64,000 bases of DNA from Cadophora sp. MPI-SDFR-AT-0126. Its lineage: Eukaryota > Ascomycota > Leotiomycetes > Helotiales > Ploettnerulaceae. The notes below the pieces were generated by a model. It was given only the letters and a program-made list of their open reading frames with translations, made no database searches and had not been told where the DNA came from. The position numbers and the translations under genes were made by a program. This document shows positions 1 to 64,000 of the stretch, piece by piece (the first letter of the stretch is position 1; each line of letters opens with the position of its first letter). The stretch lies in contig JAGMVK010000028.1 in assembly GCA_020747065.1 (NCBI GenBank), positions 434,001-498,000 of the forward strand, read 5' to 3'.

Positions 1-995
1 TTCTCCTGGTAATACCGACGTGCTGCCGGATGCAGTGGAAGAGACGTCTGGGCCATTTTGTAGGGGTCAAAAGGATAGCCCAAGGGGGTCTTGTTCTGAT
101 CAATATGGTGGTACTGGCTCTCGATCATGGACTTTGTCTCGACCAGACACCACGTCAGCAAATACGCAATATCGTCCGGCAAGTCCTCCCGGCAGAATAG
201 GAGGAAGTCGTTGAACTCCAAGGCTGGTAGCTCTTCCTGAAGCTCATCCCAGTACCCGGCCGGTAAGCTCGACGCTGGCAACAGCGTCGTCTTGAGAAGC
301 GTTTTGAGTGCCTCCGGCTCCGCGGGAATAGGAATGAACTTGCGAGGCCCGTCAATCAAAATTGTCCACCACGGCGCCATGATAGCTTCTTGGACACAAG
401 CCGTGATATCACTGTCGAGAGCCTGTGCTGGGATTAGGCACTGGTCAGGCCGCCAGTAGCTGTCGATAATTTCACCGCCCCACGAGCGGATGAGGTCTGG
501 AGTGATACCATGCGCCTCGAGGTAACGGTTCGACACCCACGCCGTTGGGGCATCTGGTGTATCGGGACCGATAACCAGCTTCAGTGGTGGCTTCTTCTCG
601 CGAATATCTGCGAACGTGCGGCAGCCAAATTTCGGATCGATGCCCAGCACCATTCGGTCGTTTTGCGGCAGCGATGCGAGCGCGCGAAGAGCGGGGAATT
701 TTTGTCCTCCGAAGATGGCCTCACCGGTCGCGGCGCCGCCCATCAGGGCAACCGGCGTGCCTAAGGCGATGTGTGCCTCGCCGTCGTTGACGAGCTGAAG
801 ACCCTCGCTGCCACCTCCGCGCATGCTGAGAATGTTGGTACGGCTACGGGGTCCGGCCCGATCGCACATCTCCTGCGTGAGCCAACACATGATACGGTGG
901 AAGTTTGCTTGCCCCCAATCGCCTTGGAAGGTGAGGTTGATTGAGCGCTCGATCCTGGGGCCGCCACCCAGGATTTTGGTTGCAGGTTCGCCCAT
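1..995 (-). CDS. TAXI/NMT1-like solute-binding-fold protein (3' end outside window)
   Basis: The frame stays open for 331 codons from the ATG at 995 to the window edge, so the C-terminus is missing. The start MGEPATKILGGG is followed by a segment like TRAP-transporter TAXI receptors: a TFQGDWGQANFHRIM stretch, then MRGGGSEGLQLVNDGEAHIALGTP, which matches the usual 'normal-mode ... G.AD.A' region of periplasmic-binding-protein type II folds, and later PDTPDAPTAW and RSWGGE. No signal peptide is visible, so a cytosolic protein is likely. TAXI proteins in bacteria deliver substrate to a TRAP permease, and no permease gene is seen here. I infer that the fold serves as an enzyme or sensor, as in the Pht5-type protein at 8418-9542. 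It diverges from the FAD monooxygenase at 1803. Family call is moderately sure, function unknown. Confidence 0.72.
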   Translation of the reverse strand, partial: MGEPATKILGGGPRIERSINLTFQGDWGQANFHRIMCWLTQEMCDRAGPRSRTNILSMRGGGSEGLQLVNDGEAHIALGTPVALMGGAATGEAIFGGQKFPALRALASLPQNDRMVLGIDPKFGCRTFADIREKKPPLKLVIGPDTPDAPTAWVSNRYLEAHGITPDLIRSWGGEIIDSYWRPDQCLIPAQALDSDITACVQEAIMAPWWTILIDGPRKFIPIPAEPEALKTLLKTTLLPASSLPAGYWDELQEELPALEFNDFLLFCREDLPDDIAYLLTWCLVETKSMIESQYHHIDQNKTPLGYPFDPYKMAQTSLPLHPAARRYYQE

Positions 996-1802
996 GATTC
1001 TAACATCGTGTGTCAGTCAGTCCGTCAGAACCTTCCCTTCAACTATGAGTTATGTGGGTGGACAGGTAGCTATAAGGCAAATAACCACGGCTACACTATA
1101 GCTAGGAAGAAAGTGGACTTACATAACTGCTATCTGGACGACTCTATATGAGGTTTCTGTTGGCTGGATCAGAAAGTGGAGAGAGTCAAGAATTGAATTG
1201 CTAATTCTGCGTAGGATGGCTGAAGCACTGCCATCAGTATATACAATGGCTTAAGTACTTTGTATCAATTGGCTTGTTCTGATAGAAACCTCCAAGCGAT
1301 CCTTGACTTTGAATCAAGTATGCGGAATATCCGGGACCCCATTTAGCTTGTTCGAGTTAGATCTTACATTACTTGGCAGCTGCTTGGATACTGTTGGAAT
1401 ATATCTACACCGCTGAACAAAATTGTTCTCATCTGGGGGTTGAATGTACCCCCTACCCCCTCTACCCCTTCCCCCTTACCCCATACCCCACATCCCATGC
1501 CCTCACTAGGGATCCGAATGGAAGCCTCCACAGCCGAGACATCGACATTACGTCTCGAAATCCTTTCGAGCTGGGGAAGCGGAGATCTGGAGGCAGAGAC
1601 TCCACACCAACTCACTGACCAACAACTAATCTCGAAAGAATTCCCTTAAAAGTATGATAAATCCCAGTCTCTCCTCGCCAGTAGCAAGCGACCAAAACAA
1701 AAACAAAAACTATCCACACCACCACCACCACCACAACCACTACGACAACAAAATCATTACATTTTTCTTCCTATTTCCAACAGCAGGTAAATAGAAACAG
1801 CC
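996..1802. other. Intergenic, divergent promoter region
   Basis: This 807-bp spacer separates two divergent genes. No convincing ORF was found. It carries the ACCCCNN array at 1448-1498 and, just before the start at 1803, an ACA/CAC-rich leader (about 1690-1745) typical of a fungal 5' UTR. Confidence 0.7.
1442..1498 (+). promoter_or_regulatory. ACCCCNN heptad array
   Basis: Seven near-consecutive 7-bp units start at 1448, 1455, 1464, 1471, 1478, 1485 and 1492, with one 2-bp slip at 1462. The array is preceded by GAATGT, so the 11-mer GAATGTACCCC lies at 1442-1452. The same 11-mer occurs at 36050-36060 on the other strand. The units contain GGGG cores on the complement, compatible with C2H2 regulators (CreA SYGGRG, stress-element or Adr1-type sites). 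The binding factor is inferred. Confidence 0.55.
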
Positions 1803-3233
1803 ATGACATCCGTCATTGTCGTAGGCGCGGGCCCAGTAGGTTTGTTTCTGACGTACAGCCTTGCCAAGCGAGGCATTCACGTCGACCTGGTTGAGCGCTT
1901 CGATGGTATCAGCAAAGACCATCGAGCAGCAGGCTACTACGGCGGCGCTGTCCTTGCTCTCAATGATGCCGGGCTTCTTCAACTTGCAGCAAAGCGTGGC
2001 TATCTCGTACAGGCAGTCGGCTGGCGAGCTCCCCCTGTGGATGATGGAAAAGGGGGAAAGACTTTCGGACGACTCATCTGCCATATTCCTTTCGACCACG
2101 GCAGCGAAAAACATCCGGAGTTGGGCATGCTGATCTTCCCACAAGCGAAGCTGTGTGAGCTACTTGAGGAGCAGATCATTGCCCTAGGGCAGAATCTTGT
2201 GACGTTCCATTTCGGTCATGAGATTGCTGGCATCAATCAAACAAATAATGGACAGACAGTGACGGCCACGATCCGCGATTCGAAGACTGGTGCAACATGC
2301 AACCTGAAAGGCGACTTTCTCGTCGGTGCTGATGGAGGCAAGTCAGCGACACGCAACCTGCTCGGTATCACCCTGCAGGGCCACACCTGGCCGGAGCGAT
2401 TGATTGCTTTGGATGTTCGTTTCGCGCTCCAGAACATCCCCAAAGTCCAACTACAGTTCATCACGGATCCTATTTGGTACTCTACAGTGGTACCGCTGGA
2501 GCAGCCTGTTCAAGGCAAGTCGTCATTGTGGCGCTTCTCTATGGCGGTAGATCCAAAAGACGACAGTCCTGAGGAAGTTCTTCTGTCTGACAAGTACCTG
2601 GCCGGCATGCTTGAGAGACACATGGTGGGTCCGCGGCCCTTGGAGTATGAGGTTACGAACAGAGCAACGTACAATATCCATCAGCGGTTGGCAAACACAA
2701 TGGCAGTGGGCCGGTGTGTGCTCATTGGCGACGCCGCGCACTTAAATAATGCACGTTCTCCCCCGCACTTTTCTTTATCATTGCCTCGTCATGCATTGCG
2801 AATGAGCATCTTCAATCATCTGCAGCCTGACTTGTACCAACAGTCTGGACATTTGCTAAAATTTCTGTTTACCTAGCCTATGGGAGCCCTTGGCTTATCT
2901 ACCGGCATCCTCGATGCTGAAGCCCTGGGCGAAACGCTCCAAATGATCATCGACGACAAAGAGCCCATTACCCTCCTCGAAACATTTTCTCATGAGCGCC
3001 GCAAGGTATTCCAGAACTTCGTCGACCCGACAAGTCGTGCAAACAAGCTGCGTATGCAACAGAGCCCTGAGGATGCGGATGGGGACTGGGTGGTGCGTCT
3101 GCTGCAGAACCCGACAGATGAACTGTTGAAGGACTTCTTCACGCCGTATGTGACTGTTTGGAGGTCGAACATGCGAGACGTGGTGGCTAAGGAGAAGGAG
3201 AGGATGGCCAGTGTAGTCAACGGTTTGAAGTAA
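1803..3233 (+). CDS. FAD-dependent aromatic monooxygenase (UbiH/PheA family)
   Basis: Two exons (1803-2750 and 2877-3233) give a 434-residue flavoprotein. The dinucleotide-binding GAGPVG is at residues 8-13, the second FAD motif VGADGG near 175, and the ribityl-binding GDAAH near 309. This family hydroxylates aromatic or related rings using NAD(P)H and oxygen. The intron at 2751-2876 begins with GC (gcacgt) and ends with cctag. Only this join gives the conserved run GDAAHLNNPMGALGLSTG, whereas every nearby GT donor breaks the frame. The substrate cannot be read from the sequence. The neighbours (dienelactone hydrolase, Pht5-like protein) suggest an aromatic acid. The gene converges on the C2H2 regulator, ending 190 bp away. 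Confidence 0.85.
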
Positions 3234-3422
3234 ATAGATTAAGGGTGATCGGGAAGAGGAGCGACGACATGGATAGGACTTCTTTGTAAGATTACATGGG
3301 ACAAGTAGGTAACTTGGTTCATTTTTGCTTGTGAATAAACAAACTGTAATAAAAATTCCAGGTTTAAGCCAGCCCGTGTCAAAACGGCAGATTCCAAATC
3401 CGCCCTGACTTCATGCAATTTA

Positions 3423-5907
3423 TTATTTGCTTATTGTTGACTCGACTACCTCGGCCGCGTACTTTTTAATGTAGCTTGCAACGTTGCGAATCACACCCCA
3501 AGTGCCTGCGCCCTCGAACACAATTGCTGACGTATAGGCGACTTTCGAACTCAGAGGTTGTCGCTTGATGGCCATAGGGAGGTCAAATTCGCACATGGTG
3601 TATTCTATCGATGCCATTACTTGCTTTTCCTCCCCGGTCCATCCACTATAGGGCGTTGATTCCAGAGTGCACAACCACTTCCTTAAATAGCAAGCTGGAA
3701 GCGAACACCAATTAGTTCGTACTCAGCGTATTAAGTGAGTGGAGGAAGGTGGATGGTGGATGAATAGATTGCTTAGCTTTCTTGGCAAAAAGGCCATCAT
3801 ACTTACCACATTGTAGGGCTGAGAAAAAGTACTGGAGACTTCCACAGCCGCTGGTTGGTGTACATTCGAATTTGAACATAATCTGCAGCGCATGCGTGGC
3901 GGTCAATGCGGCTCTTGTGCTGGCTGGTGAGCGATCAATGAGATCGAAGGCGCCGGATAAGGGTGCGTCTTCCGCAAAGGCAGGGCGCAGGCGTTCGAGA
4001 TCCGAGCACAAGTACACTCTAGCCAAACGGACAAGTGAATTCAGGCTATAAGCTTGAGGCGCTCCTTCGCTGTAGAGAGATAATACTGATTCTGCCTTCG
4101 ACATGGAAGCGAGCTCCAGCTTGTCGAGCGCGGACGAGAGTATGGGGAACTGGATCGAGTTGCAAGTGTTCCAACGGTCTTGCCGCAGGAGCCATATCCG
4201 TTGCAACAGGGTGTGGATGATGACAAGATTTGCGAATGTGTTCCTTGGTGGCGTCCAGGAGCTGTCGGGAGAAAGCAACGCATCGAGGGCGGCTGTGAGG
4301 GACACTCGTGGTGGCTGTTGCTCGTAACAACTGAGCCACTCTTGACTCCCAACCGCCTTCCATTCTAATTCGCTTGACGGGAGTGGTTCATTGATGTCTG
4401 AGATGACGAGAGCCGGAGGAATGTCCATTGTCCAAGAGAGCATGTTGAGGAATTGGCAAACGGTATATCTTGTTCTGGTCGAACGTCAGAAACACAAATA
4501 TGAGCGCACTGGCCAGGGCAGGACTCACCGGACTGCAGTCTCCGCTTTGATCCAATCTTTCCATGACACTGACGGTCTGCTAGAGTCATCCATGCTTGGG
4601 GAATTCCGTTGTCGTTGACTATAACGAAATACCTACTCGAAAGTTCATCAACGGTACGTCAACGTAAAGTGCTTTGTCATACCTCAACAAGCATTGATTG
4701 AAGGAGCAATGCGTCCTGCACCATGTTGCTCTTACCACTCCATACCCCATAAGATATGATGAGAAACAGAGCCTGCAGTACTGAGTCGCCACGAATACTA
4801 CTCGTATCCTGTAACAAAAGTTTCTCGGCCTGACCAGGGAGTGAGATGCGAAAGTGGGATAGGGTTCATGGCTTTGACTTACCTGTTGGATAGTTGTCGT
4901 ACGCGCAATTTGATGTAATCTATCACCATGCACGTGGTTTTTACAGTAGATAGCGCCCAGTGAGGACATAGCGAGCAGTACGCAGGGATCAGTATCCTCT
5001 GCACGCCATGTTGGAAGATGCATAAATGGTAGAATTGCGAGCAACGAATCAAAAAATGCAATAATGTAGCGTTCCAGCTGGAGACACCCTGGAAGGTCGA
5101 ATTCTTGATGGAGTGTACTCTGTGTAGCATAATGTTTGAGCTTGGGATGGTGGCAATTACGAGTAGATAACGTACCTCGTCCACTGCGGATATTAGCTCC
5201 TTACGTTTAGTGAAAGACACTTCAAAGGTGCCAAGAGATGACGAGTCCGAATTACGAGGCTCGGGCGAGACAAAGTCAAGAAATGGGTCCTCCTCCGACG
5301 CAAACAAATTCGTTGGTGAGGGGGCAAAATTCCCAAAATCAAGCCGGAAGCCTATTCTGTCATATTCAGCACCAGTACCTGTCACAACGATCTCCTCATT
5401 CGAAATCTCCGTCTCTTCCTTATCTGTGTTTGCTGTGAAGATGTTGAAAGTATTATCGGATGCTAATTGAGCCGTTGGAATTACAAATCCCAGGCTCTCC
5501 GGCAACAGCCCCTCCCAAAAGTTGGCTGTATAAGCTTCATCCCTCTCGCCAACAAACAAAGGAGGGACATCGGCATTTGAGGTGTCTGGCCGTCTTAAGC
5601 CAGGAATTGATGTTTCGACAATTGCTTCGTTCGACGACTGGTCCTGATGTTTGTTTCCCACATGCCGAGTGACCAGTTCCTTGCGGGTGAAGCGCATGCC
5701 ACAAATGTGACAACTGAATGGCTTCTCGCCTCGATCTAGAGGGTCTTGAGCATGTCTGCTTGCTTTCCTCTCACAGCGTCAGGACTTACGAGATCTTTCA
5801 TGGCGGATAAGGTGCTCGTTGCGCGCGAATTCTCTCGAGCAGACACTGCAGGACTTGGTGCCACGGCCGGGTCCATTCACTCGAAAGGCCCCTGTTAACC
5901 CCTGCAT
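3423..5907 (-). CDS. C2H2 zinc-finger transcription factor, Adr1-like fingers with fungal_trans domain
   Basis: Seven exons (5907-5790, 5735-5176, 5119-4883, 4829-4683, 4632-4529, 4474-3807, 3694-3423) encode 701 residues with all phases consistent. Two adjacent C2H2 fingers lie at residues 20-40 (C20, C23, H36, H40) and 48-69 (C48, C51, H64, H69), joined by an HRGEKPF linker. The finger tips RNEHLIRH and RKELVTRH resemble yeast Adr1. The remainder is an acidic middle segment followed by the fungal middle-homology region, including a WKDWIKAETAVRTRY stretch encoded across the exon 5/6 junction. Intron 1 splits the finger linker. The gene sits inside the putative aromatic-acid cluster and carries four ACCCCNN heptads 170-200 bp upstream of its start, so it may control both the cluster and itself. 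Target genes are inferred. Confidence 0.87.
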
Positions 5908-6328
5908 TCTTAGTGCATTGATGACTGTTGAGAGGATATGCTATGATATGATGACGAGTGGGTGTTGAAGTAGATAGATATTATATGGGCTTTTGATTCT
6001 CTTTATAGTATCTCCTACGATTCCGCTGTCCCGCGGTCCCGTCCCTGGACACATCCATTGGCTATGTCGTAGGAGACCCCAGACCCCGCACCCCTCACCC
6101 CGCACATGTGCTTCGCGTACTCCGATCCAAAGCCTTGGATAACGCTTAAAGTTTGTTTTTACTCTCGATGCACAGAGGAAGCTTCTTTCGGAGACCAATT
6201 ACATGAGAATTTGGATATGATTTGGAGCATCACATTTATAGGGACGATTAATGGACAATAGAAAGTACATTGTTTGCTATCAGACTTGACACCAAAATTC
6301 TCCTGTTTCCGCCCGAAGAGTGCCTAAC
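5908..6328. other. Intergenic, regulator promoter
   Basis: No ORF of substance. The segment holds the promoter of the C2H2 regulator, with the heptad array at 6076-6103, and the 3' flank of the dienelactone hydrolase. Confidence 0.6.
6076..6103 (+). promoter_or_regulatory. Four perfect ACCCCNN heptads
   Basis: ACCCCAG, ACCCCGC, ACCCCTC and ACCCCGC follow each other with no gap at 6076, 6083, 6090 and 6097. They lie 169-196 bp upstream of the C2H2 regulator start at 5907. The exact 7-bp period matches the arrays at 1448-1498 and 36034-36054. Confidence 0.6.
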
Positions 6329-7261
6329 CTATTCCGCGAGATACTGGTCAAACCATTGAAGAGCGAATAGGAAGGCTGACTCCTTGGCAAGTTTCTGGCG
6401 CTTGACACTAAGGTCACATCTGATCGCAAATCCGTGGGTGACACCTGAGTAGAGATTGATCTGATACGGAATGTCCAGCTTCAGCAACAATGCCTCGGTA
6501 TCATGTCTCAACGGAGTCGGGAAGATGTCATCCGTCTCAGCAGCTGCTATAGCCAGAGGGCCTTTCACCGCACTCAGCTCATCAGGTGTGACCATTGCGG
6601 GATGGGCGAGGTAGGCTGCATCTACATCGCCAGAACCAAGAGCACGCACTGCGTATTTTGCACCGAAGCAATATCCGACCGACGCGACTCTCTACTCTAT
6701 TATTTAGCTTCGCTCAAACTCAGAGAGGTCGGCTGGGAAATCTAACCTTAACACTGTATCTTCCTCGTAGCGCTTTAAGACTTGCAGCGACCACCGCATC
6801 CACTGTCTCGGGAACATGTGCAATTCCCTTCGCGCCGAACTTGCCGCTCATCCACTCGGGGATGCTGAAGGTTGCCATATCCGCATTGAGTGGCACTGGG
6901 TCGCCAAAGAAGAGATCCGGTACGATGACCGTGTACCTGGAGCGGGTCAGAAAGAAAGACCTCAAGGCCGTAAATTTGTATTGGAAGAAATTGCACACAC
7001 CCGTTCGATGCGAATTGGTCAGCGACTAACTGAGCATTGATGAACTTGTGTCCAATTATATCGGTGAGGCGAGAAGGTCGTTAGCAATCTAAATCCCAAT
7101 GATGAGTGGGAACAGCATTACAACAAAATGCCATAGCCATTTGGTTTCGCAGGCTCGACAATATAGGCCTCAAAATTGGCGATTGTTTCGTATCGACCAC
7201 GGGCATCACCATCGTGTTTTACGCCTTGGTAACAGCAGCTAGCCAGGTTGTTGGAAGTCAT
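6329..7261 (-). CDS. Dienelactone hydrolase family protein, one splice acceptor apparently mutated
   Basis: Four exons (7261-7122, 7069-7001, 6936-6747, 6691-6329) give 253 residues, the usual size for the family. The catalytic triad is visible: Cys141 in GYCFGAKYA, Asp187/188 in ETDDIFP and His219 in THGFAIR. The enzyme family opens dienelactones in ring-cleavage pathways, although many fungal members act on other esters. The oddity is intron 1. The donor gtaatg follows codon 46, a GCTAAC branch site lies near 7085, and the conserved LTDIIGHKF segment must begin at 7069, but the two bases before it read CG (7071-7070 on this strand) instead of AG. No AG nearby restores the frame. Either the gene is damaged, a rare non-AG acceptor is used, or the base is an error. 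Confidence 0.75.
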
Positions 7262-8417
7262 GTTTGCGATTTTGTAGATAGAATATTCAGATCAGTGAAG
7301 CAGATGGGAAAAGTTCTTGCAAAGCACATCAAGCAGATACACAGCAATCGACCACGGTTTTAATTAGAATACCTGCGATTTGGGCCAAGCAGAAGGCCTT
7401 CATTTCCGGCACCATCAACATGGCCGTACTGGCGTTGGGTGGCTCTGTCTGTCCAAGAGCGGTAATTTGGAGCTGCCCCTCCTACCTAAGCGAGTCATGG
7501 AGGCAGTGTAGCTCGCTTCGGCCCGTTACATTGCCCCAAAAGGGGAACTTGGGACCCAAACAATTCATTCTACTTGATCTGTCAGGATGGACTGTCGACT
7601 CTCGGAAGGCATATAACCCCACTGAGGGATGGCCGGAAGGTTCGGGCGCATCAATTCCCGAAAGGTTGTTTGGTCGGAAGTAATTGACGGCGGAAATAAC
7701 CGAAATATTTCTCCCGCTGGTTACTGGGACGCAACCGCCACGTCGGAGAACGTACAGACCGGCAAATTCAGATGCGAAAGTCCATTGAGCATCGAAGCAA
7801 CGCATGTCAGTATCATCTTCGTTTCGTATAGGTGGAACTGGATTTCATATCAAAGATCAGGTTAATGTACACTCAGTATTACATAAATGTCCACTATGTA
7901 CACTCTATACCATGCAGAAGTCTCTGCTTGTTTCTAACCGATCCATATCTGTAATCTGAGCGAGCTCCTCGGAAGCCTCTTGAGGGTATCTGAGATTGCA
8001 TAGGTTGATAGCTGGTTATTAGTATCGTAACGTTAACAGAGACCTAGTGGGCGGTGATATATTGTAATCTTAGGTTTGGGGTGGAAATTAATCTGCAGAA
8101 AGGAGGTCAGGATAGACAATAATAGTGAGTCCCTGGTGAGGAGAAAGGCATGTCTTATCTCAGTGTTTAATGCACCTGATTAACAAACAACACAACAATA
8201 CTCTACCAAAGTGATGGTGGGAAAGAAAAAGAAAAAGTAAAGTCGAAAGCTTGGGTTTCATAGCCGCACTAACTTACCTTGTTCCCACTTCTTTGTGTTT
8301 GCCAAGTTTCCCAGTTGCACTGCGCGCTTTGCCAAACAGAACTTCACAATCTTTGTCAATGTCTTGATTGATACCCTACTCTAATAGTCGGTTTCAGCTC
8401 TTCCCACTCCGTCGCTT
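7262..8417. other. Intergenic
   Basis: No reading frame here shows family motifs. The stretch 7400-7800 is richer in GC than its flanks and could be decayed coding DNA, but I cannot assign it. One ACCCCAC copy lies at 7616-7622, about 355 bp upstream of the dienelactone hydrolase start. Confidence 0.5.
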
Positions 8418-9542
8418 TCAAATAGTAAAAGTCTCAAGTGTACTTGGAGCGAAGAGCTCTTCTGGCTTCAGTCTCCGTTTCGACAGACCCTGTTGAAAAT
8501 GGTAGCCGAGGAACTTATCTAACACATGCTTGTTCTCCTCAAACCCATCCTTCCACCATCTTGAACTCCCACCCATGAGCCTCTTCGTCTCGTCGACATG
8601 GCTCTCCAACCAAGGCAACATGTATCTCAATGCAGCACGTTGTTCCAGGGGCTCGTAAGCTATTTCCAGTGATTTTGCAAACGCCTTAGTTAGCGCCTTC
8701 GCGATCCATGGGTTGGCATCGTAAACGGACCGCTTCAGCGCGACGACGTGCATGACTGGGAAGATTTTGGTGCGTTGATAGTACTCTGCTTCAACCTCTT
8801 GGAAGTTTGGGAAGAGATATCCGACTTTATTCGAGGTGTTCATAGACGAGGGTTTCGTCGCACTAAAGATGGCATCGATTTCTCCGTCTGCTAACATCTG
8901 GCTTAGGTTTTGCCCCTTGCGAATCTGGGTCACTTTGACTCCGGGAGGTAACGAATGTGAGATTTTGCTGTGCCTCTCTCTTTCCGACTCCTCGATTGCA
9001 CCGGTGAAAAATTCAACGCTCTCGATCGGCACGCCAAACTCTTCCTGCATGATGCCTCTTTGCCACACTGCTGCAGTCACTAATAGTAGAAAACAATTGG
9101 TATTATTATTCGCTGTTCATGTACCTTAGGATAGGAAATGAACTTGCTTTGGTACTCCGGAATTCCTATCTTCTTCCCCTTGAGATCCTGAGGCTTCTTG
9201 ATGCCAGAATCTAAATTGATATACATGGACTGGTGTCGAAAGAAACGCGACGGGAACACCGGTAGAGCGATGAATTTTGGCGTCTCCTCATTCAAAGTCA
9301 TGACGTACGAGGACAAGGAGAGCTCCGAAATATCGAACTCCTGAAAGCGTAGTTGCCGAAAAAAGCTTGCGTAAAGGCCGGTCAGCATTGTTTGAGGGTT
9401 ATTTATTATCGGGATTATCATACGTCTCTTCCACACGATAATTAAGGTACGTCAAATCAATCCCTTCGACACGAACCCTTCCATCCTCAATGGCTTTAGT
9501 GCGATCATAATCCCAACAAGCAAATACCAACTTTAGTACCAT
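8418..9542 (-). CDS. 4,5-dihydroxyphthalate decarboxylase-like protein (Pht5 family)
   Basis: Three exons (9542-9424, 9365-9148, 9079-8418) encode 332 residues, matching bacterial Pht5. Conserved marks in order are LVFACWDYDRT near the N-terminus, GRVRVEGIDLTYL, EETFFRQLRFQEFDISELSLSSY, FPSRFFRHQSMYIN, and IPEYQMTAAVWQRG across the second junction. In bacteria the enzyme decarboxylates 4,5-dihydroxyphthalate to protocatechuate using a periplasmic-binding-protein fold. There is no signal peptide here. Intron 2 (9147-9080) starts with GCAAGT and ends with TATTAG, and only this GC-AG splice joins EYQ to MTAAVW in frame. Co-location with a dienelactone hydrolase and FAD monooxygenase supports a role in aromatic acid breakdown. 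The exact substrate is inferred. Confidence 0.85.
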
Positions 9543-10224
9543 GATGGGATGCGGTCTGTTCTGTTCTGTTTTGTGTTGGTTTTTTTTTGGTAATTGGTGG
9601 AGCCAGTCAACCAAATGCGATACAATGTTGATAAATTGACCAGACGAGATCCTCCTGAGCTTCGGCTTTGATAGAAGCACAAGATAAACGTTGAAAGTTT
9701 TTCTTTTTTCTTCTGTATTCGAGCAGACGGGCCTGCCAAAGCAGTCACGGAATTGCTACGGGACACCTACCCCACCAATAGCCTCGCGCTGGAGTTTTAC
9801 CCCACCAGATTCTCTCTGCCCGGAGTTACTGCACTGGGGGTTAATACCCCACCGACTTTACTGTGTTCAGGCACAGGCGAGACACGGTTTGATCCTCTGC
9901 AAATCGGACTTTGGTAGGTAGCTAGTGTGAGCGCATCTCAATGGCGAACCCCTCATCCTCGGGACCTCGCCTTTGAAATGCCCATTGTACATAGGCTTAG
10001 CTGATCGATTGGTCGCTATTTCAAGCTGCTACTCCTAGGGCTGGTCATTGGGTAGTGGTGAGCTTGAGATTGTGAGGCTGCTGCCACTGACACATTGCGG
10101 CGGCCAGCGAGCCAATATCAAATATTGTGGTGGAGAGATACGAAGTGTGATGGTCAATAAATGCTCACGCTATCACGCAGGACTTGGAACAAACATAGCA
10201 GAACTATAACCCCGTTGCATTGTT
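9543..10224. other. Intergenic, shared upstream/3' flank
   Basis: No gene seen. Contains a T-rich tract and, at 9769, 9799 and 9846, three copies of ACCCCACC followed by a purine or A, upstream of the Pht5-like gene. Confidence 0.6.
9769..9855 (+). promoter_or_regulatory. Three dispersed ACCCCACC elements
   Basis: The copies are ACCCCACCAA (9769), ACCCCACCAG (9799) and ACCCCACCGA (9846). They lie 225-315 bp upstream of the Pht5-like start. On the complement each contains GTGGGG, a CreA-type SYGGRG match. They are not in a 7-bp array here. Confidence 0.45.
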
Positions 10225-12734
10225 TTAGTTTGCCGTTGTCGAGGGACTCCTCGACGTAGCAGAACTTGTAGGCGTTAACACAGAACTTGAGCTTGAGGCA
10301 CTCGCTGCCGTGACTTCTTTCTTCAGATCCGGTTTTATCTCCCTCCACTTCGTCAGAACAGCTTCTCTTTCCTCCGCTGTCGCAGCTCTAGCCTCCTCAT
10401 ACCCTTGCGTGAAATGCGCCGCCAATATGAAGCTCAAGGTATCAGAGCCCATACGTTTCTTGATAGCCTCATACACAGCACGAAGACCATACTTCTTACC
10501 ACCAATGACTAAGCCTCGTGAGCGGAAAATCCAACCACCTAGTCCTTTTCCGATACCCTTACCGAACCCTCGCCAACCATTGGCTTTTGCACCTTTGTAG
10601 GGCTCGTAGACCAGTCCACCCCAAGCTTTGGCGATATCGACAGGCAAGTGGAGGACACCGGAGGCGATGGATCCCAAAGTTCCCATGACAGGATTTGCTC
10701 CACTTAAATTGGCGATGACGGTGTGTTCCTCAACTGCATATTCGTAAGGTCGGTAGAGTTTCAGTTGATTGACGTCTATCAGGCCCTCATCTCCTAAGAC
10801 AGTCGCCGCAAACGCGCTGAGCCTGACGTTGCTCGCCTTCCCTTTGGTATTGACTTGCCAGACTGCTACTCGGCTTGGCACCAACATACATCGTAAGTGA
10901 GCAACATCCATCTGTGCATGAAAACTTGCTGCTCCAGCTTCACATCCCTTTTCTTCTCGGATGCGATCTCCCAGCTCCCTTGCGCGCTCGAGTGTCTCCG
11001 GCTTGAGCGCTTCGAGAATACCAGCTGTGAGAGTATCTGCTGTGAGGTCTTTGAACGGTATTGGTGAGGGACCAGCACCAGCACGAGCGACCATAGCACC
11101 CCAGAAGGGCTGGTCTCCGAAGAAGGGGACTACGACCGTTGGCCGACCGAGCGCAATTCCGGCTGCGGTAGTACCAGCTCCACCGTGGTGGACGACACAT
11201 GAGACTCTCTGGAAAAGCCAGTCGTGGGGGCAGTTACCCAACATAAATACTCCATCCGGCTTGTTTAGCTCATCTCCACCGAAGCCACCCCAACCTTTGG
11301 ATACCAGGGCTCGTTGACCCGTCTTTCGGACAGCTTCAAATATCAATTCCGTCATAGCGTTTGGATCATCGACGACAATGGATCCGAATCCGATGTACAC
11401 GGGTGGAGAGCCTGCATTCAGGAAGGCGGCAAGCTCAGCATCCGGTTGATAGTTGGATGCGAGCGAGAGAAAATAGAAACCTGATATATCTATGTGAGAG
11501 CCCCAGTCTGTTGGCTTTGGGATTAAGGCTGGTGACCTGGGGCGATTGTTAATCTTTCATTGCAAAAGTGAAGGCGAGAGGAAATTTTACCAGCAGTATG
11601 TGTACGGTATTCTCAAACGATGAAGCATGCTGACTGCAGACGCCTGGCTGATTATTCCGAGATCAAGGGTCTCTTTTCTGAACTTATTGATGATGTCCCC
11701 GAGTCCTTGCCAGGTCATCATATCAACAAGAGTATATGACAGTTCATTGGTCATGCTACCACTAGCATTGGAAGATTTGATGTTCGCAATTGGATGTGGG
11801 AAGTCATGTGTTGGAGACCAAGGCATTCTTCGAGAATAAGTATCAGCAATATTTAGACAGTGTTAAAATATGCGACTCACGTAAACATCAAGTGCAAGGG
11901 GATTCCCAGTTTCTCGGCGCAGTGTATATGAGCGAAGCTCGGTGGGTTGGCAATTATAGCGTTCGCAATGAATGGCCTAATCTTCACCGCACTCAAACTC
12001 TGCGCTTCGTCATCATCTTGCTTGACCTCATTCGCATCAGCGCAAGACCTCCAACAGCCCTGTAGGATCTCAGCCATTCCTTTCCGTCGCTTCCCAACAT
12101 CCCCTGCCTTAAGGGATTTCACGCCTGGAATGAGTCCAGGATTCTTGACCATGAATGCCATTAACTCGGCTGGATCACCCCCGATTTCGAAGAACTCTAG
12201 GCCATTCTCTTCGACGAAGTTTTTGAATGTTCCATGAGTGGCTAGGCGGACTCGATGGCCGTAGCTGTTCTTCAGGACCCGGCCGAGGGCGACAAAAGGT
12301 TGCACATCGCCTCGCGAGCCGACGACATGGATCACAACATTGAGTGGTGGTGGCCGTTCGATATCTACTGGTCTGACGTCCGTATACTCTGGCGACGGCT
12401 CCGATGGTGTCGATTGGGCGTCAGCTTGTTGGTGCGCCGCTAGATGGAGCTGCTCGATTTGCTTGGTGAGCTGTGAATCGGACTCGTCGATTCTTATGTC
12501 AACGCGGCCATCATCTATATTTCCGGCCAAATCAGCTCAAGTGCATGTTTTGCGATTTGAGTGTATCATTTGTCTCTTACTTCTCACATGAGTCTGGGTA
12601 CTGAAGCCATCCTGGATAATGCTCAGAGTTGCAGTCGTTTCATCAAACAGTTCATATGTTGGCGGAGGCTGGTTGGTTTGGCTCGTCGATGACTCTCCAG
12701 GGCGTGAGTTCATCTGAGGCGTGTCTGAAGCCAT
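10225..12734 (-). CDS. UDP-glucose:sterol-type glucosyltransferase (GT28 N-domain)
   Basis: Four exons (12734-12581, 12514-11881, 11827-11591, 11536-10225) give 778 residues. I chose the ATG at 12734 because the frame upstream has no other ATG. The GT28 N-terminal domain starts with HVVGSRGDVQPF (GSRGD at 118-122), and the C-terminal nucleotide-sugar domain carries HHGGAGTTAAG near residue 458 and VPFFGDQPFWG. A fungal-specific tail follows, rich in Gly with GKGIGKGLGGWIFRS. Such enzymes transfer glucose to ergosterol or other lipophilic acceptors. The PH/GRAM region of Atg26 is absent, so a secondary role (lipid or xenobiotic glucosylation) is more likely than the autophagy form. A Zn2Cys6 regulator lies upstream on the same strand. 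Confidence 0.88.
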
Positions 12735-13072
12735 AGAGATCAAGTGCGTATATGAGTTGTTGGCTCGTACCGGCACATGCTTAAGGTTAAAGGTACGTGA
12801 CGTTGGATGTCAAGCTTTCCTGCTGTCCGGGGCGGCACAGTCGAGCGTAACCCAGACGGGATAGCTTACTGTAGCGTGGAGCCAATTGGTAGGCCGATCT
12901 TTCAGCTTGACCTCTCACGTGCGTGAAGTAAGAATTTGATCCCAATAGATTGGAGGTAATACTTCAATGGGAACAATCAGAAAGTCAGAGAATCTCGAGA
13001 ATAGCCTGAAAAGTTAGGACGACCCGACTGGGGTGGAAACATTGAGTCACGTGCCCAAAAGGTTTTAGTGTT
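12735..13072. other. Intergenic
   Basis: A 338-bp promoter-type spacer between the glucosyltransferase and the Zn2Cys6 regulator. No gene seen. Confidence 0.6.
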
Positions 13073-15223
13073 TCAAAAGTGCTGAGGTCTCTCTGTGTTG
13101 TTGATGTCGTACGCTCCGAAAGATGTGTCCAATGTCATCCAATCGACACCCTCAAGCTCACTGCTAGTAAAGTCCAGATGGTCGAAGAGTCCAAATGTTG
13201 CATCATCGCTGGGCATGCAACTTTGCCAAGGAGGCAGCATCGAGATACTTGAAGCCACTGTCTCGGCGACGCTATCAACTGTGCTGAGATTTGAGATTGA
13301 GCTCAGGGCAGCTATACACTCCTGAGATGGCAGATCTACCGTCCGGTTCAAAGATTTTGCGTTGGCCCGGTTCAGGGTGAGACGGATGATATGTGAAACC
13401 CTGAGAGCGTCTTTGCTGACTGGAGCAATTTCAAGACAGACAGAATGTGACTGTTGGAGCAACTCCACTACCTTCATTCTTGTTTCCATGTCGATTAATG
13501 AGATGCCCGTATCTTTTCTCTGGCAACTGTGAACCGCGAGGCAAAGAACCACATTTCCCAGCAGAAAATCATTCACAGTGAAGTTCGTGAGCATCCATCG
13601 CTGGTTGTGTAACTGTCCCCCTGGTGAAAATTCCTTGTTCATTTCGATGAATTGTCTGACTAGTCCCATGCCAGCTTCAACGCAGGTCCGGGTACTGAAG
13701 TCATTCCCTCGAGCCATGTACTTTCGATGAAGAACACAGACACTTTTTAAGTAGATGAAGTGAAGATATATCCTCGTCATGATTAGGAATGGTTCATTTG
13801 CGACAGATTCTGCCATTGGTCGTGCTTGTAGGATAGCTGGAACGGACTCATACATCTCGCGGATCTCTGCATCAAGCGCGATTATCTCGCTTTCAGATTT
13901 TTCTTTGAATGAGAGGGCGTCTTGACACACTTTGCTGAAGCTGACGATTTGCCTCTCCTTGACGATAAACCAAAGCAGCTTCGAGGGCTCGTTTTCGGAT
14001 CTTGAAGCCGGGAGGATGGTTGTGTCCTCATCGAAGTCCGAGTCGATCAGGTTTCTCGGTGATCTGGTATCACAATGCTCAAGCCTCACATTGCTTGGCA
14101 GACCAAGCTGGAAGCAAGTCATCAAGTCCATTTGCTTGATCGACGCCCAGAATCGTCTCCTCATTTCACCTTCGAAAACCGTGAAGTTTCCGAATGAGTC
14201 TGGGTCTCGGTGGTAACCCATCCCGTAAGACATCCGGACAATCATGCTGAGGATTGTGCCAACTTCTTGGGATGGGTCTAATGTTAAAAGATTTTTACAT
14301 TGTCCATACAATGCCAGCGCCTCCATGCCGAACTTCTGTGGTCGGTGATATTCCCCCAGCACGAGACACTGTCCTGCAGCCGTATGCAGTGAGTGTTTTC
14401 CGTTGGAGACAGCTCGTCGTGGAGAGTAGGGCGAGCCGGTGTTTCGTCCGAACAGTGACGCCATGTGACAAATTGAGAAAAGCATTGAAAGCCAGAGAGG
14501 CCTGACTTTGGCCGTGTCTGCCAGGAAATCTCGATATTGACGCTGAAACTGATAGGTATGGATGAATGGAACGATATATGTCTCTCCTTGGAAATATCTG
14601 GACAGGTATCGGTCGACCTCGATTTTCGGAGGGAGGAATTGGGAAATAATTCGACCAAGCGAGTAATTACCCGGTGTTCCAAAGATCAGCTCTTCATTTG
14701 AGTTCAGCGTGTCTAGTGGGACGAATGGCTGCTCATCCGACACCTCTGGAGTTCCGGCGAGAGCAATTTTCATTTCATGTATGTCTTCCAACATTGATGA
14801 CCAGTGAGTTGACCCTAAGTAAGCTTCTGTCGCTGCAGATGTTTCAACCGAAAGTTCGTCGGGACTGCGATCCTTGTGAGGGCTGCCCGATGACTGTTTG
14901 GGCATGATTGGCAACTCAACATTACTAGATGCCGCTGGAGTTTGATTTTTGATCAATAATGTAACCAGGGACTCGAGATGTTGCAATTTGTCCTCGGCAA
15001 TGGTGTTATATCCACAGGCCGTAGATGTTGACTGCTGGTAGCTGCAATTTGCTGCATCATCTTTCTTAACACAGCTGCCACATGGTTGTCCACGATCGCA
15101 TCGAACCTTTGCTTTCTTGCATTGATTGCAGACCAAACGCGGCCGTTTATTGACCTTTCCTGGCGAGGACTCACCAGGTCCATCGAGTCGAAATTTGCTC
15201 GTAAATTTTGACAGTTCCGCCAT
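13073..15223 (-). CDS. Zn2Cys6 transcription factor with fungal_trans domain
   Basis: A single uninterrupted exon encodes 716 residues. The binuclear cluster is complete: Cys32, 35, 42, 48, 51 and 60 with spacing C-2-C-6-C-5-C-2-C-8-C. A short linker and coiled segment (KLQHLESLVTLLIKN) follow, consistent with dimerisation. The middle-homology region spans roughly residues 195-500, including YGMGYHRDPDSFGNF and RRRFWASIKQMDL. It lies directly upstream of the glucosyltransferase on the same strand and could regulate it, but this is inference. Lack of introns in a fungal gene this long is mildly unusual. Confidence 0.92.
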   Translation of the reverse strand: MAELSKFTSKFRLDGPGESSPGKVNKRPRLVCNQCKKAKVRCDRGQPCGSCVKKDDAANCSYQQSTSTACGYNTIAEDKLQHLESLVTLLIKNQTPAASSNVELPIMPKQSSGSPHKDRSPDELSVETSAATEAYLGSTHWSSMLEDIHEMKIALAGTPEVSDEQPFVPLDTLNSNEELIFGTPGNYSLGRIISQFLPPKIEVDRYLSRYFQGETYIVPFIHTYQFQRQYRDFLADTAKVRPLWLSMLFSICHMASLFGRNTGSPYSPRRAVSNGKHSLHTAAGQCLVLGEYHRPQKFGMEALALYGQCKNLLTLDPSQEVGTILSMIVRMSYGMGYHRDPDSFGNFTVFEGEMRRRFWASIKQMDLMTCFQLGLPSNVRLEHCDTRSPRNLIDSDFDEDTTILPASRSENEPSKLLWFIVKERQIVSFSKVCQDALSFKEKSESEIIALDAEIREMYESVPAILQARPMAESVANEPFLIMTRIYLHFIYLKSVCVLHRKYMARGNDFSTRTCVEAGMGLVRQFIEMNKEFSPGGQLHNQRWMLTNFTVNDFLLGNVVLCLAVHSCQRKDTGISLIDMETRMKVVELLQQSHSVCLEIAPVSKDALRVSHIIRLTLNRANAKSLNRTVDLPSQECIAALSSISNLSTVDSVAETVASSISMLPPWQSCMPSDDATFGLFDHLDFTSSELEGVDWMTLDTSFGAYDINNTERPQHF

Positions 15224-15872
15224 CGTAGAATGCCATCAGTGCATCGGATTTCATACGGTGACAGTATTTGGGTCATTCGTCAGTCTCAAGGATAAAGTCC
15301 GATGAGTGCCGGCTGGAACAGACAGCTAGGGAAGGGTTGGCTGAGGGAGCGGACTGGCGGAGGTCAAGTAGGTCGCTTGCTAGCGCTGCTGACTAACCGA
15401 AACTGGTTTTGTGACCGATACTTTCCTGTCCTTGCCCTTATTTCAACAAACATGTTCAATTACATATCTCAGCTTAAAGATGCAGAAGTTCTCAGCCCGG
15501 AGTACTCGAGTTCGATGTACATTGCCAAGTACCCTTGTACTTGTTTCATGCCGCTTCGGCTCTCCATTTCTTAAATCCGAATAGCGAGCTGTTTTCGTCC
15601 GTTCATTCGTCCGAAGATTTCAGGTTTCGTCCGGTCGGCGACGTCAACTTCGACGTGCTACGCCCTTCTTAAACTCTAATAAAGCGTTACTTCCCACATT
15701 TCGTACTATCTGTGTCAGTTCCCTGTCTTCTCTCGATGCTTCAACACAGGATTTTCTCTCCTTTTAATGTTCCCGTTTTGACTTTTCCCTTTATCTATCC
15801 CCATCGTCTACCTGTCATCGACCAGAACCTTTAAAGCACATCCCCATCGTTACTCTTTTCCCCTACCTCAAA
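15224..15872. other. Intergenic, divergent promoter region
   Basis: Spacer between divergent genes. The last 150 bp before 15873 are CT-rich like a fungal 5' UTR. No gene seen. Confidence 0.6.
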
Positions 15873-16996
15873 ATGGGTTGGTTTACTTCATTTCTCTATT
15901 CACAATTCTGTGTCACGTTACCCGAGCCAACGAAGGACTTTTCCGGTCAGAGTGTGATCATCACCGGCTCAAACACAGGTCTTGGCCTCGAAGCAGCTCG
16001 GCACTTGTCTCGTCTCAATGCAACTCTCATCATCCTTGCCGTTCGGAATCAAGCCAAAGGCGAAGCTGCAAAGAGAAATATACTTGCCAGTACAAATCGT
16101 CCGGAGAAGAGCATCGAGGTGTGGGACTTAGACATGCAGTCGTATGACTCCATCAAATCCTTTTGCACCAGGGCTAGTGAAACACTTCCACGCCTCGATG
16201 CTGTTATCGAAAATGCTGGCATCATGACGAAATACTTCAAAATGGTAGAGGGGTACGAAAGCACTGTTACCACGAATGTTATCGGCACGTTCCTACTTGC
16301 GCTGGGCCTTCTGCCGAAGCTCAAGCAATCAGCAGCGGATTTTAGCATTCAACCCAAACTTTCAATCGTGTCATCGGACTTGCATTTCATCGCCAAATTT
16401 TCGGAACGTCACAATGGCGATATTTTCGAGTCTTTGAATGATGAGAAATCCCAGATGGGAATGGAGAGGTGAGGTCCATTGTCCGCAATAGACAATTGAT
16501 CAGGTGTATTGACATTATTTCTCCAGATATGCGGTCACAAAGCTCATCCAAGTCTTCGGCGTCCGTAAGCTAGCCTCGATTATATGCAAAGACTCAAAGT
16601 CAGGTTCTCCATCAGTCATCGTCAATTGTTTGACACCAGGCGCTTGCAAGTCGGATTTTCATCGCGAGAATTCCAGCATCGGCAATATCATCCAATCAAT
16701 CCTGGACGCACTCATTGCGCGTACAACCGAAGCTGGGAGTAGGACTCTCGTAGCTGGAATTGCTGCTGGCGAAGAGAGTCATGGTGCATATATGGCGGAT
16801 TGTAGAGTTACAAAGTACGCATCTCTATGTTTCCACTCTACCTCCATAGATTGAATTTGATTCAGGAGACTGACTGCCACACAGACCGGGCCCAATGCTT
16901 CTTGGCTCTGACGGCAAGGCGCTGCAGGAAGTTCTTTGGTATCAACTTGTTCGGCAGCTGGAGGCTATTCAACCTGGTATTGCACAAATTTCCTGA
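15873..16996 (+). CDS. Short-chain dehydrogenase/reductase (WWOX/retinol-dehydrogenase-like)
   Basis: Three exons (15873-16468, 16527-16814, 16885-16996) encode 331 residues. The Rossmann TGSNTGLG motif is at residues 31-38, ENAG near 114, and the catalytic YxxxK pair is Tyr200/Lys204, created across the first junction (RYAVTK). The length and the long N-terminus fit the fungal WWOX/Tic32-like SDR group, which reduces or oxidises carbonyls with NAD(P). The second acceptor is at 16884 (CACACAG). A nearer CAG at 16865 gives an early stop. Substrate unknown. Confidence 0.86.
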
Positions 16997-17903
16997 TTTT
17001 AGTTGAATAATGACGAGCAGATGGACGATGTTGGTCATGGACTGTAGGACAAAAATTGCGGATTGCTGCAGCTTTTTCTTACAGAAGCATCTGGATACTT
17101 GTCATTTGTCGCTTAAGCAATGCCAATCGCTGCTTTTAAATCGATCGTATGAGAAGCTAATAAGCAATGATGAGGTTTGAGGCAAAGGTAGCTGGATGAG
17201 CTCCTCCCCTACAGTGCTTCGGTTCTCATCGATCATTATTACTCGGGCAACCTTTGGAAGGCACATGTGAATGGCACCTAGGTCGACAGCAACAGCGATG
17301 AACGTTGCAATAAATACAAAAATGAATTCGAAGCAATGCACTAGCTCAGAAAACCTTGAAATTACCTGCTAGATCAGCTTGCACATGTCAACGAGGACAG
17401 GCGACAAAGTGAGGCGGTTCAGAGGCCATGTCACATGACTCCTGATTTTCCAGAAAACTGCACAGCCTTGTAACACGCTGTTCCCGAATAAGTCCTACTC
17501 GCCAGCGTACACTCAACTCAAGAGCTTTAAGTTCTCCTTCATGTGTTGAAAGATGGGTTGGTTGAGCAAAATTACTCGCCTAGGTAAAGGTAAAGGGAAA
17601 GCGTTACACGTGATATTTCCGATTGGAACAAACCCAATTCCTCGTATAGATGTGAATAAGATAGGTACGCGCGGCGCTGATTCACGATCAGGAACGTGTT
17701 TCAAGATTTTTGAGGATATAAGTGACTGTCAGGCATGAACAAAACGACTGCCAAGTCCTCGCATTCGCATGCGTGATGTCATCGATGCGAGCTGTTCATC
17801 GCAAGAATCGCTTACGACTTCGGATCTCACATGTCGTCTCAAGACTTCATCTCTATATATTCCTTGCTACAACACACAACATGGGAGTATATTCACGGGC
17901 ACG
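16997..17903. other. Intergenic
   Basis: No credible gene. It holds the 3' flank of the dehydrogenase and the promoter of the PXB-domain gene. Confidence 0.55.
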
Positions 17904-19934
17904 ATGACAACAACGCAGATGACGCCGGCGCAGGCGCAAGCTCTCCTCGATATTCTCAGCCATCATGAAGCATACCAAGAGATCCGCGATCTCCGCTTTC
18001 CAGGCGCCCTTGCCCGGTCTGGCAGCCCTTTCAAAACCGATGGCGAACCCAACGAGATGCCACTGTTGCACGGGCTCTTCTCATCCTTTTTCGTTCCTCT
18101 TCCAGGACTGCGGGACGTGACACCGGATTTCTATCAAGCCAAGTGTCAAGAGATCATCGAAGAGTTTGCCAAGGCGGATCTCAGCGAGTCATATGAAGCG
18201 GGATATATTGGGATTCGGAAAACCTTGGCCACTGCGGCTGCGGCTCTGATAGAAGCCCCAGCGAGAGGATATTATGGTGGATTTCCACAGAAAGATCTGA
18301 GTAGGACCGATCCTATATACGACACGTCGAACCCAGAGGATGTGGTGGCGGCATTCCAGGACTTTCTTCAGAGACTCGTCTACGATACGCTACTTGATGA
18401 GATGTTCGCCAAAGCGGCAGAAAGTGATAACCTCGAGGATCACGACTTACTGGTACAGGCCGCTCACGAGTATATTCTGGTCATTCTGGCATCATTTCTT
18501 CACTATATTTTGATCATCACGCCCGAAGGACAGACAATTCTCACAATGATGAAGCAAGCAAATGCTCTTGTGCCTTACACTGCTATTCGGCAAACGCTGA
18601 AGATCGGCAATGTTGCGACAATGATCAATGCCATGATGAAGCTCATTCTCACAAAGATGACTCTCAATAGTGTCACGACTTTTCTAGGCATCACTAATGC
18701 CAGCGATGCTGGATGGAATCTTCTTCAGACCATCATTTGGACCGTTGTCAACTGGGATACCAACAGTCTAAAGAGTCGCATTTCCGAAATAGAAAAGAGC
18801 AGTGCTGGCCCGACCCAAAGTCAGCGGGATATTCTGGTAGCTTATATGGAGAAAGATCGACTGGAACATGAGAAATGCCGGACCATGAGCGAAGCCAAAT
18901 CAGAACCGATTGTGGTCACGATTATGGAAGAGTATGGTGGTGAGGAATTGAGCGAGAAGCAAATACCTCTTGCTTTGGATTATCTCTCAGCAAAAGTGTC
19001 ACTCCAAGATCGGAAAAAGATCATTGCAATTCTCTGCTCCGGACAGCCGGATTTACTCACCCAAGCGGTGCGGGAATGTGTAGCGGCATACGATCCTGTC
19101 ATACGTGCTCTGCACAAAGCTGTTGACCTAAGTGGGACGGTCAGCGACTTTCAGGCGTTCCTGGACGACTTGCTGGCCTTCGCACCATCGGGCAAGAACT
19201 CTGCCAGCGCAAGCGTGGGAGACTTTGTTCGACTCCTAAGAAAACATCAGAAGTCCTGCCACAGATTTATACACCAAGTATGTAAGAATGGTCCCGAACT
19301 AAGCTCTTGGTACAAAGAATATGCGAGAGCATCAGCTTCGCGGTTCAAAATCAATGATCAGAAGGAAAACAGCATAGCTTCCGATTGCGGCGGAGCCGGG
19401 AAACTGACTTCCCAGCTGGAGCATGCAGTTTCGCAACTTCCAGAGAAGCAGAGAGCCCAAATTCTTGCAGAGTGTGACGCATTTGCCGCATATCACGCAC
19501 ACCTTGCTACCACTTCAAAATCCGACATGATTTTCGAAGTCGAGCATGAACCAGCCCCCAAGAAGTTAAAGCGCGTTTTCACCTCCTCAAAACCAGTGAC
19601 CAGAGACCCGTCCCCAACACGACCTACTCCAGGTCCAGGGATGTTTCTGAGGCGCTGGCAAGCATATTTAAATGCAACAGCCATCACACCAGCTCAACCA
19701 AGCGGACCGGTCAGATATGGAGGTGATATCGATGTTGTGACCGCTGGACGAATTCCCAAGAGCGGGGAAGCGAAAGATGCGCAGATCCAGGCCGCGGAAG
19801 ACAAAGAAGTTAAAGACGCCCCGAAATGCAGCAAAACAATCGAGTTGCTAGGCACTCGATTCCGCGAAATTTTGAGGGAAGCTAGTCATGCATCGCCAGC
19901 AGAAGCAGAACTTGGCAAGCTAGAATTTAAGTAG
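17904..19934 (+). CDS. PX-associated (PXB) / DUF3818 domain protein
   Basis: An intronless frame of 676 codons from the ATG at 17904. The frame is open further upstream to 17769, but the opening MTTTQMTPAQAQALLDILSHH matches where fungal PXB proteins begin. The PXB domain covers about residues 5-150 (RDLRFPGALA, LPGLRDVTPDFY, GIRKTLATAAAALIE). The DUF3818 region follows to about 530, including LVPYTAIRQTLKIGN and the SWYKEYARASASRFK segment. The C-terminus is Lys/Pro-rich and probably disordered. The family usually pairs with a PX lipid-binding domain and is linked to endosomal membranes, and I see no PX domain here. Role unknown. Confidence 0.8.
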   Translation: MTTTQMTPAQAQALLDILSHHEAYQEIRDLRFPGALARSGSPFKTDGEPNEMPLLHGLFSSFFVPLPGLRDVTPDFYQAKCQEIIEEFAKADLSESYEAGYIGIRKTLATAAAALIEAPARGYYGGFPQKDLSRTDPIYDTSNPEDVVAAFQDFLQRLVYDTLLDEMFAKAAESDNLEDHDLLVQAAHEYILVILASFLHYILIITPEGQTILTMMKQANALVPYTAIRQTLKIGNVATMINAMMKLILTKMTLNSVTTFLGITNASDAGWNLLQTIIWTVVNWDTNSLKSRISEIEKSSAGPTQSQRDILVAYMEKDRLEHEKCRTMSEAKSEPIVVTIMEEYGGEELSEKQIPLALDYLSAKVSLQDRKKIIAILCSGQPDLLTQAVRECVAAYDPVIRALHKAVDLSGTVSDFQAFLDDLLAFAPSGKNSASASVGDFVRLLRKHQKSCHRFIHQVCKNGPELSSWYKEYARASASRFKINDQKENSIASDCGGAGKLTSQLEHAVSQLPEKQRAQILAECDAFAAYHAHLATTSKSDMIFEVEHEPAPKKLKRVFTSSKPVTRDPSPTRPTPGPGMFLRRWQAYLNATAITPAQPSGPVRYGGDIDVVTAGRIPKSGEAKDAQIQAAEDKEVKDAPKCSKTIELLGTRFREILREASHASPAEAELGKLEFK

Positions 19935-20313
19935 CGACAGATATACAGAGACAGTGTAGGCCGCCATACATCATATTAAATGCGCTGAGCGGTATTCAGT
20001 TGTTTGTGGCGCATAGCTAGATGCAATTCCAGATCGAATTTTTAACATTGCGGTTCGTGCAGAACCTATGTAATCATGGTGTGGCTTGCCCAGCACTCAA
20101 ACTCCGAGACTCTGCATGCGAAAGCTGAAAACTGTCAATATGCCAAGCGATAAGGATTGGTCTAGTCCACCAAGTACCTCAACCGCAGAAGCAAGTATTC
20201 AAAAGGCAGAAATACCTTTGGACGAAAATTCGTCTGAATCTTTCTTGTTTACCGCGACGGCAAAAATTCTGTGTACTGTGTTTCTCTTCTGTATGACGGG
20301 AATCGGCCACACC
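19935..20313. other. Intergenic
   Basis: Spacer of about 380 bp. An open frame extends upstream of 20314 to 20086, so the next gene might start earlier. Confidence 0.5.
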
Positions 20314-21702
20314 ATGACTTCATGGTGGATTGTTATCGACACTTTACTTTTTCTGCTCCTGACACCTTCGGCGGAAGCAGCAGCATCGACATGTACCAAA
20401 GTCGCGAGCGTGTCAAATTGCGTCAACGCAATAAATTCAAGATTCACAAGGACGAAGACTGCTTCTTCATTCTGCTCTTCGGTACTTAAATGTACCTCAA
20501 CCCCAACGGTCACTCTGATTGGCACAGTCACGTCGACCAGTACGAAATTGATTGTTGAGTCGTACACTTTTGAGGAATTGGTACGCTCTGAATAGACGCT
20601 GCCTTTTGTTGACTTCGTGAATTGATGGCTGATTGGCTTGCAGGGCTCGGTCACTTCCTCGACACAGACATACTCGGTCACAGAAACATCATATATTGCT
20701 TCAGCTACCACTACTATCCATCCTACCTATTGGGTTGAGTAAATTTACCTGCTTTGAGGAATCTCTGAACCCGTGTATGGCTGACTTCAATCATAGGAAA
20801 TTTGTTGTACAGACCGTCAAAGCAAAGCGAGACGATCCGCGAGAAATCGCCGCGCGGGCAACCACAACTACTCCTCCAATATGTGCCTCAACGGTGCAGT
20901 CTAAAGCATGTTCGTGCTTAGTCACTTGTCCGACGACAGTCACGAAAGATAAGCGGACAACTATCAAGGAGAAGACAACTGAAACGAGCTATTTCGTGAG
21001 TTTCCTTGAAGAGAGGGGGAGAATTGATATGACGTGAAGACAGCTAACTTTTGATATCAGATCGCAACAAAGTACGTCGACTACACCGAAATTCTCTACG
21101 ACGGATACTCTTTCACCGAAACGCAATACTACATCGACACCGCGACGGAACTCGTCGTCCCAACCCACACACGAACAGTAAAATGCACCCCCTCCGTCGC
21201 CAATCCCTCCTTCTACCTCAAAGCAACCAACGCACCCGACGTAGACAACAAGTACATCCAAGCCTACCCCGATCCAGGCTGGGGCTACCCGACCCTCAAA
21301 TCTCCCCATTTCATCGACTCGAAAGAAGCCGCTTCAGTCTTCTACCTAGACTCGCAATCCCGTCTGCTCAGCAGCGGCATCAACGGGACCGTTTATGGCT
21401 GGAACGACGACTTCAACGATTTCCAACTATTCTACTTCATGGAGCGGGGAGTGATACAGCTCAGTCCGACAACCAGGTTATATGCGTACTGTAAGTTGAA
21501 CCCGCCGAGTGGGCTGTATGCTGGAGGGTATCAGGAGATGACGTGTGAGACGAGGGGGTTTTGGAATACGAGGGTGTTTCAGTGGTGTCCGTTTTATGTG
21601 GAACTTTTTGGGTTGGGACTGGTGTTGGCATCGGAAGCGAGTCCTGAGACTCCGACTTGTTTTAATATTACGTTTTTGGTTGTGCCGGCTTGTGGTGGAT
21701 AG
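20314..21702 (+). CDS. Secreted protein of unknown function, Thr/Ser-rich N-terminal half
   Basis: Four exons (20314-20580, 20644-20738, 20797-20995, 21061-21702) join in phase to give 400 residues. The start MTSWWIVIDTLLFLLL followed by SAEAAAS is a clear signal peptide. Residues 20-170 are Thr/Ser/Val-rich with paired cysteines (CTKVASVSNC, CSSVLKC, CASTVQSKACSCLVTC). The C-terminal half is Tyr/Asp-rich with further cysteines (CKLNPPSG, CETRGFW, QWCPFY, PTCFN, PACGG). I do not recognise a family. A longer start at 20086 or 20140 would add a second hydrophobic stretch. Codons swing from C-rich to G/T-rich within the last exon (see findings). Confidence 0.68.
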
Positions 21703-21927
21703 GGCTTTGATGTGGAGAGATATGAATACAGAAAGGTCAGAAAAGGTAACCATTCAAGACTCATTGAAATTGCTCCTTTCTCCAGACACTGAATCTTCGT
21801 CCAGTGTTGGTGCGTGTACCTGCCGCCTGAGTCGTACACCGGGCCTTCCCAAAACGGAAATACTACTCCATCAACACCACCCGTATCTACCCAAACAAGC
21901 AAAAAGACAGCACAACAACTACAACCC

Positions 21928-22062
21928 GACACTTGTAAGTCTCACCATCATAGTCCAACAATCGGTTCACTCGACTAACAACAATCAGTGGCAGAGCGGT
22001 CCAATGCGATTCCCCGCTAAGGAATTCCCTTCGGGGGCGCGAGTTCGAATCTCGCAGGTGTC
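21928..22062 (+). tRNA. tRNA-Ser(GCT) with 54-bp spliceosomal-like insert after nucleotide 7
   Basis: Segment 21989-22062 folds as tRNA positions 8-73 of a serine tRNA: D stem GCA/TGC, anticodon stem ATTCC/GGAAT with anticodon GCT, a class II variable arm, T arm GCGAG-TTCGAAT-CTCGC, and 3' acceptor strand AGGTGTC. The A box TGGCAGAGCGG and B box are present. The matching 5' acceptor strand GACACTT (six Watson-Crick pairs and one G-T) lies at 21928-21934, separated by 21935-21988. That insert starts GTAAGT, has a GACTAAC branch-like site and ends in CAG. Removing it gives an 81-nt tRNA. Position 33 is C rather than the near-universal T. Alternatives are a 5'-truncated pseudogene with a chance upstream match, or a non-functional split copy. 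Confidence 0.6.
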
Positions 22063-22070
22063 TTTCTATA

Positions 22071-22080
22071 TTTTCTTTTT
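22071..22080 (+). terminator. Pol III T-run terminator
   Basis: TTTTCTTTTT begins 9 bp after the tRNA 3' end, as expected for RNA polymerase III termination. Confidence 0.6.
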
Positions 22081-23083
22081 GCTGTTTTCACGCTTTTAGA
22101 AGTTGATTAGATCTCAAGTCTCTCCTCATATTTTTTCTACAATCTTCTGTTGGAAATGGTTCCGGCATACGAGAGAGGCATTCGATTGTGTGTGCTTTAC
22201 TTCACCGGATGACTCCATGCCGGTTCTCGCTTCACTTGCAGACTAATTTGGAAGGGACGATACACGGTTTATCGTGTCCGTCTAGTGTTCTTTAGAAAAG
22301 AAAAGATCTTTTGAATTTTGTAAATCCTTTTGAAATGTTTCCGAGGCATCACAGGACAGGGTCGTAATATGAGCAATAGAAGGGGGGCCTTCAGGGGCGA
22401 TGAAGCGAGATGGGAAAGTCAGCAACGACTGACGCAGCGATGAAAGACTTAAGCTGGCGATTTTCAGCTAGCTGTAATCGGATAGGAGAGCTTTTGAAGA
22501 GGTGGGTCATTTCGATCAACTAGAGCACGCCCAGATACGCAGATCTTTGGTCTTGAGAAATGCCAAAGTCACGCGGTATCCACGTGCGTGATCACTGCAG
22601 AACACTCATTCTTGAGCATAATACCTCACCATGAATACCTCCCAACCAAGCATCGACGATATCACAACTCTCATTCCAACAATCTGGCAGATCAAACCAG
22701 CTACCCGTCCGAGACTATCACTGACATAAAACAGCTGCACCCCGCTTCGCCACCACTATTCCCAAAACAGTAATTCTCGCTTGCCTCGGCCGAGCGATCT
22801 TCCTGTTTGGGAGATTCTGAATGCTTTCGCCGGGAGACACCGAGATGTGGAGGTTGACATCAAACCTTTAGAGAAGAATTGGAAAGGTATGTCCGAGATG
22901 AAGAGCTAATTCCGGGAGGTTGTGGGGTATATAAGTCAAGGTGTTCTTCGACGACAGAGATGCTTTCCAAGTTATCCAACTCATCGTCATCAATCCAAGC
23001 TTTCAAACCAGCCATCAAAAATCAACAGCAAACAGTGAACCAGCAATTCTACATCACAGCCAACGTCCACAAAAACAAACAAA
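22081..23083. other. Intergenic
   Basis: No gene recognised. The final 150 bp are an A/C-rich leader before the ATG at 23084. Confidence 0.6.
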
Positions 23084-24047
23084 ATGTCTTCAACCAGCAA
23101 CACAATCCTCCTCATCACAGGCGGCAACACAGGCCTCGGTCTCGAGACCGTAAAAGCCCTCTACCAATCCCCCAAGACCACCTACACCATCCTGCTCGCC
23201 GGTCGAGACATCTCGAAAGCAGATGCTGCCGCCAAGAGCGTAGAATCTGAACTCAAGTCGCCGAGTGGAAGTGTGATCCGAACGGTACAGATTGATATCG
23301 AGGATGATGAGTCTATTGGAAAGGCATATGAGTGGGTGAAGAAGGAGTTTGGGAGGCTGGATGTGTTGATTAACAATGCCGGTACGTTGTAACATGCTGT
23401 TATCTTCCACCAAAGAATTTCCCCTACCTCGTTTCATTTCATCTGGTAGATTCTGGGATCTGGATCTAGAGATGAGGACTTGAAAGTTGGGAATTCCTTG
23501 GATGCTGAGGATGCCATTGACTAACACATTCCGACCTCCCACAGGCGGACAATTCGACCATCTCAAAGACCTCTCTCCCCGCGCCATGTGGGCCAAATCC
23601 TGGGACGTAAACGTAACCGGCACCCACCTCCTGACCTCGACCTTCGCCCCCCTCCTGCTCAACTCCTCCTCCCCACGCATCATCTTCCTCGCCTCCGGCA
23701 CCTCCTCCCTCACCACCGCCGGCGTGTCTCCTCTCGGAATGGACAAATCACCCGCTGCCGGCTGGCCGAAGCAAGGATTCAGCCTGCCGGCGTATAGAGC
23801 GAGTAAGGCGGGATTGAATATGGTTATGCGGGAGTGGGCGAGGATATTGAGGGAGGATGGCGTGAAGGTCTGGGGTGTGAGTCCAGGTTTCCTGGCGACA
23901 GGTTTGGGCATGGGCGCGGAACTTACAAAGAAGATGGGGGCAGTGGAGCCGCAGGTTGGAGCGGAGGTTATAAGGGGGGTGGTTGAGGGGGAGAGGGACG
24001 AGGATGTTGGGAAGGTGGTGAAGAAGGATGGCGTGCAGCCTTTTTAG
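23084..24047 (+). CDS. Short-chain dehydrogenase/reductase
   Basis: Two exons (23084-23381 and 23545-24047) give 266 residues. The intron of 163 bp ends TTGACTAACA...CCCACAG, a textbook branch site and acceptor. Motifs: TGGNTGLG at 12-19, NNAG at 97-100 spanning the junction, and catalytic Tyr183/Lys187 in AYRASK. It is a classical carbonyl reductase-type SDR, and the substrate is unknown. It is followed on the same strand by an alpha/beta hydrolase. Confidence 0.87.
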
Positions 24048-24697
24048 GGATGTTGCAGTGAATGAGTTTAATCGTCTACAATGAACGAAGGAACAAGTGT
24101 TAGGAATTTTCGAAAAGGGATGCTGAATGTTCATGTGAGCTATGAACTACCTACAAAACCCAGATATCTTGGCACACAGCAACCACTCCTGATCGACCTG
24201 TAAACACTTACACAATCTCCGCGCCCCATGAACCCCACCAAATAAAAATTTACACATCCATCAAAGCACCATCTAATCTCCCCATTAAATCCGTTCACTG
24301 CCATATTTCCGCAAAACCCGCGCTGATTCGGCCTCCAACAGTACTTACCCAACTCGTGAGTTTCTCCTAATTGGGAATAGTAAGCTCGTGAGTATCGCCT
24401 ATTTAGGACATGTTGTTTTGAGCAGCCAATAATAACCTGCATGTGGCTAAGAAGGATGCTCGGTAAAATTATTGATTGTGTGACTACTGTCGATACATAC
24501 GTATATAAGCTGTAAATCTACAATACATACAAGAGCCATGTATAAAAGGTCCAGCTATTCCACTGGCGAAGTGTTGGAAGCATTTAATACACGAGTATAT
24601 GACAGCCAAATTCTTCAATCTTAAAAACCTCACCCAGCGCACTTTCAAGATAACAATAAACTCCCTCACAAATCGTTCAGCAAAACCCAACTTCACA
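24048..24697. other. Intergenic
   Basis: No gene seen. The leader before 24698 is A/C-rich. Confidence 0.6.
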
Positions 24698-25879
24698 ATG
24701 TCCTCCAAAACCTACAAACTTCCCGACCACGCACTCATCGGCCGCGCAAAACACATCCCACAACTACCCACAACACCCACCATCTCCTTCAGCCCCCTCA
24801 TCCTCACCACACCCAATCGTCCCCCCAATTACCCAATTCATATCCGAATCACTGCCCCCGTCATTACCAACACCATCACCAAAACCAGCAGTGAGACGAG
24901 CACCTCTACCTCCCTCCCCATCATCCTCCTCTCCCACGGCCAAGGCTCCTCCAACCACCTCTCCTCTCTAAACGGGTATGGGCCTCTAGTGGAATACTAC
25001 GCCAGCCACGGCTTCGTCGTCATTCAACCCACCCACCTCTCATCCAAAACCCTAAGCCTAGGAATGAAACTCGCTTCTGCATCCCCATCCCCAACCACAA
25101 ACGCAAAAGAAGATCCCAATCTCGCTCTAAATCTCGACTTCGAGACCCTCGGCCCCGCACCCCTCTTCTGGAAATCCCGCATCCACGATTTCACCGACAT
25201 ACTCGACGCCCACTCCTTCATCGACGCCAGCTTTCCCGCTCTTTCGCAAGCGGGGATAAGTCTGGATTGGGAGAGGGTGGGTATAGTAGGGCACTCGATG
25301 GGCGCCCACACAGCTAGCATGCTCCTCGGGGCTTCTTACATCCTCAACCCGGAATCCCCTTCCCCCTCTCCCTCATCAAACGCAACCAGCGCCTCCATCT
25401 CATTCTACGACGCACGTATAAAGGCTGGGATTCTCATCGGCGCACCCGGGTGCGACGCCCCCGACGGTTCTACCCAGACGCCCATGGCTCGCTCCGTCGC
25501 CCCTTTCTTCGCACACACGGATTTCAGCAGCATGATCACGCCCGCACTGATCGTCTACGGGGATGCAGACCTCCCTGATTATCTGACCACGAGGGGCATG
25601 GAGTGGCATAAAGATCCTTACACGATGGCACCGGAGGGGACGGGGAAGGAGATGTTGACGGTTAGGGGGGCGGGGCATTGTTTTGGGGGGGTGAGTGGGT
25701 GGGATGCGAGGGAGACGGGGGAGGAGGGGGAGAGTGTGGAGATGGTGGGGATTGTACAGAGGATGACGGGGGCGTGGATGAGGGAGAGGTTGAGGTTTAA
25801 CTGTGGGGGGAGGGAGTGGGAGGAGGCGTGTGGGGCGCTGGAGGGGTTGGATGGGGTGGGGATGGTGGAGAGGAAGTGA
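24698..25879 (+). CDS. Alpha/beta hydrolase, PAF-acetylhydrolase/chlorophyllase-like
   Basis: Single exon of 394 codons from the ATG at 24698, whose context CACAATG fits a fungal start. The frame is open to 24599, but the upstream residues look like leader. The nucleophile elbow is GHSMGAH with Ser near residue 200, preceded by an oxyanion-type LLSHGQGSS. A likely acid is Asp in VYGDADLP and the base His in GAGHCFGG. The fold hydrolyses ester bonds, and the acceptor is unknown. No signal peptide. The first half of the coding strand is C-rich and the last 250 bp strikingly G-rich. Confidence 0.8.
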   Translation: MSSKTYKLPDHALIGRAKHIPQLPTTPTISFSPLILTTPNRPPNYPIHIRITAPVITNTITKTSSETSTSTSLPIILLSHGQGSSNHLSSLNGYGPLVEYYASHGFVVIQPTHLSSKTLSLGMKLASASPSPTTNAKEDPNLALNLDFETLGPAPLFWKSRIHDFTDILDAHSFIDASFPALSQAGISLDWERVGIVGHSMGAHTASMLLGASYILNPESPSPSPSSNATSASISFYDARIKAGILIGAPGCDAPDGSTQTPMARSVAPFFAHTDFSSMITPALIVYGDADLPDYLTTRGMEWHKDPYTMAPEGTGKEMLTVRGAGHCFGGVSGWDARETGEEGESVEMVGIVQRMTGAWMRERLRFNCGGREWEEACGALEGLDGVGMVERK

Positions 25880-26310
25880 GGGAGTGGGTGAGGTAGATTC
25901 GAAAAGGGGTCTAAGCGAGTGTTGGATGTCAACAATGCTTGCGCGTGGAAATGGCAATCGCTCGACTAACTGCATATCATGACATCCGCACAATACGTCT
26001 CTTGGCGTTTGGGTTGATTTTGTCTTTTATTGCTGCCTCGGTTCTCTACTTTCCGAATGATATACACACGAATGCAGCAAAATATACAAATGCTGCATTG
26101 CCTGGTTCTCCTCTCCTTTACCATCCTCCTTTCTTGGGCCTTCGATCATTGATCTAGACAGACCTAGAATTGTCCTTTATTTTCCTGTCCATAGCCATTC
26201 GTCCATAAGAAGTACAATCCCATCCCATTCCGGGCATTCCTTCGCTTTTCCCAAAATCTCCCTGACCCAACGTTTACCATAAACCCAAACCCATGTACTC
26301 TTCAAAACTC
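25880..26310. other. Intergenic, convergent 3' flanks
   Basis: Convergent spacer between the hydrolase and the MFS gene. No gene seen. Confidence 0.6.
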
Positions 26311-27927
26311 TCACAATTCTACTTCCTCACTTCCCTTAACATCCTTAATCTTCTTCCCCTCCGTGCCCCTCGGCGTCTTCAAACCAAAGAAAACAATCAA
26401 ACTAACACCCAATACTCCCATCCCACCAATCGTATACGCAATCTCGCGTCCCGCCCACCAATACACACTCGTAAAAGCTAGTGGTCCTAAGCCCCTCCCC
26501 AGCTGTCCCCAACTCCTCAGATTTCCCAACTTCCCACCCCTTTCGTCTTCGCCAGCTTCGAAACTACTCAGTGCGTTGAGGCCGGTAACAACGGTCGCGG
26601 TTGTGACTGCGAGGAGTGTGGTAGCGGCATAGAGACCGCCAACAGTGTTGATGCGGGCAAGGAGGAAGAGCGCGAGGAGGCAGGATACGACGCCTATGCG
26701 GACTGAGAGGAGTGGTGAGAGGCGGCGAGTTACGCCACCTTGCAGGAGGGAGGCGACTAGACCCATGTACCCGAGCAGACGGCCATTGCGGGCGGATGTG
26801 TAGCCGAAGAGGTCGTATGTCATAAATGGGAGAGAGAATTCCATGCCGGAGAAGAAGAGGATGAAGCCTAAATGCGTGAGGTTGAGGAGGAAATGCGAGT
26901 TGGTGCGGACGTGCTTCCCTCCTACTTTGGGTGTGGTGGAAGAAACCATCTTGGCCTGTGTTGCTGTTGTTGATCGGGTTGTGGGTCTTGTCGAGCCGTT
27001 TGTGGCTGCTGGGACGCCGTTCAACTTTGCTGAGGCGACTTTACTTGGTAGTGTCTCCGGTAGACAGAGATACAGGTATATCGTCTCGGTAACAATCAAG
27101 AAGAGGGAAAACCCTGCGGCTGTTGCAAAAGGGTTCGCCTTGACCGAACTGATGGTACTCAGCCAAGCTCCCAGCGCAGGTCCAAATGTAAAGCTGATAC
27201 TGAAGCATATGCCCACCAATGCCATTGTTGCCCCTCTCTGTTTCTCATCCGAGATATCCGTTGCGATTGCGATGGCGAGTTGGACGTTTCCTTCTGATAA
27301 CCCGCCTACGACTCGCGAAAGGAGGAAAGTGCTGAAGTCTGTTGCGCAGACCCAAAGCAGCACGCTGAGGATGTTACCGGCCATGCTGCAAAGGAGGGCT
27401 GTTCGGCGGCCATATCGATCTGAGAGGGTTCCTATGATGGGAGATGCGAATGCCTGGAGAAGACTGAATGTGTTAGACCATATAATGGCACAATCTGTAT
27501 GTTCTGTCCTTCACTCACGAAAATAAGCTTCCCAGCGCTCCTCCCAATAGTACAATATCATATCTCGAATCGATTGGTCTTGCGAACGAAGCTTTGTAGG
27601 CATTGAGGTATGTGAGGATATGCGAGAGGAGAGAGGGCGATTTATTCGAGCTGCTGAATTGGGTCGGTGCTTCGAGGCTGGCAGGTTTAAATCAGCATTG
27701 TCCCATACATCGTAGCTAGAACGGAATGCTCACTCTCGATAATATGCCAGCAAAGACGGGAAAAGCGGGAGAATAAATGTGAAACTGATCTATTGACAAT
27801 TGCATCAGCTGAATGTTCCTCGAAGCGCATTGTTGGAGGACTGAGTTCATACCAAATCGAGCAACAGAGAGAAGAACACCACTTTCAAGACCTTCTTCCT
27901 CGTCACTGGATCCACAGGAGCTGCCAT
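26311..27927 (-). CDS. Major facilitator superfamily transporter (DHA1/TetA-like)
   Basis: Four exons (27927-27853, 27789-27734, 27677-27519, 27463-26311) encode 480 residues. About twelve hydrophobic segments are visible. The loop 2-3 signature GTLSDRYGRR follows the third junction, and the helix 4-5 region has SRVVGGLSEGN. A long Thr-rich cytosolic loop divides the halves. The third acceptor had to be the CAG at 27464, because the later CAG 10 bp downstream is out of phase. It is probably a drug/H+ antiporter-type plasma- or vacuolar-membrane carrier. The substrate is unknown. Confidence 0.87.
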
Positions 27928-29108
27928 GGTCTGTTCTGTCTAGCTGGTACAATCTGCGAATGTTTGAATATCCAATCCCCGAGTCGTTTGTTCCGTATTC
28001 CAAAAAGTACTGCAAAGGCCAGGCCACACTCTGTCAACAAAGCCGGCTGATGTAGTGGTACGAGATGGATGCGTACTGGTAGCCGCGAGACTCAATCCGA
28101 GAATACTTTAAACAAAAGGTAAGGCCAGCTCAGCTCTTTAAATTAGAGGTAAACAGACAACCGTCAATCAATCAATCGATCAGGCCAGCGTGTCCGGTAT
28201 TGCAGCAATGCAAGTGCTGGCGCGAATCGTCAAGCTGGCGCATACGACGTGTGCAGTTGCAGTGCGAAGTGGGTGGTTCGAAGTGGTGCTCTGCTCTGGC
28301 CAAAAGTGTTCAGCTCCTCTGTCAAGATCCATTTGGTGGTCTGTTTCTTTTGAGACGGACGGGACAGCGGCCGCGCAGGGGGAGATCAGACCCCTGCCAT
28401 GCCGATTGAATGACGACAAAGTGGCAGCTGCCCCGCAATTGGCTGCCAAGACGTAGATCCCGGATATCAAATGCATCCGAAGATGCAGCTGACCAGGAAG
28501 ATGCATCGAGGTTATCCGAAGTGGGTTTAGATGGGAGGGAAGCTTGGAATTGGGAGGATGGTTATTGGATAGAGGGAAGGGGGATTGAGAGAGATGGAGA
28601 AGAGAGAAGCAGGGATAGATCGACTGCCGGACCTGGATGCGTCGATGCGAATCCGAATTTGGGATTGGGATGGGATTGTACTCTGTAGGGTGAGGGGGAG
28701 GATATGGATGCCGAGGCACGGGTTTGGTGGGAATGGAGACATTTCTGGCTGTATTTGTGCTGTGTTTGTGCTAGACGAGTACTGCATAAGACTGAACTCG
28801 AGCGAAATGATGTAAGCAAGCTCTTCTTTGTGTAACTTAAGTGAAATCCGCCTGTTGAAGCAGCTAGCTACCTTCCAGCTAAGCTCCGTACGACACGGGT
28901 TCAAAAGCAATACTATCAAGAAGAACAAGGCTGAATGGCACCATAAAGAAGCAAAATCAGGTCACTGGGAATCATGTTCAATCAACCCTACAATCTAGCT
29001 TCGAGCTTAACCAGTTCATCAATTAAAATCCCACCATTAGATCATCAATCTATCAAACGCCATACTCCACACCCACATCCCACAATCTCTCACCCACCCT
29101 TTTGATAC
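27928..29108. other. Intergenic
   Basis: No coding signal. A G-rich patch at about 28540-28740 gives long but featureless open frames on both strands, which I treat as chance. Confidence 0.55.
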
Positions 29109-30836
29109 TCAAGCAGGAATCATAGCAACCTTAACCCCTCCCCTAACCGCCGCCGTCAACGTCAAGAAATCCGTAAACGGCGCGTCATCCCTCGGCTCCA
29201 CGCCCTTAAAAGCTTGTAGCAACCGCACAGTGGTGAAAGCTGCTTCTGTCAGGGCGAATTGCTGCCCGATGCAGATTCTGGGGCCGCCGTTGAAGGGAAG
29301 GTATTGCCAGCTATATTACGTTATCAGTTTGATTTTTCATGTATTGTATCTTAGGTAGAGATTTAGGGATGGAAGGAAATGAAGGAGGTAGGGGTAAGGA
29401 GGAGAGGGAGCAAACCTAGGTCTCAACGCCTCCCATCGTTCAGGTCTGAACTCATCCGCATCTTCACCATAGAGATCCTTCCGACGATGCATCACGTATA
29501 CTTGATAATTGATCTGTGTTCCTTTCTTGACGAAGATGGGGGATTTCTGGTCTGGGCCACCGCCGACGGGGAGAGTGGTGTCATTGACGCATGTTCGGCT
29601 GTTGCCTGGGACGATGGGGTGGAGTCGGAGGACTGGTTGTATGCGTTAGTGAAAGATCAAGACAATTTGAATCGTGTGATTTATAAATGAGAGGCGAAGC
29701 AACTTACTCTCATTCAGAGTATACTGCAAATACTTCATACTCTTTAAGTACTCAAAACTCGGCGTCTCACCTCCAAGCGCATCAACCTCCGCCTTCAACT
29801 TCCCAAAAACATCCTTCCGTCTCGCCAATGTGTAGAAGAGATAGCTCAATAGACTTGCCGTCGTATCTCTCCCAGCAAGAAGAATATTCAACAACTCATC
29901 CTGGATCTTCTTCTTCCCAATATTCTGCTTAGCGAGCTCTTCCAGGAAGACATATCTCGCCCTCCCCTCCTCCGCCTTCTCACCCTCTTCAAAGCCTGAT
30001 TTACGCAACTCGATAGCCTTGCGAATATACTTCCCAATATACTCGTGCACGAATGCGATGCTGTCGTCCATGCGCTTGTTCGGGAACAGCGTCGCCAACT
30101 TCCCTACCCTAGACTCTATTCCCATGCGCTCAGTAACATACGTAAACGCCTCCTGGAACTTGACACCCCTCTCCCTCTCCTCAGTCATGTCGAGCCCAAG
30201 CACACCACTACTGGTGCCAAACAGGAATTCTGTCGCCGAATCCATGGTCAACATGAAGAACAACTGCTGCAAATCTACCGTCTCCCCGTTCCGTGGAATC
30301 CGCTCAATCAACTTCCCAATGTGACTCTCGAACGTCTCCAGATCACCAACCTGACTCCTCGTGAAATTCGGACGCAACAACGACCTCGACGCCTCCCACT
30401 CCTTTCCGTCAGTCGTGAAGATTCCATGGCCGAAGGTTGGCCGGAACGCGACTTTGCGTCTTGGCGGCAGCTCGAAGTCTTTAAATTGGGTTGCCAGAAC
30501 GGCTTTGATGTTTTCGGGTTCGGCGGTGTTGATCACGCGGTCCCCCAGGAAGAGCTGAGTGTAGGTGTAAGCGTTCATCCGGTTGTAGCGGTCCAGCACG
30601 GTTTCCATGAAACCGCCGTCTTTCACGAGGCGGGAGTTCTCGAGGAAGATGTCGAGGCCGAAGATGGGGTCTTTGTGGGGGTAGGAGGGGATGGATTTGC
30701 AGCCATGTTTGCGAGATATGAGATTACGGCGGTGAGATGTTATGAGGTAGATGCTTAGGTGGTAGAGTGTGTAGAGCGAGGTGAGGGCCAGGAGGGCGAG
30801 GGTCACGGGTGACCGATTTTCGATGAATGTTGACAT
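29109..30836 (-). CDS. Cytochrome P450, CYP52-like
   Basis: Three exons (30836-29708, 29632-29416, 29310-29109) give 515 residues. An N-terminal membrane anchor (about residues 10-32) is followed by the canonical marks: I-helix AGRDTT at 321-326, K-helix ExxR at Glu376-Arg379 (formed across the first junction as LNEILRLHP), a FRPERW segment and heme loop [10 protein letters not shown] with Cys462. The [10 protein letters not shown] tail of the heme loop is typical of CYP52-type enzymes, which hydroxylate alkanes or fatty acids at the omega end in the ER. Substrate preference is inferred from family resemblance only. Confidence 0.9.
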
Positions 30837-33452
30837 TTTGATTGGAAAATGCCGATGTGACGATATGAATGACTTCCGCGAAGAAAAGAAGAAAAGAAGA
30901 AAAGAAGAGGTGAGAAAGATGAGCTGATGCCGTCTTGTTAAATGCCAGAACGGAATGTCAGAAGACGAATACCCCTGGCAGCCAAGGTAAGACAAAGACA
31001 AGGACAGGTAAGGGATACCCGTCTGACGACCTGAGCTGACTTCAGCAGGGAGACGAGTGGCCGATAGTTACTTTCAGAGTGGATAAATGATGATAGGGAT
31101 CAGTCAGAAAGCAGATTGACAAGGTGAGGAAGGTCGAGCAGACAAGGACGCTCTTACATCCCAAAGCGGAAGAAGGGATGTGGTCAACTGAACGTTGCGT
31201 ATGTTGCGGGGCAAGCTACTTTAAATATCCTTAGCCCATACTCAACAAAGGAAAGGATTAGGGGTTCGGACATTTTTAGGTATGTTTTACTTATGTAAAA
31301 CATCGGAGCTGGAAGAGCTGTCAAACGCGGGGTGCCCGTCTGGGCAACGGCAGGGGAACCGAGGAGCCGCCACCCAACAACCGAACGGAGCATGATTTGT
31401 GATACAGTACTTCGCCTGTCACTTAATCTTGAATTTGAACAAAATCCAAAGGCATTGAAAGCATAAAACGTAAATTTGCAACTCTATTATCATAACTTGA
31501 TCATATGTTCGGAAAAAGACAGCCGCGTGTCCCACTTGGCAGCCCAATCTCGCATAATCATCCCCAATAAGATGCGAGAATCAGCTTCCTAATGATCGAG
31601 CTGTCAGAATCCGAAACGGGTAGGTAAGCATTTAGCGGCACTTGCTACACAGAACTGGGCATGCTCGTAAACGAGTATGACACTGTCAGTTCGGTGGCAC
31701 CACTCAGCCACTGTGTTCAGTACCTGCTTCATCGTCAGGGCAGAGTGTACTGGTTGCCATGTGAAAATTGATTATATCATCACACAACCGAAGAAAACGC
31801 CGAAGCTGGGAAAATAAGAAGTTAAAAAGAAGATGCATATGTCACATCCAGGCTTATACCCGTCTTATATCCCTGGATATAATTTCAGTAGGCTTTATGC
31901 TTCTCAAACAGGATATCAGTTTCCGGTCCTTTGGTCAGCCGATCCATGCCCTCACATTCCTCTAATCCCCCATTTCCATACCGCTAGTAGTCCACAGCCT
32001 ACCAGCCTACTGACCGATTCGTCCAGCCTCTCACTATCCTCTCACTGTCCTGAAAATATCGTGGGGAGGTAAGCCCATCCAGGACGGACGTCTTCGATCT
32101 GATCTTTTTAAACCTTTTGTACAGCAGCCGAATGGCCCTATGTAAAGTTTAATTTTTAGACTTTTTGGTATTCGGCACTTGTCTCGTCCGTCCGGAACGG
32201 TCGTAGAGTGGTACATACATCTCATGCGAGGTAGAAGTGCCGACTTTCCAATCCCTAGCCTGTCGGTCGTTAGCTGTCACAGATTGGGCAGGCATGAGGA
32301 TATTCGAGAAGGCGTCTTGGAAAATACACCCGAATGGTTCCGTGGATCTATCAACAAGTCACCCTCACCCGATTTACCTCTACTGCACTCCCTATCCTCT
32401 TCTTCTCAACTGCGCCTCTTGCCCTACTCACCACCACCTTGAAGCACGTGCAGCACACATTCGTCCCAAAAAGCCTTTCTCGATTTACCCAATCCTCCTG
32501 CCTAACAGTCAACCTGCAGGATATTGTCTCACCAATTCCTACCTATGGAATATCACGCTTCGAGCTTAGATGTCAGAATAAGACCTAAGAGACCCGCTAG
32601 TACGTCAGCATAACCACTTCCAAAAGGGGTAAGCGATCTCCTTGCCCTTTCAGTTGATGTAGACATCGTATATCTCACATAAGCATACGATATGATACGC
32701 CACCCGAACAACACGTAACTTTGACGAATGAGATCGAGTCTTGGATGTGAGAGAGGTACTCGGTTAGGTGGGATGCGACGAGGTTGGGTGATTGGGAGTT
32801 TCGATTTTTAGAGATCTAGGTACTGATACTTATGATCTTGTCGGACCAATGTCGCGGCGATGGTAAAGATAGAGGCGAGAAACCTGGTAGGAGAGTGTTG
32901 GAGCGAGATAATGTTACTTTACGATTCTGCTGTAGCATTTTCAAAGTTTCTAGAGGCATGCGTTAATGCATAATCCCCTCTATGAATCACGCACGGGTGG
33001 ACATTTCTGCTTCGAAGAAATACATATGGCCGACTTGCTGAACAAATATCACTGCCTAACTCAGTTAGATGTACCCGCCGGTCCTTCACTTCTCGATACC
33101 GTGTCGAGAACAACATAGAAAAATAAATTTCCACCAATGGACTCTCGAAGGTCCCTTGCTCGATTTTGGCTGGCTTCGGCGACTTTTTGCTGTAGAGAAC
33201 TCCCTAAATTGCGAATATTCAAAGGGTCACTCCAATCCAAGATAAGGGCTACATCTAAGATAGATGTTTAGGCTTCGATTGATTTCACGCGTCCAAGGAC
33301 GCATTCAGAGTCCATCCAACTACTCAATAAGTTCACAAAATCTGTGTTAATAATGGAGATTATTATTCACAGCTCCTGATTCAGACAACAAAGTCAATTC
33401 CGAGATTTACCCCTGATTATAGTTGTGTCATACCTCCGACTGGCTGGGTCAT
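30837..33452. other. Long intergenic segment (2.6 kb)
   Basis: No gene recognised on either strand. It contains the P450 leader with a GAAGAAAA repeat (30880-30910). Confidence 0.55.
30880..30910. repeat. GAAGAAAA-type 8-bp tandem repeat in P450 leader
   Basis: About four units of an 8-bp purine repeat. On the gene strand it is a TTTTCTTC polypyrimidine tract about 45-75 bp upstream of the ATG, a common feature of fungal core promoters. Confidence 0.6.
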
Positions 33453-35625
<2,173 letters not shown>

Positions 35626-36647
35626 CGTGGAATGGGTTGAGGCGTAAGGGTGGGCTTATGTTATGTCTCGAGATGACGAAGGTCTGGCCCGCTTAATGGA
35701 TTAGAATGAGCGAGAGGCGATACCGAAGAAATTAGCTGAGACTTATGATATCAATATTCAAAGTTCGAGATATACAGGGCAGATATCTTTGATTCTTTCA
35801 AGAATTGTGGTCGGCGTAGCTCTACGCCGATGCCCACATGCCCACAAAGTTGCATCTATTTAGCGGTATAGGACACGTAAAGTGGCATTTCTCTGCGCTA
35901 GAAAATAGTCATTAGAGGGCGCCACAATTTCGGGAATCGAGAATGGGGTACAAGCAACCAACAAGAAAGTAGCAGAGACTGCTCCAAGAATTGACTTTGC
36001 GATTTTGAGCGTCTGTATGGTGTCGTGGTGTGAGTGGGGTGTGGGGTGTGGGGTACATTCCCGAAAAGCGGGACACTCGGCACGGCTTCTGTGAAGCTGA
36101 CCCGGCATCTCCAGAGGCGAGTGTGAGAGTGAGGGATAAGAGCAACTCCGTCCCCAGCAGACGAGAAACTTCACGATCTGGACCAAAAGAACCAATCAAG
36201 ATCCAGGACTTCATCACATGATTCTCTGGCTAAACAAGCACACATCGAATGTCGGAAAGAATTCAAGCAAGCTTGTCAAGTCTCAGGCAAGAATGTAACA
36301 ATGGGGTATTTCGTTAGGCGGTTAATACGGATGACATTTGGACAGTTGAGGGATGCCATCAATGGCTGATCGCTAAGAGGTTCCTCCTCACCTGGAACCC
36401 CTGGATCAAGCGAAAACAAACAAACAGCATTGAGACTCAGATGAAATATCGAGGGCAAAACAACCATTGTAAATCCTTGGCAATACGTCAGTCATTTATT
36501 TACAGCTCTCCTTCCGACTAAAATGCGCTGAGGCGTAGGCACTGAGTCACGCCGGTGGAGAGAATCTATGTTTAATCTTCATTAACAACGTCTCTCCGAG
36601 TTTCCAAGAACAACAGTGATTAGGATAGCGTTCATCACAGTTACAGC
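35626..36647. other. Intergenic, promoter of the flavoprotein
   Basis: No gene seen. It holds the heptad array at 36034-36054. Confidence 0.6.
36034..36060 (-). promoter_or_regulatory. Three ACCCCAC heptads preceded by GAATGT
   Basis: On the gene strand the run is GAATGT then ACCCCAC three times with no gap (36054 down to 36034). The 11-mer GAATGTACCCC is identical to 1442-1452. Each unit is a GTGGGG CreA-type site on the complement. Confidence 0.6.
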
Positions 36648-38180
36648 TCACCATATCCCAACCATAAGCGTAACACCAAGTAGAAAGACCACCAAATCCC
36701 ACCTCCCAATATGGGTCCTGAAGCCGCCCGACTCGGGGCTATTATCAAACGGTACATCTGGTACCGTGTCGCCAGGTGCACTCGTGGGCTGTATTGGAGA
36801 AGCAGAAAGAACATTCACCGGCACAGTCGTTGGTCTTAGAACATCCACGAACGTCTGCGTCCCAATCACGGTCGTCTTTCCAGTAAGTCCTGACAAGTTC
36901 TCGTTGGCAGATATTCTGGTGGACACAGGAATGACTACGTTCAATGTCCCGGAAATCATGGTGGTACGTCCCGGGAGATGAGAGTTCACCTGGTCGACTG
37001 ACGTTGGGTTGGGTACGGAGATGGCTAGAGTTGTTGCTTGCGATATGATGACGAAAGTTTTACTTGCCATGATGGTTGTACTGCCTTGCAAGGCTGGCAG
37101 GAGGCTATTGATGGGAACTGTGCTTGGGCCTGGGATGATCACGTTCAAAGCTCCAGAGATTGAGGCGATATGTCCTGGTACAGAGTGGGTGATGGTGCTG
37201 GTAGGTGAGGGTCTTGACGGCGCCACTAGAGGTATAGTCGTGGGACTTGCAACCACGACGAACGTTTGACTGTTGATAACGGTGGTGCTCCCCGTTAGAG
37301 CAGGTAGGAATGGATCAACTGGGGCCAAAGTCGAGCCTGGTAGAACAACACCCAATCCACTCGACAGAGTTGTCACACGCCCAGGAAGAGTGTGAGTCGC
37401 GCCAAATGTTTGATCCGGTCCGAGGCTCTGAATGTTGCTAAAAGACTCTTCAGTGGAAGGATCCGAATCCTCAGCTGGTAAAAGTACGAATGCACCATCT
37501 GTGCCAATGCCAAGTTCCTGCCCTGCGGGGTCGACATCTGGAAGAAGTTCTATTGGGATACCACTGTCGTCAATGAGCACTTCTTCGGCATCTATAATTG
37601 GTACCATCATGCTTCCATCTTCTCCAGGAGTCCCGTCGTCAAAGGCTTGGTCTGGCTCTGGACCTGGTGGAACTTCATCTTGTAACTCCGAAGGGTCGCC
37701 TGATGAGCCTGGGGGAACTACCAATTTTGGAGTTGGTGGATCGGGGTCCGAGTCAGGAATGGGGAGATCGTCATTTCCCATTGAATCTTCTTCGTTAGGA
37801 AGCTTGTCATCATCAACTGGAAGTGATTGAAGTGGTTCATTGATAGGATGTGAAGATACAGATGAGGGTGACGCTTGAGTTGGTGCGCTTGACGAAGTTT
37901 CCTGGCCTGCATCGACCTGTGAAGGTACCTCGCCTTCATCGGGAACTATAATGATATCGGAAAGGTTTTCTGGAAGCCCAATCGTGGTTGAAGGCGTAGT
38001 AGAAGTTGTAGGTGTTGGGAATGTCGAGTTGAGATAATATGGAGTAGTAAAAGCTAGTTTGGATCAGACTGGAGGTCGAGGGATCACGCTTTGATTGCAC
38101 ATACCGGTAATCATTTCAAGGTAAGAAGTCAAGGCGAGAAGCCCGAAAAAAAGGTTTCTGAGCAACATTGTGGATTTCAT
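36648..38180 (-). CDS. GPI-anchored-type surface protein with three tandem repeats
   Basis: Two exons (38180-38105 and 38053-36648) give 493 residues. The start MKSTMLLRNLFFGLLALTS is a signal peptide. Residues about 30-230 are acidic and Pro/Ser-rich. Three imperfect copies of a roughly 60-65-residue unit follow, each opening with LPGR or VPGH, passing through SG.LNV(V/I)(L/I)PG, then a LTG/LQG-(S/K)TTV stretch and (Q/K)TFV. The C-terminus is a short spacer and a hydrophobic tail (WDLVVFLLGVTLMVGIW), which fits a GPI signal. It is likely a cell-wall or surface protein. No enzyme motif is seen and no family is recognised. Confidence 0.72.
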
Positions 38181-39381
38181 TGAGATTCTACCAGTTGAAG
38201 AGACTTTCGGATTTAGGATCATGGGAATCTGAGGAGGATCCAAGAGATACTTATGCCCCACCTCGCACTTTCCTTGACAACCTAGCAATGTCGTCTTCCT
38301 GTATACTTTTGCATTTTCTCGGTTTAGTTTTCCATGTCTATTATCGAGTCTACAGTGATTACAAAGGACCCCAAACTGCTGCGATCAAGCTTGTGGTAAG
38401 TCCCAATCACTCAATGTGGACAAATATTGCCAACAGCATGGTTGCGAGTGGACAGCAACTGCCAAGTCGTCGGTAATGGCGACGTTATTCATCAACATGC
38501 TTCGATACTGTTTTCAGAAGAGGGTGTCATGAATGTATTTCTCCTACACTGCGCCCCAACTGGCATGTATGTCTCATATATTGCTCGGAGGAGAACTTAA
38601 TCGTCACAGCACTCACCTAGCTCGAGCCTTCAACTTGGATGTTTGCGCTGATGTTCATTTTGACACTAGTATATTTTCGAAGCTCTTTTGGAAAGTTTTT
38701 GGTACTTTCGACTAAAGCAGTAGTATCATTTGAGCTGCGATGTTGCTTCTGTCAAGTAATGCCAGGAGGGCGAATTGCCAGGTCGTACTAGAATAAAGAG
38801 CATCTCGAGTGAGCTATATCAAGGAGGTCTTTTCTCTATTTGGTGATGGGTGGGATCATCAAAGAGGTCGTTCATACCACATCTGTGAATTTGGTGGTGG
38901 CAGTGATCATGGAGTGGTCGATAGTCTCGCCCGCTTGGCCAAGCGAGTTTGGGGGCATCTGCAGCTCAGTCACACCCAGCCCGCAACCACCACCCCCAAA
39001 AGAAGCAAATAACCTTCTGATCTCTGTCAATTCACCGCAGTTACCACCCCACTCTGCATGTCTGAAGTTGGGACGGGATAAGCTTCGACACCCAGACTAG
39101 TGCGGCTGGAAATAAACATCTGCACGCTGATTACCAACGTTGATATTTGTCTCAAAACGCCACAACATGAGGCCTCAATTTAGGATCCCTTCTGGTATGT
39201 TATGGTTCGAAATACCATTCATAGGTATTTCAGGTCGTCAGGTGGTCTGATGGCCAAGACTTGAGGTCAAGATAGCTGCAGTCTGGCTTAACATCTCAAC
39301 ATGGGTAAATCTTGGTTCGCAGTATCTTCCCAAATTTCTCGTCAAGGAGACAGAATTTGATACTTACTTTTGTAATCGTAT
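38181..39381. other. Intergenic
   Basis: Divergent promoters of two surface-protein genes. No gene recognised. Confidence 0.55.
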
Positions 39382-41724
39382 ATGGCAATGAAGTTGATCT
39401 TTTATTTCAATATTATGTCTGCGGGAATGGCATATCCAGCAATTCTTAGGCTATTGACATTGGTTATCCTCTCGCTGATCCTCAAATCGTTACCATCTGA
39501 AGCTAAGCTCGTGGTTCCAGCAGAAGCAACCGCTTCAGATCTTCCTGTGTCAACGGAACTCCCTATAGCAGTGTCAGATGTCCCTACAGATGTACAACTG
39601 GCGGTACAGACGACTCCAATCTCTGTATTCTCAAATGAAGACTGGTAGGTCGCTTCTATCGTTTGCCATGAATCTGATTTGCAATAGATCAGCAGCATCA
39701 TTTCTCGCTCATTTCCATTCTGGCGCTGAACATTCGACGCGGGCAACATTCTATGGAGCCGAGATCCATTTCAACCATTCACTCATGTCGTCTCTTTTCG
39801 TTTTTCATCTCGAGTTTCAAATCTGTTTGTCTAGATATTTTCCGTTGGCTTGCTTTGGTCTGTGACTTACTCGATACTTAGGGACGGCAATGACGGATTA
39901 TGGTCATCATTCAGCTTCCAAACGGGCAACCCGCCCCAGATTCAAAAGTTGCTCATCTCCACATCTTCTCGAAATATCCTCCTGGTCAGTCCATCAGGGT
40001 GCACGTCCTCCGATCCACCAGATTGCGCAACCTTGCGTGGCGGAATATTCGACACCACCAAGTCCTCAACGTGGATCCCGAACCTCGATGCAGGAGAAAA
40101 ATCCACCTATCCAATATCCTCGGATCCTTCGCTGGGATACGGCGGCACCGGAGAGTTTGGCTTCGATGAATTTGTCGACACTTTCACTTTCCTCCCACTA
40201 CTCAATCAGTCCATTGTTACAATTACTGAGAAAGAGCCCTACATCGGCTTCTTTGGCATCTGTCCGCGGCCAACGACGTTACCAGGCTCAAGTGTCCCAA
40301 TTAAGAGTTACTTGGAGAATCTTAGGGAGAATGGGACGATCCCGAGTCTTTCCTGGTCTTACACATCAGGAGGTCCATATCGTGAGTCGCTTCTCAGAAA
40401 CCACAGAGAGAGTCCATACTAACCCTTCCCAGGAAAAGGTACTCAGTCCGCAAGTCTGGTCTTGGGCGGTTATGACCAGGCACGCTTCACAGCCCACGAA
40501 ATAACCTGGTCATTTGACAAGAACGAGCTCCGTGATCTTACCGTGAAGCTTGAATCCATCACATCCTTCGGGTGGGGAGGCGATAGAGATCAGAAGTCCT
40601 TGCTTCCAGCTCCAATATCCGCGTTTCTGGACTCATCTCTACCATACATATGGCTTCCACTCGAAGCGTGTTTGCTCTTCGAGAAAGAGTTCGGTCTCGT
40701 TTGGGACGCTGCAACGGAGTTGTACCTCGTGAACGATACACTACACGACGCATTACTCGCCACCGATCCTAGCGTGACATTCGGGGTTAATAATGGCACT
40801 GATGGTTTCACCGTCAACATCACCCTCCCGTACGCGGCGTTTGATCTTCCAGCATCACGACCACTTGTCCAGAACTCTTCGCGATATTTCCCACTAAAAC
40901 GAGCAAATAGCACGACGCAGTACATTCTCGGGAGAACATTCTTCCAAGAGGCATATGTAATTGCCGATTATGAGCGTCTGACATTCTCGGTACATCAATG
41001 TAAGGGCGTTGCGAACTTCGCGGAGGATATCTGGCCGATCTATTCGCTGAACGAAACAGCTCCCGATCCGAACGTTGGCGGAACGTCGACCGATGCGGGA
41101 ATTATTGACGGACTGACGCCTTCTTCGACGAAGAGTAGTGTTGGGCCTGCTGTTGGGGGGACCATTGGTGGGGTCGCACTTGGGGGTATCCTGACGCTGG
41201 TTTATTTCTTCTATGTTCGACCGCGACGGCAGAAGACTGAGGATGTGGAAGAAAAGGCTGAGATACCCAGTTCCCCGATTGAGGTTATTGAAGATACAAC
41301 ATTTGTTAAGCCTGAACTTGATCACGACGGAGTGGGGATATATGAGGTCAATGCAGATAGAGAGCCTGTTGAAACCGAAGTCCAGGAGCAAGCTGTATTC
41401 GAATTGGACGGGTTGAAGGATGTTGTTGAATTTGATGCGCGGGAGCGTTATATACATGAGATGTCAGTAGAGGACGAAATTGCTGCAGAGTTGAGAGCTG
41501 GCGAGGAGGTCATCGAATTAGCAAGCCCATCCCCTCTGCCAGCCAATGATGGAGCTCCACCCCTGCAAGAAGCCAGTGGGAACGACACTTACGAGCCCGA
41601 GAATGCCATTGCTGAACTCGACGCCAATAAAGATGTCAGATATGTTCGGTTACGAAGAACTGATGGGGCAAAGTCGAATTCATCATCTTCAAAATGGACC
41701 TGGATATCCTTCCGGCACCGATGA
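39382..41724 (+). CDS. Aspartic-protease-like (A1 fold) membrane protein lacking first catalytic Asp
   Basis: Three exons (39382-39644, 39882-40381, 40433-41724) give 684 residues. A signal/anchor helix lies at about residues 17-38. The pepsin-like ectodomain has ISTSS at 113-117 where the first DTG motif should be, so that Asp is absent. The second site reads LDSSLPYIWLP with Asp321. Many N-glycosylation sequons are present. A single TM helix (about 491-516, VGPAVGGTIGGVALGGILTLVYFFYV, split by glycines) is followed by RPRRQK and a 165-residue acidic cytosolic tail. It is probably a non-catalytic surface receptor or sensor rather than a protease. The first intron (237 bp) is longer than its neighbours. 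Confidence 0.82.
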
Positions 41725-42322
41725 TTTCTCTACCGAAACTTATGTCACGATTATAACAAGCGAAAGAAGAATATTAACTTATGCCCTAACCTCAATGTCG
41801 ATGTAAAGTTAAAGAGGAACAAAGTTGGGTACATGATACAGCTGCAGTTCGGGATAAGTACCGAAAGTATTGAAGATGTGGTATTTGCTCATTGAAGACG
41901 GAGCCTATAACCTAAGTTTGGCGAGGTAAACTTCTTACAAGTCCAACTATACTGTCAGCTACTTATGCATATGACAGTATATTCATGCAATGCGAATAAT
42001 CTTGTATAGATACGCTGGCCATCGGAATGGATATTCCTCTCAAAACTTGTATCTGAAGTCCCATTGAGACGGCAAAGAGATACAAATTCAAGTGCTCTTC
42101 TATAAACATAAATCCGTTACCACCTCCCTTTCTTAAGTACATGTCTACAGACTGAAAAGCAGCGGCTCGTTTCGACTTGTAAGACTATTAGAAATGAAAC
42201 CTCAGATTAGAATTGTAAATGGTTATCAAGAGGACATTACAGACAAGAGTTAAAAGAGGAAACAGTTTTGTCAAGGGCCGCAGAAATTCCAGGAGTAGGC
42301 GGGTGGAGGACGTATTGTTCTG
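41725..42322. other. Intergenic, convergent
   Basis: Convergent 3' flanks. No gene seen. Confidence 0.6.
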
Positions 42323-43593
42323 TCACAGGATCGAACTCAGGGAAGACGTCTCTCTTCTTCTATCCCGGGATAAAAACAACCTGTTTAGGCTATCGAAGCC
42401 CGCCTCTCCTTGAAGATTTTGAGTTGCTGAGAGATTTAGCCTTGCCCCCTGCTTGTAAAGCCACCTGGCAAACTTCCGCCCCTCACATTCGCCACAATCC
42501 AGGGAGTGAAGAATCGCTTGATGTAGCATCTCCGATCCAAGAGTTGGACAACCGTGATCTGCTGACATTTCAAGCAATACCTTACCGACACCAGAAATTG
42601 TCCCCTTGCAGAAAGTGTGTCTCAAGAGTTTAGTGCCTGTAGAGGTACTGAATTCTGCACCATTCTGGATGAGAAGTCTGACAGCATCGGCATAATCATT
42701 GTCCACTGCCTCTCCCAAAGTTGTCCCCATTGATGAGCTATAGTAAACTATTTCATCGCCAGTACGTCCCCAAATGCATCGACCACGCTTACTCCTGGGT
42801 TTTGTCAACACTAATGAGCGATTGTAACCTCTGTCATCTCCGGCACCTCCCTCAATGTATGCACCACGCTGGAGCAGTGTCTCGACCACTTCGATGGATC
42901 GTTTCTCGTGCATAAGCGATAAATCCAATGGCGTCTGGGGTACTGAGGAATCTTCCCGGCGTAGTGAGAAACCTTCCCATCGTGCTGATTCTCTGCCTAT
43001 ATGTGCATTACAGTCTGCCCCAGAATCGAGCAAAACGATGCATGTTGCACGACAGCCAAAATAAGCCGCGCAGTGTAACGCTGTCCAGATGCTGCCAGTA
43101 TTGAGAAGACCGAGAGGTTGCCAAGTAGTTTTTGCCTTCAAAGAGGGGGCAGGGTGGACATGTCCACAAACTCATCCACCGCATGACCATCAGCAATTAA
43201 TGACGAAACAAGTTTAGACCTGTCGAAAATTGCTGCCATGTGACAGAGCCGCCGGTCCAACTTTGCTCCATGACTTCGCAAATCATCCACCCGATCCCAA
43301 AGTTCAGCTTGGGCGGCAATGATAATTGGTGGATCGCCTTCGCGTGATGTAGATGAGTTGGCATCGCAACGTATCAACAACTTCAACGGCTCCATCGATT
43401 CCGAGTAGCTTACTGCCCAAATAAGGGCTTGGTCTGCTCTAGATTGTATTACTTGTTGTGCATCTTCGGGGCCATGTCCGGGCTTCTTCACATAGTCGGA
43501 CAGCACACTGGTTTTGACATCCTGTGCCTGGATGTAGGTCTTAGACTCGGCTAAGAAGAACACTTGATAATCAGAGGCCAGAAGTCGAAACAT
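42323..43593 (-). CDS. Ankyrin-repeat protein
   Basis: Two exons (43593-43172 and 43091-42323) encode 396 residues. Ankyrin units are seen as PPIIIAAQAELWDRVDDLRSHGAKLD, WTALHCAAYFGC, IVLLDSGADCNAH, TPLDLSLMHEKRSIEVVETLLQRGAYIE and AVRLLIQNGAEF. The intron (43171-43092) uses a GTTTGT donor. It joins HAVD to DIWTALHCAAYFG, which restores normal ankyrin spacing and the frame. Without it the frame stops at 43138. Ankyrin repeats mediate protein binding. There are no other domains, so the role is unknown. An upstream exon may have been missed. Confidence 0.68.
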
Positions 43594-44235
43594 GAAGAAT
43601 AATCGCTTGAAGCAACCCCCTCGGGCAGTAAAACATGCTGGGATTTCAAAGTGGGGTTGGCCATGTTTACCAAATGCTCGCTAAAGTAAAAATATTTCGG
43701 CAATCCTTCCACATGCTATCGATCCAACTATCTCTCAATCAACTCCATGACAACTACGTCTTCAAGAATTTATCAGTGTTAAGATCGCGCTCCCCTCACG
43801 GTTATTCCGCCACTTCTAAAATTTTGATTCTCAACTTTACTCAATTCTTGAGACGAGCTAGTGAGCTTCGAACTTTCAGTAGCTTGAAACCAGAGCAGAA
43901 TGTGGCTAGATATCTCAAACTCTCGGCGGATTTATATTGCCAACTTACCACAACACAGTGCCAGGCCCAGCGGATTAATCTCTACACAAAAGAGATCAGG
44001 TTACATGAACTCAGCTGATCCAATATAGTACTCATGTGAATGATTCAATCATGTGAAGTTTGAAACATCAAGATTTCCATAAGCTAAACAGATGGGTACA
44101 TATTTGACAGTTGCTAGATGACACTTTCCCGCCAGAACAGAAGACAGAAAATCAAACAGACAAGATGACAGCCACTTGGGAGGATAACATGTCATCTCCA
44201 CAAACATGCCCGCATATTCCTTCCACGCTCTCTGA
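43594..44235. other. Intergenic
   Basis: One 127-codon frame on the plus strand (43635-44018) has no recognisable features. No gene called. Confidence 0.5.
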
Positions 44236-44763
44236 TTAACAGCCACCATTGTTAGGATCAATCCTATACCAGAAATCACCATGAGTCTGTTCACTCCCTT
44301 GCTTACAGCCATCAACTTCCGTATTGAAAGCATCATTGCACATCTGCCAAGTCATAACCTTCTCCCCGCCGCTGGTATTCCTGATCGCCCAATCAATGTG
44401 GCGATTCCCGCCGACCGGCCCACCACAATCCTGCGAGCAGCCTCCCTTGCACAGACCCTGTGAGACCTCCTCCGGCAAGGCGCTACACCCATCGATGCAT
44501 TCTGAGAAGCAGTTTGCATCGTCGGAGGCTGTGATTGCCCATTGGCTGCAGAGGTTGAACTCCTCGCCTGGGCCGAATGTCTTTCCGTTGACCATGTTGC
44601 AGGTGGTGCTGATGTCGGCCCTGACTTCTCCTCCTCTGAGGTCAGAGATTCCGCCGTGGAGGGCGTCGAAGTACATGCCTCCGTAGCAGCCCGCTTGGAC
44701 TTGTGGGAGGGCAGTTGCCAGAAGGGCAACAATTGCTGGAATCATGGATGAAGATGGGAACAT
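44236..44763 (-). CDS. Small secreted cysteine-rich protein
   Basis: A single exon of 175 residues. A signal peptide spans about residues 1-24 (PAIVALLATALPQVQA before GCYGG). The mature part has many cysteines, most in clusters such as NCFSECIDGC, LCKGGCSQDC, WQMC and DGC, consistent with several disulfides, and is otherwise hydrophilic. The pattern fits fungal secreted cysteine-rich proteins, among which candidate effectors are found, but there is no specific homology I can name. Its 5' leader contains a duplicated 56-bp segment (44782-44910). Confidence 0.75.
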   Translation of the reverse strand: MFPSSSMIPAIVALLATALPQVQAGCYGGMYFDALHGGISDLRGGEVRADISTTCNMVNGKTFGPGEEFNLCSQWAITASDDANCFSECIDGCSALPEEVSQGLCKGGCSQDCGGPVGGNRHIDWAIRNTSGGEKVMTWQMCNDAFNTEVDGCKQGSEQTHGDFWYRIDPNNGGC

Positions 44764-46641
44764 TTTTTATGCGTGGATGGCGTTGATTTGCTATGGGTCG
44801 AAGCTTGAGGATGAAGGTCTTGCGAATGTTTGATGTTCGAGATTTTGACTGATAGTTGATTTGTTGTAGATTGAAGCTGAAGGATGGAAGTCTTGCGAAT
44901 GTTTGATGTAGAAGTAAAGATCAAGGAAAATGGCAAGACCTCGCAGTCTTTATAGACTTTTGACTCACTACGAGACCGTTGCTGGTATTCTTAGCCAGCA
45001 GATTACAACATACTCGACGTAGAGCAAATGATCCATCCATCTCCGCCTCTGAATGAGGCGAAGCCGGAGGATCATTAGCTTACCGGTTCCAAGAAATAAA
45101 AACGGAAACAAATCTTGGCAGCCATGCCATTTGAAAGGATAAGGAAGAGGGTTAGCAGGATTATCTTGGTACTTACGAAGGAGGGAAATAGTCACAAATG
45201 CCGGGCAGGCTGGTTAAGTAATGTGGTTGGAGTAGATGAAAATATCCGCCCGGATCGTATCGAGATTAAGTCATGATAAATCCAGAACCGAGGACAATGA
45301 GGTCAAGTCAACACCACAAACCATCAAATGGACAATCAATACCAAGCTAAACAACCAAACGTAAGACATAAAGCAGTGTTAAACGTAGAATCCATCTCGT
45401 TTACTTCCCATATATGAGTCAAGATTACAAATCCATAACACGCCGCAACATTGACGACCGATGCATTGACACCAAATATCTGCCAAGAACTACGATGGTG
45501 GCAAGACCTTTTTGCGCCTCGGTTGGTGGCCGAAAAGAATGAGTTACGAGAGTGCACGACACTACTTCTGCGCCGTAAGTATCAATTGACTAATTGAGCA
45601 AAGCAATGCTCGTAACAATCCCGCTGAAGAGATAGGAAAGGAAGCATTGACAGGAAAACGGCAGACAATGTACGTACTTCATACAAGCCCAAACGATCAA
45701 CAGGACTTGGCATCTGTACTCAATCCCCCGGATCTTACTATCTGGAGAGGGAATAATCAAATCGTGATTGGCTCATTGGTTTCATCTGAAGGAAATTAAC
45801 TTTCAGGTCGCGCGCATAACCATGAGCCTCACACACCAAAAATACGACCCATCCAATAAACGCCCCAATCCCTTCGTTACTAAGTTCAGCCCCCTTTCCC
45901 CTCCCTCCCCTTCCCCCGGTCCGGCCCGTACAGAACGAAGTCCGGGTCCGGGGTAATCTTACCTCGCCTCATCACGCCTCGCTCGCTTAGAGAATCTACG
46001 TGGCTGTGAGATGCTATTCTGCAATATCCATCCATGAATTTTATGTCAATTTTTCTGGGAATGTAGGATCTGGTTGATAGTCGCTTAAAAGCCAAAGCCC
46101 AAAAGCCAAGATAACATGAGTGGCTGTGAGAAGATGCTGGATTAAGCAAGCAATGGTTCTTTTCGGCAAACAGTGAACGATCGCATATTTCACTGTCTGT
46201 AAATGTAAAACCAAGAAATTGGCTCTATACTCAGGCAGCAAATGCAATCATATTAAATCCAAAATTAGAACGCCCTGCCTTCTGCCCCCGCATATCCTTT
46301 CCATTCTATCTATGCATGTCTTTACTCTCATTCATTCATTCCTTCCATTCTTTCCTTCTCTCCTTACCATCCAAGTTTGCTTCAATCCAAGCACTGCACT
46401 GCCTTTCATCTCATGTCTCCCATCATCGTGCACAGCTACGGAAACGAAAAAGCAAAAGAAAGACTCGCCGAGACGCCCTAACAGACCGTGAATAAATAGC
46501 CACCCAGCACGATAGACCCGACAATCTTAGCATGTAAGAATGCAGCCAAATGGCTCTAGCACGATACAGACAGCACAACAAAGCACGGGACAGGACAATC
46601 ATTCAACCCCACCCTCTCGGTTCTCAACCATCTCGATTCGA
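44764..46641. other. Intergenic (1.9 kb)
   Basis: No gene recognised apart from the duplicated leader at 44782-44910. Confidence 0.55.
44782..44910. repeat. Direct duplication, about 56 bp, 73-bp period
   Basis: Two copies, 44782-44837 and 44855-44910, share GTTGATTTG, GAAGCT, GAGGATGAAGG-like and the identical 18-mer TCTTGCGAATGTTTGATG. They lie 19-147 bp upstream of the small secreted protein's ATG. Confidence 0.75.
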
Positions 46642-49461
46642 CTATAACGCGGGCACAGGAGCAGACACAGAAGGCGTCGTCGCATCAGCATCAGCCGGCT
46701 TCTCCTCCACCTTCTCCTTCCCCGCCTCCCCCGCAGAAATCGGCAGCTCAGTCTTCTTCTCCTCTCCCAACGAAGGAAGTGAACTTTTGATATCACCAAG
46801 ATCAACATCCTTGTCCTTCTCCTTCTCCCCTCCCACACTTTCACCAGCAGCAGCAGCACCAACAACCTCCCTCTCACCCCCCAAAACACCCTCCTCAACA
46901 CAAACACCTCCCTCACACACCATAACCCTCGCCTTGCCATCTCTGCCCCTGAAATCCTTCAATAGCTCATTCCGACTCCTCAGCCAACCCCCCTCGTCAC
47001 TCTTCAACCATGCAAATGTCCCCAATCCTCCTCTAGGACTCTTCTCAAACTCCTTGACCTTGCCGATCCCGAGCCCATTCTCGCCCTCTCCACCTTCCGC
47101 ACCGCCGGCGATGATCACTCCCCTGAGACCCAACCTACTCGCCACCACGCTCGGCATGAAACTCGCGAACAGCCACGGATACTGTAGCGTCTCTGACTCA
47201 AAGCCCGCAATAGTACTTTTAGCCTTCTCAGCGTACGATGCGTCATTGAGAAGCGAGGAGAGACGGTAGAGGTTAGAAGCGGAGGTGCCGTTGGTAGAGG
47301 GCTCGGAGGTGTCCATTCCGTCTTTGAGGCGGAGGATGATGTGGGGAGCGGAGGCGGGCGTGGAGAAGAAGCCGGTTGTGCTGTGGGTGTCGAAGAAGAG
47401 GGATATTTGTGTTTCTAAGGTTGTATGTTAGTGGTTGACCGTTTACGTGTGGAAAGGCGAAGGGCTGGATGTGGAATGGGAGGTAAGAAACGTACGTTGT
47501 AGTTCATCTGCCCATTGCAGCCATTTCTCATCGAAAGTAGCTTCATACAGATCAATCAGGCCCTCAATCAAGAACGCATAATCATCCGCAAAGCCCTCCG
47601 TATCACCCCGTCCTTCTCTCCAGATCCGATATAAGATCTTCGAAGACGCATCATACAGGTTCTCCTGGATGAACGTAGCAGCCTTGATCGCGAAGCCAAG
47701 ATATTCTCCCGATTTCTCCGGATCAAATCCCTTGATCACGGCTCCCGTCCTAGCCAAAGCACCAATAGCGATTCCATTCCAGCTAACGACAATCTTATCA
47801 TCAAGCACAGGTCTGACACGCTCTTTCTCTCTATGAGCTCGGAGCGCAGCTTTACCCTCCTTGATGATTCGCACGACTTCTTCTTCTTTCATGCCGAATT
47901 GGCTGGCGAGTGCACTGGGCGTGCTGACAATAGCGAGGACATTCTGGTCCAGGAACTCATCGTGGGCATCGTTTTCAGGCTCGACGTTTCCGTGACCACT
48001 GACATTGAAGAATGCGGAGAGGATCGGTTCGGCTTGGGATCCGAGGACGTTTTCGAATTCGCGTTTTGTCCAGACGTAGAAGGCTCCTTCACGTTTTTCG
48101 CTATCGCCTTTTCGGTACAGACTGTCGGCATCTTCGCTGGAGTAGAATCCTCCAGCTGGATGTGCGAGATCGGTGATTAGGTACGTCGAGATGTCGTATA
48201 CAACACCCAGTAGTTCTGCATCTCTAGAAAGCAGGAATGCGTCCAGGTAGACGTGGAGCAGCTGAGCATTATCATACAACATCTTCTCGAAATGAGGCAG
48301 CGACCAATCTGCTGTGACAGAGTATCTCGCAAATCCATTCCCAATATGATCATGGATACCACCTCGAGCCATCTTCTTCAGAGTCGTGACAGCCATAGTC
48401 TGGGCATTTCTGCAATCGGCAGCACCAACCACATCAATAACAACAGAAGGATACTGGCCGAGTCTCAACAAGAACGACAATTTCGATGGCGTAGGGAATT
48501 TAGGCGCAGAACCAAAGCCGCCATTCTTGCTATCGAATGTCGAAGCAAAATGCTGATTGGCTTCTTCTAGAAGCTCGATGTCAAGTCCATCAGCTCCCTC
48601 ACCAAGTCTTCCACCAAACGTCCCCTCAGCAGCAAAGCTCTTCAGTTGTTCCAAGATTTGCTTTGAGTCGCTCCTACATCTCTGCTCCTGCTCTCTCCAG
48701 ACCGTACTAAGCTTATTCAAGATCCCTAAGAAATCAACCTGGTCTTCAAACGGCGTAGTCTGTGATGTTGGACCCGGCCAGTACGTACCACCGAAGACAG
48801 GCTCGAGATCTGGCGTGACGAAGACGTTGAGTGGCCAGCCGCCAGAGCCGGTCGTTGCTTGGACAAAGTTCATGTAGATGCGGTCGATGTCGGGACGTTC
48901 TTCACGGTCGATCTTGATAGGGATGAAGGCGGAGTTGAGGACTGAGGCTACTTCTTGGTTTTCGAAGGACTCGCGCTCCATAACATGGCACCCTATTCAA
49001 TTAGCCATGTATCCCAAATTCAATTTAATCATCTCAACACATTTTCTTTCTCGCCCTCATGTCCCTCCCTTCTCCCATCCCATGTACAACGTTCTCCTCC
49101 TTTCCTCTCCTAGAACACCCAACCCGGAAAAAGAAGAACTCAACTCACAATGACAAGCACTATACCCGATACTTAAAAATAGCAACCTATTCTCTCTCCT
49201 AGCCATCTCCACCGCCTCATCCCCCCAAACCTGCCATTTGACCGGATTATCCTTATGAGCCCTGACATACGGACTCCTGCTCTCGCCCGCGCGATTTGTC
49301 AGGACCAACTCCGGCTTGTCTCCTGCCTCGCCATTTCCCTCTCCTAGTCCAGTCGCGCTGACGTTTCCGCTTGTGGGCTGTGATGTGGTGGAGAGCCCGT
49401 TCTTGAGAGCCGTGGCGATACCTTGACCTTGACCTTCCCCCCGGAGTTGTGCTGCCATCAT
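46642..49461 (-). CDS. Thioredoxin-domain protein, YyaL/SPATA20 family (DUF255)
   Basis: Three exons (49461-49149, 48992-47496, 47414-46642) encode 860 residues. The N-terminal thioredoxin-like DUF255 domain carries the signature CHWCHVM at 103-109, whose Trp codon spans the first junction. It is followed by DREERPDID and GGWPLNVF. The central six-hairpin glycosidase-like domain contains APKFPTPS, GGIHDHIGNGFARYSVTADW and HFEKMLYDNAQLL. The C-terminal 70 residues are an acidic, Lys/Glu-rich extension. The family is universally conserved, and its biochemical role is not settled. Two consecutive ATGs start the frame. Confidence 0.92.
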
Positions 49462-51142
49462 GACCAGTTTGGTATCTAAACAGGTGCTTTCGTCTTATCC
49501 TTTTGCTCCTCTGCCCTCGGAGAGATTTTGCGGCCCTTTCCTGTCCTGCCGTGCTTGGTCGGTGCTTTTGTCCTGTCCTGTCCTGTCCTCTCTTCTTTTC
49601 CCTGGTGTGCTTGTGCTGTGCTATACAATTCCCTTAAGTATCGATTGTAGACTTCCAGCGATCTCTTGATTCCCTCGGTTCACTGACTCGCGAATCGAGC
49701 GGTATCAACGGTGCGCGGGGTCCCTTGTGCGGCCAGTCGCTTTCTCGCTGCTCAAACCGCTTTGCTCTGCTTATTGCTGGAGTTGTTCGGCGTTGAGAGG
49801 TATCGTGTATGCCAAGTAAGTGTATTGCAACTGACTGCGACTGCGATTGTGTTTCCTTCGGGATCTCGAAGATCGAAGCAGCGGGGTAATTTCAACCTCA
49901 CAAGGCTGTCTCTTTTATCGTCCCGTACCCTAATCTCAACCGTCGTACCGGCGCAGAGTTGCTTTTCAGTGCCAACAGTATGCGATCAGGACTTCCTTTG
50001 TAGGTAGGCGTTAATAAGAAGAGAAGCGGCGGTGAAGGCTGAAGTAGAGAGAAAGTTGTGAGCGGGCGGGATCTGTTTCATTATCGGATCGAGGATCCAC
50101 ATGTCGTTATCGCGACTGTGACTTCGAGCCAGGCATGCGCTGCGCTAGAGTGAGTTAATTCGAGCCGCATCAAGCAGATCAGCCTCAATGAACCCCCTGG
50201 CCTTATACAACCTTCATTACCCTCGTAATAATATGTATCTATATATCAATAAGAGGCAAATATCCATATCGTCTTATTTTAACGATCATTATCACAAGGT
50301 AATTCATAAGTTGGTACATTTAAGGCAGTGCAGTTTGGCGGCTGTTTCGGTTTCACGTTTACATTGACATCACGCACCCATTGAGCTTATCTTCACTTCC
50401 TTCTACCTCATGTCATGTCACGAACAGAGCACACAATCGCCCAACAGGATCTTAAGTCTTATTCATCAGTACCTTCATTTCCTGCTTGCGCCTATGCCTG
50501 AGCTTTTTGCCCGCCGCAAAGACACTTTCCTTTCCATTCCATCCAAGCCCACAAAGCATCACGTCATAAGAAAAACAACCCATGCTTGCTTCCGGATGTC
50601 ATCACCACAATCGCCGCCACATTCATCGGAAAGAGAAGGGTCAGGAGAAGAAAAACACCAAATGAAGAATACCAAATTCCATGCAGATGCCTGAGGGCAA
50701 GGAGCCTTTCCATTTTTGGTTGTGGAAAGAGACTCATGTGTAAAAGTGTAGGTACAAAGAAGTGAAGAATGCCCGCTCAGAATGTTCGTAGCAGAGACAA
50801 AGTGTCAACGCCGACCGAACAACCATGGGCTTGATCATATTCCATTCCCCAGTGTGGACTAGTCGAAGAATGCTGGAACGGATAACTGAATGCATGGTGA
50901 AGAGCAAGGCCAAGATGCAGAAGGATTGCAAGAAAATTCGTCACACCTCTGGAGGACGATTCTATACCAACATGTGCAACCTTATTTTGTTTTGGATGAA
51001 GAGTTGTGCCGAGGAGTTGTCAAGCGCGGACCAGCCACGACGCCAACTACCTCCTAAAATCGTACATGAAAGATAGCCGCTTTCCAGAGCCCATAAAATG
51101 CCTCAAAACGCACGCGTCATGTTGCACAAGATACTCGAACAT
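49462..51142. other. Intergenic (1.7 kb)
   Basis: No gene seen. A TGTCC pentamer repeat lies at about 49570-49590. Confidence 0.55.
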
Positions 51143-52171
51143 TTACGAGATGTTGGCGGTGATACCGGGGAGACCGATTGGCTCGGTGACCTCAGATGCG
51201 AAAGATCCGAGAACGTTGCCGGTCTTTGCGTAGTTGCAGACTGGAGATAGGTGAGAAGGGAATCTTCAAATGAATAGAATATGCTTACCAGTGTACAAGC
51301 TGTGGTAGGAGAAGATGGTACCGGCTCCGCATTGAACGGTGGCACATCCAACCTTGGTAGAGCTCTTCCATAGAACCTGAGAGAAGTGGAGGTACTCAGG
51401 AACGCCGGAAGTAGCGGGGCTGTTCTGTCCGTATGGCATGTTGGCAGCCTCACCATAGTACCATTGGTTGGTAACGGCATCACCGACGACAGTTGAGAGA
51501 TCGATCGATCCCATATCAGCAGTGGTACCATAAGCGGCAAGGTTCTGTCCATATCCACCACCACCTTGAGTCCTATTTAATGTCAGTCAATGAATCACGG
51601 ATTGGCTCGAGGAAACTTACATGTCATGAGCAAAGACACAGCCGGAGGCAATGGTTTGAGCGTAGCCAGCAAGAGTGGTGTCCCAGACCAATGCGTCAGC
51701 GGTGTGGTTGGCACGATGCTTGTTGTGATGGAACAAAGCGGCGGATTGGTAGTCAGTTGGCTGAGCATCGGAAGCAACTGGAGTTGCGGCAACCTTGACG
51801 GCTGGGGTGGTCTCGACAACCGGGGCGGGAGCCTGAGTGGTGGGTTCAGGAGCTGGAGCAACAGTCGGCTCTGGCTCTGGGACCGGGACGACAGTGGTGG
51901 TTGGCGCAGGTGGTGGTGGAGGAGGGGGTGTCGAGGTCGGCTTAGCAGAGCTCTTTGGCTTGTGCTGAGCGTAAACGGTGTGCTTGACGACGACGGTGGT
52001 GTCGGGGACGGACGTAGGGACTGGGGGAAGATCACCAGCAGTCACAGTCACGTAGACGATGTCGGTAACGATGTCGGTGACATAGGCCTTCTTGTGCATA
52101 GCCTGGTGCTTGACTGGCGAAGCAATGGCGACGGTGGCACCGAGGATAGCGAGGACAGTTGAGGAACGCAT
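51143..52171 (-). CDS. CAP-superfamily (Pry1/PR-1-like) secreted protein
   Basis: Three exons (52171-51621, 51572-51289, 51240-51143) give 310 residues with two 48-bp introns. A signal peptide (about 1-17) is followed by a long Thr/Pro linker with a run of prolines and EPEPTVAPAPEP-type low complexity, likely O-glycosylated. The CAP domain covers about 140-300: HNKHRANHTADALVW, FAHDMTQGGGGYGQNLA formed across junction 1, EYLHFSQVLWKSSTKVGCA, and the C-terminal VCNYAKTGN. Yeast Pry proteins of this fold bind sterols and fatty acids outside the cell. The function here is inferred from that. Confidence 0.9.
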
Positions 52172-55100
52172 CTTGAATTCGAGGTGAACGAGTGTTGAGG
52201 ATGGTCCGCTGTGGTGGTTTTTGGCTTGTTTTGTTTACTTTCTTCGAGAAAGGCGAAGTACTTGTACTTGGGACGGGGTCGACCGCGTGGAGTGATGTTT
52301 CGGAATTCGAGACCGTGTCGATTTGGCAGCACTGCTGTACTTATGATTCTGTCGAAGAATGGAATGTGGGCGCGTGGGGAAGGTTGGTGCGACGAACGGA
52401 GTCGTGAATGTGAGGAGGGTATCAACAAACTGAAAGGAATGGACAGAAGTGTTGACCGCGGGTTCCTGAAGGAGTGTAAGTGCCACGAATGACGAGAATT
52501 GAAGAAGGTGGTGATGGTGGTAAAGCAGAAGAGAGAACGAAAGAAGTCGGCGATGGTGTTTGTAAAGAGGGTTATGGTGCGTGAGGGAAATGAGCTGGGG
52601 AAGGATGGGACGGTCCATGGGTGAGGAAACGCGCTAAACTAGTGAGGGTCTAGCGCTGCCGCTAGTGTGTGCTCTAATTTCAATTTCCCCTGGGCGCCGA
52701 CCGTCCAACCTCTCCGCTGTCGACGGGCTCGGGTAGCCCTGGCGCAAGTTGGTTCAGGGTCAGGCAGGGGCAGGCCAATCCACGTTGCTCTGACTTGAAA
52801 CGATCATCCTTCGTCCCACGAACCAGAACAGCGCAGCGCAGCCGTGGATGAAATGCCCTCATTTCCGATGGCGAGCAACTGAAGCCATCATGAGAAATGA
52901 GAGATTGGGTGTGAGTTGGCTGCAATTTGGGGGTCAGAAGGCCACCTCTGTGCGTTCACAACACCACAACACATTCACGATTCATGTCATAGAGTTGGTG
53001 ATTGAGGGGCATGGTGGCACAGGAGGGCAAACCGCATTTGTAGGTGCGGTTGTGATGCATATAGGGGTTGGTACATGATTTTTGTATCTATGTAAATATG
53101 GGTGCTGCCATACGCCTCGCTGCAGCCCCAAATATCGACAGTAACAAGCAACAATATATTGTTGTATTTTTGCACTTACTTACTGCACGAAAGGGGAACT
53201 TGAGGTGATCGTCCGTCTGCATGCAACCCTCCATCGGCAGCAGTCCTTGGTCTGGTTGGTTCTAGAAGAGCTGACTGCAGCCCATACCTCCGTAGGCTGT
53301 ACCGGACTGACAACAATAATTGAGCGAGTAGCGAGCCTAAAGTGTAGGACATCTGCAGTGTGAAGTCTCTGAGAACGCCAAAATTCCTGTTGAGAGCCCT
53401 AAAATGCACGTCATGATTCGTAACAATGCCTCTGCTATGGCATGAAGCTTACAGCTCACCACGCACAGAAGACTCGAGCAAAGCCAATGCCAAGTTGTTC
53501 GAGGTGTTGTGTCAAGAGTTCCAAGGTCTCAGGTTTCAATGGTTGGAATGGTTCATCTGGTTCGGATCTCGTCATGCCTACCACCTGCCATGGGCAACAC
53601 TGGTCATCGTCAGTGACTACCTGGCCCATGGTCATCGGTAAGTTGGGCTCCGAAACAAAACATTCTCATCCCCACAAGCCTGTTGGCACCGCTGTATGAC
53701 TGGCTAAGTATCAAACTGAGCATTCTATTCTACGTCACGAACAAACAAACAAACAAAACAGTCGAACAGTCACGTTCCACGGCCAGTATCTCTCTGCAAA
53801 CGAGTTCATCCGATATTCTGTTCCTCCAACAAGCCCGAGCATCTGCAACATCAACGTCACACTCCAGGCTCAGCATCCGGCCCTGCCCTGTCCTCTTCAT
53901 GTCCAGTGCCCAGTGCCCAGTGCCCAGACCCTCAGATCCTTCGTCGCAAGTGAGATTGATACGATACGATAGGGGGCCGACATGGGCTGCCATCCCAGCA
54001 CATACTCCCTCACTTTTCGCGGGGTCTGAAATGGGCGGGAAGCCAGCTTTGTCAGGGGTCACTTCAGCACTCTCATTGGCTATCCAACGGTTCCTGCATT
54101 TCGATCCAGGAACCCGTCCCGTCTCGCACCGACCGAAGCAAGCGGCCTCTAAGCTTGTGGGCGCCAAACAGGAATACGGGATGAGGCGTTGACGGCGTCG
54201 AGAGATCTTCGTATTTATGTACGGGGTATTGATGGACTTGATTCGAGCGAGTGAGCGCGAAAATAAAAGAAGTCAAAAGGCGCAACGCAGAATGCCCATC
54301 TACAAACAAGCACACAAGACATCTGCAGCTGAATTTCAGATCCCCAAGCTTGGAGTCCAGCATCATCCCTCACTCACGACAACTGTCATGTCAGTCCGGC
54401 CGGACCATCCGTTGTGGATCTTCCAAATCTCCAGGAAGTCTGACAGCACCATGACCGTTCATCAAACAAACCGCTCGAACAACTCAAATCTTAGATTCTA
54501 ACATCATCTCATTATCTCACTCAGGCCAGCACCCCGTCGTCAAATCTCGAAAAAATGAAGGGATTCACAATCGCAATCACACCCGCCCCATCTGATTTCC
54601 GTGATCCCCTCCCTCGTTCCTGCAGGTCGATTGATTGCCCGCTAATTGCCACCCCGCTTGATTCTCATTTGCAATCGAAATCGACAATCGATTCGCTACA
54701 AACCCCCCGCTTAACCTCCTTCCCCTGTCACCTCGGGATGATTTTCAGATTTGCCAAACAAGGGTATGTTTCGAGAAGAGTGGAAGTGGATCGCCGTCAA
54801 ATTTTAGAGTACGGAGGGCCCCTGCCAATCCGATCCAGACCTAAATCCCTTGGTCCCCGCTCTGCTACAGGGTAAGATTCAATGCCGTGATGGAGTGGAC
54901 CGTGGGAAGGATCACTGCCGCTGTCAATCTCAACTCATCTCATCGACGCCGACGAGGTTGTGATGTCTTGTCAAGTTTGAGGGATGGGATCGGAGGAAGC
55001 TTGATCCTTCCTGACTGTTTCTCAACAGCCTGTGGAAGTATCTCCGCTCCAAACCTCTAATTCTTTCTCCACCTTATTTTAACTCAACACATCTAAACTC

Positions 55101-55360
55101 AACCAAACCTTCACATCGTTCAAGATCTAGACCTCCTCCCATGACGTTAACATGCTTAATCCATCCTATCCTCGATCCCTCTCTCCAAACCCAAACAGTG
55201 GAGCTTAAATCTCAACCTACCTCCGGTCGGACGTGCCTCGAAAACTTTAAATCCCTAGATCCGTTTCATCTTCATCGCATCTCCGATTTCTTTTTCTCCA
55301 TTATTCTCTCCAGTTTTCGTCCCTAGAAAATCTACGCGGCTTTTGCCTTTCCTTCTCCAA
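52172..55360. other. Gene-poor segment, part 1 (3.2 kb)
   Basis: No credible exon found on either strand. Short direct repeats occur, e.g. CAGTGCC three times near 53904-53926 and AACA units near 53740-53757. The stretch 55030-55360 is pyrimidine-rich like a fungal 5' leader. Confidence 0.5.
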
Positions 55361-55543
55361 ATGAATAATGAAAACATGGAGTGGAAAGAAGCATATACGG
55401 CCAGACCGTCGGATCGACAATACATCATATCGCATCGCATCGCGGAGGATATCTCTCTTGCAGGGCTGGACAGGGCTGAGGCGATTGTGGAAGCAAACAG
55501 AGCGCTTGCTCAGACACAAACACAGGTCGCTCAACAGGTCTAA
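55361..55543 (+). CDS. Candidate small protein, 60 residues
   Basis: The ATG at 55361 (context CCAAATGA) opens 61 codons ending at 55543. The peptide starts MNNENMEWKEAY, contains RPSDRQYIISHRIAEDISLAGLD and an Ala/Glu-rich helix EAIVEANRALAQTQTQ. It looks soluble and helical, with no signal peptide. A long CT-rich leader precedes it, as expected of an expressed fungal gene. It is too short for certainty and has no recognised family. It could also be an upstream ORF of a missed transcript. Confidence 0.4.
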   Translation: MNNENMEWKEAYTARPSDRQYIISHRIAEDISLAGLDRAEAIVEANRALAQTQTQVAQQV

Positions 55544-58500
55544 ATCAAACGAACAACGCTCTCACCTTCCTATCCTTTCTTTCTCCGTTTCGTTTTGGTT
55601 CGTTTCGTTTCAATTCAATTCAACGGGGACTTCCTTGTGGATCAAATCAAGGGTTCACTTATAACCAAACATCTCCACCTTTTGATATTGATCGATGACT
55701 GTTGTCGTTTCATCGAGCTGCTGTTTTCGCCTTTGGTTTCTTTCCTACTTGTCGAATTCTGAATGAATGTCAACGATTTCTGATGCTAAAATTCTACATT
55801 GGATTCAGTGAACTGTGATGGGACCTTGTTTTCTCCTGCATAGGAAGGGCGTCTGGAAGACCGACCCGAGTTCAATTCCCATTTTCATTTGATCAACCTA
55901 ATCCAGCAACAACTACAGCCTCGTGAACTTCCTCCACCGCCCTTCCAGCTCCAACTTCCATGCTTTACACTCCCTCAACTACACATTCTCCTCATCGCAA
56001 CCATCCGCATTCATACCTCTATCTTCTCCCCCGCCTCCGGCTTCACCTCGCCTGTTCGCAGATTTCGAGACATTTTCAATCAATCTCTAAGTCAATACTG
56101 CACCTCCCCAGATTATCGGGTCCTCACATTGCATCAGATAACATCTTCCTCTTCGTATACTCTTGCATATCTGTAAGGACCCGAGCTGAGCGTGGAACAT
56201 GATACGGCATACCGCAAGCGAATCAGAACCTGGTTACAGGTTACTTCTATCCTATCATCAGTGGAGAGTAGTGCATCCGGCGATGGTCGCACGCGTGCGA
56301 GGGGAAACAGAAAGCAACGATGAGAAGCAAGAGCTGATATATTGCCAGATATGAATACTTGCATATGGTCAACTTAAGAGGTAACGGCTGTCATGGGATG
56401 CCACAGAATCTCGAACATAGACAGCTATCTTCTCAGCTGCGACAACGCTTGTTGGGCAGCAAGTTGAGGCTATCTGCTTCTTTCTTCGGATCTTGGATTC
56501 TGAAGTCGAGCAAGTCATACACATCCTTCACCTCCTCCGCCTCCGAGTCCTACCTCCCGCCTTCGCCGCACAACATCTTCCCCTCACTTCCAGACACCTC
56601 AGGAATACCATAAACCTACAACATAGCACAAGCAAAACAAGCACGGCTACTCACCAGACCTCGGTCTAAATCGTTTCACGTGTCTCATGTCACATATGAC
56701 AGCTTCACACTGCGTCATCGAGATCTTGATGTAGCTACGGTATGCTTACGATCCGTGTGTCTGTGGCATAGGGAACTTGAAATGTCGGTCCCGGTATCCA
56801 AACTTCCGAAGAAATGATCTCGAATGTCAATTCCGGCTTGAATGGCACTTTAGGCGCCTGCCCGAGGTTCAGTTGGCTTCCAAGTGAGCCAACATGGCTC
56901 CTACAGCTTTTCCGCCCATTAGGAATTATCTCTGACTATCTGGGATTTCTACCTCTCGTCTCTTTTCTCTTTCATGTATCAGATATCGTGTCCACACGGA
57001 GTGATTTCGTTATTATTTCATTTTCCAACTTTTACCCCTGGCTACAGGGTACTTCTCTCCGTTTGCTTGTCTTTTTTTCGAGCCGACAGCTCTCTGTACT
57101 CTTCACGCGTTGGATTTTCCCCATACTAGTCTCCCTCTGTCCCTGTTCAGCGACACCTTCTTAGCCAGAAAAAGTGGCTTCAACATACAAATGCAGATTT
57201 CCTCACACAACCATCTCTCTTGCTCAATCCCTGATCCCTAACATCCGTTCAACCGCAATGTTACATCAGCACTCGGCTCCCTCTTTTCCCAGCACCTGAT
57301 ACTCTTGAGATCTTTCCAGTTACGCGTTTTCTGCTCAACAATGTATCTATTCACAGGCAAGTCATTGCCGCACCATTCACGAATTCGTCCACATAGGGAA
57401 ACTCACACAGTATTTCTGGAAACTCGCTTCCCCGCATCCGGCATTCTCGCACGGTACTCACGGGGTAAATACATCTGCAATTCGCTTGGGCGCGATCTAT
57501 TATTCTATCTACCTATGTTCCCTGTCTATGGAACTTCTGCTTGCTGTCTATTCCCCCAGGCCGTACCAGAAGTCTTTCTAGGCCAATTTCAGGCCTGATG
57601 CTGAACTTCTCATCTCCATCGAGTGTTGGCTACCGCTTATGTGCGAAAGACCTCGCTACACACTGCCCAGTACGCATGCTGAGGAAATAAGTCCTCACAA
57701 ATTAGAATACTGCAGTTGAGCTTCTCCACATCGAATGGTGTACAGCACCGTCAAAGTGCATATCGGTTATCTTGTTGCGGATAATGTCCTAAAGCACTAT
57801 ATCAGCGGTTATCCATCTCACCCCTCCTTCTCGGTTCGTTCGGCGGATATAATACTTGCAGTATGCAAGGATTGTGACTGGCGAACGACCTGCATCGCGA
57901 TATCTTCCATCCACAAATTAACTCAATTCCTTCAAGTTCCATTGTTACACTCTTCAACCCCAGAACTGCTACCGACCCGGTAGATAGCCTTAAATCATTC
58001 CCCTGCATGGGCTCTCAGAGGCGGATGAAAGTTGCCGATTTTGAAGTGTATATATTATGAAAACTGTATCATGAAAATGAATTGTGAAAACCACATTACG
58101 ATTTTTTTTACACTATTAGAAAGTGTTTTGTTTGCATTCAAACAAAGAACGAGTACAGTTCCGAAATTGGCAACTTTGATCCGCCCCCGAGAGATCGGGT
58201 CTCGCTTCTGGTGGGATTGTCTCGTCTATTATCTACATCCATATCATGCAGTACCCCACAAATCCAGGGATCAATCTATCTCGCCTACCGGCTCGCAAAA
58301 TATATGCCTAAACAACCCCATACGATATATAATTCCCATCCTCCCGCCAGGAACAGGCCAACCGGATTTGATGGCTGATACACTCGGACGGGCGGCGAGC
58401 TTGCCCCCAGGGTCAAGAGAGGGGAATGAATTGTTTTTCTTTGTAGGAAACACGGCTCCCACTACTTCTACCATGGAAGCAGTACTCTGGGGAAAAAGCA

Positions 58501-58712
58501 TTACTTGAAATCAGGTATAAATAAGCACGTCGCCCGCCCTCACATTGAGAGCGACAACGACGAGTTTCTAGCTGCTATGCTCTCATATTTACTTCTTGTC
58601 TCTCAGAACTACTCCGACTACCCCACAGCTTGATCTCGTTCCAGCTGACCCGAGGTTTCTTCACAAGCTATACCTCAATTAGAGAAGCACAAAAAGGAGA
58701 CTTGAGTGAATC
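55544..58712. other. Gene-poor segment, part 2 (3.2 kb)
   Basis: Several frames over 70 codons exist, but none has motifs, splice-supported extension or coding-like composition. Together with 52172-55360 this is the largest empty region here. Confidence 0.5.
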
Positions 58713-59798
58713 ATGTTTGGAGTTCAGACTTTGGTGGCGACGGCATGCCTTCTCGGCTCAGCACTTGGCCAAACCAAGTTGAAGATCAGTACGTCCCAGA
58801 CTGATTATTTTCAACCTTAACATTTCCCCACTCGATCTTTCGCATCTTGGTTGTTTAAATCTTCATGAATTTAATGTCCCAGCTGATATGTTCTTTGCCC
58901 CTTTTCAGTGCCCCTCGGTGACAGCATCACGGAAATTACATGTTGGCGGCCCATCGTATGGGACAACCTCGTTGCTGCAAATCTCGGCTCGCAGATTCGT
59001 AAGTACATCTACTCTCACCATCCAAGATCTCCCACCAAGCACTTTACCTCCTTGCCATGCCTGCCCATCCGGCTAATTCCCTCTTTCCCAACCCAAACAG
59101 AATTCGTCGGTAGTATGACGAACAACCCGCAGAACTGCGTGGGCAAAACCTCCACCTGGGATAAACACCACGAGGGCCACTCGGGCTACCTTGCCGTCAA
59201 CATTGCCAACACGAATCTAGCCGGTTGGCTGAGCTCCGCTAAACCTGACATCGTGATGTTCATGCTGGGCACGAATGATGTGAATTCATATGGCACGGCG
59301 GACATCATTGCTGCGTATACAAAGATGGTGGGTTTGATGAGGAGTAGCAATCAGGGCATGAAGATTATTGTATGTCTGAGTTTCTCCCAACTTCCTTTGA
59401 TCCTCATTGAATCTCCCGTCTTTTGTTATCGGCACAGCCTCCTTTCTAGTCCCTACTTCAATTTCTCAGGAGCAAATTTAAATGTTCAAGCGAAATCTAA
59501 TACTGACATCCACCACCCCTAGGTCGACCTCCCAATCCCCTTCCCCGCCGTCGATGCCAAGATCAAATCACTCGTCGCCGCCATCCCCGCCTGGGCCGCA
59601 TCACAGAACACCACGGCTTCGCCCATATACATCGCGGACTGTAATACCGGGTATAATGGTCAGACTATGTTGCGGGATGGTGTGCACCCGAATGCGGCTG
59701 GGGATGCCTTGATTGCCCAGAGGGTGAGTCCGGTGCTTATTAATGCTGTGAAGAAGAGTCTGGGAGTGGCGATGGTGGAGAGGGAATGGATGGGATGA
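58713..59798 (+). CDS. SGNH/GDSL esterase, carbohydrate esterase family 3-like
   Basis: Four exons (58713-58788, 58909-58998, 59101-59369, 59523-59798) encode 236 residues. A signal peptide (about 1-19, ending SALGQ) precedes the SGNH blocks: IMPLGDSITE with nucleophile Ser31, formed across the first junction, GTND at 112-115, and DGVHPNAAG with Asp197/His200. The PLGDSITE(I/S)TCWR pattern is typical of CE3 acetylxylan esterases, secreted enzymes that remove acetyl groups from hemicellulose. Exact substrate is inferred. Confidence 0.88.
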
Positions 59799-60286
59799 GA
59801 GGAGATATATGGGGTGGAATGGGGTAGAACGGCGATGAGGGGGAGGGTTAAGGAGGGGTGATGTGATGAGATAGGGGTTTAGGGGTTGTAATATATGTGT
59901 TCTTTAAAAGTTTGAAGTGTTGGAGAGCTTGTTGGTAGTTATGAGAAAAAAACAACGTCACGGGAGTTAAAAAAAAATGTGGCAGCTTGTGAGGGTTTTC
60001 TTCCGCTCAATTGAGTCAGCAGGATCCCACTATTATCTATTGGTTTTCAGCCGGAAAACTTTCATTGAATGCACTCTTGATCTAAGGAGCACGTCGAGTG
60101 TCATCGGCATCAAGTGACAGTACAAGAGTTTTGCGGCCTGTCAGGACTCAATGTTGACAGGAACACCCACTTTCACTTGTTATTCGTCCTTACTTTGGGA
60201 TAATAAACGAGCAAAAATCATACTTCATTACTTTCCGTGATTTATTCTTCCAGAGGTCCCGCTGTACTCAATTGAATCGTCCCGTT
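59799..60286. other. Intergenic, convergent
   Basis: Convergent 3' flanks with A-rich and T-rich runs. No gene seen. Confidence 0.6.
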
Positions 60287-61456
60287 TTACGACAACGTCA
60301 TCTCTTCAGCGATTTCCACCTCCATAACATCCACGTCCATCATTTCAATCTCCTCTATCATCTCAATCTGCTCCACCCGCACTAGAGCCTGTTTTGCAAT
60401 TGCCGTCAAGTAAATTCTCATTGCCTCCGCTTCTGCTGCCTCTCTCACCCTCGTCCTCTCCGCAATAGCCTCCTCAGACGTCGACAAATACGCCCTATTA
60501 ACACTCTCCTCCGTCTCCACCAACTCAAAACAGTCATAGTCTCCCTCGCCGCCCTCCTCATCTTCAAACACAAACGTCCTATACTCGACATTCAAATAGG
60601 TATTTTCCCTCTCCGCACCAATCAACTTCTTCAAAAACGAGCCATGAGATACCACAGCAACATGTATCTCTTTCCTCTTTTCAACAAAAGGAATATCATG
60701 CATCATAAGCCACCTATTCGAGTGGCACCAGGAATCCGGGCTCCAACCTCCAAGCTGCGATCTAGCTCGCACCCTCTCTGATTCCGCCATCCTAGCAACA
60801 CGTGCCAGATTCCTCAAATTAAATTTCACCTGCTCACTCCGCAACTTCACCGGTACAGGAAACTCAGGAGGAATCTCCCAGCCGGGCTCAACCTCATTCG
60901 TCACTATACTCTCTCTCCCCAAATCAGCCAACTCTTCCAACAGACTCGGAAGGTCGGATCCCCAATTGTTAGGACTCTTTCCTGTCTCCCGCAGGATATC
61001 GAGAGCGATGGGTTTGATGCCGGCTTTGATTGCGGGCTCGAAAGCGAGGATCGTTGTTTGTAAGGTCCGGCGGAGAGGCGAGGTGAGGATGTGGGTTATT
61101 TTGGACATGTAGGGGAGGCGGTGGCGGAGGTCGATGGCTTCGTTTATGCCGTGGGGAGTGAGGCTGGGGTCTCTTAGGCTTTTGCGGTGGTGTTTTTCGG
61201 CTTTGGGTGTTTTGGAGGCGGTTTGGTTGTCTTTGGCCTGTGTGGCGTTAGAAAGTTTGAAGTTGGAGGAGGATGACCAGTTACCTTGGTGCGTTGGATG
61301 GCATGGTAGTTGCCTTCTGACTTTTGGGTGATATTAACATGATTTCTTGTAGAGGGAATAGGTGGAGAGAATTACTTGTGCATGTCGGATCAGGTGGATG
61401 TACACCGTGGGCTTGGACTTTGTAGGCGCTATATTTGTTGATGAATTCAGGCGATT
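60287..61456 (-). CDS. Histidine phosphatase (phosphoglycerate mutase) family protein, 5' end unresolved
   Basis: Exons recognised: up to 61456-61376, 61320-61285 (a 36-nt microexon) and 61237-60287. The catalytic motif VYIHLIRHAQ lies at the end of the first of these, TSPLRRTLQT and the second catalytic His in VVSHGSFLKKL follow. The C-terminus is an unusually long Glu/Met-rich tail. The frame upstream of RHAQ has no ATG before a stop (TAA ending at 61478), so the start must be on another exon, perhaps spliced at the CAG ending at 61458, or the true start is non-ATG. Fungal members include sugar-phosphate and broad-range phosphatases. Substrate unknown. Confidence 0.65.
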
Positions 61457-63293
61457 GCTGAAGGTCCTTATTTAGGCTTCGAATTCTGATTCGTGAATGA
61501 TATTTGATATTTGATTTGACTGAGGTTGGATAAATGGCGATGAAGTGCTCGGTCGTAGTACTGGAGTCGATGTAATGGACCTTTGATGTTTTTTTTTGAC
61601 ACATGAGAGTGTCTTAGAGGACACACTTGGATTATCTATATATGAACATATTATGTGCGGTTGTCAAATAGACTGTCCTACATATGCGCGTAATTTTTAT
61701 TGCCGTTTTGAGATAGGCTACGACTAGTTGAATCGTGAAGAGTGGTAAGAGTCGGCTAGCTCCCCCTTTAAAATAAGCGAACCGGAGAAAACAAAGACAT
61801 ATGACTCTATTCTACCCGACTGATTAGCGCTAGCAGGTGCGTAGAAGATTTTTATGGCATTCCCATGTTATACTAGCAAAGACACTAGAGAGTTTCGATC
61901 GTGTGGTCCACCTTTAAATGTATCTGTTCAAGGGTTCGGGAGAATGGCGGGTCGATATGTCACGGTTACACGGAAATCACTGTAAGCTGGTTGCTGGAAT
62001 GATGGTATTGTATTATCAGCTACATATGCTCCGCAAATTTATTTTAAACGCTAAACTGGTAGGGATGGATCTAGGGAAGTCGCTTGCGCAAATGTGATCA
62101 TTCAGACAAGAGACATGGTGATGAAGTGTCCGTTTCTGAGAACATCACCTAGAAGATCTCAACATCGACATCAGGTCTACAATCTCCATCCATAGTCTCA
62201 TTGATATAATAGTTTCCAACAAGAATACAATCCAGCAGACTTTCCATTCGAACCCTCGATCCCGAGGAGAGTCCCACTCTTCTCAGATTCCACGAGCAAC
62301 GAATACAGCACCGTTGTTTATCGCATATGTCGGAACAAGGCCAATGAGCTTCGAATATGTTACTCACATTTCGTCCATGATTGATGAAAATCAGAGTATA
62401 GTAGAAAAGTAAAGCTCAGGAGGCACATATTGCACACCTCTGGGGAAAGCTCCAAGGAGCCGGTACAATTTTGATCCCAAGAAGACAAGTATGCACTGTA
62501 AGTAGCTAGAGCAGGACACTATCCCGCCGCCCGGTCGAATCTTCCAGAGAATGATATAGCACTGTACAACGTTGCCCAGGGGATGTTGCCAGGACCTGTA
62601 TTTCTCGAGCAAGTGCAATTCCTTGGACAAACATGTCATTGCACCAGGAATGCCACGGGACCAATCGCAGAGCTTGCCAGCGATCGTTTATCATATGGCG
62701 AGGATACGTACCATAAGTCGATAATTTCATGTAACTTATGTGCTTATGTTTTTTTATCTTTTGGTCTAAGTTGAGCGCGGTTGAGATGCCCACCAACCAG
62801 CACCAGGTGTGTCAGGATATAATTGTGCGTCTGTAGTGCGGGGGATGACCGATTCCAGCCACACACAATCAAGTGCATCAACCATCGGTGCAGCTTCACC
62901 ATAGAGTTTCGAAATGAAAATATTCAATAAATGCGTTACATATGCATTTGAAGAAGAACGTCAGGAACAGGAACGAGCGTAACTCCTTATCTATGTGTCG
63001 TTAGGTCGAGATTTTTGAAGCAAAACAACGCTCGATGTTTAAGTGCCAAGTCCTGTGTGGACATTAATTCAACTTGTCACCAATTAGGGCAGATGGGCAC
63101 GACTTTGTCCTGAAAATGATGTTGGGTTAAGCAGGAGGAAGACATCTCGAGCGAGAATTTTATGACGTCTCAGCTCAAACGCCAACAAGGGTTCGCCCCA
63201 CTTCAGGATCTCTTCATCCTGACGGCACTCGCCATCGACCTGCATTCATCCTTCCCTTCGTGATCAAGTACTCCCTATCTCGCATATATCGCA
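61457..63293. other. Intergenic (1.8 kb), may hold the missing first exon of the phosphatase-family gene
   Basis: An ATG-led frame at 61604 overlaps but is in the wrong phase for RHAQ. No other gene recognised. Confidence 0.5.
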
Positions 63294-63961
63294 ATGTCAA
63301 CAAAGCATATTCTCCTCACAGGAGCAAGCCGAGGCATCGGCCTTGCAATCGCACGGTTCTTGCTCAAGGAGAGCCACAAAGTTTTCCTCGTGGCTCGAAC
63401 GGCGGCGCCGATGGAAGCGTTGAAGAAGGAGTTTCCGGGACAGGTCGAGTTTCTAGCTGCTGATTTGGGGGATTTTGAGGTATGTGGAGACACAATTCTG
63501 GTGCTTGTAACGAGACGATCTTGTTGTTATTATGCGCTGCTTCCGGGGAGGGGTCTGTGGGAGTTACGTTGTGCTCGGAGGTGCGAGGGACCAAAGAAGC
63601 AAGTGCTCGAAATCGATGACATAAAAGCTGTCACAGTCATGATTCCAGAGATTATCATTGAGCCTCGTCGTTTTCTGTTGTGCCCTTTCGATTCGTGCCT
63701 ACACGTCGTGGATTCGATTCATTTGGCCCCTCCATAATCATTCCCTATAACTTACGCATTGCTCGCTCGAGAATCGGTAGATAACTTCAACCCAGGTCGG
63801 ACCAAAAGCTATCTCTCTAGCTCTTACCTCTTTCAATACTCTCGACGCCCTGATTCTCAACCACGGCACTCTGTCCCCAGTCAAGCGAATAGCAGATAGC
63901 ACACCCACCGAATGGCGCCAAGCGTACGACGTAAATTTCTTCAGCTTGGTTGGATTCGTAG
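63294..63961 (+). CDS. Short-chain dehydrogenase, sepiapterin-reductase-like (3' part outside window)
   Basis: Exons 63294-63479 and 63796-63961 are visible, and a third intron begins at 63962 and is cut by the window end. The start MSTKHILLTGASRGIGLAIARF has the TGASRGIG nucleotide-binding motif at 9-16. Exon 2 gives LDALILNHGTLSPVKRI and WRQAYDVNFFSLVGFV, typical of the NNAG and alpha-4 region, with NHG in place of NAG. The catalytic Tyr/Lys lie beyond the window. The first intron is long (316 bp). Confidence 0.82.
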
Positions 63962-64000
63962 GTACTCTCCATTGGCTTTCCATCCACCCTTCTAACAAAA

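Follow-up and report, generated by a model that had tools for sequence, protein, structure and literature searches.

A tRNA-Ser(GCT)-like gene with a predicted spliceosomal intron, one of at least 25 interrupted tRNA genes in a Cadophora genome

For the mRNA-type intron in the U6 snRNA gene of fission yeast and other fungi, PMC10484740 cites Tani and Ohshima (1989 and 1991). This intron lies near the catalytic bases and is explained by reverse splicing. The genes described here resemble fungal U6 in that a GT-AG intron lies in a non-coding RNA gene transcribed by Pol III (predicted in our case). In fungal U6, however, a single snRNA gene is concerned, whereas here at least 25 tRNA genes are interrupted at many positions. 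A second parallel is the rDNA of lichen-forming ascomycetes, where mRNA-type introns likewise occur in non-coding RNA made by a polymerase other than Pol II. Yeast can remove such a spliceosomal rDNA intron from a Pol I transcript, according to PMC8527467. There the host is rRNA, transcribed by Pol I from repeat units of one gene, in contrast to the tRNA families and predicted Pol III transcription considered here.

Introns outside position 37/38, up to three in one gene, are reported for tRNA genes of nucleomorphs and of Cyanidioschyzon in PMC4090602, and our genes are similar in both respects. The introns of Guillardia measure 3-24 nt and are discussed as endonuclease substrates, whereas ours measure 47-96 nt and combine GT-AG ends with a branch motif. 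Ordinary 37/38 introns differ as well: they lie at another position, carry no GT-AG or branch signature and are removed by the tRNA endonuclease (PMC13149111). Reviews assign the removal of tRNA introns to an enzyme other than the mRNA-splicing machine. A search of open-access papers turned up no account of nuclear tRNA genes with spliceosomal introns, which does not prove that none is in print.

The split tRNA-Ser(GCT) locus

Scans of the window (the whole stretch of 64,000 nucleotides analysed) with ARAGORN and with Rfam at default settings gave no tRNA. When 231 bases were searched with lax filters, RF00005 matched 21989-22055 at 30.7 bits (cut-off 29), covering model positions 8-63. The locus is laid out as follows.

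21888..21901, + strand: TACCCAAACAAGCA, an upstream element predicted to act as Pol III promoter (element score 12.5)
21928..21934, + strand: 5' exon GACACTT, tRNA nucleotides 1-7, 7/7 pairs with AGGTGTC (22056-22062)
21935..21988, + strand: putative mRNA-type intron of 54 nt, GTAAGT..GACTAAC..CAG, from the letters and excision rescoring
21935..21940, + strand: 5' splice site GTAAGT, the identical hexamer in 10/30 tRNA introns
21975..21979, + strand: CTAAC branch-point motif, whose A at 21978 (10 nt before the intron end) is the predicted branch point
21986..21988, + strand: 3' splice site CAG, as in 22/30 tRNA introns
21989..22063, + strand: 3' exon, carrying tRNA nucleotides 8-72 and then T73 (22063)
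21989..21999, + strand: TGGCAGAGCGG, which we take to be the A box
22016..22018, + strand: anticodon GCT; nucleotide 33 just before it is C (22015), not T
22043..22051, + strand: GTTCGAATC, taken as the B-box core
22071..22080, + strand: T-runs T4 (22071-22074) and T5 (22076-22080), predicted Pol III terminator

A sequence-only reading had placed the acceptor strand of a tRNA-Ser body 54 bp upstream of that body, and this proved exact: GACACTT and AGGTGTC form 7/7 pairs, one of them T-G, and the T-stem is intact with 5/5 pairs. The coordinates also confirm that the 54-bp insert, with GTAAGT, CTAAC and CAG, stands exactly after nucleotide 7. ARAGORN reports no tRNA in the unspliced region; once the intron is excised it recovers the spliced 81-nt tRNA predicted earlier (82 nt including nucleotide 73) as a tRNA-Ser(GCT) with a long variable arm and a score of 112.6. 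In this product GACACTT would be joined to TGGCAGAG. Among 8060 motif-free excisions at the locus five tie for best, and one of the five is the GT..AG stretch. We estimate the chance of the whole arrangement at ~5e-8 per tRNA body, or ~1.5e-5 for 100 bodies and 3 boundaries, with a branch-distance term that was fixed after the other introns had been seen; chance pairing is rejected on this estimate.

It might be possible that the window copy alone is decaying or inactive within a class of interrupted tRNA genes that is real, and we regard this as a serious but improbable explanation. The copy carries C33 instead of T33, and T73 instead of the G73 of the Ser(GCT) genes L036 and L127, and L036 is uninterrupted. 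It resembles the remaining three Ser(GCT) genes little, the sole genome match of the 191-base locus at E 0.001 being the locus itself, and it is by fold and anticodon only that it is filed as a tRNA-Ser(GCT)-like gene. Because C33 and T73 are unusual, we are less confident that this copy is active than that the class is, and with L036 uninterrupted the copy could be weak or dispensable. Against decay stand intact splice signals, upstream element and T-runs and the full set of 7 acceptor and 5 T-stem pairs; the T-stem differs in its letters from those of L127 and L036 and yet keeps its pairing. We consider it very probable that the window holds a tRNA-Ser(GCT) gene split by an mRNA-type intron, predicted to be removed by the spliceosome, and that it is one of at least 25 such genes.

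Interrupted tRNA genes in the genome

The earlier interpretation of the insert as an mRNA-type intron is supported at the level of sequence and applies far more generally than to this locus. We counted 30 such introns in the 54-Mb genome (38 contigs), spread over 25 tRNA genes and 13 isoacceptor families; many positions are affected, and a gene can have up to three. The closest protein match of the genome is to Cadophora malorum, a species of Ploettnerulaceae (Helotiales), with which a DUF255-family protein encoded in the window shares 97% identity. The interrupted genes are these.

Ser(GCT): the window copy (one intron), L127 (three introns), L152 (three introns and a 37/38 intron)
Ile(AAT): L038, L044, L047
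Arg: L045 (TCT), L054 (TCG), L056 (ACG)
Thr: L055, L150 (two introns), L151
Val: L089, L144, L145, L146
His: L113, L142, L143
Gly: L090, L149
Met: L040; Ser(AGA): L049; Ala: L053; Pro: L084

Before excision ARAGORN found no tRNA in 19/25 of these genes and gave a lower score in the other 6/25; after excision of the GT-AG stretches 25/25 scored as tRNAs (104.5-123.7). Three of them, L040, L144 and L145, are then given a wrong name, apparently through misplacement of the 37/38 intron; an ordinary intron at 37/38 co-occurs in several interrupted genes (e.g. His, Val, Ala and L152). The exons of L127 join into an 81-nt tRNA-Ser(GCT), and the joined exons of L152 read like those of L036.

Two kinds of excision search were used. 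In the motif-rule search each GT..AG stretch with a loose branch motif was excised and the remainder rescored by ARAGORN; for the seven introns of L149-L152 this was the only search. In the motif-free search every stretch of 38-89 nt was excised (5616-15964 excisions per intron), and the GT..AG excision was among the best for 12/18 introns, being the sole best for 6 of those, and for 2/5 in a further set (both His; the three Val not). In 46 genes that lack such introns (12 of these have no candidate stretch), excision never improved the score and gave one tie.

A genome search with RF00005 returned 48 matches at E 0.001, rising to 52 at E 10; the window gene is missing from them because only the best candidates were scored. 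The three matches without an acceptor (L044, L045 and L047), L038 and all four extra weak matches (L053-L056) turned out to be tRNA genes that bear inserts of this kind. The upstream-element pattern TANCNARATAAGCA occurs at 71 places in the genome, compared with 6 for the reversed control; 63 were read, 5 were tRNA genes already in the set and 3 with a repeat-like string were left out. In this sample, drawn by the upstream element alone, 8/16 clear tRNA genes are interrupted (Ile L065, Thr L076, Pro L084, Val L089, Gly L090, His L113, Ser L127 and Met L040), and L012, L026, L030, L037, L072, L092, L112 and L123 are uninterrupted. Since the RF00005 search is biased against interrupted genes, this is a less biased figure than the overall 25/71 clear tRNA genes, which mixes that search (10/52 interrupted) with probes taken from interrupted genes. 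Nine fungal tRNA sequences gave no match as probes, nor did two exact scans of viral contigs, and when Rfam was applied to 20 loci, some with the element and some not, the only tRNAs it recognised were two in L095. The counts leave out L088, L095 (two matches), L109, L128, L133, L137 and L138 as tRNA-like and not clear, together with L147/L148 (G000:C8:689740-690060), a second Pro(AGG) copy. The latter has a GT-AG stretch in its T arm and is taken as decayed because its 3' acceptor strand does not pair. At L088 (G000:C11:570921) a tRNA-like sequence follows the upstream element, which ARAGORN assigns to Leu(CAG), placing a 7-nt intron in it.

Families were counted with joined exons as probes, the places hit then being read, and diverged copies may be missed by this procedure. 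All tRNA-His genes found (3/3) are interrupted after nucleotide 12, with a predicted junction of GGTGGTGTGGTG and TAATGGTAG, and all tRNA-Val(AAC) genes found (4/4) after nucleotide 23. As no uninterrupted gene was found for either, splicing should be essential in both families. In other families 3/4 genes of Ile(AAT), 3/4 of Ser(GCT), 3/4 of Thr(AGT) and 2/5 of Gly(GCC) are interrupted. The sequence-only reading had named several intact tRNA-Ser(GCT) genes elsewhere as evidence that would speak against it; we counted four genes, of which three are interrupted and one (L036) is not, and this counter-evidence did not appear. Within the His and Val sets the exons are identical and the intron interiors 52-62% identical (shuffled means 46-54%): the introns drift, and what stays conserved is the exons and the splice signals. 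The four copies of tRNA-Ile(AAT) comprise the uninterrupted L007 and three genes with an acceptor intron (L038, L044 and L047). Pair 2-71 is G-C in L044 and A-T in L007, L038 and L047; altered on both sides of the intron, it shows that the separated 5' exon of L044 changed together with the body. The acceptor intron of L044 lies at 5/6, and that of L038 and L047 at 6/7, with the exon sequence kept; this shift by one nucleotide looks like intron sliding by one base. No clear gene for tRNA-Asn or tRNA-Glu was met in our non-exhaustive searches of the genome; such genes may be interrupted where the probes needed sequence, or may simply have been missed.

The introns themselves are 47-96 nt long (median 53). 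Their ends are GT in 30/30 and AG in 30/30 (CAG 22, TAG 5, AAG 3), ends that the motif-rule searches impose along with a loose branch motif. The 5' splice site reads GTNNGT in 26/30, with four deviating, and every intron has a CTRAY branch motif (CTAAC 16, CTAAT 10, CTGAC 2, CTGAT 2), whose A precedes the 3' end by 10-13 nt in 29/30 and by 17 nt in the remaining one. BLAST among 23 of the introns gave a single match, of 14 nt, and recently spread copies of one intron are rejected as their source on this ground. Thirty mRNA-like intron candidates from open frames have a median of 53.5 nt and GTAAGT and GTGAGT as commonest 5' splice sites, seven containing T4 and one T5 as against five and one of the 30 tRNA introns; the comparison is weak because the mRNA introns come from open frames, a method that gave 31 real candidates and 22 in the control. 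The T-run counts do not decide for or against depletion of such runs as a mark of Pol III. The window holds five strict mRNA intron cases.

These properties bear on the question of whether the introns, if real, might be removed by the tRNA splicing endonuclease and a ligase, as proposed for cryptophyte nucleomorphs and Cyanidioschyzon. Other eukaryotes do have introns at many tRNA positions with up to three per gene (PMC4090602), and many genes here also carry an ordinary 37/38 intron. Endonuclease introns, however, need neither GT-AG ends nor a branch motif at a fixed distance (PMC13149111), whereas here the ends occur in 30/30 and the motif at 10-13 nt in 29/30, and we find this explanation very unlikely. 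A bulge-helix-bulge with all four central pairs was present in 0/23 tRNA introns and also in 0/16 ordinary 37/38 introns, so that it has no power to distinguish them.

Predicted promoter elements, internal boxes and terminators

An upstream element of ATAAG type (consensus TAACCAAATAAGAA) precedes tRNA genes of this genome. At the window locus it scores 12.5, compared with 11.0 for the 99% quantile of shuffles. In five genes interrupted in the acceptor the distance from element to 5' exon is 33 (window), 34, 33, 35 and 45 nt, and in 42 uninterrupted tRNA genes the spacing is 19-75 nt (median 39). Measured to the would-be start of the body, the distance in the same five genes is 84-101 nt, beyond the 19-75 range. 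It had been objected that the acceptor strand lies too far from the A box for Pol III; this is answered in part, by an element spaced from the 5' exon. A run of T4 or longer follows 19/21 genes, the other two having 30 nt of downstream sequence only, and the window copy has both its T-runs within 20 nt. An upstream element spaced as in uninterrupted genes and T-runs downstream together point to Pol III.

Where the junctions were read, the A box is split by the intron in genes for His and Thr and in Ser(GCT) L127, and it is the B box that is split in Gly genes and in two Arg genes. Such split boxes might be made up for by the external element. The intron of L151 holds a T5 run, at which Pol III could stop. 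At the tRNA-His genes L113 and L142 a conserved stretch, TATCTGGATTGAAAGTT, is shared right after the tRNA; the first T-run of L113 lies ~70 nt downstream, which makes a longer or two-part transcript possible.

Some sequences of other kinds were met with the element. At L066, L071, L075, L087, L108 and L115 it is followed by a multi-copy sequence that resembles a small RNA, GGGCGGCCAC..GGTTCAGGTCAAAGC.., for which Rfam gave no match at L066 and L071. L070, L073, L082 and L086 have near-identical sequence with TACCTAAATAAGCA, 7-8 kb from contig ends (as seen at C2, C3 and C7), and this repeat is probably subtelomeric, not a tRNA promoter.

That the 54 nt are the leader intron of a Pol II gene before an acceptor-less tRNA, with seven pairs formed by chance, is practically negligible as an explanation: the C- and A-rich upstream sequence does give the impression of a fungal mRNA leader, but the chance estimate above stands against it, the same logic holds at other tRNA positions in 24 other genes, and as a general account it is ruled out by L127 and L152, with three introns each, and by the His and Val genes.

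A predicted route through the spliceosome

If the window gene and its relatives are spliced as we propose, the upstream element would guide Pol III to a start slightly ahead of the 5' exon, and the polymerase would transcribe through the short intron up to the T-run. The nuclear spliceosome would then excise the intron before RNase P can act, because no acceptor stem exists without the 5' exon. End trimming, and removal of the ordinary 37/38 intron where there is one, would finish the tRNA. For tRNA-His and tRNA-Val(AAC) this route would be essential for growth. A counterpoint is that splicing would have to handle very short first exons on uncapped transcripts. On balance we think it likely that a large share of the tRNAs of this fungus is made via the spliceosome, that His and Val(AAC) exist in interrupted form only, that internal boxes are split and external promoters choose the start, and that translation thus depends on the spliceosome.

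If this is true, a living fungus would overstep the divide between tRNA and mRNA splicing. Such tRNAs escape gene finders (ARAGORN misses 19/25), so the tRNA numbers published for related fungi may be in error. The genes also make it testable how far Pol III manages when the internal A and B boxes are broken up, and whether introns of the spliceosomal kind enter any nuclear transcript and persist where the promoter lies outside the gene.

The sequence-only reading had drawn on introns in fungal U6 genes as a precedent, and the same genome provides examples. Read by eye, two U6 snRNA genes have GT-AG stretches with CTAAC inside U6, at different positions.

U6 L100, G000:C38:2221085: GGTCAAT^GTAAGC..TTTCAG^TTGAAACG
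U6 L103, G000:C11:486589: AGCATGGC^GTAAGT..TTTCAG^CCCTGCAC
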